Shown: one piece after another, positions 1-64,000 of the stretch | How positions within the stretch are numbered: position 1 is the stretch's first letter | How the letters are laid out: each line of letters begins with the position of its first letter | Source: Nitrogeniibacter mangrovi | GTDB lineage: Bacteria; Pseudomonadota; Gammaproteobacteria; Burkholderiales; Rhodocyclaceae | Assembly (NCBI RefSeq): GCF_010983895.1 | Contig: NZ_CP048836.1 | Location: 620,001-684,000, forward strand | Reading direction: 5' to 3' | DNA: 64,000 nucleotides | Made by a program: the position numbers and the translations under genes | Notes under the pieces: generated by a model | Database searches by the model: none | What the model was told of the DNA's origin: nothing | Seen by the model: the letters and a program-made list of their open reading frames with translations, nothing else

Positions 1-694
1 GCCAGAAGTAGCCGATCAGGTTGTCGCCGTAAGAGATCGCCTTGCGCGGCAGGGTGAGCGGATCGTCCGCCGGCGTGGCCGGGGCGCGCACGCAGGTGGT
101 GGCGCAGGTGTAGCCGGCGGCGGCCACCGCGTCGACCGCGCGGCGGTCGTGGCTGCCGAACGGGTAGCAGAAGTGATTGACCGCCTCGCCCAGCACGTCT
201 TCCAGAATCGCCTTCGAGCGCGTCACTTCCTCATGGATGGCGGGCGTCTCGAGAGTGGCGAGCTTGGCATGGGAGGCCGAGTGGGAGCCGAAGTCCACGC
301 CCTCGGCGCGCAACTGGCGAATCCGCTCCGGACTCATCAGCAGCGGGGTGTCGCGGCCGTCGGATGCGAACCAGTAGGATGGCTTGCCGAGCAGGTCGGC
401 GATCAGATACACCATGGCCGGGAAGCCATGGCGCTGCAGGACGGGCCAGGCGTATTCGTAGAAATTCTCGTAACCGTCGTCGAAGGTCAGCGCCACTGCC
501 CGTGGCGGAATCGGCTGCGCTCCACTCAGGCAGGCCAGCACCTGGTCCATGGACAGGACGGTGTAGCCGAAGCGCGCGAGATAGGCCATCTGGCGGGCGA
601 AGCGCTTGTGGTGACAGTAGGTGGAGCGATGCGCCTTCATCGGCGCGAAGTCGCCCACCTGGTGGTACATGAGGATGTTGATGCCGGTACTCAT
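1..694 (-). CDS. Polysaccharide deacetylase family protein (3' end outside window)
   Basis: Carbohydrate esterase 4-type (NodB homology) enzyme that would remove N-acetyl groups from a glycan. Read from ATG at 694 it gives about 231 residues before the window edge, so the C-terminus is missing. Visible motifs are TFDDGYE (metal and catalytic Asp motif), SHSASH (the two metal-binding His) and CYPFGSHD. The protein begins MSTGINILMYHQVG, the usual start of this family, and no signal peptide is seen. It is the last visible gene of a minus-strand glycan operon, starting 2 bp after the preceding glycosyltransferase stop, so it probably modifies the polysaccharide made by that operon. The exact substrate cannot be told. 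Confidence 0.9.
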   Translation of the reverse strand, partial: MSTGINILMYHQVGDFAPMKAHRSTYCHHKRFARQMAYLARFGYTVLSMDQVLACLSGAQPIPPRAVALTFDDGYENFYEYAWPVLQRHGFPAMVYLIADLLGKPSYWFASDGRDTPLLMSPERIRQLRAEGVDFGSHSASHAKLATLETPAIHEEVTRSKAILEDVLGEAVNHFCYPFGSHDRRAVDAVAAAGYTCATTCVRAPATPADDPLTLPRKAISYGDNLIGYFW

Positions 695-696
695 GG

Positions 697-1767
697 CTAG
701 CGATTGTCCAGCAATTGGGCGTAGAGCGCACGATATTGATCGATGATCACGCGCTCGCCAAAGTCGTGCTCGATGCGCCGCAGGCCATGTTCGATCAGCT
801 GGCGCTGGAGCGCCGGGTTGTCGATGATTTCGCGCATGTGCGCGGCCAGGGGAGCGGCGTCGTCGCAGGGGCTCACCAGAGCATCCTCGCCGTGGCGGGC
901 GATCTCGCGCGCGCCGCGGAACGCGGTGCACGCCAGCGGCTTGCCGTAGGCCCAGGCTTCGAGGATCACGTTGCCGAGGGTCTCGCGGTCGCGCGAGGGG
1001 AACACCACCATGTCGGCCAGATGGAACCAGGGCGCGGGGTCCTGCTGCCAGCCGGCGAAATGGACGCGGCTGGTCAGGCCCGCTTCGGCCACCTGGCGTT
1101 CCAGGGTTTCGCGCAGTGGCCCGTCGCCCAGGAGGATCAGGCGCAGGCGCTTGCCGTCGAGTTCCGCGGGTAGCTGGCGCATGGCCTCGATGAGGGTGGC
1201 GTGGCCTTTCACGTCGATCAGGCGCCCCGCGGTGACCATGAGCCAGTCTTCCGGCTGCACGGCCAGTTCCCGGCGCAGCACTTCCAGCGCCTCGGGGTCG
1301 GCCGGTTTGGCCGGGTCGGCGAAGTTGGTGATGTGAAACACCCGATCGGCGGGCAGGCCGCCGGCGATCATCCAGTCGCACAGGCCACGGGTGTTGCCGA
1401 TCCAGGCGTGCGCGTGGCGGAACGGGTCGAGCTTGTAGTAGCCGCCGAGGCGCGACAGGTGCACCTGGCCGCGACCGCGCTTGACGTGGGTCAGGCGGGT
1501 GGCGCGGCCCATGTAGGTCTGCACGATGGGCGCGCCGCTGTCGGCGATGAGGCGCGACAGCTCCCAGCGCGAGAACGGATCCCACACGGTGCGCATGCCG
1601 GCGGTGCGCTTGGGCACATCGTGGAGGTGATGGCGATCCAGTTCGGAGCCGCGCCGCACGGCGACCTCGATGTCCTCGCCGGCGCGCTGCATGGCGGCGA
1701 CGAAACGCAACAGCCAGCGCTCGGCGCCGCCCATTTCCTTGCTGCCGAGGATGTGCAGGGATTTCAT
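697..1767 (-). CDS. Glycosyltransferase family 4 protein
   Basis: Predicted 356-residue GT-B fold glycosyltransferase that adds a sugar to a surface-glycan intermediate at the cytoplasmic face. The N-terminal half carries the family turn KEMGGAERW (about residues 10-18). The C-terminal nucleotide-sugar domain has VTAGRLIDVKG (about 178-188) and the E-x7-E motif at Glu262 and Glu270. I chose ATG 1767 because the family signature starts right after it; the reading frame is open upstream to 1863, but that stretch has no homology-like pattern. The 125 bp to the next gene upstream (1768-1892) is the only sizeable gap in this operon, and I see no clear terminator there. Donor and acceptor are unknown. 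Confidence 0.88.
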   Translation of the reverse strand: MKSLHILGSKEMGGAERWLLRFVAAMQRAGEDIEVAVRRGSELDRHHLHDVPKRTAGMRTVWDPFSRWELSRLIADSGAPIVQTYMGRATRLTHVKRGRGQVHLSRLGGYYKLDPFRHAHAWIGNTRGLCDWMIAGGLPADRVFHITNFADPAKPADPEALEVLRRELAVQPEDWLMVTAGRLIDVKGHATLIEAMRQLPAELDGKRLRLILLGDGPLRETLERQVAEAGLTSRVHFAGWQQDPAPWFHLADMVVFPSRDRETLGNVILEAWAYGKPLACTAFRGAREIARHGEDALVSPCDDAAPLAAHMREIIDNPALQRQLIEHGLRRIEHDFGERVIIDQYRALYAQLLDNR

Positions 1768-1892
1768 CGCGTCAGGCCCGAGAATTTCATCGGATCGCGA
1801 TTCGGCCGTCAGCAGCCGCGAAGGCCGAGCGTGCCGAGTTACCCCGAAAGGTTTGTGCGACAAGTGACACGTACATCATCCTGTTCTCCATA

Positions 1893-2996
1893 TCAGGGGC
1901 CGGTCCGGTGGAATGCTCGGGCCAATACCTTGTCGTAGATGGCCAGATTGCCCTCGCACATGACGTCCACCGAGAACTCGTCGAGCACGAGCGCGCGCCC
2001 GGCCGCGCCCATGTGCCGGCGCAGGTCGGCGTCGTCCAGCAGGCGGATCATGGCCGTGCCCAGCGCGGCCACGTCGCCCACGTCGATGAGCAGGCCGTTG
2101 ATTCCGTCACGCACCGCCTCGGGCATGCCGCCGGCGCGGCAGGCGATGATCGGCACCTGCGCGGCCGAGGCCTGCAGCAGGGAGACACCCAGCCCTTCCA
2201 TGTCGGCCGGGTGCACCAGCAGGTCGAGGCAGCCCAGTTGCGCGGGCAGGTCGTCGACGAAGCCCATCAGGCGCACATGATCGCCCAGATTGGCGTCAGC
2301 GATGGCCTGGCGCAGCTCTGCCTCGAGCGGGCCGCGGCCGAACACGAGCACCTGCAGGCGCGGATGGCGTTCGAGCACCCGGGGCAGGGCGGCGAGCAGA
2401 TGGCGGTGTCCCTTGCGCGGAATGAGCTGGGCCACCATGCCCGCCACCGGCGTGTCGGCGGGCAGATCCAGGGTGGCGCGGAAGGCGGCCTTGTCATACT
2501 CGCGCAGGTAGGGCGCGGGGTCGAGCGCGCTGCGCACGCAGCTGACCCGTTCCGGGGCCAGGCCTTCGGCCAGCAGCACCTGGCGGATGCCTTCGGAGAT
2601 GGTGATCACATGGGCGTAGAGCCCGTACTTGAGCGTCACCGCCCAGCGCGATTCGGGGTTGTCCACCCGACGCGAAATCAGCGCCGGCACCCCCGCGAGC
2701 CGGGCCGCCACGCCACCCCAGACGTCGGCGCCGCGGCGGCTGTGGATATGCACCAGGTCGGGCCGGTGCTGGCGGATGACACGCTTGAGGCGCCCGGCGA
2801 GGCCGATGTCCACGTCGCCCTTCATGGGCAGTTCGATCACGGTGCCGAAGGCACGCGCCGGTTCGGCGATGTGGGCGCCGTCGGGGCAGGCGAGCAGATT
2901 GTCCACGCCGCGCCGGGCGAGGCCCTCCATGAGGTAGAGCACCTGCTTGCCGCCGCCGTACAGGTGGCGGCCGGATTCCACGTGCAGCACCTTCAC
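1893..2996 (-). CDS. Glycosyltransferase family 4 protein (Gln in the second E-x7-E position)
   Basis: Predicted 367-residue GT4 enzyme. It starts with GTG at 2996, overlapping the stop of the upstream gene by 4 bp, and begins VKVLHVESGRHLYGGGKQV. The acceptor half has LVHIHSRRGADVWG (about 81-94) and the donor half has AQLIPRKGHRHL (about 189-200). The E-x7-E motif of retaining GT4 enzymes reads Glu267 then Gln275, so the second Glu is replaced. The overlap suggests translational coupling with the GT9 gene. It probably extends a lipopolysaccharide core or exopolysaccharide; the sugar is unknown. A much longer open frame covering the upstream gene as well is spurious beyond this start. Confidence 0.86.
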   Translation of the reverse strand: MKVLHVESGRHLYGGGKQVLYLMEGLARRGVDNLLACPDGAHIAEPARAFGTVIELPMKGDVDIGLAGRLKRVIRQHRPDLVHIHSRRGADVWGGVAARLAGVPALISRRVDNPESRWAVTLKYGLYAHVITISEGIRQVLLAEGLAPERVSCVRSALDPAPYLREYDKAAFRATLDLPADTPVAGMVAQLIPRKGHRHLLAALPRVLERHPRLQVLVFGRGPLEAELRQAIADANLGDHVRLMGFVDDLPAQLGCLDLLVHPADMEGLGVSLLQASAAQVPIIACRAGGMPEAVRDGINGLLIDVGDVAALGTAMIRLLDDADLRRHMGAAGRALVLDEFSVDVMCEGNLAIYDKVLARAFHRTGP

Positions 2997-4036
2997 GGTC
3001 GCGGCTCCGCCAGCGCCGAGCGCGCCTCGTCGAGCACCCGCTCCGGGGTGATCTCGCGCAGGCAGGTGAAGGCGCCATGGCAGGTGGGATTGCGCCGGCA
3101 TGGCGAGCACTCGAGCCCCAGCCAGATCACCCGGCCGTTGGCGCGGCCGGTGCTCAGGTAGGGGCGGGTGGAGCCGAACAGGGCCACCGTGGGGGTGGCG
3201 AAGGCGGTGCCCATGTGGGTGAGGCCGGTGTCGACCCCGATCAGCAGCGCCGCACGCTCGATCAGCGCCGCCGCCTGCGGCAGATTGGTCTGGCCGGCGA
3301 GCACCACCGCGCCCGGGATGGCGCCGGCGATGCGGCGGGCAGCGTCCACGTCGGCCGGGCCGCCGAGGATCACCGGGGTGAGGCCCAGCTCCGCCGCGAC
3401 CTTCGGCCCCAGGGCCTGCCAGGCGTCCTCGAACCAGTGTTTCTGCGGGCGGGTGGTGAAGGGCGCGAACACGGCGTAGCCCCCGCGCGCGAGGCCATGC
3501 TGCGCGAGCAGGGCCTCCGTCTGGTGTGCGGTGACCTCGCCCACCACCAGGCGCGGCAGGAATTCGCCGGTGTCGAGCCCCAGCTGTTCGGCCAGGTACA
3601 GGTATTCCGAACTGATCCGCCCCGCATCGCCCCCTTTGGGGACGACCTCGGTCATGAGCCACTGGCTCCCCTCGCGGCTGCCCAGACCGATGCGCCGCGG
3701 CGCCCCCGACAGCCAGGTGAGCAGCCCGCTCTTGAGCAGGCTCTGCAGATCGATGGCGACGTCGAAGCGGCGCGCCCGCAACTGGCGGCGAAAGTCGCGG
3801 ATGGCGCCGAACAGCGCCCCGAAGCGCCGCGCCTGCCACAGCGCCTTCCATTCCCCCTTCGGCCAGTGAATCAACTCGTCGATGCACGGATCGTCCGCAA
3901 TCAGCGGCGCGATGCCCGGCTCGACCAGCCAGCTCACCTGCGCCTCGGGCCAGGTCCGCTTGAGCGCGGCGGCGAAGGGCGAGGCGAAGACCACGTCGCC
4001 GATGGCCGAGGCGCGGACGATGAGGATGCGTTTCAT
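2993..4036 (-). CDS. Glycosyltransferase family 9 protein (ADP-heptose:LPS heptosyltransferase-like)
   Basis: Predicted 347-residue GT9 enzyme of the WaaC/WaaF/WaaQ type, which transfers heptose or a similar sugar onto the lipopolysaccharide inner core. It begins MKRILIVRASAIGDVVFASP, the classic GT9 N-terminus, and contains GVDTGLTHMGTAFATPTVALF near the C-terminal third, the nucleotide-sugar-binding signature. The ATG at 4036 overlaps the stop of the ligase gene by 4 bp, and its own stop overlaps the next gene by 4 bp, so it sits inside a tightly coupled operon. Which heptose position it serves is not clear from sequence alone. Confidence 0.88.
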   Translation of the reverse strand: MKRILIVRASAIGDVVFASPFAAALKRTWPEAQVSWLVEPGIAPLIADDPCIDELIHWPKGEWKALWQARRFGALFGAIRDFRRQLRARRFDVAIDLQSLLKSGLLTWLSGAPRRIGLGSREGSQWLMTEVVPKGGDAGRISSEYLYLAEQLGLDTGEFLPRLVVGEVTAHQTEALLAQHGLARGGYAVFAPFTTRPQKHWFEDAWQALGPKVAAELGLTPVILGGPADVDAARRIAGAIPGAVVLAGQTNLPQAAALIERAALLIGVDTGLTHMGTAFATPTVALFGSTRPYLSTGRANGRVIWLGLECSPCRRNPTCHGAFTCLREITPERVLDEARSALAEPRP

Positions 4037-5331
4037 GGGTCCGTTCGCCCGGCTTCGTCCGCCTGCCCCATGAGGCGCAGGGAGAGCAGCAGAACAATGG
4101 TGAAGAAGCGCATGTCGGGGTGGGACAGGCGGTAGTCGAAGGCCGCCCACACCGCCGTGTAGATCAGGATGCCCCACATGGCCGGCAGCAGCGCGCCCAC
4201 GCGGCGGTTGCGTCGCCCCGCGCGCACCGCGCCGGCAATGAGCGCCACGCTCAAGGCCCCCCACAGTGCCACCCCGATCAGGCCCTGGGTCCACAGGGTC
4301 TGCAGGTAGCTGTTGTGCACATGATCGTAGCGTTCGCCCTGGAGGAGGCCGCCGCGCGGGCGCAGATCCCGGTCGATGACGTCGCGCAGATCACCGAAGC
4401 CGTGGCCGATGAACGGGTGTTCCGGGAAACGTTCGAGGACGTACTGCCAAAGCCGGAGGCGAACCGTGACCGAGGCGGCAGGGGCGTTCTGCAGGCCGGA
4501 TTCCACGGCGGTCAGCATGGCCCGGCGTTCCTGCATGAAGCGCCCGGTGATCGCTTCGAGGTTGGCGCCGACGATCAGCACGGTCGTGATGAGCCCGGCA
4601 GCACTGAGAGCGAGGATGCGGCGGCGCCGACGGGGGTGCGGCGAGCGATAGGCGCGCATCAGCGCGTAGATGAGGAGGCAGGCGAGCAGGACCACGACGC
4701 CCAGCATGTTGCTGCGGTTCTGGGTGCTGATGACCACCTGCACGAACAAGGCGATTGTCGCCATGGCCCCGATCCGGACCGGCCACCGCCAAGGGCCCGC
4801 CACCCGCCACCACTGGCGTGTGGTGCCGAGCAGGGCAATGGCGAGACAGCCGGCGTAGAGGCCGATGCCCAATGGGCGATCAAGGTGGAAGCGGAGCCGT
4901 TCGTCCGACCACAGGGCCATGAAACCCTTGGTCCACAGGTAGCCGACAATGCCGACAAGGAAGCCGGCGCCGGCCAGCAGCCACAGCTGATGCACCCGCG
5001 CCACCCGGTCACGCGTGGGCAGGGCCGCGAGCATGGCGAAAACGAGAACGAAGAACCAGTCGATGAAGACCGCCTTCTGGTCGTAAAGCCCGGGTTCGAC
5101 CCACCCGGCCGTGACCTGCAGGGCGTAGCGCAACAGCAGCCACAGGGCGAGCGCGAGAGTCAGCCAGGTGGCCGGGGACCAGGGCAAGCGACGCTCGCGC
5201 CACATGGCGATGAGGGTGGCCGGCAAGGCAAGCGCAATGGCGAGGTGGGCGGGGGCCGTCTTGAGCAGGCTGAAGAAGGCGAAGATGGCCAGGCCGAGGC
5301 AGGCAAAGCGGTTGAGCCAGACAAAAATCAT
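4033..5331 (-). CDS. O-antigen ligase family / Wzy_C-type membrane protein
   Basis: Predicted 432-residue polytopic membrane protein with about ten hydrophobic segments. A long periplasmic loop before the last segments contains GHGFGDLRDVIDRD and HVHNSYLQTLWTQGLIG. This loop, with its conserved His in the H-x-H-N-S pattern, is the hallmark of the O-antigen ligase (WaaL)/polymerase (Wzy) superfamily. It would join a lipid-linked glycan to lipid A-core or polymerise repeat units in the periplasm. The start at 5331 overlaps the upstream stop by 4 bp. Ligase and polymerase cannot be separated by sequence; the neighbouring heptosyltransferase-like gene slightly favours an LPS role. Confidence 0.85.
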   Translation of the reverse strand: MIFVWLNRFACLGLAIFAFFSLLKTAPAHLAIALALPATLIAMWRERRLPWSPATWLTLALALWLLLRYALQVTAGWVEPGLYDQKAVFIDWFFVLVFAMLAALPTRDRVARVHQLWLLAGAGFLVGIVGYLWTKGFMALWSDERLRFHLDRPLGIGLYAGCLAIALLGTTRQWWRVAGPWRWPVRIGAMATIALFVQVVISTQNRSNMLGVVVLLACLLIYALMRAYRSPHPRRRRRILALSAAGLITTVLIVGANLEAITGRFMQERRAMLTAVESGLQNAPAASVTVRLRLWQYVLERFPEHPFIGHGFGDLRDVIDRDLRPRGGLLQGERYDHVHNSYLQTLWTQGLIGVALWGALSVALIAGAVRAGRRNRRVGALLPAMWGILIYTAVWAAFDYRLSHPDMRFFTIVLLLSLRLMGQADEAGRTDP

Positions 5332-6407
5332 CGCGATTGCATCCGATCGAGGAACGCAAGCAGCCGGCCCGCGCGCGCGGGCCAGCTGAAGTCGGCCGCC
5401 GTGCGTCGTCCGGCCGCTGCCATGCGCGCTGCGTCGTCGGGGTGGGCCCGCACCCGCATGACCGCCGCGATCCACGCGGCGGGGTCGTCCGCGGGGACGA
5501 GCAGGCCGTTGTCACCATCGCGGATGACTTCACGGATCGTCGGCAGATCGGAGGCGATCACGAGGCGGCCGGCCGCCATCGCTTCGAACAGCTTGATCGG
5601 GCTGATGGTCGCGGCATGCTGGAGATCCGCCTGATAGGGCATCAGCGCGATCGCACCGGCGGCCAGGGCGTCGGGAACCTGGGCGTGGGGAATGGCCGGG
5701 CGACAGGTGAGGTGTGGCAGATCGGTGGCTGGCGGATCGTCCGCCGGGCCGATCAGGGTCACCGGCAGGCCGGCGCGGGCCACCGCTTCCAGCATCGGAA
5801 GTCCCCGGTCCCGGCTGATGCGCCCGACGTAGAGGCCGTGCGCCTCGGCAAAGGCTTCCGGTGTCGGTGCCGGAACGCTCGCAAAGGCCGTCAGATCGAC
5901 ACCGCTGTGCAGCACCTCGATCCGGGTCGCCGGCAAGCCGGCTCCGACCAGGGCGTCGCGGCCGGCGCCGGAGATGACGGTGAGCCCGCGCAGCCACCCG
6001 GCACGCATTGCTTCGCGCAGCCAGCGGCCGCCGTCGGCCAGCAGGGCCACGGTGTCGTGGATCTCGAGAACATGGCCGATCCGCAGGCGGGTCATCAAGC
6101 GGGAAAAATCGGGCACGCGGGTATAGACCGCATCCGCCCGCCGCAGCTCGCGGCGGTGCGCGAGCATGAAGGGCCAGCCGCCCCAGTTGCTGTGCAGCAG
6201 CGCGGATCCGCGCACATCCACCGGCGTGCGGAGGCCCATGCCGGCGAGGAATCCGGTCAGGTCGAAGCGGCGGGGAATCGGGGGCAGGTACAAGCGGACG
6301 GTGGCGCCGGCCTGGCCCAGGGCTGCGACGGTATGCAGGGTCTGGATCAGGTTGGCCCGGGGTCGCTGGGGGCGGCCGCGGGCAAGGTAGATGATGTGTG
6401 GCGGCAT
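5328..6407 (-). CDS. Glycosyltransferase (GT4-like), first gene of the minus-strand glycan operon
   Basis: Predicted 359-residue GT-B glycosyltransferase beginning MPPHIIYLARGRPQRPRANL. Family features are LEIHDTVALLADGG (about 114-127), ISGAGRDAL, VGRISRDRG, and a donor motif SPIKLFEAMAAGR with the conserved final Glu. The track is open upstream to 6539, but the start is placed at ATG 6407 where similarity-like sequence begins. A perfect TATAAT lies on this strand at 6435-6440, about 28 bp upstream of the start. It diverges from the plus-strand glycosyltransferase operon across a 112-bp gap and is translationally coupled to the ligase gene by a 4-bp overlap. Confidence 0.85.
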   Translation of the reverse strand: MPPHIIYLARGRPQRPRANLIQTLHTVAALGQAGATVRLYLPPIPRRFDLTGFLAGMGLRTPVDVRGSALLHSNWGGWPFMLAHRRELRRADAVYTRVPDFSRLMTRLRIGHVLEIHDTVALLADGGRWLREAMRAGWLRGLTVISGAGRDALVGAGLPATRIEVLHSGVDLTAFASVPAPTPEAFAEAHGLYVGRISRDRGLPMLEAVARAGLPVTLIGPADDPPATDLPHLTCRPAIPHAQVPDALAAGAIALMPYQADLQHAATISPIKLFEAMAAGRLVIASDLPTIREVIRDGDNGLLVPADDPAAWIAAVMRVRAHPDDAARMAAAGRRTAADFSWPARAGRLLAFLDRMQSR

Positions 6408-6434
6408 GACGCCCGGCGCAGACTGAAAACGCGG

Positions 6435-6496
6435 ATTATAGCTTGGACCGCCACCCCGGTCGTGCCCGCGGCGAGCGCGGTCCGCTCGGGTATACT
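6435..6496. promoter_or_regulatory. Divergent promoter region between the two glycan operons
   Basis: The 112-bp gap between divergent starts at 6407 (minus) and 6520 (plus) contains a minus-strand TATAAT (6435-6440) and a plus-strand TATACT (6491-6496), each placed at a suitable distance upstream of its gene. Neither has a convincing -35 box at the usual spacing, so these are candidate -10 elements only. Confidence 0.4.
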
Positions 6497-6519
6497 TGCC
6501 GCTCTTTCGGAGCCGATCC

Positions 6520-7626
6520 ATGCGTGTGGCCATCTTCATCCCTTCCTACGGCGACGGCGGTGTCGAGCGGATGCTCGTGAACCTTGCCGGCGGCCTGGTG
6601 GCCCGCGGGGTGCGGATCGACTTCCTCACCCATTCGGCGCAGGCACCTTATCTGGATCGGCTCGATGCCCGTGTCCGGCTCGTCGAAACCCCCCGCGGTG
6701 GTTGGTCGCTCGCGCGCTGGCTGTGGCGCTATCTGCGTGTGCAGGCGCCGGACATCGTCCTGTGCGGCAAGGATCGCGCCGGGCTGCTGGTGGCGCGGGT
6801 GCGCCGCCTGGCGGGCGCCCGCTGCCGGCTGGTGATGCGCCCCGGTACCACCTATTCGCAACGCTTCGCCGAACTGGGCGCCTGGTCGCGCTGGCGCGCG
6901 CGGGCGCGCGTGCGGCGTACCTACCGTGCGGCCGATGCGGTGGTCGGCAATGCCCGGGCGGTGGTGGACGATGTGGCCCGGGTGGCCGGTCTGCCGGCGG
7001 CGCGGGTGCATCTGATCCGCAACCCGGTGATCACGTCCGACCTGCAGGCACTGGCCGCAGCGGCGCCGGCCTATCCCGGATTCGGGCCCGAAGCGCCGCC
7101 GGTGGTGCTCGCCGTGGGGCGGCTGGCCCAGGTCAAGGGCTTCGATGTGCTCATCCGCGCCTTTGCCCGGGTGCGCGCACACCGACCGCTCAAACTCCTC
7201 ATTCTTGGCGAAGGGCGGCTGCGCGAGGCGCTGCTGAAGCTGGCCGATTCGCTTGGCGTCGGCGACGACGTCAGTTTGCCCGGTTTCGATCCGAACCCGT
7301 ATCCGTGCCTGGCGCATGCCGCCCTGTTCGTGTTGTCGTCGCGGCGCGAAGGCTCGCCCAATGCGCTGACCGAGGCGCTGGCGCTGGGCACGCCGGTGGT
7401 GTCCACCGACTGCCCCTCCGGTCCAGCCGAGGTCCTCGATCAGGGGCGCGTGGCGCCGCTGGTGGCGGTGGATGACGAGGTCGCGCTGGCCGACGCGATG
7501 GCGCGTGTACTCGATGCTCCTGGCGACCCGCAGGTCCGGCGCGAAGCGGTGGATGCCTACCGGGTCGAGCACTGCGCCGAACGCTATCACCTGCTCTTCG
7601 AGCGCCTGCTGGGCGAGACCGCCTGA
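6520..7626 (+). CDS. Glycosyltransferase family 4 protein (first of three paralogs)
   Basis: Predicted 368-residue GT4 enzyme. It begins MRVAIFIPSYGDGGVERMLVN, the usual glycosyltransferase N-terminus with a Gly-rich loop. The donor half has AVGRLAQVKGFDVLIRAFARV and the E-x7-E motif in EGSPNALTE. An ATG at 6520 is preferred over an upstream start at 6496 because the conserved strand begins there. It is the first gene of a plus-strand operon and is closely related in sequence to the next two genes (shared PNPYP, DCPSGP and EVL blocks), so the three look like tandem duplicates. It presumably adds a sugar to a cell-surface glycan; donor and acceptor are unknown. Confidence 0.88.
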   Translation: MRVAIFIPSYGDGGVERMLVNLAGGLVARGVRIDFLTHSAQAPYLDRLDARVRLVETPRGGWSLARWLWRYLRVQAPDIVLCGKDRAGLLVARVRRLAGARCRLVMRPGTTYSQRFAELGAWSRWRARARVRRTYRAADAVVGNARAVVDDVARVAGLPAARVHLIRNPVITSDLQALAAAAPAYPGFGPEAPPVVLAVGRLAQVKGFDVLIRAFARVRAHRPLKLLILGEGRLREALLKLADSLGVGDDVSLPGFDPNPYPCLAHAALFVLSSRREGSPNALTEALALGTPVVSTDCPSGPAEVLDQGRVAPLVAVDDEVALADAMARVLDAPGDPQVRREAVDAYRVEHCAERYHLLFERLLGETA

Positions 7627-8735
7627 TGGCCACCGATCTGGCCATCTTCGCGGCGACCTCGGGCCATAGCGGTGTGGACCGGGTGCTGCGCAATCTCGTA
7701 CCGGCCATCGCCGCGCTGGGGATGCGGGTCGACGTGCTGGGGGTCGAGGGGCACGGGCCGGTGTTCGCCGAGCTGCCCGATGGCGTGCGCCACCTGCCGC
7801 TCGGCGCATCGCATGTCAACACCGCCATCCCGGCCTTGGTCCGTTACCTCAAGGCGGAGCGACCCGCGGCCCTGCTCTCGGACAAGGACCGGGTCAACCG
7901 TGCCGCCCTGTTCGCGCGCTGGCTGGCGCGGGTGCCGACCCGGGTCGGGGTGCGCCAGGGGACGACGGTGTCGGTCAATCTGGCCAGTCGCAAAGCTTCC
8001 GAGCGCTGGCTGCAGACCGCCTCCATGCGCTACATCTATCCCCATGCGGACGCGGTGCTGGTGCCGTCGCATGGTGCGGCGGACGATCTGGCCGCCTATG
8101 CGCGCCTGCCACGCGAGCGCATTCATGTAGTCCCCAGCCCGATCATCACCCCGACGCTCCAGCTGCGCGCGGCCGAAGGGATCGAGCATCCGTGGTTTGC
8201 GCCGGGCGAGCCGCCGGTGATCCTCGGTGTCGGGGAACTGTCGGAGCGCAAGGATTTCGCCACCGTGGTGCGCGCCTTCGCGCGGGTCCGGCGCGAGCGT
8301 TCGTGTCGGCTGCTGATCCTCGGCGAGGGCCGGCGCCGCCCGGCGCTCGAAGCGCTGGCGAGCGAGTTGGGGGTGCTGGATGATGTCGCCCTGCACGGCT
8401 TCGTGCCCAATCCCTATCCCTTCATGGCACGCGCGGCGGTGTTCGCGCTGGCGTCGCGCTGGGAGGGCATGCCGGTGGTGCTTATCGAGGCCCTGGGGCT
8501 GGGGCGGCCGTGTGTGGCCTGCGATTGCCCGAGCGGACCGCGCGAGGTGCTCGACGCGGGCCGTGTGGGCCCGCTGGTGCCGGTGCAGGACGACGCCCGC
8601 TTCGCCGACGGGCTGCGCCGCCAGCTCGACGAACCCACCCCGGAGGCGGTGTCGCGTGCGGCGGTGGCCGACTATACCGACGTGGCCAGCGCTCGCGCCT
8701 ACCTGGCCGCGCTCGGCTTTACGGAGTTCCAATGA
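7626..8735 (+). CDS. Glycosyltransferase family 4 protein (second of three paralogs)
   Basis: Predicted 369-residue GT4 enzyme. Its ATG shares one base with the preceding TGA, which suggests translational coupling. It keeps GVGELSERKDFATVVRAFARV and the E-x7-E motif in EGMPVVLIE, followed by DCPSGPREVLDAGRVGPL. The N-terminus MATDLAIFAATSGHSGVDRVL has SGHSGVDR in place of the GDGGVER of its paralogs, so its acceptor loop may differ. It lies between the other two paralogs and most likely acts in the same glycan pathway. Substrates cannot be assigned. Confidence 0.88.
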   Translation: MATDLAIFAATSGHSGVDRVLRNLVPAIAALGMRVDVLGVEGHGPVFAELPDGVRHLPLGASHVNTAIPALVRYLKAERPAALLSDKDRVNRAALFARWLARVPTRVGVRQGTTVSVNLASRKASERWLQTASMRYIYPHADAVLVPSHGAADDLAAYARLPRERIHVVPSPIITPTLQLRAAEGIEHPWFAPGEPPVILGVGELSERKDFATVVRAFARVRRERSCRLLILGEGRRRPALEALASELGVLDDVALHGFVPNPYPFMARAAVFALASRWEGMPVVLIEALGLGRPCVACDCPSGPREVLDAGRVGPLVPVQDDARFADGLRRQLDEPTPEAVSRAAVADYTDVASARAYLAALGFTEFQ

Positions 8736-9895
8736 CATTGGCCGACGATCTGCGCGCGCCACCTCGACCGGATCCGCAGCCCGGTGCCGGACGGATCGCC
8801 ATCCTGATCTCCTTTTCCGGTGAGGGCGGGGTGGAGCGCATGGTGCTCAACCTGGTCGACGCCTTTGCGGCATGTGGCTACGGCGTCGATCTGCTGGCCA
8901 TCCGGGCCGACAGCGCCCATCTGGGGCAATTGCCGGCGGGTGTCGAGCTGATCGATCTGGGGGTGCGCCACAGTGGTCTGGCGATCTTCCCGTTGGCGCG
9001 CTACCTGCGCCGGGTGCGGCCCGCCGCGCTGCTGGCGGCCAAGGATCGGGCGATCCGCGCCGCGGTGCTGGCGCGCCGGCTGGCGGGCACGTCGACCCGC
9101 ATCGTCGGGCGCCTCGGCACCAACCTGTCGGCGGCGCTGGAGGGGCGCGCCGGGGTGTCGCGCTGGCTGCGGGTGGCGCCGATGCGCTGGATCTATCCAT
9201 CGGTCGACACCGTGGTGTGCGTCTCCGAAGGCGTGCGCGAAGACACCGCCCGCCTCACCGGCCTGAGTGCCGGGCAGCTGACCGTGATCCGCAATCCCGT
9301 GGTCACGCCTCGGCTGGCGAGTCTGGCGGCCGAGGCGGTGGATCATCCCTGGGCGCATGGCGCCGAGGTGCCGCTGATCCTCGGCGCCGGCCGGCTCACC
9401 GAGCAGAAGGATTTCGACACCCTGGTGCGCGCCTTCGCGATCGTGCGGCGCCAGCGCCCGGCGCGGCTGGTGATCCTCGGCGACGGGCGCCTGCGCGGGC
9501 GTCTGGAGGCACGCATTGCCGAACTCGGCCTGGGCGAGGACGTGGCCCTGCCGGGCTTTACGCCCAACCCCTACGCGTGGATGGCGCGGGCGAGCCTGTT
9601 CGTGCTCAGCTCCGCCTGGGAGGGCTCGCCCAACGTGCTCACCGAAGCGCTGGCGCTGGGCACCCCGAGCGTGGCCACCGACTGCCCGAGCGGGCCGCGC
9701 GAAGTGCTCGCGGGCGGGCGCTTCGGACCACTGGTGCCGGTGGGCGACGCCGAGGCAATGGGGGCCGCGATGCTGGCCACCCTGGCGGACCCGCTGCCGG
9801 GCCCGACGCTACGGTCGGCGGTGGCCGACTACCATCGCGACGCCTCGGCCGCCGCCTACCTGGCCGCCTTGGGGCTGGGGAGCGCAAACGGGTAG
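8732..9895 (+). CDS. Glycosyltransferase family 4 protein (third of three paralogs)
   Basis: Predicted 387-residue GT4 enzyme whose ATG overlaps the upstream TGA (ATGA). After a short N-terminal extension of about 20 residues it shows IAILISFSGEGGVERMVLN, then GAGRLTEQKDFDTLVRAFAIV and the E-x7-E motif in EGSPNVLTE. An open frame extends upstream to 8510, but that part is out-of-frame sequence of the previous gene. High similarity to the two preceding genes in motif order and wording supports tandem duplication. The likely role is sequential sugar addition to a surface glycan. Confidence 0.88.
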   Translation: MTLADDLRAPPRPDPQPGAGRIAILISFSGEGGVERMVLNLVDAFAACGYGVDLLAIRADSAHLGQLPAGVELIDLGVRHSGLAIFPLARYLRRVRPAALLAAKDRAIRAAVLARRLAGTSTRIVGRLGTNLSAALEGRAGVSRWLRVAPMRWIYPSVDTVVCVSEGVREDTARLTGLSAGQLTVIRNPVVTPRLASLAAEAVDHPWAHGAEVPLILGAGRLTEQKDFDTLVRAFAIVRRQRPARLVILGDGRLRGRLEARIAELGLGEDVALPGFTPNPYAWMARASLFVLSSAWEGSPNVLTEALALGTPSVATDCPSGPREVLAGGRFGPLVPVGDAEAMGAAMLATLADPLPGPTLRSAVADYHRDASAAAYLAALGLGSANG

Positions 9896-9946
9896 GATGT
9901 CGCCCACATCACGGCCTGCCGCCGGGCGGGCGGAGCCTTGCAAACG

Positions 9947-10621
9947 ATGCTGCTGTCACTGAAATACAACTTCCTGTTCGTGCATATCGCCAAGACCGGC
10001 GGCACCTCGGTGCGCGACTCCCTGCGCCCGCTGCGCCTGCGCGACCCGTGGTTTGCGGTGCAGTTCCTGTGCTCGCGGCTGTCGGCGATGTCGGGGCACC
10101 GGCTGGGGATCAAGTTTCCGCGCCACTCCAAGATCATCGCCGCCAAGGAGATGCTGCCGGCCGAGACCTTCGACGCCCTGTTCAAGTTCGTCTTCGTGCG
10201 CAACCCGTGGGACCTGCAGGTGAGCTCCTACCACCATATCCGCCGCGAACGCCCCCACCTGATGAGCCACATCGACAGCTTCGAGGACTTCATCCGCTGG
10301 AAGCTCGACCCGGAGCGGCCCTACCAGTTCCACGTGGACACCAGCATCGAGCTGCAGAGCGACTACGTGGTGGATCTGCACGGCAAGGTGCTGGTGGATT
10401 TCATCGGCCGCTACGAGCGCCTGCCGGAAGATTTCGACGAGGCCTGCCGCCGCATCTGCATCGCCCCGCCCACGCTGCTGCACAAGCGCCAGGCCACCGA
10501 CCGCAAGAAGGACTACCGCAGCTACTACACGGATGCGGTCGCGGAGCGGGTGGCGCAGCACTTCGCGCGCGATATCGAGATCTTCGGCTACGGCTTCGAT
10601 CCGGAGCCGGACGAGGTGTAG
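9947..10621 (+). CDS. Sulfotransferase family 2 domain protein
   Basis: Predicted 224-residue cytoplasmic sulfotransferase that would use PAPS to sulfate a glycan. The 5'-phosphosulfate-binding loop FVHIAKTGGTSVRDSL is at about residues 11-26, and the 3'-phosphate-binding block FVFVRNPWDLQVSSYHH lies near 80-97. GGAG at 9932-9935 gives a sensible spacing to ATG 9947, so I prefer it over the TTG at 9938. It follows three glycosyltransferases, so the natural reading is sulfation of the polysaccharide made by this cluster. Homologs also act on lipids or small molecules, so the acceptor is an inference from context. Confidence 0.85.
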   Translation: MLLSLKYNFLFVHIAKTGGTSVRDSLRPLRLRDPWFAVQFLCSRLSAMSGHRLGIKFPRHSKIIAAKEMLPAETFDALFKFVFVRNPWDLQVSSYHHIRRERPHLMSHIDSFEDFIRWKLDPERPYQFHVDTSIELQSDYVVDLHGKVLVDFIGRYERLPEDFDEACRRICIAPPTLLHKRQATDRKKDYRSYYTDAVAERVAQHFARDIEIFGYGFDPEPDEV

Positions 10622-10639
10622 GGCGGCTTTCAAGCCGCC
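10622..10639. terminator. Short perfect hairpin between convergent sulfotransferase and msbA
   Basis: Immediately after the sulfotransferase stop, GGCGGCTT is followed by 2 bases and then AAGCCGCC, an 8-bp perfect inverted repeat. There is no U-run on either strand, so it is a hairpin candidate rather than a proven intrinsic terminator. It sits in the 30-bp gap between convergent genes. Confidence 0.4.
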
Positions 10640-10651
10640 AGCGACGTTGCC

Positions 10652-12406
<1,755 letters not shown>

Positions 12407-12413
12407 CGGTCGG

Positions 12414-13076
12414 TTACTCCCTGTGTAGCACTTTGTCCACGATCAGGCTCGACCAGCCTTCGGAGCGGAACTGCCGCTTGACCGCATCGGGGTCGTAGAC
12501 CGTATCCACCCAGGTCATGAAGTCGATGGGCGTGTGGGCGTGGTAGGCCATGTAGCTGGCGAGGAAGAAGTCGAGCACGCCGGTGCGCGCCCGGCGCGAG
12601 TGACCGTATTTCCAGTGCAGCTCGCGCATGGCCGCCTCGACCGGATGGTTCAGATGCAGGATGCGGTACAGGGCGGCGGCGATGCCGGCGCGGTCGGCGC
12701 CCGACTTGCAGTGCATGAGCGCCGGATACTCGATCGAGTCGAACAGATCCTTGAGCATGTGGATGCGCGCCGGGCTCGGGGCGCCGCGGGAGAACAGCCG
12801 CGCGTCGTGGAAGGCGATACCGAGCTCTTCGCAGATGGCCTGTTCGAGCGGATAGGAGCCGTAATGACTCTCGCCGCGCAGGTTGATGATGGTCCTGAGG
12901 CCGAAGCGATGCCGGTAGCCGCGGATCTGCGCCGGACTGGGCTGGCTGCTGCGGTACATGCCGCCGCCCAGGTCGTGCAGGTTGTTGTACACCGAGCGGA
13001 AAAAGCCATGGTCGACCACATGCATGTCGAGCCAGGCGCGAAAACGTCCGGATTTCTTGGAAAGGTCCCAGGCCAC
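12414..13076 (-). CDS. Cys-based (dual-specificity/tyrosine-type) phosphatase
   Basis: Predicted 220-residue protein with the P-loop HCKSGADRAG, the H-C-x5-R signature of Cys-dependent phosphatases. The region before it (GGGMYRSSQPSPAQIRGY and RTIINLRGESH) is typical of the bacterial DSP-like group that precedes the P-loop. I prefer GTG 13076 because GGTGAG lies 6 bases before it; a TTG at 13094 is an alternative. A TATACT at 13109-13114 on this strand is a candidate -10. The gene directly precedes msbA, so it may dephosphorylate a lipid or glycan intermediate or a regulatory protein. The substrate is unknown. Confidence 0.82.
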   Translation of the reverse strand: MAWDLSKKSGRFRAWLDMHVVDHGFFRSVYNNLHDLGGGMYRSSQPSPAQIRGYRHRFGLRTIINLRGESHYGSYPLEQAICEELGIAFHDARLFSRGAPSPARIHMLKDLFDSIEYPALMHCKSGADRAGIAAALYRILHLNHPVEAAMRELHWKYGHSRRARTGVLDFFLASYMAYHAHTPIDFMTWVDTVYDPDAVKRQFRSEGWSSLIVDKVLHRE

Positions 13077-13130
13077 GTGGCGCTCACCGCGCAATTGACA
13101 ATTGGCGGAGTATACCGGAGCGCAGGCCGC

Positions 13131-13679
13131 TCACCGGTTGAACCACTTGAGCATCACGCCCCAGGCGTGCACGTCGAGGCGGCTGGCGTGGCCGCAGGCG
13201 AAGTCCAAGCCCAGCCAGCGGTCCGGCGGCAGGCCGAGCAGCTGGCCGGCGATGACCCGCAGCGGGCCGCCGTGGCCGACCACTACATGGGCTTCGGCCT
13301 CGGGGTCCAGCCGTTCGCTCATCCACTGGCGCACCCGCTGGGCCATCTCCAGCGGGGTCTCGCCATTGGGCGGGCGGAAGTTCATCGGGTCCTTCGACCA
13401 GTCGTCGATGGCGCTGCCGATGGCCTCGAAGGGCTGGCCCTCCCAGTCGCCGAAGCTCACTTCCTTGAGCCGGTCGTCCAGTTGCGGTTCGCCCAGCTCG
13501 ACGGCCAGCCGGTGGGCCCGTTGCAGCGGGCTGGCATGCAGCGCATAGGCCTCGGGGAGCAGGGGGCGCAGGCGCGCGGCGACGTCGGCGGGGGCTTCGG
13601 CGAGGCCGACGTCGGTCTGGCCGTAGCAGGTGCCGGCGGCCACGTCGGGCCGGGGGTGGCGGATCAGATAGAGTTCCAT
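13131..13679 (-). CDS. cobC: Histidine phosphatase, probable alpha-ribazole phosphatase CobC
   Basis: 182-residue histidine-phosphatase superfamily protein. The catalytic motif reads LIRHPRPD (usually RHG, here RHP, with the nucleophilic His kept), and the second catalytic His is in [10 protein letters not shown]. Alpha-ribazole phosphatase removes phosphate from alpha-ribazole-5'-phosphate late in cobalamin assembly. The assignment relies on context: its start overlaps the 3' end of cobS by 16 bp and cobT lies just upstream. Sequence alone would also allow a phosphoglycerate-mutase-like phosphatase. Confidence 0.8.
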
Positions 13680-14434
13680 GCGACGAGAATCCCGATGTAG
13701 CAGGCCAGCTCGGTACCCTGTTGGGCAGCACCCAGGCAGTCGCCGGTGTAGCCGCCGAGCCGGCGTTTGAAGAGGCGGGCGGCCCACCAGGTGACGATGA
13801 GCACGGCCACGCCGCCCCCGACCACCTCGATCCAGCCGAGCAGCAGCAGTGGCGCCAGGCCGCCCAGGCCCGCGACCACCAGTTCCATGTCGGAGAGCTG
13901 GCGTGCCAGCGGCTTCGACTTGCTGGTCTCGTCCTCGCGGACATAGACCAGGGTGTGGATCAGGCTGGTGGAAGCGAAGCGCGACAGGGCATGGCCGGCG
14001 ATCATCGCGGTGATCGCGCCGGGTGTGCCGTGGGCGGCGATCTCCACCAGCGCGGCGGCCTTGGCCAGCAGCATCAGCACCAGCCCGGCGGCGCCGTAGC
14101 TGCCGATGCGCGAGTCCTTCATGATGGTGAGCGCCTGGGTCTTGTCCCAGCCGCCCCCGAGGCCGTCGCAGGTGTCGGCGAAGCCGTCTTCATGGAAGGC
14201 GCCGGTCAGGCGAATGGTGGCCGCCATGGAGAGGATGACCGACAGGCTCGCCGGCAGCCACTGGCGGGCGAACCAGAACACTGCGGCGCCCGCCACGCCC
14301 ACGACGATGCCGACCCAGGGAAAGAAACGGGCCGCATGGTTGAGCCGGTCGGTGGAGAATGGCACCCAGCCCGGGATGGGGATGCGGGTGAAAAAACCCA
14401 GCGCGGTCAGGAAGAGTTCGAGCTGATAGCGCAT
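13664..14434 (-). CDS. cobS: Adenosylcobinamide-GDP ribazoletransferase CobS
   Basis: 256-residue polytopic membrane enzyme that joins adenosylcobinamide-GDP with alpha-ribazole(-phosphate), the last step of the nucleotide-loop pathway. It begins [19 protein letters not shown] and contains the signature [15 protein letters not shown] followed by [10 protein letters not shown], both diagnostic of CobS. Several hydrophobic helices follow. Size matches the family (about 250). It lies between cobC and cobT on the same strand; a dispersed GC-rich repeat occupies the gap to cobT. Confidence 0.95.
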
Positions 14435-14462
14435 GAGCTCAGCGTCTCCGCCCTCCGCCGGA

Positions 14463-14522
14463 CCGCCCCAAGGAGGGCGCGGCCCCCTCGGGGGGCAGCG
14501 AGCGAAAGCGAGCGTGGGGGCT
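14463..14522. repeat. Dispersed GC-rich extragenic repeat, copy A
   Basis: The cobS-cobT gap holds a CCGCCCCA block, then CGGCCCCCTCGGGGGGCAG and, after an A/G-rich stretch, GAGCGTGGGGGCT. The same blocks in the same order recur at 53758-53822 (copy B), with a different A/G-rich middle. The CCCCCTCGGGGGG core is self-complementary. This resembles extragenic repeats I know from betaproteobacterial genomes. Both copies abut gene starts or ends on the minus strand. Confidence 0.7.
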
Positions 14523-14535
14523 CATCACCACCTCA

Positions 14536-15570
14536 TCAACGCTTGTCGCTGACGCCGGCCGACTCGAAGCTGGCCATCTGGTCGAGAAAGTTGGCGGCGG
14601 CCTGGATCAGCGGCCAGGCCAGCGCGGCGCCGGTGCCTTCCCCCAGGCGCAGGCCGATGTCCAGCAGCGGGGCGGCGTTCAGGTGCTTGAGCTGATAGGC
14701 GTGACCCGGCTCACCCGAGTGATGGGCGAACACGCAGTAGCCGGTGATGGCCGGAATCAGCGCATGGGCCACCAGCAGGGCGGCGGTGACGATGAACCCG
14801 TCCACGAGGATCAGCATGCGTTTTTCGGCGGCGCCGAACAGGGCACCGACGAGCATGGCGACCTCGAAGCCGCCGTATTCGGCCAGCACCTCGAGCGGAT
14901 TGGCCGGTACGCCGCCGCGCGCCAGCGCCCGGGCCAGCAGCATGTGCTTGCGGTCCAGTCCGGCGTCGTCGAGCCCGGTGCCGCGGCCGATCACCTGCGG
15001 CAGCGGGGTGCCGGTGAGGCAGTGGGTGATCAGCGAGGCCGAGGCGGTGTTGCCGATGCCCATCTCGCCGAAGCCGATCACGTTGCAGCCGCCCTCGGCC
15101 AGGGTGTGCGCGAGTTGCCGACCATAGGCCATGGCGGTGTCGCGCTGGCTGCCGCTCATGGCCGGGCGCTCCAGGTAGTTGGCGGTGCCCGGCGCGATCT
15201 TGCCGTTGATCAGCCCCTCGCGTTTGCCGAAGTCGTGGGCGACACCGGCATCGACCACGCGCAGGGCGATCTCGTTCTGGCGCGCGAACACGTTGATGGC
15301 GGCGCCGCCGGCGAGGAAGTTCTCCACCATCTGCCAGGTCACGTCCTGCGGATAGGCGGATATGCCGGCGGTGGCGGCGCCGTGGTCGCCGGCGAACACC
15401 ACCACGTGCGGGCGCTTCAGGGCCGGGGTGAGGCTGCGCTGGATGCGGCCGAGCTGCAGGGCCAGCGCCTCGAGGCGGCCGAGCGAGCCCACCGGCTTGG
15501 TCTTGGTGTCGATCTTGTGGCGGAGCGCGTCGACCAGCGTGTCGTCGAGGGGGGCAATGGCAATGTTCAT
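14536..15570 (-). CDS. cobT: Nicotinate-nucleotide--dimethylbenzimidazole phosphoribosyltransferase CobT
   Basis: 344-residue enzyme that makes alpha-ribazole-5'-phosphate from dimethylbenzimidazole and nicotinate mononucleotide for the lower axial ligand of cobalamin. It contains [33 protein letters not shown] and, near the C-terminus, [14 protein letters not shown] with the catalytic Glu. Length is normal (about 350). ATG 15570 is chosen over GTG 15588 because conserved sequence starts at MNIAIAP; both are possible. It heads the minus-strand cobT-cobS-cobC group. Confidence 0.95.
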
Positions 15571-15621
15571 CGGGTCAGGATCCGGCACGCGATGGGGGCC
15601 GATGGTAGCACGGCGGGGCGC

Positions 15622-16179
15622 TCAGGCCGGGGTGCCCTTGAGTGTCAGCGGCAGGCCGGCGGCGACGAAGGTGACCGTGTCACAGGCGGCGGCGACCGTC
15701 TGGTTCAGGCGTCCGGCCTCGTCGCGGAACAGGCGGCCCAGCGGCGACTCGGGCACCAGGCCGAGGCCGACCTCGTTGGCCACCAGGATCACATGGCCCG
15801 GCAGACCGGGCAGGGCGGCGACCAGCGCGTCCACCTCGGCCTGCCAGGCGGCCATGTGGTCCACCGAGTGGGGGGCGGCCAGCGAGGCGGCGTCGCGGGT
15901 CAGCAGGTTCGACAGCCACAGGGTCAGGCAGTCGACGATCACACAGCCGTCGCCGTGCGCCGCCAGGCGCACGGCCGCGGCCAGCGCCACGGGGGCTTCG
16001 ACCACCGACCAGTGCGCCGGGCGGTCGGCCCGGTGGCGGGCGATGCGCGCGGCCATCTCCTCGTCGCCGGCCTCGGCGGTGGCGATCACGGTGACCGGGC
16101 CGCCGTGGGCGGTGGCGCGTTGTTCGGCGAGGCGGCTCTTGCCCGAGCGGGCGCCGCCGAGAATCAGTTCGGTACTCAT
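15622..16179 (-). CDS. cobU: Bifunctional adenosylcobinamide kinase/guanylyltransferase CobU
   Basis: 185-residue enzyme that phosphorylates adenosylcobinamide and then forms adenosylcobinamide-GDP. Walker A is GGARSGKS at the N-terminus. The conserved VDCLTLWLSNLL and VANEVGLGLVPESPLGR with FRDEAGRLNQ follow, all typical of CobU/CobP. It reads towards cobT with a 51-bp gap and is divergent from the riboswitch-controlled btuB operon. Confidence 0.95.
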   Translation of the reverse strand: MSTELILGGARSGKSRLAEQRATAHGGPVTVIATAEAGDEEMAARIARHRADRPAHWSVVEAPVALAAAVRLAAHGDGCVIVDCLTLWLSNLLTRDAASLAAPHSVDHMAAWQAEVDALVAALPGLPGHVILVANEVGLGLVPESPLGRLFRDEAGRLNQTVAAACDTVTFVAAGLPLTLKGTPA

Positions 16180-16243
16180 GGGTGATGCACTGCAAAAGCG
16201 GGAAAAACTCGTGTAGTATCGGCGCCTTGCCTAGCGATAGGCA

Positions 16244-16462
16244 AACGTGTTTCAGGTGCCTGACGGCGAACCCGCCCGATGGATAAACGGGAAACAGGTG
16301 CGCGATATCGGCCCCCATCGGGGTCGAACCGCAAGGCCTGTGCTGCCCCCGCAACGGTAAGTGGCATCAAGGTGCATCCAGTCGCCACTGGGTCGAAGGA
16401 CCCGGGAAGGCGATGTACCGAGCAAGCGACGCTTGCAGCCACGAGCCCGGATACCGGCCCGG
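16244..16462 (+). ncRNA. Cobalamin riboswitch upstream of btuB
   Basis: Plus-strand leader with the ordered hallmarks of the adenosylcobalamin aptamer: TTTCAGGTGCC (16250-16260), GGGAAACAGGTGCG, GCTGCCCCCGCAACGGTAA, GCCACTGGG paired to CCCGGGAAGGCG, and the B12 box AGCCCGGATACCGGCC near the 3' end. It ends about 137 bp before btuB. Binding of the cofactor would shut off the btuBCDF-cobO-cobA operon, most likely by blocking translation start since no clear terminator hairpin with a U-run is seen between aptamer and gene. Confidence 0.96.
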
Positions 16463-16598
16463 AACGCTCATGACGGAAGTGCCGCGGGGTGCGGCGGATG
16501 CATGTCGATTCGACCTCCATCCCCCTCTCTCCCGCGTCGCCTCCGGAACATTGTGTCGCACGTCGGGCGGGGACGCCCGGGGTGCCGGGGAGAGTCTC

Positions 16599-18434
16599 TT
16601 GAGTATCCGTTCGATCGTCGCCGCGATGGCGACCAGCCTTGTGTTGCCTTCCATGTCGGCTGTGGCCGATTCCCAGGGGGAGGCGATCGTCGTCACCGCC
16701 ACCCGCACCGCCCGTACCGTCGACGAGACGCTCGCGCCGGTCACCATCATCACCCGCCAGGACATCGAGCGCCTGCAGCCGCAGTCGGTGGTGGACCTGT
16801 TTCGCGGCCTGCCCGGCGTGAGCTTCGCCAACAACGGGGGGCGTGGCAAGCAGACCTCCCTGTTCCTGCGCGGCACCGAGTCGGATCATGTGCTGGTGCT
16901 CATCGATGGGGTGAAAGTCGGTTCCGCCACCGCGGGGCAGGCCGCCTTCCAGGATCTGCCGGTGGACCTTATCGACCGCATCGAGATCGTGCGCGGTCCA
17001 CGCTCCAGCCTTTACGGTTCGGAAGCCATCGGCGGCGTCATCCAGATCTTCACGCGGCGCGGTGGCCAGGGCTTCACGCCCTCGTTCAGCATCGGCGCAG
17101 GGACCGATCACCACTACAAGGGCACGGCCAGCGTGAGTCAGCGCAACGACCACGGCTGGATCAGCCTGAGCCTGAGCCGTGAGCTGACCGACGGCTTCAA
17201 CTCCTGCCGGGTCGAGGCCGCGGGCGTCGGCGGCTGCTACACCGCCGAACCCGACCGGGACGGCTACGACAACAACTCGGGCAGCCTGAATGCCGGTTAC
17301 CGCTTCGGCGGCGGCACCGAGGTGGCCTTCAACTGGATGAAGACCGACGCCGAGTCGAAGTTCGACGGCAGCTACCAGAACAGCGCCAAGTCCAGCCAGG
17401 AAGTGGCGGGCCTGAAGCTCTCGGTGAAGCCGTTCGCGCCGTGGACCTCGAGCGTGTCGGTCGGGGTGAGCAAGGATCACGCGAACAACTACCTGAACGG
17501 CGTCTATGCCAGCACCTTCGACACCCAGCGCACCACCGGCACCTGGCAGAACGACCTGATGCTCGGCAAGGCGGTGACCCTGACCGTGGGGGTCGATGCG
17601 CAGCGCGACGAGATCGACAGCAGCACCGCCTACGCCGAGCGCGCGCGCGACAACACCGGCGTGTTCGCCCTCCTGCAGGCGGATGTCGGGGTGCATGAAT
17701 TGCAGCTGTCGGTGCGTCGTGACGACAACGAGCAGTTCGGCCGGCACACCACCGGCTCGGTGGCCTGGGGCATGGGCCTGACGCCGGCGATCCGGCTGGT
17801 GGCCTCCTATGCCACCGCGTTCAAGGCACCCACCTTCAACGAGCTCTACTTCCCGTTCTACGGCAAGGCCGACCTGCGCCCCGAGACCTCGGATACCGTG
17901 GAACTGGGCCTGCGCGGCGAGCACGGCTGGGGGCGCTGGACGGTGAACGTGTTCGAGTCCGACGTGGAGGACCTGATCGCCTACGATGCTTCGATCTTCC
18001 TGGCCAACAACGTCGATTCGGCACGTATCCAGGGCGCCGAGGCCACGCTGGCGACCACGCTGGCGGGCATCGACGTGCGCGGCAGTCTCACCCTGCTCGA
18101 TACCAGCAACGAATCCGACAACGCCTACCAGGGCAACTGGCTTGCCCGTCGCCCGGCCCAGTCGGCCCGTCTCGACCTGGATCGCGCCATCGGCCCGGTG
18201 CGTGTCGGCGCCACGGTCGTGGCCGAAGGCAAGCGCTACGACGATCTGGCCAACGAGCATCGCCTGGGCGGCTACGCCACCCTCGATCTGCGTGCCGAAT
18301 ACGCCTTTGCGCCGCACTGGCGCGTGCAGGCGACGCTGGGCAACGTCTTCGACAAGGCCTACGAGACGGCGCGTTTCTATCGCCAGCAAGGGCGCAACGT
18401 GTTCCTCACCCTGCGCTACGCGCCGGGGCGGTAA
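16599..18434 (+). CDS. btuB: TonB-dependent vitamin B12 receptor BtuB
   Basis: Outer-membrane receptor for cobalamin or corrinoids, about 611 residues (E. coli BtuB is 614). A signal peptide ends near SMSAVA, followed by a TonB box in EAIVVTATRT and a plug domain (VTIITRQDIERLQPQSVVDL, RGPRSSLYGSEAIGGV). The beta-barrel ends in a family-type NVFDKAYE...FLTLRYAPGR segment. I chose TTG 16599 because GGGGAGAG lies 5-6 bases upstream; an ATG at 16626 would cut into the signal peptide. A longer open frame from 16413 overlaps the riboswitch and is not credible. The operon is governed by the cobalamin riboswitch. Confidence 0.94.
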   Translation: MSIRSIVAAMATSLVLPSMSAVADSQGEAIVVTATRTARTVDETLAPVTIITRQDIERLQPQSVVDLFRGLPGVSFANNGGRGKQTSLFLRGTESDHVLVLIDGVKVGSATAGQAAFQDLPVDLIDRIEIVRGPRSSLYGSEAIGGVIQIFTRRGGQGFTPSFSIGAGTDHHYKGTASVSQRNDHGWISLSLSRELTDGFNSCRVEAAGVGGCYTAEPDRDGYDNNSGSLNAGYRFGGGTEVAFNWMKTDAESKFDGSYQNSAKSSQEVAGLKLSVKPFAPWTSSVSVGVSKDHANNYLNGVYASTFDTQRTTGTWQNDLMLGKAVTLTVGVDAQRDEIDSSTAYAERARDNTGVFALLQADVGVHELQLSVRRDDNEQFGRHTTGSVAWGMGLTPAIRLVASYATAFKAPTFNELYFPFYGKADLRPETSDTVELGLRGEHGWGRWTVNVFESDVEDLIAYDASIFLANNVDSARIQGAEATLATTLAGIDVRGSLTLLDTSNESDNAYQGNWLARRPAQSARLDLDRAIGPVRVGATVVAEGKRYDDLANEHRLGGYATLDLRAEYAFAPHWRVQATLGNVFDKAYETARFYRQQGRNVFLTLRYAPGR

Positions 18435-18440
18435 GCGCGC

Positions 18441-19511
18441 ATGAGCCTGGCCCCCGGCGCAGATGCGCAAGGCCCGGTTTCGGGCGACACTACGGACTTC
18501 GTCGTGTCGTCCGGAGCCCTGCGTCGGGGAATGTTCGCCCGCAAGAGAGCCTTCTTCATTCTCGGCCTGTTGTGCCTGAGCAGCGTGCTGGCGGTGCTCC
18601 TCGCCTTGCGCGCGGGCAGCGTCGGTGCCGGCTGGGGCGACGTGATCGCCGCGCTGGGCGGCCATGTGGATACCACCCTGACCGCCGTGGTGCGCGAACT
18701 GCGCCTGCCACGTGCGATGGCCGCCTTCGCCAGCGGCGGCCTGCTGGCCCTGGCCGGGGCGCTGATGCAGGTGCTGCTGCGCAATCCGCTGGCTGATCCC
18801 TATGTGCTGGGCGTGTCCGGCGGGGCGGCGGTGGGGGCGCTGTCGGCGATCTTCCTCGGCTGGGCGAGCTGGCTGGTGGACGCCTCGGCGTTCGCCGGGG
18901 CCTTCGGCGCCATGGTGCTGGTGTTCGGCCTGGCACGGGGCGACGGCTCCTGGACCCAGAGCCGTCTGCTGCTCACCGGGGTGATCGTGGCCGCCGGCTG
19001 TGGTGCGGTGGTGGTGTTCATGCTGGTCATGACCACCGACACCCGCGTGCAGTCCATGCTGTTCTGGCTCACCGGCGACGTCTCCGGTGCGGCCCGCCCG
19101 TGGCCGGCGCTGTTCGTGCTGGTGGCGGGCCTGGTCGCGATCCTGCCCTTCGCGCGCGACCTGAACGTGCTGGCGCGTGGCGAGCTGGGGGCGCAGGCGC
19201 TGGGGGTGGGCACGCGCGGGCTGCGGGTGTGGGTCTATGTGCTCGCCTCGGTGCTCACCGCCGCGGCGGTGACGCTGGTGGGGCTGGTGGGCTTCGTCGG
19301 CCTGATCGTGCCGCATCTGGTGCGCCTGGCAATCGGCAACGACCAGCGCCTGCTGCTGCCCGCCGCCGTCCTCGCCGGCGGCACCCTGCTCACGGTGGCC
19401 GACACCGCTGCGCGCACGCTGGTGGCGCCGACCCAGTTGCCGGTGGGTGTGCTCACCGCCCTGATCGGCGTGCCGGTGTTCCTGTTCCTGCTGATCCGCC
19501 ATCCGCGATGA
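18441..19511 (+). CDS. btuC: Cobalamin/iron-siderophore ABC transporter permease (FecCD family), BtuC
   Basis: Inner-membrane permease of about 356 residues with roughly ten helices. The family signature LVGFVGLIVPHLVRL is near residue 285. GALMQVLLRNPLADPYVLGVSGGA matches the conserved FecCD block. The first 30 residues before MFARKRAFF look poorly conserved, so the true start could be 18531; neither start has a clear Shine-Dalgarno. It lies 6 bp after btuB and overlaps btuD by 4 bp, so the import role is B12 by context. Confidence 0.92.
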   Translation: MSLAPGADAQGPVSGDTTDFVVSSGALRRGMFARKRAFFILGLLCLSSVLAVLLALRAGSVGAGWGDVIAALGGHVDTTLTAVVRELRLPRAMAAFASGGLLALAGALMQVLLRNPLADPYVLGVSGGAAVGALSAIFLGWASWLVDASAFAGAFGAMVLVFGLARGDGSWTQSRLLLTGVIVAAGCGAVVVFMLVMTTDTRVQSMLFWLTGDVSGAARPWPALFVLVAGLVAILPFARDLNVLARGELGAQALGVGTRGLRVWVYVLASVLTAAAVTLVGLVGFVGLIVPHLVRLAIGNDQRLLLPAAVLAGGTLLTVADTAARTLVAPTQLPVGVLTALIGVPVFLFLLIRHPR

Positions 19512-20284
19512 GTGCCCATCCCACCTTGCTCGAAGCCGACGCGCTGGCGGTGCAGATCGGTGAGCGCTGGATCTGCTGCGATCTGTCCATGCGCATCGCG
19601 GCGGGCGAACGCCTGGTCTTGCTGGGACCCAACGGCGCCGGCAAGACCACCTTGCTGCACACCCTGGCCGGCCTGCGCGAGGCACAGCGCGGGAGCGTGC
19701 GCCTGTTGGGGCGGGCGCTGGCCGACTGGCCGGCACGGGAGCTCGCCTGTGAGCGGGGGGTGCTGCCGCAACGCCAGCCGGACTGGTTCTCCGCCACGGT
19801 GATGGAGACCGCCCTGGTGGGTCGCCATCCGCACCTGGGGCGCTGGGCCTGGGAGGGCCCGGAAGACATGCGCATCGCCACCGAATCGCTGACGCGCATG
19901 GGGCTGGAGAAGATGCCCGAGCGCAACATCCTGGCCCTGTCCGGGGGCGAGCGCCAGCGCCTGGCCATCGCCAGCCTGCTCGCCCAGCAGCCGGCGCTGT
20001 ATCTGCTCGACGAACCGCTCTCCCATCTCGACCTGCACTACCAGATGGTGGTGCTGGACCATTTCACGCGCCTGGCCCGCGCCGGTGCCGGGGTCGTCGC
20101 CGTGCTCCACGACCTGAACCTGGCGGCCCGCTTCGCCGACCACGTGGTGCTGCTCGACGGGCACGGCCACATGGTGTCGGGCACCGCCGACACGGTGTTG
20201 CGCGCCGATGTGCTCAGCGCCGCCTTCGGCCATCCGATCCGGCGCCACGTCATCGACGGCCAGGTCGCGTTCCTGCTCGATTGA
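19508..20284 (+). CDS. btuD: Cobalamin ABC transporter ATP-binding protein BtuD
   Basis: 258-residue ATPase of the vitamin B12 importer. Walker A GPNGAGKTT is at about 40-48, the signature LSGGERQRLAIAS follows, then Walker B LYLLDEPLSHLD and the switch His in VVAVLHDLNLA. The ATG overlaps the btuC stop (ATGA). Length and order (btuC-btuD-btuF) match known B12 and haem/siderophore importers; the riboswitch makes cobalamin the likely substrate. Confidence 0.93.
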   Translation: MSAHPTLLEADALAVQIGERWICCDLSMRIAAGERLVLLGPNGAGKTTLLHTLAGLREAQRGSVRLLGRALADWPARELACERGVLPQRQPDWFSATVMETALVGRHPHLGRWAWEGPEDMRIATESLTRMGLEKMPERNILALSGGERQRLAIASLLAQQPALYLLDEPLSHLDLHYQMVVLDHFTRLARAGAGVVAVLHDLNLAARFADHVVLLDGHGHMVSGTADTVLRADVLSAAFGHPIRRHVIDGQVAFLLD

Positions 20285-20292
20285 GGTTTCCC

Positions 20293-21111
20293 ATGCGTTT
20301 TCTTGTTGCGTGCCTGATGCTCGCCCTGCTGGGCGTCGCCCAGGCCCGCGCGGGCGAGTGCCCGCGCATCGTCAGTCAGTCGCCCTACCTGACCATGGCG
20401 CTGCAGTGGCTGGATCGGGGAGCGTGCATCGTCGGCGTCTCCCGCTACGACACTTTCCGTCCCGAGCTGCCGCGCACCGGCGGGGTGCTCGACCCCGACG
20501 CCGAGGTGATGACGCTGCTCGAGCCCGATCTGGTGGTCACTTCCACCTGGGTCGATGCGGACGTGATGGCGCTGTCGGTGCCGCGTGGCACGCGGGTGCG
20601 GCGCCTGGGTGGCTTCGAGTCGATGGCGCAGGCCGAGCGGATGCTCACCGATCTGGCACGCATCACCGGCTCGCCCCGGGCCGACCGCGCCGCCGGCTTT
20701 CATCGCGCCTGGCGCACGCGGGCGGCGGCCAGTGGCGCTCACGGCGAGCGGGTGTTGCTGCTGACCGCGTGCACCGGCACGCCCTATTCGTACGGCCGCC
20801 GGCACATGCTCGGCGACCTGTTCCAGACGGCCGGCTTCGACGTGGTCGATGCCGACACCCGGGTGCGCGCGGTGCGTCCCGGCGAGGCCTTCCCGACCCT
20901 CGAGGCCTTGCTGGCCCACTTCCGGCCCGACATCGTCTTCACCTTCGATCGCGCTGCGGCCGAACGGTGCCGTGTCGTCGTCACGCAGGCGAATCAGCGT
21001 ATTGTTCACCTGAGCGGCGACGACTTCCTCAACCCGGGCCCGCGCCAGCTCGACGGGCTCGAGGCGCTGGCCCGCGTGATGCACGAGAACCACAATGACC
21101 GAAACGACTGA
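20293..21111 (+). CDS. btuF: Cobalamin-binding periplasmic protein BtuF
   Basis: 272-residue periplasmic binding protein with a signal peptide (RFLVACLMLALLGVAQARA) and a class III binding-protein layout: CPRIVSQSPYLTMALQWL, GVLDPDAEVMTLLEPDLVV and TLEALLAHFRPDIVF. GAGG about 7 bases before ATG 20293 supports this start over TTG 20281. It would deliver cobalamin or cobinamide to BtuCD. The 3' end overlaps cobO by 17 bp. Confidence 0.9.
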   Translation: MRFLVACLMLALLGVAQARAGECPRIVSQSPYLTMALQWLDRGACIVGVSRYDTFRPELPRTGGVLDPDAEVMTLLEPDLVVTSTWVDADVMALSVPRGTRVRRLGGFESMAQAERMLTDLARITGSPRADRAAGFHRAWRTRAAASGAHGERVLLLTACTGTPYSYGRRHMLGDLFQTAGFDVVDADTRVRAVRPGEAFPTLEALLAHFRPDIVFTFDRAAAERCRVVVTQANQRIVHLSGDDFLNPGPRQLDGLEALARVMHENHNDRND

Positions 21112-21703
21112 CAAAGACGCGCGCCACAATGCGCGCATGGCCCGCAAGAAGGCCGTGGTGGATGAAAAAATCGCCCGCGCGACCCGCGAACAGGGCGTGC
21201 TGCTGGTCAATACCGGCAACGGCAAGGGTAAGTCGAGCGCCGGCTTCGGCCTCATCGCCCGGGCCCTCGGCCATGGCCAGCAGGTGGGGGTGGTGCAGTT
21301 CATCAAGGGCCGCTCCGATACCGGTGAGGAGGCCTTCTGGCGGCGCCAGCCGGGGGTGCGCTGGCACGTGATGGGCGAGGGCTTCACCTGGGAGACGCAG
21401 GACCGTCAGCGCGACATCGAGAAGGCGCAGGCGGCCTGGGCCGTGGCGCGCGAGATGCTCGCCGACGCGGCCATCGGCCTGGTGGTGCTCGACGAGCTCA
21501 ACATCGCGCTCAAGTACGGTTATCTGGATGCGGACACCGTCATTGCCGATCTGCAGGCCCGGGCGCCGATGCAGCATGCGGTGGTGACCGGCCGCGGCGC
21601 GCCGCCGGCACTCATCGATGCCGCGGATACGGTTACCGAGATGCGCCCGGAGAAACATGCCTTCGCCGCCGGTATCCAGGCGATGCCCGGCATGGAGTAT
21701 TGA
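21095..21703 (+). CDS. cobO: Cob(I)yrinic acid a,c-diamide adenosyltransferase CobO/BtuR
   Basis: 202-residue ATP:corrinoid adenosyltransferase that attaches the 5'-deoxyadenosyl ligand to reduced corrinoids. The P-loop is NTGNGKGKSSAGFGLIARA. Further family blocks are VVQFIKGRSDTGEE, GEGFTWETQDRQRD, VVLDELNIALKYGYLD and VTGRGAPPALIDAADTVTEM. It sits in the riboswitch-controlled operon, so it may act on both imported and newly made corrinoid. Confidence 0.95.
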   Translation: MTETTDKDARHNARMARKKAVVDEKIARATREQGVLLVNTGNGKGKSSAGFGLIARALGHGQQVGVVQFIKGRSDTGEEAFWRRQPGVRWHVMGEGFTWETQDRQRDIEKAQAAWAVAREMLADAAIGLVVLDELNIALKYGYLDADTVIADLQARAPMQHAVVTGRGAPPALIDAADTVTEMRPEKHAFAAGIQAMPGMEY

Positions 21704-21705
21704 GC

Positions 21706-22470
21706 ATGAGTGGATCTCGCCCCGTTCAGCCCGGCTGGGTCTATCTGGTGGGCGCCGGCCCCGGCGATGCCGAGCTGCTCACCTTGCGGGCCGACGCCAT
21801 CATCCGCGCGGCGGACGTGGTGGTCTACGACAACCTCGTCGGCGACGAGGTGATGGCCCGGATGCCGGCCGGATGCACACGCATCTACGTGGGCAAGAAG
21901 GCCGCCAACCACAGCATGAGGCAGGCCGACATCTGCGCCTTGCTGGTCCGGCTCGCGCGCGAGGGCCACCGGGTGCTGCGCCTCAAGGGCGGCGACCCCT
22001 ACGTGTTCGGGCGCGGCGGCGAGGAGGCCGAGACGCTGGTGGCGGCGGGCGTCCCCTTCGAAGTGGTGCCGGGCGTGACCGCGGCGTCGGGCATCAGCGC
22101 CTACGCGGGCATCCCGCTCACCCACCGGGATCACGCCCAGAGCGTCGTCTTCGCCACCGGCCACAAAAAAGAAGGGCCGGTGGATCTCGACTGGTCCGCC
22201 CTGGCGCGCCCGAAGCAGACCGTGGTGATCTACATGGGCGTCTCGCGCATCGCCGAGATCGCTGCGCAGCTGGTCGCCCACGGGCTGCCCGAGACCACCC
22301 CTGCCGCCCTGGTACGCCGCGGTACGCTCCCGGACCAGTTCGTCGTCGTCGCCACCCTGGCCGACCTGGCCGACAAGGCGGAGGCCGCCAGCATCAAGCC
22401 GCCGGCGCTGATGATCATCGGCACCGTGGTGACGATGGCACCGACGCTGGGGTGGTTCCAGGGCGGCTGA
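21706..22470 (+). CDS. cobA: Uroporphyrinogen-III C-methyltransferase (SUMT)
   Basis: 254-residue SAM-dependent enzyme that methylates uroporphyrinogen III at C2 and C7 to precorrin-2. Motifs are VYLVGAGPGDAELLTLRA, LRLKGGDPYVFGRGGEEAE and VVPGVTAASGISAYAGIPLTH. ATG 21706 has GGAG 8 bases upstream and is preferred over TTG 21700. Precorrin-2 feeds both cobalamin and siroheme; the latter is needed by the CysI enzyme encoded at 54.3-56.0 kb. It is the last gene of the operon, followed by a terminator. Confidence 0.94.
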   Translation: MSGSRPVQPGWVYLVGAGPGDAELLTLRADAIIRAADVVVYDNLVGDEVMARMPAGCTRIYVGKKAANHSMRQADICALLVRLAREGHRVLRLKGGDPYVFGRGGEEAETLVAAGVPFEVVPGVTAASGISAYAGIPLTHRDHAQSVVFATGHKKEGPVDLDWSALARPKQTVVIYMGVSRIAEIAAQLVAHGLPETTPAALVRRGTLPDQFVVVATLADLADKAEAASIKPPALMIIGTVVTMAPTLGWFQGG

Positions 22471-22496
22471 GCGCGCCCGTTTCGATCCTTAAACGG

Positions 22497-22527
22497 AAAA
22501 AGCCCAGTCGCGATGACTGGGCTTTTT
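22497..22527. terminator. Bidirectional intrinsic terminator after cobA
   Basis: AAAAAGCCCAGTC pairs perfectly with GACTGGGCTTTTT around a 5-base loop. The stem is flanked by A-run and U-run, so it can end cobA transcription on the plus strand and the tRNA-Lys transcript on the minus strand. Confidence 0.92.
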
Positions 22528-22534
22528 GGTGTCC

Positions 22535-22610
22535 TGGTAGGCCGTGCGTGGCTCGAACACGCGACCAACGGATTAAAAGTCCGCTGCTCTACCAACTGAG
22601 CTAACGACCC
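22535..22610 (-). tRNA. tRNA-Lys (anticodon UUU)
   Basis: 76-nt cloverleaf on the minus strand. The acceptor stem GGGTCGT pairs with ACGGCCT, the D-arm contains TAGCTCAGTTGGTAGAGC, the anticodon loop is CTTTTAA (UUU), and the T-arm contains GTTCGAG. The 3' CCA is encoded (TGG at 22535-22537 on the plus strand). It lies downstream of queC and is closed by the terminator at 22497-22527. Confidence 0.97.
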
Positions 22611-22655
22611 GTAAGGAAGGGCGCATTATAGGTAGCACCCGTAACGCTGTCAACC

Positions 22656-23378
22656 TTATGTGTTGCCGTTTTCCGCGTAACGCGTCGGATCGGGAATGTC
22701 CGCTTCCTGAAAGCCGGCGCGGCGCAGCTTGCAGGCCTCGCAGCGGCCGCAGGCACGGCCACTGTCGTCGGCCTGATAGCAGGTGACGGTCTGGGCGTAG
22801 TCGACGCCCAGCGCGGTGCCGGTACGGATGATCTGGGCCTTGCTCATCTCGATCAGCGGAGCGTGGATGGTGAGCTTCTCTCCCTCCACGCCGGCCTTGG
22901 TGGCCAGGTTGGCCATGGTCTCGAAGGCCTGGATGAAGGCGGGGCGGCAGTCGGGATAACCGGAGTAGTCCACCGCGTTGACGCCCACGAAGATGTCGTG
23001 CGCCCCGAGGACCTCGGCCCAGGCCATGGCGATGGAGAGCATCACGGTATTGCGCGCCGGTACGTAGGTGACCGGGATGGGACTGGCGGCCTCGTCGCGT
23101 GCTTCGGTGGGCACGTCGATGGCCGGGTCGGTGAGCGCGGAGCCGCCGAACTGGCCCAGGCCCACGCGGGCGAGCCGGTGTTCGCGGGCGCCAAGGGCGT
23201 CGGCGACCCGCTTCGAGGCGGACAGCTCGGCGGCATGGCGCTGCCCGTAGGCGACGGACAGGGCGTAGCACTCGAAGCCCATGTCGAGGGCGATGGCCAG
23301 GCAGGTGGCCGAGTCGAGGCCGCCGGAGAGGAGCACGACGGCGCGTTTGACGGGAGGTGTCTGTTCGGTTTCGGTCAT
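22656..23378 (-). CDS. queC: 7-cyano-7-deazaguanine synthase QueC
   Basis: 240-residue enzyme that converts 7-carboxy-7-deazaguanine to preQ0 with ATP and ammonia, on the way to queuosine in tRNA. The PP-loop is [11 protein letters not shown]. The C-terminal zinc site shows a CxxC-type cluster: [10 protein letters not shown] plus an upstream Cys (VTCYQ). It follows queE by 22 bp at the end of the tol-pal-queE-queC run. Confidence 0.95.
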
Positions 23379-23400
23379 GGCATGACGAGTGTCGGTGGGG

Positions 23401-24060
23401 TCAACGACCGCGTGCGTCGGCCCACAGGATCTTGTGCAGCTGCATCTGGAAGCGGACCGGCAGGCGGTCGCGGACGATCCATTCGGCCAGCGCGGCGGGT
23501 TCGAGCGCGCCGGCGACGGGGGACAGCAGCACCTTGCAACGATCGGTCAGCCGGTGAGCGCTGATCTGCTCGGCGGCCCAGCGGTAGTCGGCGGCGTCGG
23601 CGACGACGATCTTCACTTCGTCGTCTCGGCGCAGGTGGTCGAGATTGGCCCAGCGGTTCTTGTCCGCTTCGCCCGACCCGGGGGCCTTGAGGTCCATGAT
23701 GCGGGCGACGCGCGGGTCCACCGGGGCGATATCGAGGGCGCCGCTGGTCTCGAGGGAGACTTCGTGGCCGGCGTCGCACAGGGCGCTCAGCAGCGCCAGG
23801 CAGGCCTTCTGCGCCAGTGGCTCGCCGCCGGTGACGCACACCTGGGGCAGACCGTGGCCGGCGACCTCGGCGAGGATCTCGTCGATCGCCATGGTGGTGC
23901 CGCCGTGGAAGGCGTATTCGGTGTCGCACCAGGTGCAGCGCAGGGGGCAGCCGGTGAGGCGCACGAACACCGTGGGCAGGCCGATGCGGCTGGCCTCGCC
24001 CTGGACGGAAGCGAAGATTTCCGTCACCCGCAGGCGGGTGACGGAAGGGTTTTCACGCAT
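23401..24060 (-). CDS. queE: 7-carboxy-7-deazaguanine synthase QueE
   Basis: 219-residue radical-SAM enzyme of queuosine biosynthesis. The iron-sulfur motif is C-x3-C-x2-C in [15 protein letters not shown], and VCVTGGEPL gives the SAM-binding GGEP motif. The start [22 protein letters not shown] is typical. It lies 15 bp after cpoB, and the link of tol-pal-cpoB with queE-queC is common in proteobacteria. Confidence 0.95.
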
Positions 24061-24075
24061 GCGTTCGCGTTCCGG

Positions 24076-24789
24076 TCAGCCGCCGAGGCGTTGCTTCGCC
24101 GACTTGGCGGCAGCGCTGTCGGGGTAGCGTTCGATGACGCCCTGAAGCGTCTTCTGTTCGAGCTTGCGCTCGCCCAGGGCGCGCTGGCAGTTGGCGACGC
24201 CGAGCAGGGCGTCCGGTGCGCGCGGATCGTCCGGCCACTGGTTGACCACCGCGTTGAAGTGCTCGGAGGCGCGGTTGATGTCCTTGGCCTGGAGGGCGGC
24301 GCTGCCGGCCCAGAAATGGGCGCTGGGCAGGAAGCTGCTGCTCGGGTACTTGGCGACGAAGGCGTCGAAGGCCGCGGCGGCATCGCCGTACTTGCCGCCC
24401 TTGAGCAGGTTCAGGGCCGACTCGTAGTCGGCGGACTCGGCCGCCGGGTCCACCGGTCCGGCCGGGCCGGCGCCGGTCTCGAGACGCCGCAGGCGCTCGT
24501 CCAGGTCGACGTAGAAGTCCTTCTGGCGCTTCTGCACCGACTCCATGGTGTGGCCGAGCAACTCGACGTCACCGCGCAGGCGGGCCACTTCGGCCTTGAG
24601 CGCCTCGATCTGGTTGGCCAGGTCGAGCTGCGCGCGCGAAGACGCCTCGAGCGCCTGCAGGCGGGCGTTGTAGTCCTCCCGCATCCGCATCAGTTCCTTG
24701 CGCGCTTCGGTGTCGTCGAACAGACCGGCATGCGCCGGCAGCGAGGCTGCCAGCGCAAGCACGGCGATCCACTGGCGCGTGCGCGCCAT
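24076..24789 (-). CDS. cpoB: Cell division coordinator CpoB (YbgF)
   Basis: 237-residue periplasmic protein with a signal peptide (cleavage near PAHA-G), a trimerising coiled coil (about 30-95, e.g. LANQIEALKAEVARLRGDVE) and C-terminal TPR repeats (SADYESALNLLKGGKYGDAA onward). It links the Tol-Pal complex with peptidoglycan synthesis at division. Its start overlaps the pal stop by one base (TGATG), consistent with one tol-pal operon. Confidence 0.94.
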   Translation of the reverse strand: MARTRQWIAVLALAASLPAHAGLFDDTEARKELMRMREDYNARLQALEASSRAQLDLANQIEALKAEVARLRGDVELLGHTMESVQKRQKDFYVDLDERLRRLETGAGPAGPVDPAAESADYESALNLLKGGKYGDAAAAFDAFVAKYPSSSFLPSAHFWAGSAALQAKDINRASEHFNAVVNQWPDDPRAPDALLGVANCQRALGERKLEQKTLQGVIERYPDSAAAKSAKQRLGG

Positions 24790-25313
24790 CAGAACTCACC
24801 CGAGTAGAGCATGTCGCCACGACGGTTCTGGGCGTAGCAGTCCTCGGTGCTGTCGGTGCAGCGCGGCTTCTCCTCGCCGAGGCTGACCGCTTCGATCTGG
24901 CCTTCCTTGGCGCCGAGCAGCAGCAGGGCCTTCTTGATGGCGTCGGCGCGCTTCTGGCCGAGGGCGAGGTTGTATTCCCGGCTGCCACGCTCGTCGGCGT
25001 TGCCCTGGATCAGCATCTTGATGTCCGGATGGGCGACCAGGAAACGGGCATGGGCCTCGACCAGCGGCATGAATTCGCCACGGATGACGAAGCTGTCGTA
25101 GTCGAAGAACACGCTGCGCTTGGACAGCGGGCTTGACGGATCGGTCAGTTCGGCCAGGGAACTGCCGGCGGCCTGGGTGGGGGTGACCGTCGGGATGGTG
25201 TCGGGGGTCGTGCGATCCTCGACGGCCGCCCCGCTGTCCTGGGTCATGGGAGTGCTCGAGCAACCGGCCAGCAGGCCGATGACTACGAATGAGGCGGCGA
25301 GGGTTGAACGCAT
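24789..25313 (-). CDS. pal: Peptidoglycan-associated lipoprotein Pal
   Basis: 174-residue outer-membrane lipoprotein. The lipobox LLAGC places the lipidated Cys at residue 18. After a Thr/Pro-rich linker, the OmpA-like domain (about 65-174) has FFDYDSFVIR and the peptidoglycan-binding block NADERGSREYNLALGQKRA. It binds peptidoglycan and TolB, holding the outer membrane to the wall during constriction. Confidence 0.96.
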   Translation of the reverse strand: MRSTLAASFVVIGLLAGCSSTPMTQDSGAAVEDRTTPDTIPTVTPTQAAGSSLAELTDPSSPLSKRSVFFDYDSFVIRGEFMPLVEAHARFLVAHPDIKMLIQGNADERGSREYNLALGQKRADAIKKALLLLGAKEGQIEAVSLGEEKPRCTDSTEDCYAQNRRGDMLYSGEF

Positions 25314-25368
25314 GTTTAACTCCTTGGAGTTGTTGAGCGGGGGTCTATGTCGGCTTCGTGGGCCACTT

Positions 25369-26649
25369 TTACTGCATCAAAGGTCCCCAGGCCGGTTCGC
25401 GCACATCAGCTGCCTTGACGGACAGTCTCTGCTTGATGCGTCCGTCGGAAGATACCGCAGAGAGCACGCCTCGGCCACCCACTTCGGTGGCGTAGAGGAT
25501 CATGCGGCTGTTGGGTGCGAAGCTGGGGGATTCATCGCGGGATGAATCGGTCAGCACGGCGTACTGCCGGGTCGCCAGGTCCATGATGGCCACCTGGAAG
25601 CCGTTGGCAGTGCGGGTGATGAAGGTCATCGTGAGGCCGTCGGGCGAGGGCCGCGGGGTCACGTTGTAGCTGCCCTCGAAGGTGACGCGCTCGGCGCGGC
25701 CCCCGGTGGCGGGGATGCGATAGATCTGCGGGCTGCCGCCGCGATCGGAAGTGAAATAGATCCACTTGCCGTCATGGCTGTAGGCCGGCTCGGTGTCGAT
25801 GCTCGAGGAGGTGGCCAGGCGCTGGATGCCGGAGCCGTCCACGTTGATGGTGTACATCTGCGACAGCCCGTCCTTGGTCAGCACCACCGCCAGGCGCTGG
25901 CCGTCGGGCGACCACGCGGGGGCGGAGTTGGAGCCCTTGAAGTTGGCGACCACCGACTGGAGGCCGGCGGCCAGGTCGTGCACGTACACGATCGGCTTCT
26001 TGAGCTGGAAGGACACGTAGGCCAGCTTCTTGCCGTCGGGCGACCAGGCCGGCGAGATGATCGGCTCGCGCGAGTTGAGCGCGGTCTGCGCGTTGGCGCC
26101 GTCCGAGTCGGCGATCTGCAGCTTGTAGTTGGTGCCGCTCTTGACCACGTAGGCGATGCGGGTGGAGAACACGCCCTTGAGACCGGTGATCTTCTCGAAG
26201 ATGACATCGGCGATGCGATGCGCGGTGGCCCGGTACTGGTCCGGCGTCATGGTCATCACGATGGCGTCGAGCTGCTGCTCCTGGCGGGTGTCGTAGAGGC
26301 GCATGCGCACTTCGAAGCGGCCGGCGCCCACGTCGCGCACGCTGCCCACGGCGACCGCGTCGGCGGCGCGGGTGCGCAGCCAGGCGAAGTCGGGCAGCGA
26401 TCCCTCGGGCAAGGCCACCGGGCCCAGTTCGACGAGGCTGAACAGGCCGCTGCGTTCCAGGTCGGCGCGGATCACCTCGGTGACGCTGCGGGGCAGCTGG
26501 GACTCGCCTTCCATGACCGACACGGCCACCGGGAAGCGGTTCGCACCGGCGCCGGTGATCTCGATCGACAGCTGCGCGTGCGCCGCCATGGCGGCGAGCG
26601 AGAGCAGGAGGGTGAAGAAAAGGCGAAGCAAATCAGTCAGTTTCATCAT
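25369..26649 (-). CDS. tolB: Tol-Pal system beta-propeller protein TolB
   Basis: About 426 residues, normal for TolB. A signal peptide ends near AAHA-QLSIEITG. The N-terminal domain (to about 150) is followed by a six-bladed propeller with repeated SPDG motifs (WSPDGKKLAY, WSPDGQRLAV, PSPDGLTMTF). The frame is open to 26679, but a TATAAT at 26669-26674 on this strand makes the farther starts unlikely if it is used; I place the start at the ATGATG (26649/26646). The 55-bp gap to pal (25314-25368) holds the pal ribosome-binding site. Confidence 0.94.
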   Translation of the reverse strand: MMKLTDLLRLFFTLLLSLAAMAAHAQLSIEITGAGANRFPVAVSVMEGESQLPRSVTEVIRADLERSGLFSLVELGPVALPEGSLPDFAWLRTRAADAVAVGSVRDVGAGRFEVRMRLYDTRQEQQLDAIVMTMTPDQYRATAHRIADVIFEKITGLKGVFSTRIAYVVKSGTNYKLQIADSDGANAQTALNSREPIISPAWSPDGKKLAYVSFQLKKPIVYVHDLAAGLQSVVANFKGSNSAPAWSPDGQRLAVVLTKDGLSQMYTINVDGSGIQRLATSSSIDTEPAYSHDGKWIYFTSDRGGSPQIYRIPATGGRAERVTFEGSYNVTPRPSPDGLTMTFITRTANGFQVAIMDLATRQYAVLTDSSRDESPSFAPNSRMILYATEVGGRGVLSAVSSDGRIKQRLSVKAADVREPAWGPLMQ

Positions 26650-26682
26650 GGTGAAAGGCATCCGGCGGATTATACCCAACCC

Positions 26683-27543
26683 CTATCGGTCTTCGAGGGG
26701 GCGGAATGTAAGCTCGAGTGTACGCGAGAACAGCGACGGGTCGTCCGGCTGCGGCAGCGGATCCGATTTCTGGATGGCGCGGCGGATCGCGTCGTCCAGC
26801 GTCGGGGTGCCGGTGCTCTTCTTCAGGCGGATGTCGAGGACCGTGCCGCCCGGCCCCTGGGTGACGACGAACACCGCTTCCGGGTTGCCGCTCAGGCCCG
26901 GCGGGCGGATCAGGTTGTAGCGCACCTTGCCGCGGATCTTGTCGATGTAGGTCTCGAGCGCACGGGTGCGCGCCGCCGACGCCGCCTCCTGGCGCAGCAG
27001 CTCGGCCTCGCGGGCGCGCTGGGCGTCGAGGGCGAGCAGCTCGTCCATGCGGCTGTTCTCGATGGCGCGCGCCTTCTCGTCAGGCTTCGGCTTCGGTTGC
27101 GGCTTGGGCTTGGGTTCCGGCTTCTTCTCGGGCTTGGGCGCGGGTTTCGGCTCCGGCTTCGGTTCGGGCTTCTTCTCCGGCTTCGGTTCCGGTTTCTTCT
27201 CCGGGGTCTTGATCTGCGGCGGCTTGGGCTCGGGCTTGGGCGCGGGTTTCGGTTCCGGCTTCGGCTGGGGCTTGGGTTCCGGCTTCGGTGCCGGCGGGGG
27301 CGTCGGCGTCGGCTCGGGCTTGGGTTCCGGCTTGGGCTGGGGCTTGGGCGTCGGGCGCTGCGCCACCGGCGGGGCGGGCACCAGCGAGACCTGCACCGCC
27401 GCGGGCGGCTCGGTCTGCCAGCGGATGCCGAAGAACAGGAACACGAACAGGGCGACGTGCACCAGCGCGGCCAGCACTGCCGAGGGCCACTTGCCCGGAG
27501 CGGTGCTCGGATAGAACTCGCGTGCGTCCAGTGGGGCGTCCAT
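26683..27543 (-). CDS. tolA: TolA with a Pro-Lys-Glu linker in place of the usual Ala-rich coiled coil
   Basis: 286-residue inner-membrane protein bridging TolQR to TolB-Pal. One membrane segment (about 19-41, [20 protein letters not shown]) is followed by roughly 95 residues of KPEPKP-type repeats (about 62-155), a short helical stretch, and a C-terminal TolA/TonB-like domain (about 190-286) with [20 protein letters not shown]. The proline-lysine linker recalls TonB, but position between tolR and tolB and the C-terminal domain favour TolA. Confidence 0.9.
27076..27360. repeat. Degenerate short tandem repeats encoding the TolA linker
   Basis: The linker of tolA is written with many imperfect 6-bp and 12-bp units of the GGCTTCGGTTCC or GGCTTGGGTTCC type (plus-strand view), coding Lys-Pro-Glu-Pro. 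Such a tract is prone to length change by slippage. It is coding sequence, not a separate element. Confidence 0.8.
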
Positions 27544-27549
27544 GAGGCC

Positions 27550-27963
27550 TTACTTGCGGGGGGCTTCGCCGCGCTGCACGAGCAGGCCGATCTGTTCGAT
27601 GTGGGCCTGCTGGAGGCGGTCCATGACCTGCATGATCGCCTCGTAGCGGGCCGCCTTGTCGCCGGCGATCAGCACCGGGCGTTTCCTGGCACCCGACTGC
27701 AGCGCCTGCAGTTCGCCGACGAGGGCGTCGAGCGCCATGGGGCGCGGATCGCCGGCGCCGTCGCGCAGGGCGACCGAGCCGTCGGCCTTGACCACCACGC
27801 TCACCGGCTCGGCCGGGGCGTCGGACGACTTGCCGACGCTGGGCACGTCGATGCTGCCGGTCTGGATCATCGGTGCCGTGACCATGAAGATCACCAGCAG
27901 CACGAGCATCACGTCGATGTAGGGCACGACGTTGATCTGGTTCATGAGGCGGCGCTGGCGCAT
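27550..27963 (-). CDS. tolR: Tol-Pal system protein TolR (ExbD family)
   Basis: 137-residue inner-membrane protein. One transmembrane helix (about 16-35, [20 protein letters not shown]) carries the conserved Asp (in YIDVML) used for proton-driven motor function with TolQ. The periplasmic domain follows. It lies 6 bp from tolA and 18 bp from tolQ in the same operon. Confidence 0.95.
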
Positions 27964-27981
27964 GGGGCTCTCCGGCGTCGG

Positions 27982-28656
27982 TCAGCGCAGCTGGCGCTGC
28001 AGGATGTTGGAGAATTCTTCCATGAAGCTCTCGGAGCGGATCGAGAGCCGGTCGATGTCATGGGCGAAGCGGTTGTAGGCGACCACCGCGGGGATCGCCG
28101 CGAACAGGCCGATGGCCGTCGCCACGAGGGCCTCGGCGATACCCGGTGCGACATGGGCGAGGGTGGCGGAGGAGACGTTCGACAGACCGCGGAAGGCGTT
28201 CATGATCCCCCACACGGTGCCGAACAGGCCCACGTAGGGCGACACGGAACCGACCGAGGCGAGGAAGGCCAGATGCGCCTCGAGTTCGTCGATCTCGCGC
28301 TGGTAGGTGGCGCGCATGGCGCGGCGGGCGCCGTCGACGACGGTCTCGGGGGAGGCGTTCTTGGCGCGCAGCTTGGAGAACTCGCGGTAGCCCGATTCGA
28401 AGATCCGCTCCATGGGGCCGGAGTTGTGGCGGTCGTTGCTGGCGCTCTGATACAGGTGGTTGAGATCGCCACCGCTCCAGAATTCACGCTCGAACACCGC
28501 GGTCTTGCGCCGCGCGGCGCCGATGGCGAACCATTTGCGGAAGATCCAGTACCAGGAGGTGAAGGAGACGGCCGCCAGGATGGCCATGACGAACTTCACA
28601 ATCAGGCTCGCCTCGGCGATGAGGGACAGGATCGACAGGTCTTGGGTGATGGGCAT
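27982..28656 (-). CDS. tolQ: Tol-Pal system protein TolQ (ExbB/MotA family)
   Basis: 224-residue inner-membrane protein with three helices. The N-terminal one is near 15-37. The two C-terminal ones include SVSPYVGLFGTVWGIMNAF and GIAEALVATAIGLFAAIPAVVAYN, the conserved MotA/ExbB block that channels protons with TolR. ATG 28656 fits the family start MPITQDLSILSLI; the longer open frame to 28737 overlaps ybgC out of frame. Confidence 0.95.
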   Translation of the reverse strand: MPITQDLSILSLIAEASLIVKFVMAILAAVSFTSWYWIFRKWFAIGAARRKTAVFEREFWSGGDLNHLYQSASNDRHNSGPMERIFESGYREFSKLRAKNASPETVVDGARRAMRATYQREIDELEAHLAFLASVGSVSPYVGLFGTVWGIMNAFRGLSNVSSATLAHVAPGIAEALVATAIGLFAAIPAVVAYNRFAHDIDRLSIRSESFMEEFSNILQRQLR

Positions 28657-28661
28657 GGGGG

Positions 28662-29066
28662 TCAGGCCGACGCTTCGATGGATTGGCGGATATGTGCCGG
28701 GATGGGCGCGGGGCGACCGCGCCGGGTATCCAGGCACGCGATTGAGACCGTGGCGGTGAACAGGCGTTCAGTACCCCGATCGACATATTGGGAAAATTCC
28801 AGGCTGGCGCGGCGGGTGGCGTCGACCGCGGTGACGACGGTCAGGGTGTCGTCGAGGCGCGCGGGGCGCAGGTAATGGCCCTGCACCGTGCGCACCACGA
28901 AGGCCAGGCCGGTCTCGTCCATCAGGATCTGCTGGTCGAAGCCGCGCTCGCGCAGCCACTCGGTGCGGCCGCGCTCGCAAAAACGCCAGTAGTTTGCGTA
29001 ATACACAACGCCAGCGGCGTCGGTATCCTCGTAATATACCCGCAGGGTGAGACGTGATTCTTGCAC
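28662..29066 (-). CDS. ybgC: Tol-Pal-associated acyl-CoA thioesterase YbgC
   Basis: 134-residue hot-dog-fold thioesterase, the same length as E. coli YbgC. The key segment YYEDTDAAGVVYYANYWRFCER carries the catalytic Asp of the 4-hydroxybenzoyl-CoA thioesterase group. A GTG start at 29066 is chosen for length and because conserved sequence begins there; the frame stays open to 29213, so a longer product is possible. It is the first gene of the tol-pal operon, 5 bp ahead of tolQ. Confidence 0.92.
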   Translation of the reverse strand: MQESRLTLRVYYEDTDAAGVVYYANYWRFCERGRTEWLRERGFDQQILMDETGLAFVVRTVQGHYLRPARLDDTLTVVTAVDATRRASLEFSQYVDRGTERLFTATVSIACLDTRRGRPAPIPAHIRQSIEASA

Positions 29067-29249
29067 AGCATCTGCTCGAAGCCGGATGGGTCGAGGCGCT
29101 ATTGTAGCCACAAGCGATCGGGCCGTTGGCTTTGGCATTTGGTTACATTTCCTCTCAACCATGGGCGTGTGTCCGCCGGCGAGGGAAGACAGTGGTATGC
29201 TCGAACGACTCATGCGAAAGGCTTGATCGCTTCAGGAGGGAGTGCGATC

Positions 29250-30380
29250 TTGGCAGGTCCATCTAACAAACAGAAAGCATCCGGCCACAACGACGGACGC
29301 GGTCCGCGTTCCGAACTGTCGACGCTGGACTTTGCCGCCGCCGGTGGCGACGTGGCCCGTGCACTTGCCGAATGTGCGGGCAAGATGGAAGTGCACGAGG
29401 GCGGTGACGACTTCTCGTCCATCGCCGAAGAGGCGGCCGTCCTCTACGCCAATGGTCAGAACGACGCCGCCGCCGCGGTGCTGGCGGCCTTCGTCGATAG
29501 CCTTCCGATCGGGCAGGGTGAGTTCATGTGGATGATGCTCATCGACCTGTACAAGCTCACCGGCATGCGCGCCGAGTTCGACGAGCGCGTCATCGCCTAC
29601 GCGCGCAGTTTCGAAAAGTCGCCGCCGGCCTGGGACGTGGCCGACGCGCCGGCACAGAAGAGCAAATCCAGTTCCCCCTCGGTGGCCATGGGCGCGGCCC
29701 TGACCGAAGAGGTGGGCAAGCAGTTCGTGCGCGTGCGCGAGACCGCCCTCAAGCACGGCGCCGTGCGCATCGACCTGTCGCGCCTGCGCTCGGCCGACGA
29801 CGCCGGCTGCACCCTGTTTCGCGATCTGGTGGGTGCGCTGCGCGAGCAGGGGGTCACCGTCAAGCTGTCGGGCTGCGCCGCGGTGGCGGCAATGCTCGGC
29901 GGCCAGGTGACCGTCGGCCAGGCGGAGAACCGCAACATGTGGTTGCTGCTGCTCGACATGCTCCAGCACACCGACGACATGGACCGCTTCGAGGAAGTGG
30001 CGGTGGACTATGCGGTGACCTTCGAGGTCTCGCCGCCGTCGTGGGAAGCCCCTTCGATGGAGGCGATGGCAACCACCACCGACATCGAGTCCACGCCGGC
30101 CGCACCGCAGGGCTTCGCGCTCGAAGGCGAGCTGCTCGGCGCCAACGCCGAAGGCATCCGCAAGCTGGCCGCCTATGCGGCCGATCACGCCGCGGTGGAG
30201 GTCGACTGTTCGCGTCTGCGTCGTGTCGATTTCGTCGCTGCGGGGAGCCTGTTCAATGTGCTCTCGACCCTGCAGGGCCAGGGCAAGCTGGTGTCGCTGA
30301 ACCGGGTCAACGCCATGGTGGCGGCGCTGCTGCGGGTGATGGGGATCGATCAGGTCGCCCGCTTGCAAATTCAGGCATAG
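29250..30380 (+). CDS. STAS-domain protein with an internal duplication
   Basis: Predicted 376-residue soluble protein. AGGAGG (29234-29239) lies 10 bases before TTG 29250, the start I prefer. Two copies of the same layout are visible: a helical part ([15 protein letters not shown] at about 91-105; [15 protein letters not shown] at about 228-242) and STAS-like parts ([16 protein letters not shown] at about 171-186; [14 protein letters not shown] further on). STAS folds often act as anti-sigma antagonists or phospho-switch partners, but the usual phosphorylatable Ser is not obvious. It lies 73 bp upstream of hslV; function unknown. Confidence 0.78.
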
Positions 30381-30423
30381 TCCCCAGCTAAGTAGCTCCG
30401 GGCGTCCCGCGCCCCCGTCAAAC

Positions 30424-30441
30424 CGGCCCGTGCACGGGCCG
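30424..30441. repeat. 18-bp perfect palindrome in the hslV leader
   Basis: CGGCCCGTGCACGGGCCG is fully self-complementary and ends 12 bp before the hslV ATG, next to the AGGA ribosome-binding site (30444-30447). It could be a protein-binding site or, in RNA, a hairpin beside the ribosome-binding site. No U-run follows. Confidence 0.6.
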
Positions 30442-30453
30442 TCAGGATTCATC

Positions 30454-30999
30454 ATGGAACAGTATCACGGCACCACCATCCTTTCGGTGCGGCGCGGCCG
30501 TCGCGTCGCCCTGGGCGGGGATGGGCAGGTCACATTGGGCAATATCGTCGTCAAGGGCAGCGCCCGCAAGGTCCGGCGCATCTACCAGGACCGCATCCTC
30601 GCCGGTTTCGCCGGCGGCACGGCGGATGCCTTCACCCTCTTCGAACGCTTCGAGGCCAAGCTCGAGAAGCACCAGGGCAACCTGGTGCGCAGCGCCGTCG
30701 AACTGGCCAAGGACTGGCGCACCGACCGCATGCTGCGCCGGCTCGAAGCCATGCTGGCGGTCGCCGACGAGGAGAACTCCCTCATCATCACCGGCAACGG
30801 CGACGTGCTCGAGCCGGAAAAGGGCGTGGTGGCCATCGGCAGCGGTGGTGCCTACGCCCAGTCCGCCGCGGTGGCGCTGCTGGAGAACACCGACCTGCCG
30901 CCCGAGGAAATCGTCAGCCGCGCGCTGACCATCGCCGCCGATCTGTGCATCTACACCAACCAGCACCACACCATCGAGGTGCTGGGCGGCGGGAGCTGA
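30454..30999 (+). CDS. hslV: ATP-dependent protease proteolytic subunit HslV
   Basis: 181-residue threonine protease of the HslVU (ClpYQ) complex. A six-residue propeptide (MEQYHG) precedes the N-terminal catalytic Thr in [19 protein letters not shown]. Family blocks [20 protein letters not shown] and [19 protein letters not shown] follow. ATG 30454 is favoured over the longer frame from 30430, which includes the palindrome. hslU follows after 3 bp. Confidence 0.96.
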
Positions 31000-31002
31000 A
31001 CC

Positions 31003-32337
31003 ATGACGCAAATGACCCCCCCGGAGATCGTCTCCGAACTCGACAAGCACATCGTCGGCCAGGGGCGTGCCAAGCGCGCCGTGGCCATCGCCCTGCGCAA
31101 CCGCTGGCGCCGTGCCCAGGTCGAAGAGCCGCTGCGCGGCGAGATCACCCCCAAGAACATCCTCATGATCGGCCCCACCGGGGTCGGCAAGACCGAGATC
31201 GCGCGCCGTCTCGCGCGGCTGGCCAACGCCCCCTTCATCAAGGTGGAGGCGACCAAGTTCACCGAGGTCGGCTACGTGGGCCGCGACGTGGAGACCATCA
31301 TCCGCGACCTGGTCGAGATCGCCATCAAGGACGGGCGCGAGCGCGCCATGAAGCAGGTGCAGGACCGGGCGCTCGATGCTGCCGAGGATCGGGTGCTCGA
31401 CGTGCTGCTGCCGCCGGCCCGTCCGGTCGGCTTCGGTGAGGAGCCCGCCGCCGGCAGCGATACCGCCACCCGGCAGAAATTCCGCAAGAAGCTGCGCGAG
31501 GGCGAGCTGGACGACAAGGAGATCGAGATCGAGCTCGCCCAGCCGGGCATGAGCGCCGAGATCTTCGCGCCGCCGGGCATGGAGGAGCTGACCCAGCAGC
31601 TGCAGGGCATGTTCCAGAACCTGGGCAACCAGCGCAAGAAGCAGCGCAAGCTGCCGATCAAGGAGGCGCTCAAGCTGCTCGCCGACGAGGAGGCCGCGCG
31701 CCTGGTCAATGACGAGGAACTCAAGACCACGGCGGTGCAGGCGGTGGAGCAGAACGGCATCGTCTTCCTCGACGAGATCGACAAGGTGGCCGCGCGCGCC
31801 GAGACCCAGGGCGCGGACGTCTCCCGCCAGGGGGTGCAGCGCGATCTGTTGCCGCTGGTCGAGGGCACCACGGTGAGCACCAAGTACGGCATGATCAAGA
31901 CCGATCACATCCTGTTCATCGCCAGCGGCGCCTTCCACCTGTCCCGGCCCAGCGACCTCATTCCGGAACTGCAGGGCCGTTTCCCCATCCGGGTCGAGCT
32001 CGATTCGCTCTCGGTGGAGGACTTCGAGCGCATCCTCACCAGCACCGACGCCTGCCTCACGCGCCAGTACGAGGCGCTGCTGGACACCGAAGGGGTGGCG
32101 GTGGACTTCACCGACGCCGGCATCCGGCGCCTGGCCGAGATCGCCTACCAGGTGAACGAGCGCACCGAGAACATCGGCGCGCGGCGCCTGTACACGGTGA
32201 TGGAAAAGCTGCTCGAGGAAGTGTCCTTCGAGGCGGGCAAGGCGGGCCTGGACCGGATCACCGTCGATCCGGCCTATGTGGACGCGCGCCTCGAGACCGT
32301 GGCCGAAAGCGAGGATCTGGCGCGCTACGTGTTGTGA
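31003..32337 (+). CDS. hslU: ATP-dependent protease ATPase subunit HslU
   Basis: 444-residue AAA+ unfoldase that feeds HslV. Walker A GPTGVGKT is at about 57-64, the intermediate domain spans roughly 110-240, Walker B is IVFLDEIDK, and the C-terminal tail EDLARYVL docks into HslV. Size and start [20 protein letters not shown] are typical. Two hairpins lie just after the stop. Confidence 0.97.
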
Positions 32338-32358
32338 CGGACGGCCGGGCGCCACGCA

Positions 32359-32433
32359 AACGGTCGCCGAGATGGCGACCGTTGTCCAGGGCGCTCCGCC
32401 GTCGCCCGGATGCCGCGCAGCGGCATCCGGGCG
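32359..32433. terminator. Two perfect hairpins after hslU
   Basis: AACGGTCGCC/GGCGACCGTT with a 5-base loop (32359-32383) is followed by CGCCCGGATGCCGC/GCGGCATCCGGGCG with a 3-base loop (32403-32433). The first is followed by GTCC and the second by TCATCG, so neither has a strong U-tract. They probably end or stabilise the hslVU transcript, and separate it from the convergent PEP-CTERM gene. Confidence 0.55.
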
Positions 32434-32490
32434 TCATCGTGCCGAGTGCGTGCAGCCTTTCCTGGAGTCGGACCTGCGGCCTTCGTCCTG

Positions 32491-33108
32491 TCAGCGTCGG
32501 CGTTTCGGCGCCCACGAGAGCAGGGTCAGGCCAGCCAGCAGCATTGCCCACACGGTGGGTTCCGGCACGACGCTGATCGTCGAGCCCGGCGACATCGAAC
32601 CGTCGCTCAGGGTGAGTTGACCGTGCGGGGACAGTGCGATGCTGCCGCCGGCCTGCGCGGCCGGACCGCCGTCTCCCGACCGGGTGGCATCGCTCCACAG
32701 CGTGAGCCGACTTCCCGGTGACAGTGCGATGCCGTCACCGGCCAGTGCGACAGGGCCGCTATCTGTCCATCGGATGGTATCGCCCGAGTGGGTGGGCGGC
32801 ACGCCAAGGGAAATGGCGCCATCGGCGCTGAGCCTGCCCGCAACGTTGATCTGTAAAGCATCCAGCATGATCGCAGGCGCCCTCAGCGTCGCGTCGATCA
32901 CTTCGATGCGGGTGTCGGAGTGCACCCAGATGGATTCGTCGGCACTCAGCGCATTGCCGTCGAGCACGAGGTCGCCGCTGCAGGCGATGCGCGTGTTGGC
33001 CCCGTCGATGAAACTCAGGTCGCCGTCGCACGACAAGGGGTCGGCATGGGCCGGGGCCATGGTCAGGGCGAGGCCGGTAGCGAGGGCGAGCAAGTGTCCG
33101 GTGTTCAT
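32491..33108 (-). CDS. PEP-CTERM sorting domain protein (beta-rich)
   Basis: Predicted 205-residue secreted protein. An N-terminal signal peptide ends near APAHA. The body is rich in short beta-type repeats, such as GIALSPGSRLTLWSD and SIALSPHGQLTLSDG. The C-terminus has VPEP, a hydrophobic helix (TVWAMLLAGLTLLSW) and a basic tail PKRRR, the tripartite PEP-CTERM signal recognised by an exosortase. ATG 33108 gives the signal peptide directly. It is isolated between hslU and an AEC transporter. The function of the mature protein is unknown; a surface or matrix role is inferred from the sorting signal. Confidence 0.85.
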   Translation of the reverse strand: MNTGHLLALATGLALTMAPAHADPLSCDGDLSFIDGANTRIACSGDLVLDGNALSADESIWVHSDTRIEVIDATLRAPAIMLDALQINVAGRLSADGAISLGVPPTHSGDTIRWTDSGPVALAGDGIALSPGSRLTLWSDATRSGDGGPAAQAGGSIALSPHGQLTLSDGSMSPGSTISVVPEPTVWAMLLAGLTLLSWAPKRRR

Positions 33109-33282
33109 GGGGGTGTCTCCGATGCCAAGGTGGTGTCCCATCGTACTATGCTCGATGCATGTTTCCAGAGTGTGCGGCCCGGGTGCCCCGTTCGGCCTAT
33201 CCATACGGACAATCCCCGCTGTCGTGGCGGTTGACGTGCACGTACAATCAAGGCCACGTTGTCTTCACCCGCGAACGCTCCC

Positions 33283-34158
33283 ATGCTCCTGCGCATCGTC
33301 TCCATCCTCTTTCCGCTGTTCTCCATCGTGGCCCTGGGCTATTTCGTGGGGCGTCGTTTCCGTCCCGATCTGGCCCATGCGAACAAGCTCAACATGGATG
33401 TGTTCGTGCCCGCGCTGGTGTTCGCCGCGCTCGCCAGCCGACCGTTCCGGCCGGAGAACGACATCCCGCTGCTGCTGGCCACGCTGGTGATGGTGGTGGG
33501 TTCCGGGCTGGCGGCGTGGGTGCTGGCGCGGTTGCTGAAGATCGATCCCAAGACCCTGGTGCCGCCGGTGATGTTCAACAACTGCGGCAACCTCGGTCTG
33601 CCGCTGGCGGTGCTGGCCTTCGGCGACAAGGCGCTGGCGCCGATGGTGGTGATGTTCATGGCCTCGAACCTGATGCACTTCTCCTTCGGCGCCTGGCTGC
33701 TCGACCACCGGGTGCGCATGGTCACGATCTGGAAGGTGCCCTCGGTGCTGGCGACCTTCGCCGGGCTGGCCGTGGGCATGCTCGGCATCCCGGTGTGGGA
33801 GCCCCTGCTGGTGTCCATCAAGATGGTGGGCGACATCGCCATCCCGCTGATGCTGATCGGCCTCGGCGTGCGCCTGAGCGACTCCAGGATCTCCTCGGTG
33901 CGCCTCGGCCTGCTGGGCGCGGTGGCGCGCCCGCTGGTGGGCATGGCGATCGCCGCGGTGCTGCTGATGCTGTTCGACTTCCCGCCGCTGCAAAAGGCAC
34001 TGATCCTGGTGTTCGGTGCGCTGCCGCCGGCGGTGCTCAACTTCATCTTCGCCGAACGCTACGGCCAGGAGCCGGAGAAGGTGGCCTCCATGGTGCTGAT
34101 CGGCAACGTGGCGGCGTTGCTGTTCCTGTCTGTCGCCCTGGCGCTGGTGCTGCCCTGA
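33283..34158 (+). CDS. AEC (auxin efflux carrier) family transporter
   Basis: About 291-residue membrane protein with some ten helices in two inverted halves. Conserved features are VPALVFAALASRPF, MFNNCGNLGLPLAVLAFG (the crossing helix with an Asn-Pro-type break) and ALPPAVLNFIFAERYG near the C-terminus. The ATG 33283 start is chosen; an in-frame TTG at 33259 is possible. AEC proteins export organic acids or other small anions; substrate unknown. Nothing nearby identifies one. Confidence 0.85.
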   Translation: MLLRIVSILFPLFSIVALGYFVGRRFRPDLAHANKLNMDVFVPALVFAALASRPFRPENDIPLLLATLVMVVGSGLAAWVLARLLKIDPKTLVPPVMFNNCGNLGLPLAVLAFGDKALAPMVVMFMASNLMHFSFGAWLLDHRVRMVTIWKVPSVLATFAGLAVGMLGIPVWEPLLVSIKMVGDIAIPLMLIGLGVRLSDSRISSVRLGLLGAVARPLVGMAIAAVLLMLFDFPPLQKALILVFGALPPAVLNFIFAERYGQEPEKVASMVLIGNVAALLFLSVALALVLP

Positions 34159-34253
34159 GTCGCGCTGGCGTGGGCGGCCGGGGACGCGCATTTGCTTACG
34201 CTTTGCCTCTTGTCGGCCCGGCAGGTGGCTGGGATCATGCCTGCACGAGCATT

Positions 34254-34272
34254 GCAGGGTGTGTGACCCTGC
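34254..34272. repeat. Small inverted repeat upstream of the dodecin-like gene
   Basis: GCAGGGT and ACCCTGC flank a 5-base loop, 22 bp upstream of the start at 34295. It could be a leader hairpin or the end of the preceding transporter transcript. The rest of the 136-bp gap shows nothing clear. Confidence 0.4.
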
Positions 34273-34294
34273 GGGCAGTATCGGAGAATGATCC

Positions 34295-34492
34295 ATGCCA
34301 GAGGCACAAGTGACCGAAGTGGTGGCCGAATCGGCGCAAAGCTTCGAGGACGCCATCCGCACCGCCATGGCGCAGGCCCGGGCGCGCCTGACCAATGTCT
34401 GTGGCGCCTGGGTGCGGCGTCAGCGGCGCGTGGTCAGTGGCGGGCTCGTTGCCTACCAGGTGGCCGTCCAGGTGGCGTTCATGCCGGTGTGA
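34295..34492 (+). CDS. Dodecin-like small protein
   Basis: 65-residue protein. The layout SFEDAIRTAMAQARARLTNV then QRRVVSGGLVAYQVAVQVAF matches the dodecin fold (one helix packed on a three-stranded sheet), a dodecameric flavin-binding protein family of the same size. A Trp follows the helix, though its spacing differs by a few residues from the flavin-stacking Trp of known dodecins. GGAG lies 8 bases before the ATG. The likely role is flavin storage or buffering; ligand binding is an inference. Confidence 0.72.
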   Translation: MPEAQVTEVVAESAQSFEDAIRTAMAQARARLTNVCGAWVRRQRRVVSGGLVAYQVAVQVAFMPV

Positions 34493-34514
34493 GGCCGGCT
34501 GGTCGCCGACATGC

Positions 34515-34538
34515 AACGGGGCGCCCAGGCGCCCCGTT
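34515..34538. terminator. Hairpin between convergent dodecin-like and gor genes
   Basis: AACGGGGCGCC pairs with GGCGCCCCGTT around two bases, an 11-bp perfect repeat lying between the convergent stops at 34492 and 34559. There is no strong U-run, but location and strength suggest a shared terminator. Confidence 0.6.
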
Positions 34539-34558
34539 GGCGTTGACGGCGGGCGGCC

Positions 34559-35917
34559 TCAGCCGCCGCGCGGGGTGCGCATCAGCACCAGTTCCTCGGC
34601 GGCGGTCGGGTGCACCGCCAGCGTCCGGTCCAGGTCGGCCTTGGTGGCCCCCAGGGTGATGGCGATGGCCAGGGCCTGGATGATCTCGCCGGAATCGGCG
34701 CCGATCAGGTGGGCGCCGAGCACGGTGTCCGAATCGGCGTCCACCACCAGTTTCATGTAGGCGCGTTCGGCGCGGCCGGCCAGGGTGTGCTTCATGGGGC
34801 GGAAGTCGGCCTCGAACACGGTGACCGCGTGCCCGGCGGCGGTGGCCGCCGCCTCGCTCAGGCCGATGGTGCCGATGGGCGGCTGGCTGAACACCGCGGT
34901 GGCGATCAGTCGATGGTCGATCACGCGCGGTGTGTCGCCGAACACCGATTCGGCGAAGGCGCGGCCCTCGGCGATGGCCACCGGGGTGAGGGCGGCACGG
35001 CCGGTGACATCGCCCACGGCGTAGATGTGCGCCACCGAGGTGCGCGAGTCCGCGCTCACCACAATGGCGCCGGTGCGCGCATCGACCTCCACCCCAGCGG
35101 CCTCCAGCCCCAGCCCGGCGGTGTTGGGATGCCGCCCCAGGGCGTTGAGCACCGCGTCGGCCTCGACCGTGCGCCCGTCCTTGGCATGGCAGCGGATGCC
35201 GTTGGGGGTGCGTTCGATCTTCTCCGGTTCGAACCCGTGCGCCAGGGTGATGCCCCGGTCCGCCATGGCGGTGGCCAGGCGGGTGCGGATGTCGGTGTCG
35301 AAGCCGCGCAGGGGCAGATCGGCGCGGTAGGCCATGGTGACCTCGGTGCCGAAGCCGGCGAAGATGCCGGCGAACTCCACTGCGATGTAGCCGGCGCCGA
35401 GCACCAGCAGGCGGCGCGGCTGCTCTTGCAGATCGAGCAGCTGGTTGGAGTCGATGGCCAGCTCGAGCCCGTCGATGGGCGGATGGCTGGGCGCGCCGCC
35501 GGTGGCGATGAGGATGTGCCGCGCGCTGACCCGGCGATCGCCCACCGCCACGGTGTGCGCATCGACGAGGGTGGCCCGGCCTTCGAGCAGGGTGACGCCG
35601 GCGTTGGCGATCATGGTCCGGTAGATGCCCTCGAGGCGCGCGGTCTCGGCGTTCTTGGCCTGCACCAGGCGGGTGAGGTCGAAGTCGGGCGGCACCACCG
35701 TCCACCCGTAGCCGGCCGCGTCGGCGAAGGCGTCGGCGAACTGGGCCGCGTACATCATCAGCTTCTTGGGCACGCAGCCCCGGATGACGCAGGTGCCGCC
35801 GACCCGGTCGCCCTCGCAGATGGCCACCTTGGCGCCCAGGGCCGCGGCGCGGCGGCTGGCGGCCACGCCGCCGGAGCCGGCGCCGATGGTGACGAGGTCG
35901 TAGTCGTAGCTGCGCAT
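34559..35917 (-). CDS. gor: Glutathione-disulfide reductase
   Basis: 452-residue FAD-dependent disulfide reductase. The FAD-binding start is VTIGAGSGGVAASRRAAALGA, the redox-active disulfide is C-x4-C in GGTCVIRGCVPKKL, the NADPH-binding region is LGAGYIAVEFAGIFAGFG, and the C-terminal acid-base pair is in HPTAAEELV. The CVIRGC wording and overall layout fit glutathione reductase rather than lipoamide dehydrogenase or mercuric reductase. The start at 35917 is clear; the frame open to 36772 is antisense to the next gene. Confidence 0.92.
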   Translation of the reverse strand: MRSYDYDLVTIGAGSGGVAASRRAAALGAKVAICEGDRVGGTCVIRGCVPKKLMMYAAQFADAFADAAGYGWTVVPPDFDLTRLVQAKNAETARLEGIYRTMIANAGVTLLEGRATLVDAHTVAVGDRRVSARHILIATGGAPSHPPIDGLELAIDSNQLLDLQEQPRRLLVLGAGYIAVEFAGIFAGFGTEVTMAYRADLPLRGFDTDIRTRLATAMADRGITLAHGFEPEKIERTPNGIRCHAKDGRTVEADAVLNALGRHPNTAGLGLEAAGVEVDARTGAIVVSADSRTSVAHIYAVGDVTGRAALTPVAIAEGRAFAESVFGDTPRVIDHRLIATAVFSQPPIGTIGLSEAAATAAGHAVTVFEADFRPMKHTLAGRAERAYMKLVVDADSDTVLGAHLIGADSGEIIQALAIAITLGATKADLDRTLAVHPTAAEELVLMRTPRGG

Positions 35918-36038
35918 GACGGTCTCCACGTGTCGGAATGTGGACGAGTGTAGCAGTCGCCGCGTGGCGGGGTGCGCGGCGGCGCGCGGGCGGTTACCAT
36001 GGCGCGGTTTGCCCCATTTTCCAGCCGAGGACATCCGC

Positions 36039-36959
36039 ATGGCCGCCGCCAGCCTGCTTGCCCTGATCGACGATATCGCCACCCTGCTCGACGACGTGTC
36101 GGTGCTCACCAAGGTGGCCGCCAAGAAGACCGCGGGTGTGCTCGGCGACGACCTGGCGGTCAACGCCGAGCAGGTCACCGGGGTGCGCGCCGACCGCGAA
36201 CTGCCCGTGGTGTGGGCGGTGTTCAAGGGCTCGCTCCGCAACAAGGCCATCCTCGTGCCGGCGGCGCTGGCGGTCAGCGCGGTGGCGCCGTGGATCATCC
36301 TGCCCCTGCTCATGCTCGGCGGCGCCTTCCTGTGCTTCGAGGGCTTCGAGAAGCTGCTGCACGCCTTCACCCACCGCGACCAGAAGCAGGCGCACCGGGC
36401 GCAACTCGTCAAGGCGGTGGCGGACCCGAAGGTCGACCTGATCGCCTTCGAGCGCAGGAAGATCCGCGGTGCGATCCGCACCGACTTCATCCTCTCGGGG
36501 GAGATCATCGTGATCACGCTCGGGGTGGTGGCCGAGGCCGACTTCGTCACCCGGCTGGTGGTGCTCGCCGGGGTGGCGGTACTCATGACCGCCGGCGTGT
36601 ATGGCGTGGTGGCCGCCATCGTCAAGCTCGACGACCTGGGCCTGTGGCTGCGCACCCAGTCCGGCGCCATGACCCGACGCATCGGCGCCGCGATCGTGAT
36701 GGCCGCGCCGTGGCTGATGCGTACCCTGTCGGTGCTCGGCACGGCGGCCATGTTCCTCGTCGGCGGCGGCATCGTCGCCCATGCCGTGCCGGTGCTCCAT
36801 CACGGCGTGGATCACCTCGCCGCGCAGGCCGGCGGCCTGTGGGTGGCGGTGCTGCCGGTGGTGCTCAACGCCCTCGGCGGCATCGTCCTCGGTGCCCTGG
36901 CGGTGGCGCTGGTGAGCCTGGGGCGCACGCTCTTCTCGCGTTTCGCCGCGGCGGACTGA
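36039..36959 (+). CDS. DUF808 (YedI-like) inner-membrane protein
   Basis: 306-residue membrane protein with about six to seven helices. It begins MAAASLLALIDDIATLLDDVSVLTKVAAKKTAG, the characteristic DUF808 opening, and carries LLMLGGAFLCFEGFEKLLH. The function of this widespread family is not known. It is convergent with the TIR-WD40 gene, leaving only 7 bp between stops. The start ATG 36039 matches the family; the open frame upstream overlaps gor. Confidence 0.9.
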   Translation: MAAASLLALIDDIATLLDDVSVLTKVAAKKTAGVLGDDLAVNAEQVTGVRADRELPVVWAVFKGSLRNKAILVPAALAVSAVAPWIILPLLMLGGAFLCFEGFEKLLHAFTHRDQKQAHRAQLVKAVADPKVDLIAFERRKIRGAIRTDFILSGEIIVITLGVVAEADFVTRLVVLAGVAVLMTAGVYGVVAAIVKLDDLGLWLRTQSGAMTRRIGAAIVMAAPWLMRTLSVLGTAAMFLVGGGIVAHAVPVLHHGVDHLAAQAGGLWVAVLPVVLNALGGIVLGALAVALVSLGRTLFSRFAAAD

Positions 36960-36966
36960 GGCGGCC

Positions 36967-39852
36967 TCAGAAGCGCGGTACGGGCAACCCCGGGCAGGTC
37001 GCCTGGGGCGTGGGCGTGCGCACGTAGCGCAGCCAGTCGATGGGGCCGAGATTGTGGGTGAGCCGCGCACAGGTGGCGGTCACCACCGCGGCCGGATCCA
37101 CCGGATGGCGTGACCATTCCCCACCGGTGAACAGCCGCAGCCACGGGCCGTCGAAGCCCAGCGCGAACACCGCGGACGGGGCCTGGATGCGCGATTGCTC
37201 GACACCGTCGTCGGTGCGCCAGAGGCGTGCCGTGCGGTCCGAACTGCCCGTGGCCACGCGGGTGCCGTCCGCCGAGAAGGCGATCGCCAGGACGGGGCCG
37301 CGATGCGGGAGATAGCGCGTCACCTGGCCGGTCTCGAGCGACCACAGGCGCCCCATGTGATCGGAGCTGGCGCTGGCGAGCAGCGCCCGGGTGGGATGGA
37401 AGGCGAGGGCGCGCACATCGTGGCGGTGTGCGAAGCGGTGCCGTTCGCGGCCATCCGCGACCTGCCACACCCGCGCGCTGGCGTCGGAGCCGCCGGTGGC
37501 CACGAGGCGCCCGTCGGCGCTGAAGGCATGGGCGAAGATGAAGGGCGCATGGGCCTGCTGCCAGCGCACCGTGCCGGTGGCCCAGGCCCACAGCCGCACC
37601 TGGCCGTCGCGGCTGCCGGTCAGCAGCAGCGTGCCGTCCGGGCTGAAGCCGACGGTGTCGCTCGGCGCGCCGATCGTGAGGGTGCGCAGCAGGCGGCCGT
37701 CCGGCAGATGGCGCAGGCTGACGCGGCCGTCGAATTGCGACACCGCCAGCACCGACCGGTCCGGGCTGAGGGCGAAGGTGACGACCCCCTCGGGCACCGC
37801 GAAGGTGACCGTGGGCGCGGCGTCGCCCTGGGCGCGCAGCTGCCAGCGATGCGCGCCGAGCGGTTCGAGCAGATCGGCGGCGCCGGGGGCCACCCGGATG
37901 GCGTCCACATTGGCCTGCACGGCGACCGCGCGGCGCGGGCCATCGACCACCTCACGTTCGAACAGTCCGGGCGCCCAGAGCTTGACCGCGCCGTCGCGCC
38001 CGGCGCTCAGCATGCGGCCGGCCCCGTCGGGCCAGTCGATGGCGGTGATGAAGTCGGCGTGGCTGAAACGCAGCTGTTCGCTGCCGTCGGCAATGCGCCA
38101 CAGGCGCGCGGTGGCATCGTTGCTGCCGCTGAGCAGCAGGCGGCTGTCGGCGCTGAAGGCGAGGTGATGCACCGGGCTGCCGTGACGCATCTGGCGGATG
38201 CGCTCGAGCCGGCGCGCATCGTAGATCACCACCGAGCCATCGCCCACGCCCAGCGCGATCAGGCGCCCGTCGGGCGAGAAGCGCGCCCGGTGCACGTTGG
38301 TCAGCTCCCCCAGGCGCTTGACCAGGCGTGCGTCGGGCAGATGCCACACATAGGCGGCGGCGTCGGCGGCCGCCAGCAGGGTGTCGCCCGCCGGTGAAAA
38401 GTCGATGTCCGCGACCGGCTGGCGCCCCTTGAGCGCGGCGAGCGAGCGGGCGCTATCCGCGGTCAGCGCCCAGAGGCGCAGGTGTTTGGCGCCGCTGGCG
38501 GCGAGGAAGCGGCCGTCGTCGCTGAAGCGCAGCCGCTCCACCGGTGCGTCGAGGCTGTCGGACGGGGCCGGCGGCGGCGCCGAGGCGTCGGTCGCGTGGA
38601 AGCGGATATGGCCATCGCGCTGGCCCAGGGCGACGATGCGCCCGTCCGCCGAGCAGGTCACGGCGGTCGCGTCCTCGAGGGCCTCGGGTGGGCTGCGGGC
38701 GTCCCGCCAGTAGCGTACCTGATCGGCGTCGGTGCGGGCGACGAAGGCGCCGGCCGCGCCGCAGCGGATCACCGAGCGGATCTGGGCCGGCAGGGTGACG
38801 ATGGTGGCTGGCGCGGTGCCGTCGGCGCGCTGCAGGTGCAGCCGGTCGGCCTCGGCATAGACGACCATACGCCCACCGTCGATCAGCTGCGCGGCGCGGA
38901 TACGCTGCCCCGGATGCGACCAGCGCGCGAGCTGTCGGGGCAGCAGCCGCAGTGCCTGCCGCAGGGGCACGTCGTTGCCCAGGGCGGGGCGGCGCTTCCA
39001 CGATTCGATGGCGAGCAGGGCGCTGGTTTCGATGAGTGCGGCCTGCTCGCTGGCCACCAGCGAGGCGTCCGAGCCCAGCTGCCGCGCCACTGCCTCCTCG
39101 CGGGCGGCATCGGCGCGCCGCTCGGCCAGCACCGCCCACAGGCTCAGGGCCGCGAGGCTGACGAGGCCGACCAGGGCGCCGGCCAGGGCCAGGCGCAGGC
39201 GGGTGCGCGCCGCCTGCTGGCTGGCCTGGATGAAGGCGAGCTGCACGTCCGCCGGCGCCGGGGATTTCTGCGCGCTCTCGGTCAGCCACGCCTCGGCCTG
39301 CTTGAGCGCCTGGCCCTTGAGCAGGCGGCTGCGCTCGCGCCCGGCGTCCTGCCAGGCCAGCGCGGGGCGCATCAGCGCGGTGTGGCGCTTGAGCCAGTCC
39401 AGGTCGGTATCCAGCGCCGCTTCCAGTCGTGCCAGGCCCGCGTCCGCGTCGTCGCCGGCGCGCAGGAAGATCCAGTTCAGGCGCGCCAGCGCGGGGGGGG
39501 CCTCGGCGGGCGCCACGTCCTCGATCACCACCGGCACGAGGCGTTTGTCGAGGCCGGCGGCGATGTCCAGTTCCTGGCGGCACACGGTCGAGGCCAGCGC
39601 CGCCGGGCTCATCATGAACACGAAGGCGTCGGCCTCGCGGATGCCGGTCTCGATCTGCGCCATCCACTCCGCGCTGGGAGGGATGCCCTCCCAGTCCACC
39701 CACAGCTCGCGGCCGCGCGCCGCCAGCGCCTCGCACCAGCGGCGCACGGCGGCCTGGTTCGTGCGCGCGTAGGAGACGAAGACGCGGGCGGTCTCGGAGG
39801 TCTCCGCCGCGGTGTCCGGCGGGGGGGCGGCGTCGGGCGAGGGGGATGACAT
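36967..39852 (-). CDS. TIR domain - transmembrane - WD40 repeat protein
   Basis: 961 residues. An N-terminal TIR domain (about 22-125) begins VFVSYARTNQ and contains CRQELDIA with Glu94 at the place of the NADase catalytic Glu. A linker leads to one membrane helix (about 219-242) and a basic, helical juxtamembrane stretch. The C-terminal two thirds is a WD40 propeller region with many blades (for example FSADGRLVATGGSDASARVW, FSADGTRVATGSSDRTARLW) and an ending THNLGPIDWLRYV like that of large bacterial WD40 signalling proteins. The TIR would face the cytoplasm. It may be an immune-type NADase sensor or a scaffold; this is an inference. The neighbours give no clear partner apart from another TIR gene 1.5 kb away. 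Confidence 0.88.
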   Translation of the reverse strand: MSSPSPDAAPPPDTAAETSETARVFVSYARTNQAAVRRWCEALAARGRELWVDWEGIPPSAEWMAQIETGIREADAFVFMMSPAALASTVCRQELDIAAGLDKRLVPVVIEDVAPAEAPPALARLNWIFLRAGDDADAGLARLEAALDTDLDWLKRHTALMRPALAWQDAGRERSRLLKGQALKQAEAWLTESAQKSPAPADVQLAFIQASQQAARTRLRLALAGALVGLVSLAALSLWAVLAERRADAAREEAVARQLGSDASLVASEQAALIETSALLAIESWKRRPALGNDVPLRQALRLLPRQLARWSHPGQRIRAAQLIDGGRMVVYAEADRLHLQRADGTAPATIVTLPAQIRSVIRCGAAGAFVARTDADQVRYWRDARSPPEALEDATAVTCSADGRIVALGQRDGHIRFHATDASAPPPAPSDSLDAPVERLRFSDDGRFLAASGAKHLRLWALTADSARSLAALKGRQPVADIDFSPAGDTLLAAADAAAYVWHLPDARLVKRLGELTNVHRARFSPDGRLIALGVGDGSVVIYDARRLERIRQMRHGSPVHHLAFSADSRLLLSGSNDATARLWRIADGSEQLRFSHADFITAIDWPDGAGRMLSAGRDGAVKLWAPGLFEREVVDGPRRAVAVQANVDAIRVAPGAADLLEPLGAHRWQLRAQGDAAPTVTFAVPEGVVTFALSPDRSVLAVSQFDGRVSLRHLPDGRLLRTLTIGAPSDTVGFSPDGTLLLTGSRDGQVRLWAWATGTVRWQQAHAPFIFAHAFSADGRLVATGGSDASARVWQVADGRERHRFAHRHDVRALAFHPTRALLASASSDHMGRLWSLETGQVTRYLPHRGPVLAIAFSADGTRVATGSSDRTARLWRTDDGVEQSRIQAPSAVFALGFDGPWLRLFTGGEWSRHPVDPAAVVTATCARLTHNLGPIDWLRYVRTPTPQATCPGLPVPRF

Positions 39853-39924
39853 GGTTCAGTCTAGACCGGCGCCGGCGCGGCCGGTGGCGTATCCTTGCGC
39901 CTTTTCCCGCACCGTCGTCACGCC

Positions 39925-40677
39925 ATGCCCGAGCTGTCCCTGTCCGTCGTTGCCGGCCTCGCGCTGGTCGCCTTCCTGGGTGGCTTCATCAGCTCCATCG
40001 CCGGGGCCGGCGGCATGCTGGTGCTGCCCTGCCTGTTGTGGGCCGGGGTGCCGCCGGTGCTGGCGCTGGGCACCAACAAGACCCAGAGCGTGTTCGGCAC
40101 CCTCTCCTCGGCCGTCAACTACTTCCGCCAGGGCCACCTCGACCTGGCGCCGCTGCGTGCGACGCTGGCGTGGGCCTTCGTCGGCGCCATCGGCGGAACG
40201 CTGCTGGTGCAGTCGCTCGACAAGGCCTTTCTGGAGACCCTGCTGCCGTGGATCCTGATCGTGCTGGCGGCCTACTTCGCGTTGTCGCCACGGATCTCCG
40301 ACCGCGATACCCCGGCGCGCCTGTCCGCGCGCGCCTTCGCGCCGCTGGTGGGCGGCGGGCTCGGCGTGTATGGCGGCTTCTTCGGCCCGGGCATGGGCTC
40401 GTTCTCGGCGGCGGCCTTCGCGGCGCTGCGGGGCGACAACATGCGCCGCGCCACCGCCAGCACCAAACCGGTGGTGCTGGTGACCAACGTCACTTCCATG
40501 ATCCTGTTCATTGCCGGCGGCCACGTCGTCTGGCCCCTGGTCGCCGCCATGGCGGTGGCGCAGATCGTCGGCGCGCGGCTGGGCTCGAACCTGGTGATCC
40601 GTCGCGGCGCGGCGCTGGTGCGCCCGGTGATCGTGGTCGTCACCGTGGCCATCGCGGTGCGCCTGATGCTGCGTTAG
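39925..40677 (+). CDS. TSUP family (TauE/SafE-like) membrane transporter
   Basis: 250-residue polytopic membrane protein with two repeated TSUP halves: FLGGFISSIAGAGGMLVLPCLLWAGVPP and GGGLGVYGGFFGPGMGSF. The motif NKTQSVFGTLSSAVNYFRQG is typical. TSUP proteins export or import sulfite, sulfonates or other anions; here the substrate is unknown. ATG 39925 is preferred over 39895. The 3' end overlaps the convergent methyltransferase gene by 4 bp. Confidence 0.87.
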   Translation: MPELSLSVVAGLALVAFLGGFISSIAGAGGMLVLPCLLWAGVPPVLALGTNKTQSVFGTLSSAVNYFRQGHLDLAPLRATLAWAFVGAIGGTLLVQSLDKAFLETLLPWILIVLAAYFALSPRISDRDTPARLSARAFAPLVGGGLGVYGGFFGPGMGSFSAAAFAALRGDNMRRATASTKPVVLVTNVTSMILFIAGGHVVWPLVAAMAVAQIVGARLGSNLVIRRGAALVRPVIVVVTVAIAVRLMLR

Positions 40678-41300
40678 GCCGGCTTGCGCCACACGCTCGC
40701 CAGCCACGGTTGCTCGTGGCGCGGCCTGCCCGGCGGCCGGTAGTAGTGTTCGACCTCGGTGAAACCGGCGGCCGACACCAGGGCGTGCCAGGTGGGCCAG
40801 TCGTAGTAGCAGCCGTAGCGCGTGCCGTTGAGCCCTTCCTGGTTGTCGCCGCGGGGATTGGAACAGAACAGCACCCCGCGCGGGCGCAGCGTGGCATGGA
40901 CCGCACGCAGCAGCGCCGGCAGGCGGTCGCGCGGGGTGTGGAACAGGGCGGCATTGGCGAACACGCCGTCGAAGTGATCCGGCGGCAGCTCGAGGGCGAT
41001 GAAGTTCTGGTGCCACACCTCGCAGCCGGTGTCGCTGCGCGCCATGTCGACGAAGGCCCGGGCGCCGTCGAGGCCGACCGCCTCGTGCCCCAGGTCGCGG
41101 AAGGTGCGCAGATCGCGCCCGGGGCCACAGCCCAGGTCGAGGATGCGGTAGGGCGGTACGCCGTCGATGGCGCGCAGCAAGGCGTCCACGTTCTGGCTGA
41201 CATCGTGATCCGCCGTCCCTTCGCGATAGGGTTCGGCGTGCGCCTCGTAATGGGACAGGGTGGCGCGGGCGAGGGTGTCGTCGTCGGGCCGTGAAGGCAT
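40674..41300 (-). CDS. SAM-dependent class I methyltransferase
   Basis: Predicted 208-residue methyltransferase with SAM-binding motif ILDLGCGPGRDL at about residues 53-64, acidic loop VGLDGARAFVDMAR, and motif IV region FDGVFANAALFHTPRD. The start at ATG 41300 places the fold correctly; upstream in-frame codons to 41366 look non-coding. It lies between the TSUP gene and a TIR gene and is divergent from the latter. The substrate is not known. Confidence 0.86.
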   Translation of the reverse strand: MPSRPDDDTLARATLSHYEAHAEPYREGTADHDVSQNVDALLRAIDGVPPYRILDLGCGPGRDLRTFRDLGHEAVGLDGARAFVDMARSDTGCEVWHQNFIALELPPDHFDGVFANAALFHTPRDRLPALLRAVHATLRPRGVLFCSNPRGDNQEGLNGTRYGCYYDWPTWHALVSAAGFTEVEHYYRPPGRPRHEQPWLASVWRKPA

Positions 41301-41395
41301 GGTGCAGCAATTCCGCGGAAGTGATTTGCGTTTCATGATGCCACGGCAACGGCAAACCCTTTCCATCGCCGGCCACCCGTTGCTATTGTGCAGCC

Positions 41396-42139
41396 ATGGC
41401 GAGCATTTTCATCAGCTACCGGCGCGACGACAGCGCAGGCTACGCGGGGCGGCTCGAAGACGATCTGAACGAGCGCTTCGGCGACGCGCACGTGTTTCGC
41501 GACCGCGAGATCCCGGCCGGCGTGGATTTCGCCGATCACCTGAACCGGCGCCTCGATGGCGCTGACGCGGTGCTGGTGGTGATCGGGCGCGACTGGCTGG
41601 ATGCGACCGATGCGTCCGGCGTCCGTCGCCTCGACCATCCTGCCGACTGGGTGCGACGGGAAATCGAACGCGCGCTGGCGCTCGAACGGCTCGTGGTGCC
41701 GGTGCTGGTGGACGGGGCGCACATGCCGTGGCCGGATCAGTTGCCCGACGACATTGCCCCCCTGGCCGGCCGCCAGGCCGTGACCCTGAGCGATGCGCAC
41801 TGGCGCGAGGGTGTCGACGCGCTGACCGATCAGCTCGCCCGGCAGCTGCCCGAGCTGGCGGCAGCCCGACGCTTGCGGCCGCCGAGCAGCGCTCAGGCGG
41901 TCAGCGACCTGGTCCGCGATCAGCTCGAACGCATGGGGCGCAGTTCGCCGCGTCGCGACGGCCTGGGCCTGGCGATGGGGCGCTGGGCCGCCGGGCGGCT
42001 GGGCAAGCTGTTCTCCACCGTGGTGATGTTCGTCGTGGTCTACCTGTTCATCCGCGCGCTGGGTGGGGCGACGGCCAATCAGCTCCTCGACCGGGTGATC
42101 GACACCACGGTCCTGCAGGCCCGGAACATCCTCTACTAG
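41396..42139 (+). CDS. Small TIR domain protein with a C-terminal membrane helix
   Basis: 247 residues. A TIR domain (about 1-140) begins IFISYRRDDSAGYAGRLEDDL and has FRDREIPAGVDF (box-like loop) and WVRREIERAL with Glu89 at the likely catalytic place. A linker of about 60 residues precedes one hydrophobic helix (about 203-222, GKLFSTVVMFVVVYLFIRAL). The layout suggests a tail-anchored cytoplasmic TIR, which could hydrolyse NAD or serve in signalling. The gene is separated by 95 bp from the divergent methyltransferase. Physical nearness to the TIR-WD40 gene is noted, but no functional link is shown. Confidence 0.85.
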   Translation: MASIFISYRRDDSAGYAGRLEDDLNERFGDAHVFRDREIPAGVDFADHLNRRLDGADAVLVVIGRDWLDATDASGVRRLDHPADWVRREIERALALERLVVPVLVDGAHMPWPDQLPDDIAPLAGRQAVTLSDAHWREGVDALTDQLARQLPELAAARRLRPPSSAQAVSDLVRDQLERMGRSSPRRDGLGLAMGRWAAGRLGKLFSTVVMFVVVYLFIRALGGATANQLLDRVIDTTVLQARNILY

Positions 42140-42148
42140 GCGGCGCGT

Positions 42149-42544
42149 TCAGTCGCCACCCGGGCCGCGCCGTTCGATATCCTCCACCACCACCGACAGC
42201 GCCTGGGTGGAGATCACCACCTCCCCCAGCGACAGCAGCAACGAGACCGCCAGGGTCACGATGGACAGGCCGAACAGGCCGTTGCCCAGCGGGCTGCGCC
42301 CGGCGTAGATCGCCAGCATCGACAGTGCACACAGCAGGAAGCTCACCACCCCGAAGCTCTGCATGTACTTGATCAGGCCGATGCGCCGCTTGAGCCCGGG
42401 GATCTGGCGCGCCACCAGCACCGGGTTGCCATGATCCGCGGCCAGCTGGCGGATGAGCTGCGCCAGGGTCAGGAAGCGGTTGGTGTAGGCCAGCAGCAGC
42501 AGGGAGATGGCGGGAAACAGCAGCGCGGGGGTGGTGATGTCCAT
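42149..42544 (-). CDS. DUF2721 family membrane protein
   Basis: 131-residue inner-membrane protein with three hydrophobic segments. The start is ISTP-like (MDITTPALLFPAISLLLLAYTNRFLTLAQLIRQL), then RRIGLIKYMQSFGVVSFLLCALSMLAIY, both fitting DUF2721. The function of this family is not known. It is convergent with the TIR gene (9-bp gap) and lies 32 bp downstream of an MFS gene on the same strand. The longer frame to 43822 is out-of-frame sequence of the MFS gene. Confidence 0.85.
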   Translation of the reverse strand: MDITTPALLFPAISLLLLAYTNRFLTLAQLIRQLAADHGNPVLVARQIPGLKRRIGLIKYMQSFGVVSFLLCALSMLAIYAGRSPLGNGLFGLSIVTLAVSLLLSLGEVVISTQALSVVVEDIERRGPGGD

Positions 42545-42576
42545 GGGGCGGTCGGTCGGCGTCGGTGACGGCGCCA

Positions 42577-43815
42577 TTATCCCATGGGCGGCTCGGCCTC
42601 CGGCAGGCGGTCGAGGCGGGCCAGGTCCGGAAACCAGCGCATCCACAGCACCACCACCAGCAGGGTGCCGACACCGCCGAGCACGATCGCCGGTACCGCG
42701 CCGAACCAGGCCGCGGTCACCCCCGATTCGAATTCGCCGAGCTGGTTGGACGCACCGATGAACAGCGAATTGACCGCGCCCACCCGGCCGCGCATCGCGT
42801 CCGGCGTGGCCAGCTGGATGTAGGCGCCGCGGAACACCATGCTCACCATGTCGGCGGCGCCCAGCACCGCCAGTGCGCCCATGGACAGCCACAGCTGCGA
42901 CGACAGCCCGAACACGATGGTCGCTACCCCGAACAGGGCGACGGCGCCGAACATGCGCGGCCCGACCCGGCCGCTCAGGGGATGATGGGCGAGCCACACG
43001 GACATCGCGAGCGCGCCCAGCGCGGGCGCCGAGCGCAGCAGGCCCAGCCCCCATGGGCCGGTGTGCAGCACCTCGCTGGCGATGATGGGCAGCAGCGCGG
43101 TGGCGCCGCCGAGCAGCACCGCCATCATGTCCAGCGAGATCGCGCCGAGTACCGCGCGCTGGTCGCGGATGAAGCGCAGCCCCAGCACGAAGGTGTGCCA
43201 GCCGGACGCTCCGCGCTGGCCGAACACCTGCGCGCGCACCGGCGTGGCCCGGGTGAGCAGCACGCTCGCGGTCACCACCAGGGCGGTGGCGATGGCGTAG
43301 ACCACCTGCGCCCCGGCCACGTAGATGAAGCCGGCCAGCGCCGGGGCGACGATGGTGGACACCTGATGCGCCGAGGCGCCCATGGCCACCGCCCGGGCCA
43401 GCAGCGGGGTGGGCACGAGCAGCGGCACGAAGGCCTGGGTGGTGGGCATCTCGAAGGTGCGGGCGGTGCCGGAGAGCACCATGAGGGCGTAGATGAGCGG
43501 CAGCGAAATCCAGCCGCTGGCAGTGGCCAGGGTCAGCGCCGCCAGGCACAGGGCCTGGGCCAGCTGGGCCGAGGCGATGAGGCGACGGCGATCGAGGCGG
43601 TCCGCCAGGTTGCCCGCCAGGGGCATGAACACCAGCTTGGGCAGGAACAGGAGCAGGCCGACCAGGCCGAGGGCGAAGGCGCTGCGGGTCAGGTCCCACA
43701 CCTGCCAGGCCACCGCCACCGCGAGCATCTGGTTGGCACTGGTGCTGCAGATGCGCCCGAGCCAGAAGTGGATGTAGCCGCGATGGGCGAAGAGGCGATC
43801 GTCGCGCGGCGGCAT
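42577..43815 (-). CDS. MFS transporter (EntS/MFS_3-like)
   Basis: 412-residue transporter with about twelve helices. MFS motif A appears as GNLADRLDRRRL after the second helix (about residues 68-79). The overall layout, including LARAVAMGASAHQVSTIVAPALAGF and GAADMVSMVFRGAYIQLATPDAMRGRV, matches the group that includes enterobactin exporter EntS and many macrolide-type efflux proteins. Its start is 3 bp after the Lrp-type regulator stop, suggesting co-transcription. Substrate unknown; no siderophore genes are nearby. Confidence 0.86.
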   Translation of the reverse strand: MPPRDDRLFAHRGYIHFWLGRICSTSANQMLAVAVAWQVWDLTRSAFALGLVGLLLFLPKLVFMPLAGNLADRLDRRRLIASAQLAQALCLAALTLATASGWISLPLIYALMVLSGTARTFEMPTTQAFVPLLVPTPLLARAVAMGASAHQVSTIVAPALAGFIYVAGAQVVYAIATALVVTASVLLTRATPVRAQVFGQRGASGWHTFVLGLRFIRDQRAVLGAISLDMMAVLLGGATALLPIIASEVLHTGPWGLGLLRSAPALGALAMSVWLAHHPLSGRVGPRMFGAVALFGVATIVFGLSSQLWLSMGALAVLGAADMVSMVFRGAYIQLATPDAMRGRVGAVNSLFIGASNQLGEFESGVTAAWFGAVPAIVLGGVGTLLVVVLWMRWFPDLARLDRLPEAEPPMG

Positions 43816-43818
43816 CGC

Positions 43819-44271
43819 TCACACCTTGTGGGTGGACAGCAGGATGCTGGTTTCGGTGCTGGCGATGCCCTCGATGTTGCGGATGCGCCCGAGCGCCCGG
43901 TCGAAAGCCTCGAGGGTGTCGGCACGCAGCTCGGCCATGAAGTCCCAGCGCCCATTGGTCGAATGCAGGGTGGCGATGGCCGGCTCGCCGCGCAGGGCGC
44001 GCAGCACCGCCGCGGAGGTGTTGCCCTCGACCGCGATGCCCATCCAGGCGCGGATGCGGTGTGCTTCCGCCTCGGGCCGCAGGCGCACCGTGTAGCCGCT
44101 GATCACGCCGCTGGCTTCGAGCCGGCGCAGGCGATTGACGACCGTGCCGCGCGCCACGCGCAGACGCCGGGCCAGGTCCGTGACCGGCAGGCGGGCATCG
44201 TCGCGCAGCAGGGCGATGAGCTGCCGGTCGGTATCGTCCAGTGTGGTCAATGTGTCTTCCATGGTTTTCAT
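43819..44271 (-). CDS. Lrp/AsnC family transcriptional regulator
   Basis: Predicted 150-residue regulator with an N-terminal winged helix-turn-helix (LDDTDRQLIALLRDDARLPV, DLARRLRVARGTVVNRLRRLE) and a C-terminal RAM ligand-binding domain (VEGNTSAAVLRALRG, DFMAELRADTLEAFDRALG). ATG 44271 or 44262 are equally possible starts. It diverges from the guanidine-modifying enzyme gene across a 103-bp gap, so it is a natural candidate to control the arginine/ornithine genes in response to an amino acid. It may also control the MFS gene that follows. Confidence 0.9.
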   Translation of the reverse strand: MKTMEDTLTTLDDTDRQLIALLRDDARLPVTDLARRLRVARGTVVNRLRRLEASGVISGYTVRLRPEAEAHRIRAWMGIAVEGNTSAAVLRALRGEPAIATLHSTNGRWDFMAELRADTLEAFDRALGRIRNIEGIASTETSILLSTHKV

Positions 44272-44374
44272 TTTGAACAAATTATGGCGAAAAGTGTGCA
44301 ATGCGTTGGCTTTATGTTGAACGACGCACCGCACATACTGAAGTATTGATGCCCCCCGAGAGAAGGACGCCACC
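44272..44374. promoter_or_regulatory. Intergenic control region between the Lrp-type gene and the arginine-type operon
   Basis: 103 bp of A/T-rich sequence compared with its surroundings (AACAAATTATGGCG, TTGGCTTTATGTTGAAC, ACATACTGAAGTATTGATG). Such tracts suit Lrp-family binding, and the imperfect dyad in ATACTGAAGTAT is the best operator candidate. The ribosome-binding site AGAAGGA for the downstream gene lies at its end. No -35/-10 pair is compelling. Confidence 0.45.
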
Positions 44375-45295
44375 ATGGCCGACCCATCCGATACCGCGCC
44401 CCACATCCTGCTGGTCGATCCCGCCCACTTCGATGTGCACTACACCATCAATCCGTGGATGCAGCCGCAACGCTGGCATGCCGAGGCCGGCGCGCTGGGG
44501 CGCCGTGCGCGCGCCGGATTCGATGCGCTGGTCGACACCCTGGAGCGCATCGGCTGTCGCGTCAGCGTGATGCCCGGCGCGCCGGGCCTGCCGGACATGG
44601 TCTTTCCCGCCAATGCGGCGGTGGTGCTCGACGGGCGCGCGCTGCTGGCGCGCTTCCGCCATGCCGAGCGTCAGGGCGAGGAAGCGCACTTTGCCGAGCT
44701 GTTCGAGCGGCTGCGCGCCGACGGGCTCCTGCGCGAGGTGGGGCGGTTGCCCCCCGGCTGCGTGCAGGAGGGCGCGGGCGACTGCATCTGGGATGCCACC
44801 CGCGGCCAGTTCTGGGCCGGCTGGGGGCCACGCAGTTCGCGGATCGCCGCCGACCGGCTGGCCGCTTTCTTCGGCCAGCCGGTGGTGCCCCTGGAACTGG
44901 TGACAGATCGCGCCTACCACCTGGATGTGTGCTTCGCCCCGCTCTGCGGCGGCGAGGTGTTGTGGTATCCGCCCGCCCTGTCGATGGAATCGCGGGCCCG
45001 GGTGATCGCCCAGGTCGGCGCCGACCGGCTCATCGCCGCCAACGAGGACGAGCTGGCGCGCTTCAACGTGAACGCGGTGAACGTGGGCCGCGACATCGTC
45101 ATGAGCCCGTGCGCACCGCGCCTGCGCACCCTGCTCGAGGGGCGCGGCTACCGGGTGCACGAGGTGGACGTGACGCCGTTCATGCTCGCCGGCGGCGGCG
45201 CCTTCTGCATGACCCTGCGGCTCGACCGCCAAAGCCCGGCCGCGGCCGGCATCGCCCCCGCTTCACAGGAGAAACACCATGGTCCCGATCATTGA
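44375..45295 (+). CDS. Guanidine-modifying (amidinotransferase superfamily) hydrolase, candidate arginine dihydrolase/DDAH-like
   Basis: 306 residues. The catalytic layout of the superfamily is seen: DMVFPANAAVV (about 74-84; Asn80 in the substrate loop), EGAGDCIWD (about 132-140), AYHLDVCFAP with His182, and GGGAFCMTLR with the nucleophilic Cys278. Members include DDAH, arginine deiminase and the dihydrolase ArgZ/AgrE, which yields ornithine. Because an ornithine cyclodeaminase gene follows with a 17-bp overlap, ornithine is a plausible product. AGAAGGA lies upstream of the ATG. Which activity it has is not settled by sequence. Confidence 0.85.
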   Translation: MADPSDTAPHILLVDPAHFDVHYTINPWMQPQRWHAEAGALGRRARAGFDALVDTLERIGCRVSVMPGAPGLPDMVFPANAAVVLDGRALLARFRHAERQGEEAHFAELFERLRADGLLREVGRLPPGCVQEGAGDCIWDATRGQFWAGWGPRSSRIAADRLAAFFGQPVVPLELVTDRAYHLDVCFAPLCGGEVLWYPPALSMESRARVIAQVGADRLIAANEDELARFNVNAVNVGRDIVMSPCAPRLRTLLEGRGYRVHEVDVTPFMLAGGGAFCMTLRLDRQSPAAAGIAPASQEKHHGPDH

Positions 45296-46325
45296 CGTGC
45301 CCCACATGCAGGCCTGGCTGCGCCGCCGCGGCGTGGCCACGGTCATCGAGGAGCTGGCCGCGACCATCCGCGAGGACTTCCTGCGCTGGCCGCAGTTCGA
45401 CAAGACCGCGCGGGTCGCGAGCCATTCGCCCGAGGGCGTGATCGAGCTGATGCCGACGGCCGACGGCGTGCGCTACGGCTTCAAGTTCGTGAATGGCCAT
45501 CCGGGCAACGGCCGCGCCGGCAAGCTCACGGTCACCGCCTTCGGGGTGCTCGCCGACGTGGCCACCGGCTACCCGGTGCTGCTCGCCGAGATGACCCTCG
45601 CCACCGCCCTGCGCACCGCCGCCACCTCGGCGCTGGCGGCGCGGGCGCTGTCGCGGCCCGGCGCGCGCACCATGGCCCTGATCGGCAACGGCGCGCAGAG
45701 CGAGTTCCAGACCCTGGCCTTCCATCGCCTCGTCGGTATCCGCCAGATCCGTGCCTTCGACGTCGACCCGTCCGCCACCGCGCGCCTGCGTCGCAATCTC
45801 GCCGACGTGCCCGGGCTGGACATCGTTGCCGCCGGCTCGGTGGACGAGGCGGTGGATGGGGCCGACATCGTCACCACCGCCACTGCGGACAAACGCCGGG
45901 CACAGATCGTTCAGGATGGTCACATCCGGCCCGGGATGCACGTGAACGCGATCGGTGGCGATTGCCCCGGCAAGACCGAACTGGCCGCGGCGGTGCTGCG
46001 CCGCGCCCGGGTGTTCGTCGAGTACGCGCCGCAGACCCGGGTGGAAGGGGACATCCAGCAACTGGGGGCGGATTTTCCGGTGACCGAGCTGTGGGAGGTG
46101 CTGAGCGATCCGGCACGCGGACGCTCCACGGACGACGAGGTCACGGTGTTCGATTCGGTCGGCTTCGCGCTCGAGGACTTCGCCACCCTGCGCTACCTGC
46201 AGCGTCAGGTGGAGCGCTCCGGGCTGGGGTTCGGCGTGCGCCTGATTCCGGAGCTGGATGATCCGCGCAACCTGTATTCGCTCGTCGCCCCCGGGGCGGC
46301 GGAGGCGGCTCGGCGCGCAGCATGA
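45279..46325 (+). CDS. Ornithine cyclodeaminase family protein
   Basis: 348-residue NAD-dependent enzyme of the ornithine cyclodeaminase/mu-crystallin family. Signatures are FGFKFVNGHPGN-like substrate loop (YGFKFVNGHPGNGRAGKLTV), RTAATSALAARALSRPG, the Rossmann turn LIGNGAQSEFQ and GMHVNAIGGDCPGKTEL. Ornithine cyclodeaminase converts ornithine to proline and ammonia. A good AGGAGAAACACC precedes the ATG. Partnered with the gene before it, the pair could run arginine to ornithine to proline. Confidence 0.9.
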   Translation: MVPIIDVPHMQAWLRRRGVATVIEELAATIREDFLRWPQFDKTARVASHSPEGVIELMPTADGVRYGFKFVNGHPGNGRAGKLTVTAFGVLADVATGYPVLLAEMTLATALRTAATSALAARALSRPGARTMALIGNGAQSEFQTLAFHRLVGIRQIRAFDVDPSATARLRRNLADVPGLDIVAAGSVDEAVDGADIVTTATADKRRAQIVQDGHIRPGMHVNAIGGDCPGKTELAAAVLRRARVFVEYAPQTRVEGDIQQLGADFPVTELWEVLSDPARGRSTDDEVTVFDSVGFALEDFATLRYLQRQVERSGLGFGVRLIPELDDPRNLYSLVAPGAAEAARRAA

Positions 46326-46360
46326 AAACGCCCCGCGACCGGTGCGGTCGTGGGGCGTTC
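46326..46360 (+). terminator. Strong hairpin after the ornithine cyclodeaminase gene
   Basis: Directly after the stop, a 15-bp stem (AACGCCCCGCGACCG paired to CGGTCGTGGGGCGTT, one G-U pair) closes on a 3-base loop. It lies 30 bp before the convergent phasin stop. The plus-strand U-run is short (TTCC), but position supports a terminator for both genes. Confidence 0.7.
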
Positions 46361-46390
46361 CTGGGGCGGCCGGTTGCCCGGCGGGGCGAA

Positions 46391-46936
46391 TCAGGCGACC
46401 GTCTTGGCCGCCTTCGCCGTGGCCTTGAGCGCCGCATCCGAGGCCTTGACCAGATTGGCTTCGGTCAGGCTCACGCTTTCGCGGGCCACCTTGGCGGCTT
46501 CGTCGATAGCCTTGCTGGTGGCGTTCATGGCCGTCTTCACCGCGGCGGCCATGGCCTCGCCGCCCACCGGGGTGGCGCTGGCGAATTTCTCGAGTGCCAA
46601 ATCCAGATCCTTGCTGGCGGCGTCGTACTTGGCGTTCATCACTTCACCCATGGACTCGCCCAGGTCGGAGGCGATGCCGTAGCAGCCACGCACGTAGCTG
46701 ATCCCGCTGGCCAGGGCCGGTTCCACCATGCCGGCGGACAGGGCGGCCAGTTCCTTCGGATCCTTCACGGCGCTGAAGCTGGTCAGCGCCTTGAAGCCGT
46801 CGGTGATGGCGCTGCGGCTGGTGTCGAAGGACAGGCCGGAGAAGCGCTCGAGGGTTTCGAACTGCATGCCGACGAGGGTGCTCAGGGTGTCGAGGGCTTC
46901 GGCGCCGGAGGCGCTGATCTTGGCGGGGGTCATCAT
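46391..46936 (-). CDS. Phasin family protein (polyhydroxyalkanoate granule-associated)
   Basis: 181-residue, alanine-rich, mostly helical protein. It starts MMTPAKISASGAEALDTLSTLV, with later MQFETLERFSGLSFDTSR, the phasin-type coat sequence that covers polyhydroxyalkanoate granules. AGGAG lies 7 bases before ATG 46936. A promoter and palindromic sites sit upstream (46981-47066). No polyhydroxyalkanoate synthase is in the window, so granule localisation is inferred from the family. Confidence 0.87.
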   Translation of the reverse strand: MMTPAKISASGAEALDTLSTLVGMQFETLERFSGLSFDTSRSAITDGFKALTSFSAVKDPKELAALSAGMVEPALASGISYVRGCYGIASDLGESMGEVMNAKYDAASKDLDLALEKFASATPVGGEAMAAAVKTAMNATSKAIDEAAKVARESVSLTEANLVKASDAALKATAKAAKTVA

Positions 46937-46980
46937 GGTCAATCTCCTGAAATATCAAGGCAATAAGGCTTTCGCTACAT

Positions 46981-47066
46981 CACTGCAGGGTGCATTTGAT
47001 GCAGTGCACAATTTCATTCTAGCCAAGAATCCGGCGGTGTAAAGAACTTTTTTGTGCATTGCACAA
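46981..47066. promoter_or_regulatory. Phasin promoter flanked by TGCA dyads
   Basis: On the minus strand, TTTACA (47038-47043) and TAGAAT (47016-47021) are spaced by 16 bp, a good promoter for the phasin. A perfect 15-bp palindrome TTGTGCATTGCACAA (47052-47066) lies just upstream of the -35. A second copy of the half-site, TTGTGCACTGCA (47000-47011, minus), lies around the predicted start site, and CACTGCA/TGCAGTG (46981-46987 and 47000-47006) form a further dyad. This is the layout of repressor control, as for PhaR-type regulators; no regulator is shown. Confidence 0.65.
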
Positions 47067-47190
47067 TATTTATCCGGCGAACGCATCGGAGGGCAGCCTG
47101 GGTAAGCGCGCGTAAAAGCCGATGAGCCCGACTTGTTCGGCGCATGCGAGGCTGATAGCCTCAGTCGATCGAATCCGACCTGAGGTGAAC

Positions 47191-49323
47191 ATGAAACCGG
47201 TGCTTCGGCTCCTGGCGGGCCTGCTGGCGCTCGTGGTGGTGGTGGTGGTGGGGCTGGCGGCGTATTTCTCGCTGATCTTCGACCCCAACGATTACCGGGA
47301 CCGGCTCGTCGAGCTGGTCAAGACGCAGACCGGGCGCACCCTGACGCTGAGCGGTCCCATCGAGTTGTCGCTGTTTCCGTGGCTGGGCTTCTCGGTCGGC
47401 GCGGCCGAGCTGGGCAATGCCAAGGGTTTCTCCGACCGACCCTTCGCCTCCCTGGCCTCGGCCGAAGCGCGGGTCAAGCTCCTGCCCCTGCTCACCAGCA
47501 CCGTCGCCATCGACCGGGTGCGCATCACCGGCCTGCAGCTGAGCCTCGAGCGTCGCGCCGATGGCCAGACCAACTGGGCGGACCTCGGCCGCAACGCCGC
47601 CACGGACGAGGTGCCCGTGAAGGGCAAGGCTCCCGGTACCGATGCCGGCTCTCCGGGCGCGCAGCTGTCGGTGGGCGGCATCGACGTCTCCGACGCCGTG
47701 GTCCGCTGGAGTGATGCCAAGGCGGGTAAGGACTTCATGTTCTCCGACGTGGATGTCTCCACCGGGCGGATCGCGCCGGGCGAGGCCTTCGACTTCAAGG
47801 GCGGCTTCGGCTTCTCGATCGCCACGCCGGCGGCCAACGGCCGTCTCGACTTTTCCGGGACGGCCACCCTCGATACCGCCAAGGCCCAGTACGCGGTCGA
47901 TGGCCTGCGCCTGACGCTCGCCGCCGAAGGGGCGGGGCTGCCGGAGGGCAAGCTCAGTGTCGGCCTGCTGGCGGATGTGCGCTCGGATCTGAATGCCGGC
48001 ACCCTCAGCCTCACCGGGCTCAACGCCAAGACCCTGGACATGCTGATGACCGGACAGGTGGCGGTGACCGGCCTCAAGAATCATCCGGCCTACGAAGGCC
48101 AGCTGAGCATCGACGGCCTCAATCCGCGCGTGGTCATGAAGGCCCTGGGCATGACGCCGCCGGTGACCGCCAACGCCGAGCGCCTCAAGCGCGCCAGCTT
48201 CAAGGCGCGGGTTTCCGGCACCGACAAGGCCGTGGCCTTCGAGGACATGGCCGCGTCGCTGGACGACAGCAAGCTGACGGGGCGCGTCGCGGTCGAGGAT
48301 TTTGCGCGTAAGGCCTTGCGCTTCGACGTGAGTGTGGATGCGCTGGATGTGGACAGCTACCTGCCGCCGGCGACCGTGTCCCCGGGGCCGGAGCCGGATG
48401 CGCGCAGTGGCGAGGGAGAACCGGCGAAGGCCACCCAGCCGCTCGACCTGCGTGGGCAGGACGTGGCCGGCCGCTTGCGTGTGGGCACGCTCAAGGTCAG
48501 TGGCCTGACGCTCACCTCCGTCGATACCCAGATCAAGCTCGCCAACGGGCGCCTGAGCCTGGCGCCCAAGGCGTCGCTGTATGACGGCCGACTGGATATG
48601 GACACCACGCTCACGGCGCGCGGCGAGCGCGAGCAGCTCGCCGTGTCGGGCGGCCTCAACGACGTGCGCCTGGATCCGTTGCTGCGCGACCTGACCGGCA
48701 AGCCGGAGCGTCTCAGCGGTGTGGGCACGGTCGGGCTCAAGCTGGCCGGGCAGGGGCTGGGGGCGGAGGCGCTCAAGCGCACCCTGGCGGGTACGGTGTC
48801 GCTCAAGGTGCGCGACGGTGCGGTCAAGGGCGTCAATATCGCCCAGTTCCTGCGCGAGGCGCAGGCGCGCCTCGAAGGTGCCGCCGCGGCGACGACCCAG
48901 GGCGTTCAGCAGACCGATTTCTCCGACCTGACGGCAACGGTCAATCTGGGCGACGGCGTGGCCCGCAACACCGACCTGAACCTGCGTTCGCCCCTGCTGC
49001 GCGTCAATGGAGAAGGCAGTGCCAACCTGGTCAAGGAACGCATCGACTACCTCGTGAAGGCCTCGGTGGTCGGCACCCTGACCGGCCAGGGGGGCAAGAC
49101 CCTGGATCAGGTGCGCGGCGTCACGGTGCCGGTGCGCGTGGGCGGCACCTTCGCTCAGCCGACCTATCAGCTCGATGTGGAGGCGCTGCTGGCCGAGGCG
49201 GCCAAGGGCAAGCTGGACGAGCAGAAGGCGAAGCTCAAGGAGCGGGTGAAGGAGGAGCGTGAAAAGGCCAAGGGGCAACTCAAGGACGAACTGCGCAAGG
49301 GCCTCGAGGGCTTGTTCAAGTAG
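47191..49323 (+). CDS. AsmA family protein
   Basis: 710-residue envelope protein. An N-terminal membrane helix (about 4-28, LRLLAGLLALVVVVVVGLAAYFSL) precedes a large periplasmic part. It carries the AsmA signature FDPNDYRDRLVELVKTQTGR and GPIELSLFPWLGFSVG, then repeated beta-rich segments, with a C-terminal AsmA_2-like part and a lysine-rich tail. AsmA-type proteins are related to phospholipid transport between membranes and outer-membrane assembly. TGAGGTGAAC supports the ATG. Confidence 0.9.
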   Translation: MKPVLRLLAGLLALVVVVVVGLAAYFSLIFDPNDYRDRLVELVKTQTGRTLTLSGPIELSLFPWLGFSVGAAELGNAKGFSDRPFASLASAEARVKLLPLLTSTVAIDRVRITGLQLSLERRADGQTNWADLGRNAATDEVPVKGKAPGTDAGSPGAQLSVGGIDVSDAVVRWSDAKAGKDFMFSDVDVSTGRIAPGEAFDFKGGFGFSIATPAANGRLDFSGTATLDTAKAQYAVDGLRLTLAAEGAGLPEGKLSVGLLADVRSDLNAGTLSLTGLNAKTLDMLMTGQVAVTGLKNHPAYEGQLSIDGLNPRVVMKALGMTPPVTANAERLKRASFKARVSGTDKAVAFEDMAASLDDSKLTGRVAVEDFARKALRFDVSVDALDVDSYLPPATVSPGPEPDARSGEGEPAKATQPLDLRGQDVAGRLRVGTLKVSGLTLTSVDTQIKLANGRLSLAPKASLYDGRLDMDTTLTARGEREQLAVSGGLNDVRLDPLLRDLTGKPERLSGVGTVGLKLAGQGLGAEALKRTLAGTVSLKVRDGAVKGVNIAQFLREAQARLEGAAAATTQGVQQTDFSDLTATVNLGDGVARNTDLNLRSPLLRVNGEGSANLVKERIDYLVKASVVGTLTGQGGKTLDQVRGVTVPVRVGGTFAQPTYQLDVEALLAEAAKGKLDEQKAKLKERVKEEREKAKGQLKDELRKGLEGLFK

Positions 49324-49475
49324 GCCGTTGGCGGCGCCCGGACTATTAAACTTTGTGGGAAGGGTGCTGGCACCGGTGCACAGACTCGGGACTTCGTGCT
49401 AGCGTTGCGCCGATGACCGCCGGATATTCGGCGCGCTCTTCACACCCAGACAATCATAGATCCGGAGGTTCAGAC

Positions 49476-49787
49476 ATGAGCGATTACGTGGCAGACGTGA
49501 AGAAGTATGCATCCAGTGTCGACGAGGCCGTCGTCGACGCCATCGTCAAGTATTGCGGTATCGCCCTGCGCAACAAGGATTCGTCCCTGGTGTCCGCGTC
49601 CGACAAGGCCGAGCTGGATCGGGTGCGCGACGGATTTGCGAAGAAGAAGCTGGAATTGGCCCCCGAGGCCGCCGAGGCCGGTATCGCCAAGGTCTGCGAG
49701 ACCCTCAAGGGGGTCAACCAGAAGGGCCGTGTGACCTTCTACTACCTGCTGGCCGAAGCCACCGGCACCCTCGACAAGCTGCGCTGA
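49476..49787 (+). CDS. DUF2853 family protein
   Basis: 103-residue small cytoplasmic protein. It begins MSDYVADVKKYASSVDEAVVDAIVKYCG, a pattern I recognise as DUF2853, and is helical with a tail YLLAEATGTLDKLR. A good GGAGG lies 7 bases before the ATG. Function unknown. It is followed by a bidirectional terminator. The upstream 152-bp gap (49324-49475) shows no clear element. Confidence 0.85.
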   Translation: MSDYVADVKKYASSVDEAVVDAIVKYCGIALRNKDSSLVSASDKAELDRVRDGFAKKKLELAPEAAEAGIAKVCETLKGVNQKGRVTFYYLLAEATGTLDKLR

Positions 49788-49804
49788 GCGCGTCGTGTCG
49801 CATG

Positions 49805-49834
49805 AAAAAGCCCCGGCAAGCCGGGGCTTTTTTT
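49805..49834. terminator. Bidirectional intrinsic terminator
   Basis: AAAAAGCCCCGGC pairs with GCCGGGGCTTTTT around two bases, followed by more T. It stands between the convergent DUF2853 and CBS genes and can serve both. Confidence 0.93.
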
Positions 49835-49836
49835 CG

Positions 49837-50271
49837 TCAGAGGATCACGGTGATTTCCTCTCGGCGTTCAAGCTCCGCACCGAACTCGACGGCCTCGATG
49901 CGCAAGGCATCGGTGCTGGCGACCATACCGAGCGGGCGGCGGTTCTCGTCGATGACGGGGACATGGCGGAAGCCACCTTCGTACATCATGTGCAGGGCAT
50001 GGCCGAGCGGATGATCCGGCCCGATGGCGACCGGATTGTGGGTCATCACCTCGGCCACCGGGGTGGTGTCGGGGTCGCGGTCGGCGGCCAGGACACCGAA
50101 GGTGGCGTCGTGCTCGGTGAAGATGCCGGTCAGGACACCATGTTCGGTGATCATCACGGCGTTGGCGTTGCGCTGTGCCATCAGGTGCACCACGTCGCGG
50201 ACGCTGGCGTCCGCACTGGCGACAACCCGGCTTTCCGGGTGGAGGATGTGTTGAATCGGGCGTGTTGGCAT
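49837..50271 (-). CDS. CBS domain pair protein
   Basis: 144-residue protein of two CBS motifs: the first near residues 5-65 (SVRDVVHLMAQRNANAVMITEHG) and the second near 74-135 (EVMTHNPVAIGPDHPLGHAL, GGFRHVPVIDENRRPLGMV). Such stand-alone pairs bind adenine nucleotides and act as sensors. GAGGAGACACGC precedes the ATG, an excellent ribosome-binding site. Partner unknown. The upstream 223-bp gap (50272-50494) holds a small GC dyad and the cysN terminator. Confidence 0.88.
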   Translation of the reverse strand: MPTRPIQHILHPESRVVASADASVRDVVHLMAQRNANAVMITEHGVLTGIFTEHDATFGVLAADRDPDTTPVAEVMTHNPVAIGPDHPLGHALHMMYEGGFRHVPVIDENRRPLGMVASTDALRIEAVEFGAELERREEITVIL

Positions 50272-50318
50272 GCGTGTCTCCTCGTGTCGCCCTCTCGATC
50301 GGGGCGGTTGGGATGGGG

Positions 50319-50335
50319 CCGCCCGGTCCGGGCGG
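50319..50335. repeat. GC dyad upstream of the CBS gene
   Basis: CCGCCCG and CGGGCGG flank a 3-base loop, 48 bp upstream of the CBS gene start. Role unknown; it could be an operator or a weak hairpin. Confidence 0.35.
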
Positions 50336-50390
50336 TCACGAAAGTTCAAGCGTAGATCATGCCAGCGGGTATGTTCTGTAAGGCTTTGAA

Positions 50391-50427
50391 AAACAAGGCG
50401 CCCGGGTTGCGGTGCAACACGGGCGCC
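50391..50427 (-). terminator. Intrinsic terminator of the cys operon
   Basis: Read on the minus strand, GGCGCCCG and CGGGCGCC pair around an inner GTTG/CAAC stem, and the hairpin is followed by TTGTTTTTC. It lies 68 bp after the cysN stop, so it should end the sulfate operon. Confidence 0.85.
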
Positions 50428-50494
50428 GGTTGATTTCGCGCCGTTCTGGTGCAAAGCGCCCACCAAGTTGGCGCGCGTTCGCGGGCGGCGAGCC

Positions 50495-51775
50495 TCAGCC
50501 GATCATTCCCGCGCCGACCGTATTGTTGGTCGACTCGTCGATGATGATGAAGGCGCCGGTGGCGCGGTTGGCGCGGTAGGGGTCGGCGAAGATCGGTTGG
50601 GCGAGCTTGAGGCTGACGCGGGCGATGTCGTTCATCTCCAGCGTGGTGGCCTCGCCTTTTTCCAGGGTGTTCACATCGAGTCGGTATTCGATGCGGGCGA
50701 CCTTGGCCTTGACCTCGCGGGTGGTGTGGCGCACGAGGTAGGTGCGCGCCGGGCTCAGCGGCGTTTCCGACAGCCAGCACACGGTGGCCTCGATCTGCTT
50801 GAGCGGTTCGCGCGCTTCGGCCGACTTGACGATCATGTCGCCACGGGAGGTGTCGATCTCGTCCTCGAGCAGCAGGGTCACCGATTGCTCGTGGATGGCC
50901 TTGTCGATGGGCTGGCCGCCGATCTCGATGCGCTTGACCCGGCTGCGCTTGCCCGAGGGCAGGGTGGTGACCTCGTCGCCCACGGCGATTTCGCCGGATT
51001 CGACCCGGCCCATGAAGCCGCGATAGTCGTGCAGCTCCGGATTGGCCGAGTCGCGCGGGCGGCACACGTACTGGACCGGGAAGCGGAAGTCCTCGGCCTT
51101 TTCGGTGTGGGCGGCGGGTGCCGCTTCGAGGATCTCCATCATGGTCGGGCCGTCGTACCAGTTCAGGCGCTCGCCACGCTCGACCACCATGTCGCCGTTG
51201 AGGGCCGACAGCGGAATGAAGCGCACGTCGGCGATGCCGACCTTGGCGGCGAAGGCCAGGTAGTCGGCCTTGATCGCTTCGTAGGTGGCCTGGTCGTAGT
51301 CGACCAGGTCCATCTTGTTGATGGCGACCACCAGGTGCGGGATGCCGACCAGGTGGGCCAGGGTCGAGTGACGGCGGGTCTGGGTGAGCATGCCCTTGCG
51401 CGCGTCCACCAGGATGATGGCCAGGTTGGCGGTGGAGGCGGCGGTGACCATGTTGCGGGTGTACTGCTCATGGCCCGGCGCGTCGGCGATGATGTACTTG
51501 CGCGTGCCGGTGGAGAAGTAGCGGTAGGCCACGTCGATGGTGATGCCCTGCTCGCGCTCGGCCTGCAGGCCGTCGGTGAGCAGGGACAGGTCCACGGCGC
51601 TCAGGCCGCGCTTGGTCGAGGTGGCTTCGATGGCGTTGAGCGTATCGGCGAGGATGGTCTTGCTGTCGAACAGCAGACGGCCGATGAGGGTGCTCTTGCC
51701 GTCGTCGACGCTGCCGCAGGTCAGAAAGCGCAGCAGGCCGTTGTCGATTTCGGGCAGGTGTTCCAGGGCGGACAT
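50495..51775 (-). CDS. cysN: Sulfate adenylyltransferase subunit 1 CysN (GTPase)
   Basis: 426-residue GTPase that powers APS formation together with CysD. G1 is CGSVDDGKSTLIGRLL, G3 is DAPGHEQYTRNM and G4 is NKMD. Length shows no C-terminal APS-kinase (CysC) domain. It is last in the operon. The gap to cysD contains unusual heptamer arrays. Confidence 0.96.
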   Translation of the reverse strand: MSALEHLPEIDNGLLRFLTCGSVDDGKSTLIGRLLFDSKTILADTLNAIEATSTKRGLSAVDLSLLTDGLQAEREQGITIDVAYRYFSTGTRKYIIADAPGHEQYTRNMVTAASTANLAIILVDARKGMLTQTRRHSTLAHLVGIPHLVVAINKMDLVDYDQATYEAIKADYLAFAAKVGIADVRFIPLSALNGDMVVERGERLNWYDGPTMMEILEAAPAAHTEKAEDFRFPVQYVCRPRDSANPELHDYRGFMGRVESGEIAVGDEVTTLPSGKRSRVKRIEIGGQPIDKAIHEQSVTLLLEDEIDTSRGDMIVKSAEAREPLKQIEATVCWLSETPLSPARTYLVRHTTREVKAKVARIEYRLDVNTLEKGEATTLEMNDIARVSLKLAQPIFADPYRANRATGAFIIIDESTNNTVGAGMIG

Positions 51776-51780
51776 GGTTT

Positions 51781-51894
51781 TTCCGTAATTCGTGATTCGT
51801 GATGAGTGATTCGGAATTGGTAATTCGTGATCCGGAGGAGCCCGGCGCTGGCGACCGGTCCAATGACCCATCACCAACAACCAATCACCGACTT
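51781..51894. repeat. Two opposed heptamer-repeat arrays between cysD and cysN
   Basis: On the plus strand, seven units of the ATTCGTG type run without spacers from 51788 to 51836 (ATTCGTG twice, ATGAGTG, ATTCGGA, ATTGGTA, ATTCGTG, ATCCGGA). From 51860 to 51894 a second array has the opposite sense: CCAATGA, CCCATCA, CCAACAA, CCAATCA, CCGACTT, that is, TGATTGG-type units on the minus strand. A 23-bp GC-rich core separates them. The arrays are partly complementary and could fold into a long imperfect stem in the cysDN message. Confidence 0.75.
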
Positions 51895-52809
51895 CTAGAA
51901 ATAGCCTTCCTTCTTGCGCTGCTCCATGGACGCTTCGGAGGTCTGGTCGTCCATGCGGGTGGCGCCGCGTTCGGTGATCGTGGTGGTGGCGGTCTCGGCG
52001 AGGATCTTCTCGACCGTGTCGGCATCGGAGGCGACCGGCGCGGTGCAGCTGATGTCGCCGACGGTGCGGAAGCGCACCATCACGTCCTCGACCGTGTCTT
52101 CCGGCCGGGCCGGGGTCAGGTCGGTCACCGGCATGAGCAGATCGCCCTTGCGCACCACCGGGCGGGTGTGGGCGAAGTAGATGGAGGGCAGTTCGAGCTG
52201 TTCGCGCTGGATGTATTGCCACACGTCCAGCTCGGTCCAGTTGCTGATCGGGAAGGCGCGGATGTTCTCGCCCTGGTGGGTGCGGGCGTTGTAGAGGTTC
52301 CACAGCTCGGGGCGCTGGTTCTTGGGGTCCCACTGGCCGAACTCGTCGCGGAAGCTCATGATCCGCTCCTTGGCGCGGGCCTTCTCCTCGTCGCGACGGG
52401 CGCCGCCGATGCAGCAGTCGAAGCCGAACTCCTCGATGGCTTCGAGCAGGGTCACCGACTGGTGCTTGTTGCGCGACTCGTTCTCGTGCTTGAGCACAAT
52501 GGTGCCGCGGGCCATGGAGTCTTCCAGCGAGCGCACGATGAGGCGCTCGCCCAGCTCGGCCGCGCGCTTGTCGCGGAAGGCGATCACTTCCGGGTAGTTG
52601 TGGCCGGTGTCGATGTGCATCAGCGGGAACGGGAACCGCCCCGGGCGGAAGGCCTTTTCGGCGATGCGCAGCATGCACACCGAGTCCTTGCCGCCGGAGA
52701 ACAGCAGCACCGGATTGGCACACTGGCCGGCCACTTCGCGCATGATGTGGATGGCCTCGGCCTCGAGCCAGTCGAGGTGGGTCAGGGTCTGTTTGGTGAG
52801 AGTGGACAT
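51895..52809 (-). CDS. cysD: Sulfate adenylyltransferase subunit 2 CysD
   Basis: 304-residue PP-loop enzyme that forms APS from sulfate and ATP with CysN. The PP-loop is VLLFSGGKDSVCML. Other blocks are FPLMHIDTGHNYPEV, ESRNKHQSVTLLEA and FPISNWTELDVWQYI. The C-terminus ends EQRKKEGYF, which is normal. It lies between a small gene and the repeat-rich gap before cysN. Confidence 0.96.
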   Translation of the reverse strand: MSTLTKQTLTHLDWLEAEAIHIMREVAGQCANPVLLFSGGKDSVCMLRIAEKAFRPGRFPFPLMHIDTGHNYPEVIAFRDKRAAELGERLIVRSLEDSMARGTIVLKHENESRNKHQSVTLLEAIEEFGFDCCIGGARRDEEKARAKERIMSFRDEFGQWDPKNQRPELWNLYNARTHQGENIRAFPISNWTELDVWQYIQREQLELPSIYFAHTRPVVRKGDLLMPVTDLTPARPEDTVEDVMVRFRTVGDISCTAPVASDADTVEKILAETATTTITERGATRMDDQTSEASMEQRKKEGYF

Positions 52810-52837
52810 CTTCGCTTCAACGACTCAATAAGGGAAT

Positions 52838-52945
52838 TCAGGTGCGCAGCGCGCGCAGGGCCGCGGCGATGCCGGCGCGCAGCGCGACCGCGTAGCGGGC
52901 GATGAGCTGGCCCAGGGTGGGCGGCAGGGTTCGACTGTGGGGCAT
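52838..52945 (-). CDS. Possible 35-residue small protein between cysH and cysD
   Basis: A short frame MPHSRTLPPTLGQLIARYAV with a further AL/RAG-rich tail (ending RALRT) is preceded by AGAGGAG at a proper distance from ATG 52945. It is in the same direction as, and 29 bp after, cysH, and ends 28 bp before cysD. The second half would form an amphipathic Arg/Ala helix. There is no known family that I recognise. It could be a real small protein or a chance frame; the good ribosome-binding site is the main support. Confidence 0.45.
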   Translation of the reverse strand: MPHSRTLPPTLGQLIARYAVALRAGIAAALRALRT

Positions 52946-52974
52946 GGGGGCTCCTCTCGATGCGTGTGGCCGCG

Positions 52975-53835
52975 TCAGGACTGCTTGACGTGCAGGCCGC
53001 ATTCCTTGGAGGCGGGGTCTTCCCACCACCAGCGGCCGGCGCGGATGTCCTCGCCGATGGCCACGGCGCGGGTACAGGGGGCGCAGCCGATGCTCGGGTA
53101 GAACTGCTCGTGCAGGGCGCTGTAGGGCACGTCATTGACGCGGATGTAGGCCCACACCTCGGCCTCGGACCAGTCCGATAGCGGATTGAGTTTCTCCAGG
53201 CCGTTGCCTTCGTCGAATTCGCGCGTCGGCAGGCCGGTGCGGGTGGTGGACTGAGCGGCGCGCAGACCGGTGATCCACGCCTTCTTGCCGGCCAGTGCGC
53301 GCTGCAGCGGCTCGACCTTGCGAATGCGGCAGCACGCCTTGCGCAGCTCCACCGAGTGGTAGAAGGCGTTGATGCCCTCGCCGCGCACATAGGCCTCGAC
53401 GGCCGTAGCGTCCGGGAAGAACACCTTGAGCCGGGTGTCGTAATGCTGCTCGACCTGGCCCATCAGATCGTAGGTCTCGACCGGCAGGCGGCCGGTGTCG
53501 AGGGAAAAGATCTCGATGGGCAGCCGGTGCTTGAGGATCAGGTCGGTCAGGACCATGTCCTCGGCGCCGAGGCTGTTGGCGAAGGTGATGGCGCCTTCGG
53601 CGCCCAGCTCGGCCACGATCTCCGTGAGCTGGCGCACCACGGCCTCGGCCTTGTGGGCGACGCTGGCGAGCAGGGCATCGGTCAGCTCGGGATGGATGGC
53701 CGGGTTCCTGGGGGCCTGGCGCAGGGGGAGGGCGGTGACGGAGGAAGCGACGCCGGGCCGCCCCACGTCGCTTCCGGCCCCCTCGGGGGGCAGGGAACCC
53801 GACTGCGGGTGAGCGTGGGGGCTGTTCTGGCTCAT
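52975..53835 (-). CDS. cysH: APS reductase CysH (iron-sulfur type), with a repeat-encoded N-terminus
   Basis: 286-residue assimilatory reductase turning APS into sulfite with thioredoxin. The cysteines needed for a [4Fe-4S] cluster are present: Cys168-Cys169 in KACCRIRK and Cys251-x2-Cys254 in GCAPC; the catalytic Cys279 is in ECGLH. This is the APS (not PAPS) form. The PP-loop-like region is around FANSLGAEDMVLTDL. ATG 53835 overlaps the preceding gene by 4 bp. Residues 5-26 are encoded by a dispersed GC-rich repeat, so the first 26 or so are not typical of the family. Confidence 0.93.
   Translation of the reverse strand: MSQNSPHAHPQSGSLPPEGAGSDVGRPGVASSVTALPLRQAPRNPAIHPELTDALLASVAHKAEAVVRQLTEIVAELGAEGAITFANSLGAEDMVLTDLILKHRLPIEIFSLDTGRLPVETYDLMGQVEQHYDTRLKVFFPDATAVEAYVRGEGINAFYHSVELRKACCRIRKVEPLQRALAGKKAWITGLRAAQSTTRTGLPTREFDEGNGLEKLNPLSDWSEAEVWAYIRVNDVPYSALHEQFYPSIGCAPCTRAVAIGEDIRAGRWWWEDPASKECGLHVKQS
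53758..53822. repeat. Dispersed GC-rich repeat, copy B, inside the cysH start
   Basis: The same blocks as copy A (14463-14522): CCGCCCCA, then CGGCCCCCTCGGGGGGCAG and GAGCGTGGGGGCT, with a differing middle. On the minus strand it codes for cysH residues 5-26 in frame. Confidence 0.7.
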
Positions 53836-54353
53836 GCTGCCCTCCGTTGGCGGCGGAACAGGGGCGAGGCAATGGTGACCGACGCCTGGTAGGGCTCGGA
53901 AAACACGGTCAGGCTGTTCAGCGCGTCTTCGAGTTGCGCGTCGGTGTAGCGGTCTGCGTCCGGCTGCAGGGCATCGAAGCCGCAGCGGCCCAGATAGTCG
54001 AACTGGTCGCGCAGCACGTCGCCGATGGCGCGCAGCTCGCCAGTGTGGCCGTGGCGGCTGCGCAGCAGGGTGGCGATGGAGTAGCCGCGCCCGTCGGAGA
54101 ATTTGGGGAAACGCACGGCGACCAGCGGCAGCTGCGCCAGGAAGGGGGCGACATCGGCCGGTTCGTCGTCGCCGTCGAGCCACACGGCCACGTCGCTGCG
54201 CTGTTGCAGTGCCGGCTGGGCCAGGAACACCGACAGGGGAACGATCCACTGCCCCTCGCCGACGGTCACGGTTTCCGCGCGCTGGTCTTCGGCCAGGGTC
54301 AGGACCTGCCAGGCGTCGTCCACGATCGCCTGATTCTTGATGAGCTTAGCCAT
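53832..54353 (-). CDS. DUF934 protein of the sulfite reductase operon
   Basis: 173-residue protein of DUF934 (PF06073), found between cysI and cysH in many proteobacteria. It shows VAVRFPKFSDGRGYSIATLLR and AIGDVLRDQFDYLGRCGFDA, the core of this family. It is believed to assist the CysI-type sulfite reductase; its biochemical role is not established. It overlaps cysI by 8 bp at its start and cysH by 4 bp at its end. Confidence 0.9.
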   Translation of the reverse strand: MAKLIKNQAIVDDAWQVLTLAEDQRAETVTVGEGQWIVPLSVFLAQPALQQRSDVAVWLDGDDEPADVAPFLAQLPLVAVRFPKFSDGRGYSIATLLRSRHGHTGELRAIGDVLRDQFDYLGRCGFDALQPDADRYTDAQLEDALNSLTVFSEPYQASVTIASPLFRRQRRAA

Positions 54354-56028
54354 TGGCGACTTTCCTTTCCGTCTGCTGTTCGCCGTACACGCGGGCCTTG
54401 AACGGGTCGAGACCGATGCGATGCACGGTGTCGACGAAGCGTTCGCCCTCGTGGCGGTGGTCGATATAGGTGTCGATCAGGGCCTCGATCACGTCGGGTA
54501 CGTCGGCGGCCGCGAAGGAGCGGCCGATGACCTTGCCGATGCCGGCGTCGTTGCCCTGACGCCCGCCGATGGTGATCTGGTACCACTCCTCGCCGTTCTT
54601 ATCGACGCCGAGAATGCCGATGTGGCCCACGTGGTGGTGTCCACAGGCGTTCATGCAGCCGGAGATGTTCAGCTCCAGCTCGCCGATGTCGTGCAGGTAG
54701 TCCAGATCGTCGAAGCGGCGCTGCACCGACTCGGCGATGGGGATGGACTTGGCATTGGCCAGGTTGCAGAAATCGCCCCCGGGGCAGCAGATCATGTCGG
54801 TGAGCAGGCCGAAGTTCGGCGTCGCCAGCGCGGCCTCGCGCAGCTGCTCCCACAGTTCGAACAGCTCGGCGCGCTTCACGTCCGCGAATACCAGGTTCTG
54901 CTCGTGGGTGACGCGCACTTCGCCGAAGCTGTAGCGGTCCGCCCAGGCGGCGACCAGGTCGAGCTGCTCGGCGGTGATGTCGCCCGGCGGCACCCCGGTC
55001 TTCTTGAGTGAGACCACGACGCTGGCGTAGCCGGCGCGCTTGTGGCCGCGCACGTTGCGCTCGACCCACTTGGCAAACGGCTTGCTCTCGGCGCGGGCGC
55101 GCTCGAAGCCGGCGTCGGTCGCCGGCAGGGATTCGTACTGCGGGTCGACGAAACAGGCCGCGATGCGCGCCACTTCGTCGGTGCTGAGGGTGGACGGGCC
55201 ATCCTTCAGATGCGCCCACTCGGCCTCGACCTGCTCGCGGAAGGCGTCGATGCCCAGCGCCTTGACGAGGATCTTGATACGCGCCTTGAACTTGTTGTCG
55301 CGGCGGCCGAAGCGGTTGTAGACGCGCAGGATCGCCTCCAGGTAGCTCAGCAGGTGCGGCCAGGGCACGAAGTCGCTGATCTGCTCGCCCACCATCGGGG
55401 TGCGGCCCAGGCCGCCGCCCACGAAGATCCGGAATCCGGTCTCGCCGGCCGCGTTGTGGCGCACTTCCAGGCCGATGTCGTGACAGCGGATCACGGCGCG
55501 ATCTTCCTCGGCGCCATTGACGGCCATCTTGAACTTGCGCGGCAGGTAGGCGAACTCGGGGTGGAAGGTGCTCCACTGGCGGATCAGTTCGCACCACGGA
55601 CGCGGGTCGATCAGCTCGTCGCCGGCCACGCCCGCGAAGGGGTCGGAGGTGGTGTTGCGGATGCAGTTGCCGGAGGTCTGGATGGCGTGGATCTGCACCG
55701 AGGCCAGCTTGCCCAGGATCTCGGGCACGTCTTCGAGCTTGGGCCAGTTGTACTGGATGTTCTGGCGCGTGGAGAAGTGCGCGTAGCCCTTGTCGTAGGT
55801 GCGTGCGATGTGGGCGAACATGCGCACCTGGTCGGAACGCAGGTTGCCGTAGGGGATGGCGATGCGCAGCATGGGCGCGTGCTTCTGCACGTACAGGCCG
55901 TTCTGCAGGCGCAGCGGCAGGAATTCGTCCTCGCTCAGTTCGCCGGCCAGGTATCGGCGGGTCTGGTCGGCAAACTGCTTGACGCGTTCATCGACCAGTT
56001 GTTGATCGTATTCGTCGTAGCGATACAT
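54346..56028 (-). CDS. cysI: Nitrite/sulfite reductase, hemoprotein CysI
   Basis: 560-residue siroheme and [4Fe-4S] enzyme that reduces sulfite to sulfide. The cluster/siroheme cysteines are in CCPGGDFCNLA and SGCMNACGHHHVGHIG. The N-terminal region carries YGNLRSDQVRMFAHIARTYDKG and STRQNIQYNWP. In this operon (with APS reductase and ATP sulfurylase) sulfite is the natural substrate. Siroheme would depend on CobA or another SUMT. The start follows the TSUP gene stop by 10 bp. Confidence 0.93.
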   Translation of the reverse strand: MYRYDEYDQQLVDERVKQFADQTRRYLAGELSEDEFLPLRLQNGLYVQKHAPMLRIAIPYGNLRSDQVRMFAHIARTYDKGYAHFSTRQNIQYNWPKLEDVPEILGKLASVQIHAIQTSGNCIRNTTSDPFAGVAGDELIDPRPWCELIRQWSTFHPEFAYLPRKFKMAVNGAEEDRAVIRCHDIGLEVRHNAAGETGFRIFVGGGLGRTPMVGEQISDFVPWPHLLSYLEAILRVYNRFGRRDNKFKARIKILVKALGIDAFREQVEAEWAHLKDGPSTLSTDEVARIAACFVDPQYESLPATDAGFERARAESKPFAKWVERNVRGHKRAGYASVVVSLKKTGVPPGDITAEQLDLVAAWADRYSFGEVRVTHEQNLVFADVKRAELFELWEQLREAALATPNFGLLTDMICCPGGDFCNLANAKSIPIAESVQRRFDDLDYLHDIGELELNISGCMNACGHHHVGHIGILGVDKNGEEWYQITIGGRQGNDAGIGKVIGRSFAAADVPDVIEALIDTYIDHRHEGERFVDTVHRIGLDPFKARVYGEQQTERKVANG

Positions 56029-56038
56029 GTGGGGTCTC

Positions 56039-56818
56039 TCAATGGGTTATCAGTTTTGCGCCCACCAGCACCAGGGTGCTGGCCAGGATCGGGCGAAGCA
56101 CGCGGTCGGGCACGCGGGCCGAGATGTGGCTGCCCAGCCAGATGCCCGGGAGCGAGCCGATCAGCAGGCTGCCCAGCAGGAGCCAGTCCACCGTGCCCAG
56201 GGCCCAGTGGCCCAGCCCGGCCACCGCCGTCAGCGGCACCGCGTGGGCGATGTCGGAGCCGACGATGCGCAGCGCCGGCAGGCCCGGATACAGGAAGAAC
56301 AGGGCGGTCACGCCCAATGCGCCGGCGCCCACCGACGAGATCGACACCAGCACGCCCAGCACCAGCCCGGTGGCGATGGTGAGGTTGCGCACCAGCACCG
56401 GATCGGGGACCTCGCCCAGCACGCGATGGGACAGGCGCTGGATGCGGTGGCGCAGGACGATGGCCACCGCGGTGAGCACCAGGGCGATGCCCAGGGCGAC
56501 GGAGATGACGCTGGTGGCGCCGTCGATGCCGCCCGGGGCGTAGCGATGCACCAGCCACAGGGTGGCCAGCGAGGCGGGGATGCTGCCGGTGGCCAGGCGC
56601 CGGGTGATGGTCCAGTTCACCGAGCCCTTGAGGCTGTGGGCGAAGGTGCCGCCGGCCTTGGTGATGGCCGCGTAGAGCAGGTCGGTACCCACCGCCACCG
56701 AGGGGTGAATGCCGAAGATCAGCACGAGCAGGGGCGTCATGAGCGAGCCGCCGCCCACGCCGGTCAGCCCGACGATGGCGCCCACTGCGAAGCCAGCCAC
56801 GGTGTATGCGAAGTCCAT
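56039..56818 (-). CDS. TSUP family transporter, first gene of the cys operon
   Basis: 259-residue membrane protein with two TSUP halves: VGAIVGLTGVGGGSLMTPLLVLIFG and VLGVLVSISSVGAGALGVTALFFLYP. It starts ahead of cysI in the sulfate operon, so it probably transports sulfate, sulfite or another sulfur compound; the substrate and direction are inferred from position. ATG 56818 matches the first helix; the frame open to 56848 is possible but less likely. It diverges from cysB by 104 bp. Confidence 0.87.
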   Translation of the reverse strand: MDFAYTVAGFAVGAIVGLTGVGGGSLMTPLLVLIFGIHPSVAVGTDLLYAAITKAGGTFAHSLKGSVNWTITRRLATGSIPASLATLWLVHRYAPGGIDGATSVISVALGIALVLTAVAIVLRHRIQRLSHRVLGEVPDPVLVRNLTIATGLVLGVLVSISSVGAGALGVTALFFLYPGLPALRIVGSDIAHAVPLTAVAGLGHWALGTVDWLLLGSLLIGSLPGIWLGSHISARVPDRVLRPILASTLVLVGAKLITH

Positions 56819-56922
56819 TCCCAAGTTTCCTGCGATGTTGCAGCGCATCCTACGGAAATCAATTAGATCGGAACAGGCGCGTCGGGTTAAACTTTAAGAA
56901 CCAAAAGTTATTTGGCTGTGCC
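56819..56922. promoter_or_regulatory. Divergent control region between the cys operon and cysB
   Basis: The 104-bp gap has an A/T-rich island near 56887-56913 (TTAAACTTTAAGAACC, AAAAGTTATTT) in otherwise GC-rich DNA. The imperfect dyad AACTTT...AAAGTT is a candidate CysB operator serving both the cys operon and cysB itself. No -10/-35 pair is certain. Confidence 0.5.
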
Positions 56923-57864
56923 ATGAACATTCAGCAGTTGCGCTACATCGTCGAAGTGGAGCGGCAGGGCCTCAATGTCTCCGACGCCGCCGAGGCGCTG
57001 TTCACCTCGCAGCCCGGGGTCTCGAAGCAGATCCGGGCGCTGGAGGAAGAACTCGGCGTCGCCGTCTTTGTGCGCCACGGCAAGCGCATTGTGGACGTCT
57101 CCGCACCGGGGCGCGAGGTGCTCGCCATTGCCCAGCGCATCCTGCGCGACGTGGACAGCCTGGCCCAGGTGGGGGAGGACTTCCGCAACGAGCGCCAGGG
57201 ACGGCTGTCGGTGGCCACCACGCACACCCAGGCCCGGTACGTGCTGCCCAAGGTGATCGCGGAGTTTAGCCGCAAGTACCCGGCCGTGAGTCTCGAATTG
57301 CACCAGGGCAGTCCGCGCCAGGTGTGCGAGATGGTCATCAACGGCGAGGCGGATCTGGCCATCGCCACCGAGGCCATCGCCGACTACGACGAGCTGGTGA
57401 TGCTGCCCTGCTACCAGTGGAACCGCTGTGTGGTGGCGCCGGCCGATCATCCCATCCTGCGGGTGCAGCCACTGTCGCTCGAGGAGATCGCCAAGTGGCC
57501 GCTGGTGACCTACGACACCGCCTTCACCGGGCGCAGCCAGATGAACAAGGCTTTCCTGGGGCGCGGGCTCAAGCCGAACGTGGTGCTCACGGCCATGGAT
57601 TCGGACGTGATCAAGACCTATGTGCGCATGGGGCTCGGGGTGGGCATCGTCGCGCGCATGGCCTTCGATCCGGTGGCCGACAAGGGGCTCGGGATGGCGG
57701 ATGCGGCGCACCTGTTCGAGTCGAGCACCACCCGTGTCGGCATTCGCCGCCACGCCTGGCTGCGCGGTTACGTCTATGCCTTCATCGAGCTGTTCGCGCC
57801 GACGCTTTCGCGCCGGATCATCGACGCCGCCCAGGCCGGTGGCGGGAGCGACCCGGGCCTGTGA
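56923..57864 (+). CDS. cysB: LysR-type regulator CysB
   Basis: 313-residue LysR regulator. The start MNIQQLRYIVEVERQGLNVSD with AAEALFTSQPGVSKQIRALE is the CysB-type helix-turn-helix. The effector domain has SVATTHTQARYVLPKVIAEF and LPCYQWNRCVVAPADHPIL, as in CysB/Cbl. It would activate the divergent sulfate operon under sulfur limitation, responding to O- or N-acetylserine. The ATG at 56923 is preferred over the longer frame from 56806. Confidence 0.94.
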   Translation: MNIQQLRYIVEVERQGLNVSDAAEALFTSQPGVSKQIRALEEELGVAVFVRHGKRIVDVSAPGREVLAIAQRILRDVDSLAQVGEDFRNERQGRLSVATTHTQARYVLPKVIAEFSRKYPAVSLELHQGSPRQVCEMVINGEADLAIATEAIADYDELVMLPCYQWNRCVVAPADHPILRVQPLSLEEIAKWPLVTYDTAFTGRSQMNKAFLGRGLKPNVVLTAMDSDVIKTYVRMGLGVGIVARMAFDPVADKGLGMADAAHLFESSTTRVGIRRHAWLRGYVYAFIELFAPTLSRRIIDAAQAGGGSDPGL

Positions 57865-57880
57865 GCGCCGTCGAGGGCGC

Positions 57881-58864
57881 TCATCCGCTCAGGTGGGCGA
57901 GGAGTGCGCTGGCGCCGGTGGCCAGCTCGAGCATGAGCGCGATGCGGGCCTTCGACGGATTGAGCCGCCCGCTGCCGGGCAGCTGCAGGTCCGGCGCGTC
58001 GGCCGGGGCCGGGCTGACGGCGCCGCGGCCCACGCGGGAGGCGCGCACGATACGCACGCCGGCGATGCGCGCCGTTTCGGCGGCGGCATGCCAGGTCGTG
58101 GGCAGGCTGCCGTCGCCGGGCAGGGCGAGCACCACGCCACAGGCGCGGCGCAGACCGGCCTCGGCGAGGAGGTCGGGGTCGGCGCCGGCGGCCACGTAGA
58201 GGATGTCGACCCGGGGCAGGTCGTCGTGCCCGTCCAGGGCATCGATCGGCACCTGCCCCGCCGTGCCCAGGTTCGGTGCCCGGTCGAAACGGACCGGTAG
58301 CACGCTGCCCAGCGGGCCGAGCTCGGGGGCATCGATGGCGTCGAGCGCGCGGGTATGGGTCTTGGTGATTTCCGCGCCGGCATGGATGCGGTCGTTCATG
58401 ACCACCAGCACGCCCTTGCCGTGCGCCTCCGGGCTGGCGGCCACGGCGATGGCCTGATAGAGGTTCATCGGGCCGTCGGCGGACAGGGCCGTGGCCGGGC
58501 GCATCGCGGCGGTCAGTATCACCGGCTTGCCCGGCGGCAGGATCAGGTGCAGGAACCAGGCGGTTTCCTCGAGGGTGTCGGTGCCATGGGTGACGACCAC
58601 CGCGTCGCAGTCGGGGCGTGCCAGATGGGCCATCACCGTGCGCGCGATCAACAGCCAGTGGCGCGGGCTCATGTCCTTGCTGTCGAGTGACAGCAAGGGG
58701 GCGACATCGATGTGCGCCAGCGCCGTCGCGTCGGGGACCTGCGCCAGCAGGGTCGCCGCGTCGAGCTCGCCGGCGCGGTATCCGGTCGTCTGCGTCGCGT
58801 CGCCTGCGGCGCCGGCAATGGTGCCACCGGTGCTCAGCAGGACGACACGGGGCTGGCGGGACAT
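57881..58864 (-). CDS. L-asparaginase (type II-like fold, no signal peptide)
   Basis: 327-residue amidohydrolase. The two threonine motifs are STGGTIAGAAG (first catalytic Thr) and VVTHGTDTLEETAWF (second Thr with Asp). ILTAAMRPATALSADGP and VVMNDRIHAGAEITKTH are further family blocks. It converts asparagine (perhaps glutamine) to aspartate. No signal peptide precedes it, so a cytoplasmic location is expected. It lies 12 bp after an amino-acid-binding protein gene on the same strand. Confidence 0.91.
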   Translation of the reverse strand: MSRQPRVVLLSTGGTIAGAAGDATQTTGYRAGELDAATLLAQVPDATALAHIDVAPLLSLDSKDMSPRHWLLIARTVMAHLARPDCDAVVVTHGTDTLEETAWFLHLILPPGKPVILTAAMRPATALSADGPMNLYQAIAVAASPEAHGKGVLVVMNDRIHAGAEITKTHTRALDAIDAPELGPLGSVLPVRFDRAPNLGTAGQVPIDALDGHDDLPRVDILYVAAGADPDLLAEAGLRRACGVVLALPGDGSLPTTWHAAAETARIAGVRIVRASRVGRGAVSPAPADAPDLQLPGSGRLNPSKARIALMLELATGASALLAHLSG

Positions 58865-58875
58865 GGCATCCCCCT

Positions 58876-59793
58876 TCACTGGAACGGATGGTCGTTCGGT
58901 TTGCGATACAGCTCGCGCATGGCGCCCGAGAGCGGGAAGTTCAGGTTCAGGTTGTTGGGCGGAATCGGTCGCGTGAACCAGCGCATGTAGATGCGCTCGG
59001 CTTCGCCCGAGGTCATCAGGGCGTTCAAGGTGTTGTCCACCAGCGTCTTCATGGCCGGATCGTCCTTGCGCATCATGCATCCGTAGGCCTCGAAGGAACG
59101 CGGCGTGCCGGTCACGACCCATTCGCTCGGGTGGGCCGACTTGGCCACTTCGCCGTACAGCAGCGCGTCGTCGAGCATGAAGGCGTCGGCCCGCCCGGTC
59201 TCGAGGGTGAGGAAGCTCTCGCCATGGTCCCGTGCGGTGATCATCGTCAGGTCGATGTGGCGCTCTTCCTTGAGTTGGCGCAACAGGCGTTCCGAGGTGG
59301 TGCCGGCGGTGGTCACCACCCGGCGGCCCTCCAGATCGTCGAAGTCGGCGATGCCCGAGTCGCGCCGCGTCAGCATCCGGGTGCCGATGATGAAGATGGT
59401 GGTGGAGAAGGCCACTTCGCGCTCCCGGGTGGTGTTGTGGGTGGTCGAGCCGCACTCGAAATCGATCTCGCCCTTGCGGACCATGCGGATGCGGTTGCCC
59501 GAGGTGATCGGCACGAGTTCGACGGGCAGGTCCGGTTCGCGCAGGTGGCCGCGGATCGCCTCGACGATGTGCATGGCCAGATCGTGCGAGTAGCCCATCA
59601 CGTGGCCCTTGTCGTCGATGTAGGAGAACGGGATCGACGATAGCCGGTGGCCGAGGCGGATGACGCCGCGCTCGCGGATGGTCTTGAGGGTGTCGCTGGC
59701 GTCGTCGTCGGCGGCGGCGGCCGGGTGGCCGGCGCCGGTCAGGCACAGGATCAGGGTCGCGAGGATGATTCGGATCACGGCGGATCGGGTCAC
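58876..59793 (-). CDS. Amino acid ABC transporter substrate-binding protein (GltI-like)
   Basis: 305-residue periplasmic binding protein of family 3. GGAG stands 9 bases before GTG 59793, giving a signal peptide (VIRIILATLILCLTGAGHPAAA). The mature part begins DTLKTIRERGVIRLGHRLSSIPFSYID, with DFECGSTTHNTTREREVAFSTTIF and LTLETGRADAFMLDD, as in glutamate/aspartate-binding GltI. No permease or ATPase gene lies nearby. It precedes the asparaginase gene, which suggests amino-acid use (asparagine, aspartate or glutamate). Confidence 0.88.
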   Translation of the reverse strand: MTRSAVIRIILATLILCLTGAGHPAAAADDDASDTLKTIRERGVIRLGHRLSSIPFSYIDDKGHVMGYSHDLAMHIVEAIRGHLREPDLPVELVPITSGNRIRMVRKGEIDFECGSTTHNTTREREVAFSTTIFIIGTRMLTRRDSGIADFDDLEGRRVVTTAGTTSERLLRQLKEERHIDLTMITARDHGESFLTLETGRADAFMLDDALLYGEVAKSAHPSEWVVTGTPRSFEAYGCMMRKDDPAMKTLVDNTLNALMTSGEAERIYMRWFTRPIPPNNLNLNFPLSGAMRELYRKPNDHPFQ

Positions 59794-59986
59794 GGCGTGT
59801 GTCTCCGGGGGAGGGGTCGGCGTATTGTGCCGCGATCGCGCCGTCATGGCGACTGTCGACCCGACGCGCATGCGCCCCGTGGGCACAATCCGGCGCCCGG
59901 CGGCGCAACATGTCACAGTCCCGTGGCCGGGTCGCCGCATATACTCGAAGACTATTCAGTCAAAGCAACGACGGGGACAGGGGTTC

Positions 59987-62800
59987 ATGTTTGACATGTC
60001 GGCAGTGGCACGGCGGATTCGCCTCGGCGTATGCGTCATTTCGGTCGCAGCGAGCCTGCCGGCAGTGGCCGGCGATCCGGCCAAGGCGGCTGCCTATTAC
60101 GAAGACGGGCTGACGCGGTTCGACAAGGGCGACAATCCCGGCGCCGTCATCCAGCTCAAGAATGCGTTGCAGCAGGATCCGTCCATGCTCTCTGCCCACG
60201 TACTGCTGGGGCGGGCGCTGCTCAAGGAGACCGAGCTGCCGGCCGCCGAGGCCGCTTTCGAACAGGCGCTGAAGCTCGGCGTCAGTCCGGTGGAAATCGC
60301 CGCGCCGCGCGCGCGTTTGCTGATGATGCTGGGGCGCAGCAAGCAGCTGTTGCGCGACGTCTCGCCCAACGGTCTGATGGGCGACGACCTAGTCGAAGTG
60401 CTGACCCTGCGCGCCAAGGCGCAGTCGCTGGAAGGCGATCGGGCCGCCGCGCTGGCGGGTTTCGAAGCCGCGATCCAGACCGATCCGAGCTCGCCGCGCC
60501 CGTATCTGGATCTGGTGCCTTTCCTGATCCAGGGCGGTGACCTGAAGGGGGCGGACGCGCGGGTCCAGACGCTCATGCGCATCGCCCCCGACAATGCGGA
60601 CACCTGGAACCTGAGCGCGTCGCTACACCATGTGCGTGGCCGTCTGAGCGAGGCGCTGGTGGACTACGACAAGGCCCTGTCCATCGACCCGAACCATACC
60701 GACGCCCGGGTGGCGCGCGCCTCCCTCTATGTGGATCGCAAGCAGGATGACAAGGCCCGCGTCGATCTCGACTATCTGGCCGAGCATGCGCGCCGGGAAC
60801 CGCGCTCCGCCTACCTGCGAGCCCTCGTCGCCGCGCGTGCGGGCGATCAGGAGGGTGCCCACAAGGCACTGACCGAAGTGGCCGGGCTCGTCGACTCGCT
60901 TCCGGGCGAGTACGTGGCGGCCAACGAGCAACTGCTCATGCTCGGCGCCCTCGCGCACCACGGCCTCGAATCACGGGAGAAGGCCAAGGAGTACCTCGAC
61001 ACCCTGCTGCGCCGCTTCCCGCGCAACCTGGGGGCACGCAAGCTGCTGGCCGCCATCTATCTGGACGAAAACGACAACGCGCGCGCGCTGTCGACCGTCG
61101 AGCCGGTGCTCGAAGCGCAGCCCAACGATCCGCAGGCGAACCTGCTCGCCGGGCGCGCCCATCTGGGCTACCGCCACTTCATCCAGGCGCGCGAGCTGCT
61201 TACGCGGGCCGTCAAGTATCTCGACAAGGGGCCCCAGGCCCTGTTTGCCCTTGGCCTGAGCCAGCTCGGGATGGGTGATACCGCCGTCGCGATCGACAAC
61301 CTGGAGAAAGCCGCGGCCGCCGATCCGGGTGACGTGAGCATCGGCACCGCGCTGATCACTGTCTACATGCAGCGCGGCGCAACGACCAAGGCACTCGCAC
61401 ATGCCGAGGCACTGGTCGCCAAGGCGCCGAAGAGCCTGCCGGCGCTCAACCTGCTCGGCTCGGTCCGGGCGGCTGCGGGTCAGCCGGACAAGGCGGCGAA
61501 GGTGTTCGAACAGGCGCTGGCGCAAGATCCGAAGTTCGCGCCCGCGCTGTTGAATCTGGTGCGCGTGGAGGTGGAGCTGGGGCGCGTCGATGGCGCCGAG
61601 GCCCGGCTCCAGGCCTGGTTGAAGGAAGAACCCAACGATGCCCGCGCCATGTTCGAGATGGGGCGCATTGCCGAGCAGCTCGGCCGGCAGAAGGAGGGCA
61701 TCGACTGGCTGCGCAAGGCGGCCTCGAAGCAGCCCGGGCAGGCCCAGCCGGCACTGGCCCTCGTTGAGGCCTTGTCACGGGCGGGGCAGCCGGCCGAGGC
61801 GCTCACTGCGGCCAAGGAGGTCGGGCTGCGCCATCCGGACGACCTGGGGGTTCAGGCCGTCCTCGGCCAGGCCTACCTCGCGGCGGGGGATCCCAAGGCG
61901 GCTCGGCAGACCTTTCGCAACATGACCCGCATCGCCGAGTTCGATCCAGCGGCCCAGGTCCGCATCGGCCGCCTCATGCTCGGCGCCGGCTTCCCTGACG
62001 ACGCTGAATACAATCTTCAGAAGGCCTTGACCGCGCGCACCGATTTCGCTCCGGCGCATGCGCTGGCCATCGACATCGCCCTGCACCGGGGACAGGTCGA
62101 CACGGCGCGCAAGGCGCTGGAGGCTTTGCGCAAGTCGGCACCGAATGATCCCGGTCTGCTGCGCTATCAGGGCACCATCGCGCTGGCCTCCGGCGACGGG
62201 CCGGCTGCGCTCAAGCACTTTGCGCAGCAGTACCGTGCGCATCCGGACGCTCGTGCGGCCCTGAACCTGTCGGCTGTGCAGGAGCGCCTCGGCGATCTGG
62301 CCGCCGCCGAGGCGACCTTGCGCGATGAACAGGCACGCCACGCCACGCCGGTCATCTACGATGCCTTGGGCCAGATCCTGGAGCGGCAGGCGAAATGGGC
62401 CGAAGCGCGGGACGCGTACCGGCGTTTGCTGCGCGACGCGCCCGATAGTCCCGGTATCCTCAACCGGCTCGCGCGGGTGCAGTTCGAGCTCAAGGACGCC
62501 GGCGCCATGGCCACCGCCGACAAGGCCCGTGCGCTGGCGCCGAACGATCCGCGCGTGATCGATACCGTGGGCTGGCTGCGACTCCAGTCGGGGGATGTGG
62601 ACGGGGCACTCGCCCTGCTGCGTGACGCACGCTTGCGGGCGCCGGGCCTGCCCGAGATCCGTTACCACCTTGCCGAGGCGCTCGCTCGCAGCGGACGGAC
62701 CGGCGAAGCCGAGGCCGAGCTGGCCGCAGCGCTCGCCGATGGCCGGGGTTTTCGGGGTGCCGACGAGGCGCGTGCGTTGCAGCAGCGGCTGCAAAAGTGA
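59987..62800 (+). CDS. prsT: PrsT-like TPR-repeat protein of the PEP-CTERM/exosortase system
   Basis: 937 residues, close to the roughly 900 of the PEP-CTERM-associated TPR family. A signal peptide (RIRLGVCVISVAASLPAVAG) precedes about twenty or more TPR-type helical pairs (for example YYEDGLTRFDKGDNPGAVIQ, ALSIDPNHTDARVARASLYV, GWLRLQSGDVDGALALLRDA). The family is often called a lipoprotein, but no clear lipobox is seen here. ATG 59987 has ACAGGGG upstream; a second ATG at 59996 is possible. Its neighbour is a PEP-CTERM gene. TPR proteins of this kind are thought to assist exopolysaccharide-linked sorting; the exact role is not known. Confidence 0.85.
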   Translation: MFDMSAVARRIRLGVCVISVAASLPAVAGDPAKAAAYYEDGLTRFDKGDNPGAVIQLKNALQQDPSMLSAHVLLGRALLKETELPAAEAAFEQALKLGVSPVEIAAPRARLLMMLGRSKQLLRDVSPNGLMGDDLVEVLTLRAKAQSLEGDRAAALAGFEAAIQTDPSSPRPYLDLVPFLIQGGDLKGADARVQTLMRIAPDNADTWNLSASLHHVRGRLSEALVDYDKALSIDPNHTDARVARASLYVDRKQDDKARVDLDYLAEHARREPRSAYLRALVAARAGDQEGAHKALTEVAGLVDSLPGEYVAANEQLLMLGALAHHGLESREKAKEYLDTLLRRFPRNLGARKLLAAIYLDENDNARALSTVEPVLEAQPNDPQANLLAGRAHLGYRHFIQARELLTRAVKYLDKGPQALFALGLSQLGMGDTAVAIDNLEKAAAADPGDVSIGTALITVYMQRGATTKALAHAEALVAKAPKSLPALNLLGSVRAAAGQPDKAAKVFEQALAQDPKFAPALLNLVRVEVELGRVDGAEARLQAWLKEEPNDARAMFEMGRIAEQLGRQKEGIDWLRKAASKQPGQAQPALALVEALSRAGQPAEALTAAKEVGLRHPDDLGVQAVLGQAYLAAGDPKAARQTFRNMTRIAEFDPAAQVRIGRLMLGAGFPDDAEYNLQKALTARTDFAPAHALAIDIALHRGQVDTARKALEALRKSAPNDPGLLRYQGTIALASGDGPAALKHFAQQYRAHPDARAALNLSAVQERLGDLAAAEATLRDEQARHATPVIYDALGQILERQAKWAEARDAYRRLLRDAPDSPGILNRLARVQFELKDAGAMATADKARALAPNDPRVIDTVGWLRLQSGDVDGALALLRDARLRAPGLPEIRYHLAEALARSGRTGEAEAELAAALADGRGFRGADEARALQQRLQK

Positions 62801-62823
62801 ATGCCGCACGGGAGAATAACGTG

Positions 62824-62846
62824 TCGGAAAATCTGACGCTTTCCGA
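62824..62846. promoter_or_regulatory. Inverted repeat, candidate upstream activator site
   Basis: TCGGAAA and TTTCCGA are separated by 9 bases, centred about 90 bp before the transcription start expected from the sigma-54 promoter at 62901-62916. That is the normal place for binding by a sigma-54 enhancer-binding protein. It could also be a weak hairpin after the preceding gene. Confidence 0.5.
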
Positions 62847-62900
62847 TCGGTTTCTATGCGGCTGTTCGGCAAGTGCATGAATTAAAACAAAATCTACGTC

Positions 62901-62916
62901 TGGCACTAACTTTGCT
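62901..62916 (+). promoter_or_regulatory. Sigma-54 (RpoN) promoter of the PEP-CTERM gene
   Basis: TGGCACTAACTTTGCT matches the -24/-12 consensus (TGGCAC-N5-TTGCW) at every scored position, with GG at 62902-62903 and GC at 62914-62915 at exact spacing. The start of transcription would be near 62926, about 30 bp before the ATG, with GGAG at 62944-62947. Confidence 0.9.
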
Positions 62917-62956
62917 TAATATTTGCCAAACGAATCCGTAACCGGAGATTTCAAAA

Positions 62957-63715
62957 ATGAAAAAGCTTCTCACGACCGCCCTGGTGTCGATGGCGGCGGT
63001 GATCAGCCTGCCGGCGATGGCGACCGGGGGCTCTTACTACACTGCCTACAACAAGAGCACCCACTGTGGTGGCGGTTCCACTGAGCCGTCCTGCCCCACC
63101 TACAACCTCACCGATGCGGGGTCGTCCGGTAATGCCCTGGTGTCGCTGGATGCCTACTACAATACCAGCGGGTCAAGCACCCTGAACGATGCCTACTCCA
63201 TGACCTACTACAGCGGCAGTGGTTATGGCGTGAAGGCCACCAGCACCGACGGCACGAGCCCCCAGCACGCGGTGGACAACTCGGGTGACTACGAGTGGCT
63301 GATGCTCAGCTTCGATCAGGCCGTGAGCCTGGACAAGATCACCCTGGGCTGGATCTCCGGCGACGCCGACATCACGGTGATGGCCGCCGGCGCACCGTCC
63401 AATGACCTGAGCGGCTGGAACTTCATCGAGAACCTGTATTACGGCAACGGCGGCAGCCAGTTCTCCACCGACAGCTACGGGCGTACCGTGGCCTCGCTGA
63501 CAAACGAAGTGTGCGCCTCCTACTGGCTGATCGGCGCCATCAACCCGGCGTATGCCTCTTCGATGTACGTCGGCAACGACTTCTTCAAGGTGTATTCGGT
63601 TCAGGCCTGCACCAACTGCGGGCAGCCGGGCACCGGTGTTGCCGAGCCGGGTTCGCTCGCGCTGGCCGGCATCGGTCTTCTCGGAGTCTTTGGATTGCGT
63701 CGCCGTCGTTCCTGA
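62957..63715 (+). CDS. PEP-CTERM sorting domain surface protein
   Basis: 252 residues. A signal peptide (MKKLLTTALVSMAAVISLPAMA) is followed by a Ser/Gly/Tyr-rich body with four or more cysteines (THCGGGS, EPSCPTYN, NEVCASYW, QACTNCGQ). The C-terminus has AEPGSLALAGIGLLGVFGL and then RRRRS, the PEP-CTERM pattern (here AEP for PEP) sorted by an exosortase. Spacing of cysteines and size recall exosortase-dependent protein families such as XDP1, but I cannot fix that. Expression is expected to depend on RpoN. It is followed by an intrinsic terminator. Confidence 0.9.
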   Translation: MKKLLTTALVSMAAVISLPAMATGGSYYTAYNKSTHCGGGSTEPSCPTYNLTDAGSSGNALVSLDAYYNTSGSSTLNDAYSMTYYSGSGYGVKATSTDGTSPQHAVDNSGDYEWLMLSFDQAVSLDKITLGWISGDADITVMAAGAPSNDLSGWNFIENLYYGNGGSQFSTDSYGRTVASLTNEVCASYWLIGAINPAYASSMYVGNDFFKVYSVQACTNCGQPGTGVAEPGSLALAGIGLLGVFGLRRRRS

Positions 63716-63738
63716 GGCGAGCAATACTCCGTCGACTT

Positions 63739-63767
63739 GCGGCGCCACACGGCGCCGCTTTTCTTTT
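63739..63767 (+). terminator. Intrinsic terminator after the PEP-CTERM gene
   Basis: GCGGCGCC and GGCGCCGC pair around ACAC, followed by TTTTCTTTT. It lies 24 bp after the stop at 63715. Confidence 0.93.
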
Positions 63768-63823
63768 GTCCACCGACCCGGGGGCGGGTGCCTTGAAGCA
63801 CCAGAGCCGGGCTCGCGACGATC

Positions 63824-64000
63824 TCAGGCTGCGCCGGTTTCGAGGTCGCGCTCGTGGGCTTCCTGCTGCTGCAGGCGCCACATCTGCGCGTAGGCGCCGC
63901 TGGCGGCCAGCAGTTCGCGGTGGTGCCCGCGTTCGACGATACGGCCCTGGTCGAGCACGATGATTTCGTCCGCATGGGCCACCGTCGACAGGCGGTGCGC
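63824..64000 (-). CDS. ABC exporter C-terminus (5' part outside window)
   Basis: The last 58 codons of an ABC transporter ATPase domain, read into the window edge. The visible part is the switch-His and D-loop end [19 protein letters not shown] and [20 protein letters not shown], then a tail with [15 protein letters not shown]. This wording is typical of ATM1/HMT1-type ABC exporters that handle glutathione-metal or iron-sulfur-related compounds, though other type IV exporters end similarly. Confidence 0.85.

Follow-up and report, generated by a model that had tools for sequence, protein, structure and literature searches.

A composite sigma-54 promoter with a predicted PrsR-binding box precedes the XDP1 surface protein gene of Nitrogeniibacter mangrovi and illustrates helical phasing of the PEP-CTERM box

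The gene for XDP1, an exosortase-dependent surface protein of Nitrogeniibacter mangrovi, is preceded by a composite promoter that combines a -24/-12 element for RpoN (sigma-54) with a predicted binding box for the response regulator PrsR. It is found near the end of the 64,000-nucleotide stretch of DNA analysed here (the window; contig NZ_CP048836.1, positions 620,001 to 684,000), and its elements are listed in Table 1. Control of XDP1 by RpoN and PrsR is well supported on sequence grounds, and we put the probability that a complete PrsK-PrsR-RpoN switch explains this promoter at about 90%. An earlier note on this DNA had suggested such control, with the prediction that the protein would be made only under matrix-forming conditions; the control itself is supported by a PrsR-type box at the modal distance, by the presence of PrsR, PrsK, and RpoN in the genome, and by the conservation of both the box and the -24/-12 site in 16 of 16 XDP1 relatives (the best 16 of 29 non-self matches). 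In this switch, the membrane kinase PrsK would respond to a presumed signal by phosphorylating PrsR, as predicted from the families of the two proteins. PrsR would bind the 17-nt box and contact the RpoN-containing RNA polymerase waiting at the promoter, with the 62-nt spacer aligning the two sites along one face of the helix. In many promoters of this type, IHF would bend the DNA between them. After export, the XDP1 product would be sorted by an exosortase, with XrtA as the most likely one.

Table 1. Features of the prsT-XDP1 region (positions are those of the window)
Feature	Positions	Strand	Remarks
prsT-type TPR gene	59987-62800	+	562 bits with the PrsT family (cut-off 312.2); next gene upstream of XDP1
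Predicted PrsR-binding (PEP-CTERM) box TGTCGGAAAATCTGACG	62822-62838	+	17 nt; shared with other genes and with relatives
Weak IHF-like site CAAGTGCATGAAT	62870-62882	+	matches 7 of 9 positions of the consensus; centred 19 nt upstream of TGGC
Sigma-54 -24/-12 promoter TGGCACTAACTTTGCT	62901-62916	+	exact GG-N10-GC core; TGGCAY/TTGCW
Expected transcription start	62926-62928	+	predicted, 12 nt past the C of GC
Ribosome-binding site GGAG	62944-62947	+	read in the sequence
XDP1, exosortase-dependent surface protein	62957-63715	+	252 aa; signal peptide, body mainly of beta strands, AEPG sorting tail at the C-terminus

In the promoter TGGCACTAACTTTGCT, the GG (62902-62903) and GC (62914-62915) are 10 nt apart, and the ATG (62957) lies 40 nt downstream of the element. 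The previous description of this site as an RpoN consensus with exact spacing, some 40 bp before a gene with a clean ribosome-binding site, is confirmed in both respects. The pattern TGGCACN5TTGCT has 13 matches in the 4.24-Mb genome, part of which fall within long open frames, versus none for the read-backwards control. Transcripts from sigma-54 promoters usually begin about 12 nt past the GC element, hence the expected start in Table 1. Within positions 62701 to 63000, neither a sigma-70-like promoter nor a terminator was found, the gap between prsT and XDP1 included.

The best family of the downstream open reading frame is XDP1 (NCBIfam NF041927), with 185.4 bits against a cut-off of 125. 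The C-terminal PEP-CTERM signal passes the Pfam cut-off (PF07589, 24.8 bits; cut-off 20.7) but not that of TIGR02595, where its score is 0.3 bits short (15.7; cut-off 16). The sorting motif is A-E-P-G, not the near-invariant Pro-Glu-Pro, and the protein is not the floc protein PepA, reaching 15.6 bits with the PepA family NF033554 (cut-off 80). The 15 aligned relatives share 26 to 43% identity with XDP1, and 14 of them have PEP and one has AEPG. The predicted structure, a modest model with a mean pLDDT of 66.7, is largely built of beta strands, with one helix at the N-terminus and another at the C-terminus; PDB chains gave no match to the XDP1 family profile at E values up to 1. The prsT-type gene next door was scanned as 59960-62797, with a predicted start codon. 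It is one of two PrsT-family genes in the genome; the other, stronger one (792.6 bits) is located beside prsR-prsK at C1 ~3.1416-3.1444 Mb (L204:8636-11425).

Relatives of XDP1 are found in 21 of 61 genomes, including that of N. mangrovi itself. The 13 non-self matches beyond the best 16 are weaker, partly tail-only or located in very long frames. Nine of the 16 relatives come from congeners, all nine with a box-to-TGGC spacer of 61 to 63 nt and eight with TCTGACR in the box; the boxes are of the TGACG type within the genus and of the TTACA type in several others. In 15 of the 17 loci tested, XDP1 follows a PrsT-like gene, the exceptions being L062, which starts near a contig end, and L066, where no match was found. 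This gene order and the lack of a terminator in the gap would be consistent with XDP1 being transcribed mainly by read-through from prsT, with the sigma-54 site minor or vestigial. Such an explanation is quite unlikely, since a vestigial site would decay, whereas the promoter and the box are retained over XDP1 divergence down to 26 to 46% protein identity. Also, in Aquincola tertiaricarbonis (PMC9850573), the pepA promoter is rpoN1-dependent and prsT is unaffected, although the gene order there is reversed.

The box TGTCGGAAAATCTGACG, 62 nt upstream of the TGGC of TGGCACTAACTTTGCT, had been overlooked in the earlier note. Its 3' end is TGACG, whereas that of most other copies is TTACA; the other copies in this genome end with TTACA, TTTACA, TTACG, or TGACA. 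A 17-mer of the form YGTCGRNNNWTYTKACR combined with a -24/-12 site is found before 7 PEP-CTERM genes, the XDP1 gene among them, and is absent before the other 18 of the 25 genes tested, i.e., those above the Pfam cut-off in the genome. The earlier note had named a shared element before most PEP-CTERM genes as support for a regulon; in the genome scan, it precedes not most of them but 7 of 25. The seven sites score 23 to 25 out of 25 against a background maximum of 20 in 209 windows, and the 25/25 of the XDP1 site is partly due to construction, the consensus having been drawn after this and related sites were seen. With a fixed pattern of box and -24/-12 site, there are 9 places in the genome, versus 0 for the control: 5 before PEP-CTERM genes and 4 elsewhere (L044, L045, L047, and L048). 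With a looser box, the spacers are 62, 62, 63, 64, 72, 84, and 107 nt before PEP-CTERM genes and 72, 64, and 64 nt before other genes. The box at L028 (score 20) lies within the open reading frame and was left uncounted. An inverted repeat upstream of the XDP1 gene, TCGGAAA/TTTCCGA, was a candidate for the enhancer but was set aside in favor of the 17-mer common to other genes.

Among the composites located elsewhere, the one at L048 (C1:3840535) is followed by the gene of a filamentous adhesin (NF012204, 173.8 bits; cut-off 60; seen also in L203), which is not a PEP-CTERM protein by the part of it that was read. The composites at L044 and L047 precede genes whose products look exported by their N-termini. 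The L044 product (C1:1185537) has 272 aa, an RR-type N-terminus, and no family match, and the next gene on the 3' side is a small PqqD-like one, whose 18.4 bits stay below the cut-off of 35. Apart from the adhesin, the genes downstream of the non-PEP-CTERM composites matched no family above cut-off among those tested. The composite at L045 (C1:1202037), which lies within a reverse frame of 422 aa and has an off-phase 58-nt spacer, was rejected as a chance match; it also has no good IHF site.

Profile searches show that the genome encodes PrsR (TIGR02915, 751.4 bits; cut-off 502.6) and, adjoining it, PrsK (TIGR02916, 836.5 bits; cut-off 300). The second PrsT (cut-off 312.2) and an EpsB2-type glycosyltransferase of the XrtA system (539 bits; cut-off 393.35) are adjacent to them, at C1 ~3.14 Mb. 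There is a single RpoN (one PF04552 match, 226.7 bits), two exosortases, XrtA (332.4 bits; cut-off 208) and XrtB (429.1 bits; cut-off 275), and both IHF alpha and IHF beta. The PrsR profile has about 30 long matches in the genome, from 751 to 251 bits, followed by fragments, and a single one of these is above the PrsR cut-off. The -24/-12 site might thus be used by a different enhancer-binding protein from this family, a reading to which the deviation of the XDP1 box from the TTTACA type also points. Still, this box has its length, spacing, and 5' half in common with the PrsR-associated one, which also stands before six further PEP-CTERM genes. In XDP1 relatives, the same promoter is accompanied by boxes of both types, TGACG within the genus and TTACA in several others. 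An activator other than PrsR is very unlikely.

The spacer between the box and the promoter is quantised in whole turns of the helix, up to 84 nt. A scan of genome contigs for the box, a gap of 46 to 76 nt, and the promoter returned at least 120 loci. Among the 121 sites in the matches listed, 18 have spacers of 51 to 54 nt, 73 of 59 to 65 nt, and 30 of 72 to 76 nt, the last cluster being clipped by the edge of the scanned range, and there are none at 46 to 50, 55 to 58, or 66 to 71 nt. Judging by their titles, the records among these matches come from alpha-, beta-, gamma-, and deltaproteobacteria and from relatives of Nitrospira. PEP-CTERM-box composites are also found in metagenome-assembled genomes titled Klebsiella pneumoniae (L132) and Asaia bogorensis (L102), labels that may be wrong. 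A scan with gaps of 34 to 94 nt in 150 genomes of the order gave 50 sites in 24 genomes and none in the control: 4 sites at 50 to 52 nt, 37 at 62 to 65 nt, 7 at 73 to 76 nt, and 2 at 83 to 84 nt, with none outside these ranges. In a further scan, at 78 to 138 nt, there are eight sites in 6 of the 150 genomes, at 83, 84, 96, 97, 98, 105, 118, and 134 nt. The first two of these repeat sites from the preceding scan, and phasing beyond 84 nt is not established, with 96 to 98, 118, and 134 nt giving a poor fit to whole turns or none. The strict box used in the latter two scans matches 0 sites in the genome of N. mangrovi itself. In all scans, the sites are not mutually independent and the period and offset were fitted on the same data, so the figures are offered as counts, not as P values.

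It is highly unlikely that this phasing is an echo of shared descent, as opposed to a contact made from the same face of the helix. Non-independence of the sites, several of which come from one genus (e.g., Massilia), and the limitation of the 46- to 76-nt figures to the matches listed would agree with descent. However, the clusters, 10 to 11 nt apart, each contain records of different classes, all 13 sites outside the main cluster of the 34- to 94-nt scan are one or two turns away from it, and the half-turn positions are empty, as descent alone would not leave them. For the XDP1 site, the notion that TGGCACTAACTTTGCT is a chance match in the prsT-XDP1 gap can be practically dismissed, with nothing of weight on its side beyond the genomic copies in long open frames, and with the empty control and the conservation in the best 16 relatives against it.

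Alignment of the spacers reveals a third element, between 31 and 20 nt upstream of TGGC, which resembles the reverse of WATCAANNNNTTR, which we take to be the IHF consensus. With the centre 18 to 22 nt before TGGC, at least 8 of the 9 consensus positions are matched in 58 of the 120 sites listed (shuffles: mean 1.5, maximum 6) and at least 7 in 88 of the 120 (mean 12.5, maximum 21), the 100 shuffles being dinucleotide-preserving where the walk succeeded and mononucleotide otherwise. The enrichment is replicated in 10 of 29 further sites that have no spacer in common with the first set (shuffles: mean 0.5, maximum 3). Both orientations of this asymmetric site centre at -20/-19, where the centre, the W base, was defined after the positions of both orientations had been seen; this choice agrees with the IHF crystal structure. 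In the XDP1 promoter, the match at this place is of a quality reached by ~10% of the shuffled spacers and alone is not significant. Other PEP-CTERM composites of the genome have 8 of 9 matches at -19 (L023) and -20 (L024), 9 of 9 at -29 (L019), and 8 of 9 at -42 (L027), and the spacers of L021 and L031 have no match of 8. The predicted bend may belong to sigma-54 promoters in general and have a generic origin, because 3 of the 11 other TGGCACN5TTGCT sites (L006, L009, and L012) have IHF matches of 8 to 9 of 9 at -18 to -20 and no PrsR box; these 11 are the genomic sites minus two PEP-CTERM ones, and some lie in open frames.

The composite promoter is distributed unevenly among the 25 PEP-CTERM genes. 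When their C-terminal tails are sorted by eye, it precedes 6 of 10 genes with LALLGLG-type tails and 1 of 15 others (Fisher P 0.007; under an earlier reading of L036, 6 of 9 and 1 of 16, P 0.003). Presumably, LALLGLG-type tails are served by XrtA and YAMLLAGL-type tails by XrtB. The genome's PepA-family gene (136.5 bits; cut-off 80) has a tail of the non-LALLGLG type, maps ~5 kb away from exosortase B, and lacks a composite promoter. The floc protein PepA as the target does not hold up here: the PepA homologue lacks the site, and the gene that has it in the window encodes XDP1. A further PEP-CTERM gene in the window (32509-32568, minus strand; C1:652509-652568, L038) has the tail PEPTVWAMLLAGL and no composite. 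Across genomes, a PEP-type open reading frame is found downstream of 68 of the 120 composite loci listed, two of them with Y or W third after PEP, figures for which no background was taken.

The XDP1 promoter belongs to the already described control by PrsR and the PEP-CTERM box; the phasing and the place of IHF go beyond what is known. According to Haft et al. 2006 (PMC1569441), 99 of 167 proteobacterial PEP-CTERM genes are preceded by a sigma-54 motif 2 and, upstream of it, a 17-nt motif 1 with the 3' end TTTACA; the spacer averages 62.8 nt (SD 10.6, range 32 to 92), and the mean distance from promoter to start codon is 71 nt (SD 38.5, minimum 23). That paper named PrsK, PrsR, and PrsT and assigned the "PEP-CTERM box" to PrsR; IHF is absent from its main text, and section 7 gives the spacer as a mean and SD, with no periodicity. 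The XDP1 promoter is similar to this regulon in its 17-nt box, 62-nt spacer, -24/-12 site, 40-nt distance to the ATG, and association with PrsK, PrsR, and PrsT; it differs in the TGACG end of the box and in preceding an XDP1 gene with an AEPG tail. Judged by length, 3' end, and spacing, the 17-mer may correspond to motif 1 as described there, the XDP1 copy sharing the 5' half and the place of the other copies but ending with TGACG. In A. tertiaricarbonis, the rpoN1-dependent pepA promoter was mapped by primer extension, and, as here, a -24/-12 site precedes a PEP-CTERM gene beside prsT, with a predicted enhancer upstream (PMC9850573). The difference is that pepA lies there upstream of prsT, whereas XDP1, which is not PepA, lies downstream. 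The control of a PEP-CTERM gene of Zoogloea resiniphila by RpoN and PrsK-PrsR (PMC9012009, citing Gao et al. 2018) agrees with what had been said of Zoogloea before. Sigma-54 promoters assisted by IHF, for example those under NifA (reviewed in PMC7057263), have a layout of enhancer site, IHF site, and -24/-12 element similar to that of the composite promoters. Here, however, the activator would be PrsR, the box is close (62 nt), and the IHF match is strong in about half of the sites listed and weak in the XDP1 promoter.

Overall, the PEP-CTERM box probably represents one part of a three-part, helically phased assembly, in which the PrsR box would lie whole turns away from the promoter (~52, 63, 74, or 84 nt) and IHF would bend the DNA at a point ~19 to 20 nt upstream of TGGC (near -46), whichever way its asymmetric site is oriented. 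The switch would serve mainly genes with LALLGLG-type tails, the presumed XrtA substrates, leaving those with YAMLLAGL-type tails, presumably handled by XrtB, outside. Both helical phasing and IHF are well known from sigma-54 control in general; for the PEP-CTERM box, a description of neither the spacer phasing nor the fixed place of IHF was found among the open-access articles searched. The quantised spacer and the place of IHF offer a sharper rule for true PrsR targets, as illustrated by the sole in-frame composite in the genome (L045), because it is off phase and has no good IHF site. The data provide concrete evidence for which PEP-CTERM genes of this genome fall under PrsR and which do not, and the known floc protein PepA falls outside the PrsR switch in this organism. 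Such PrsR targets matter for the floc cohesion of activated-sludge bacteria.
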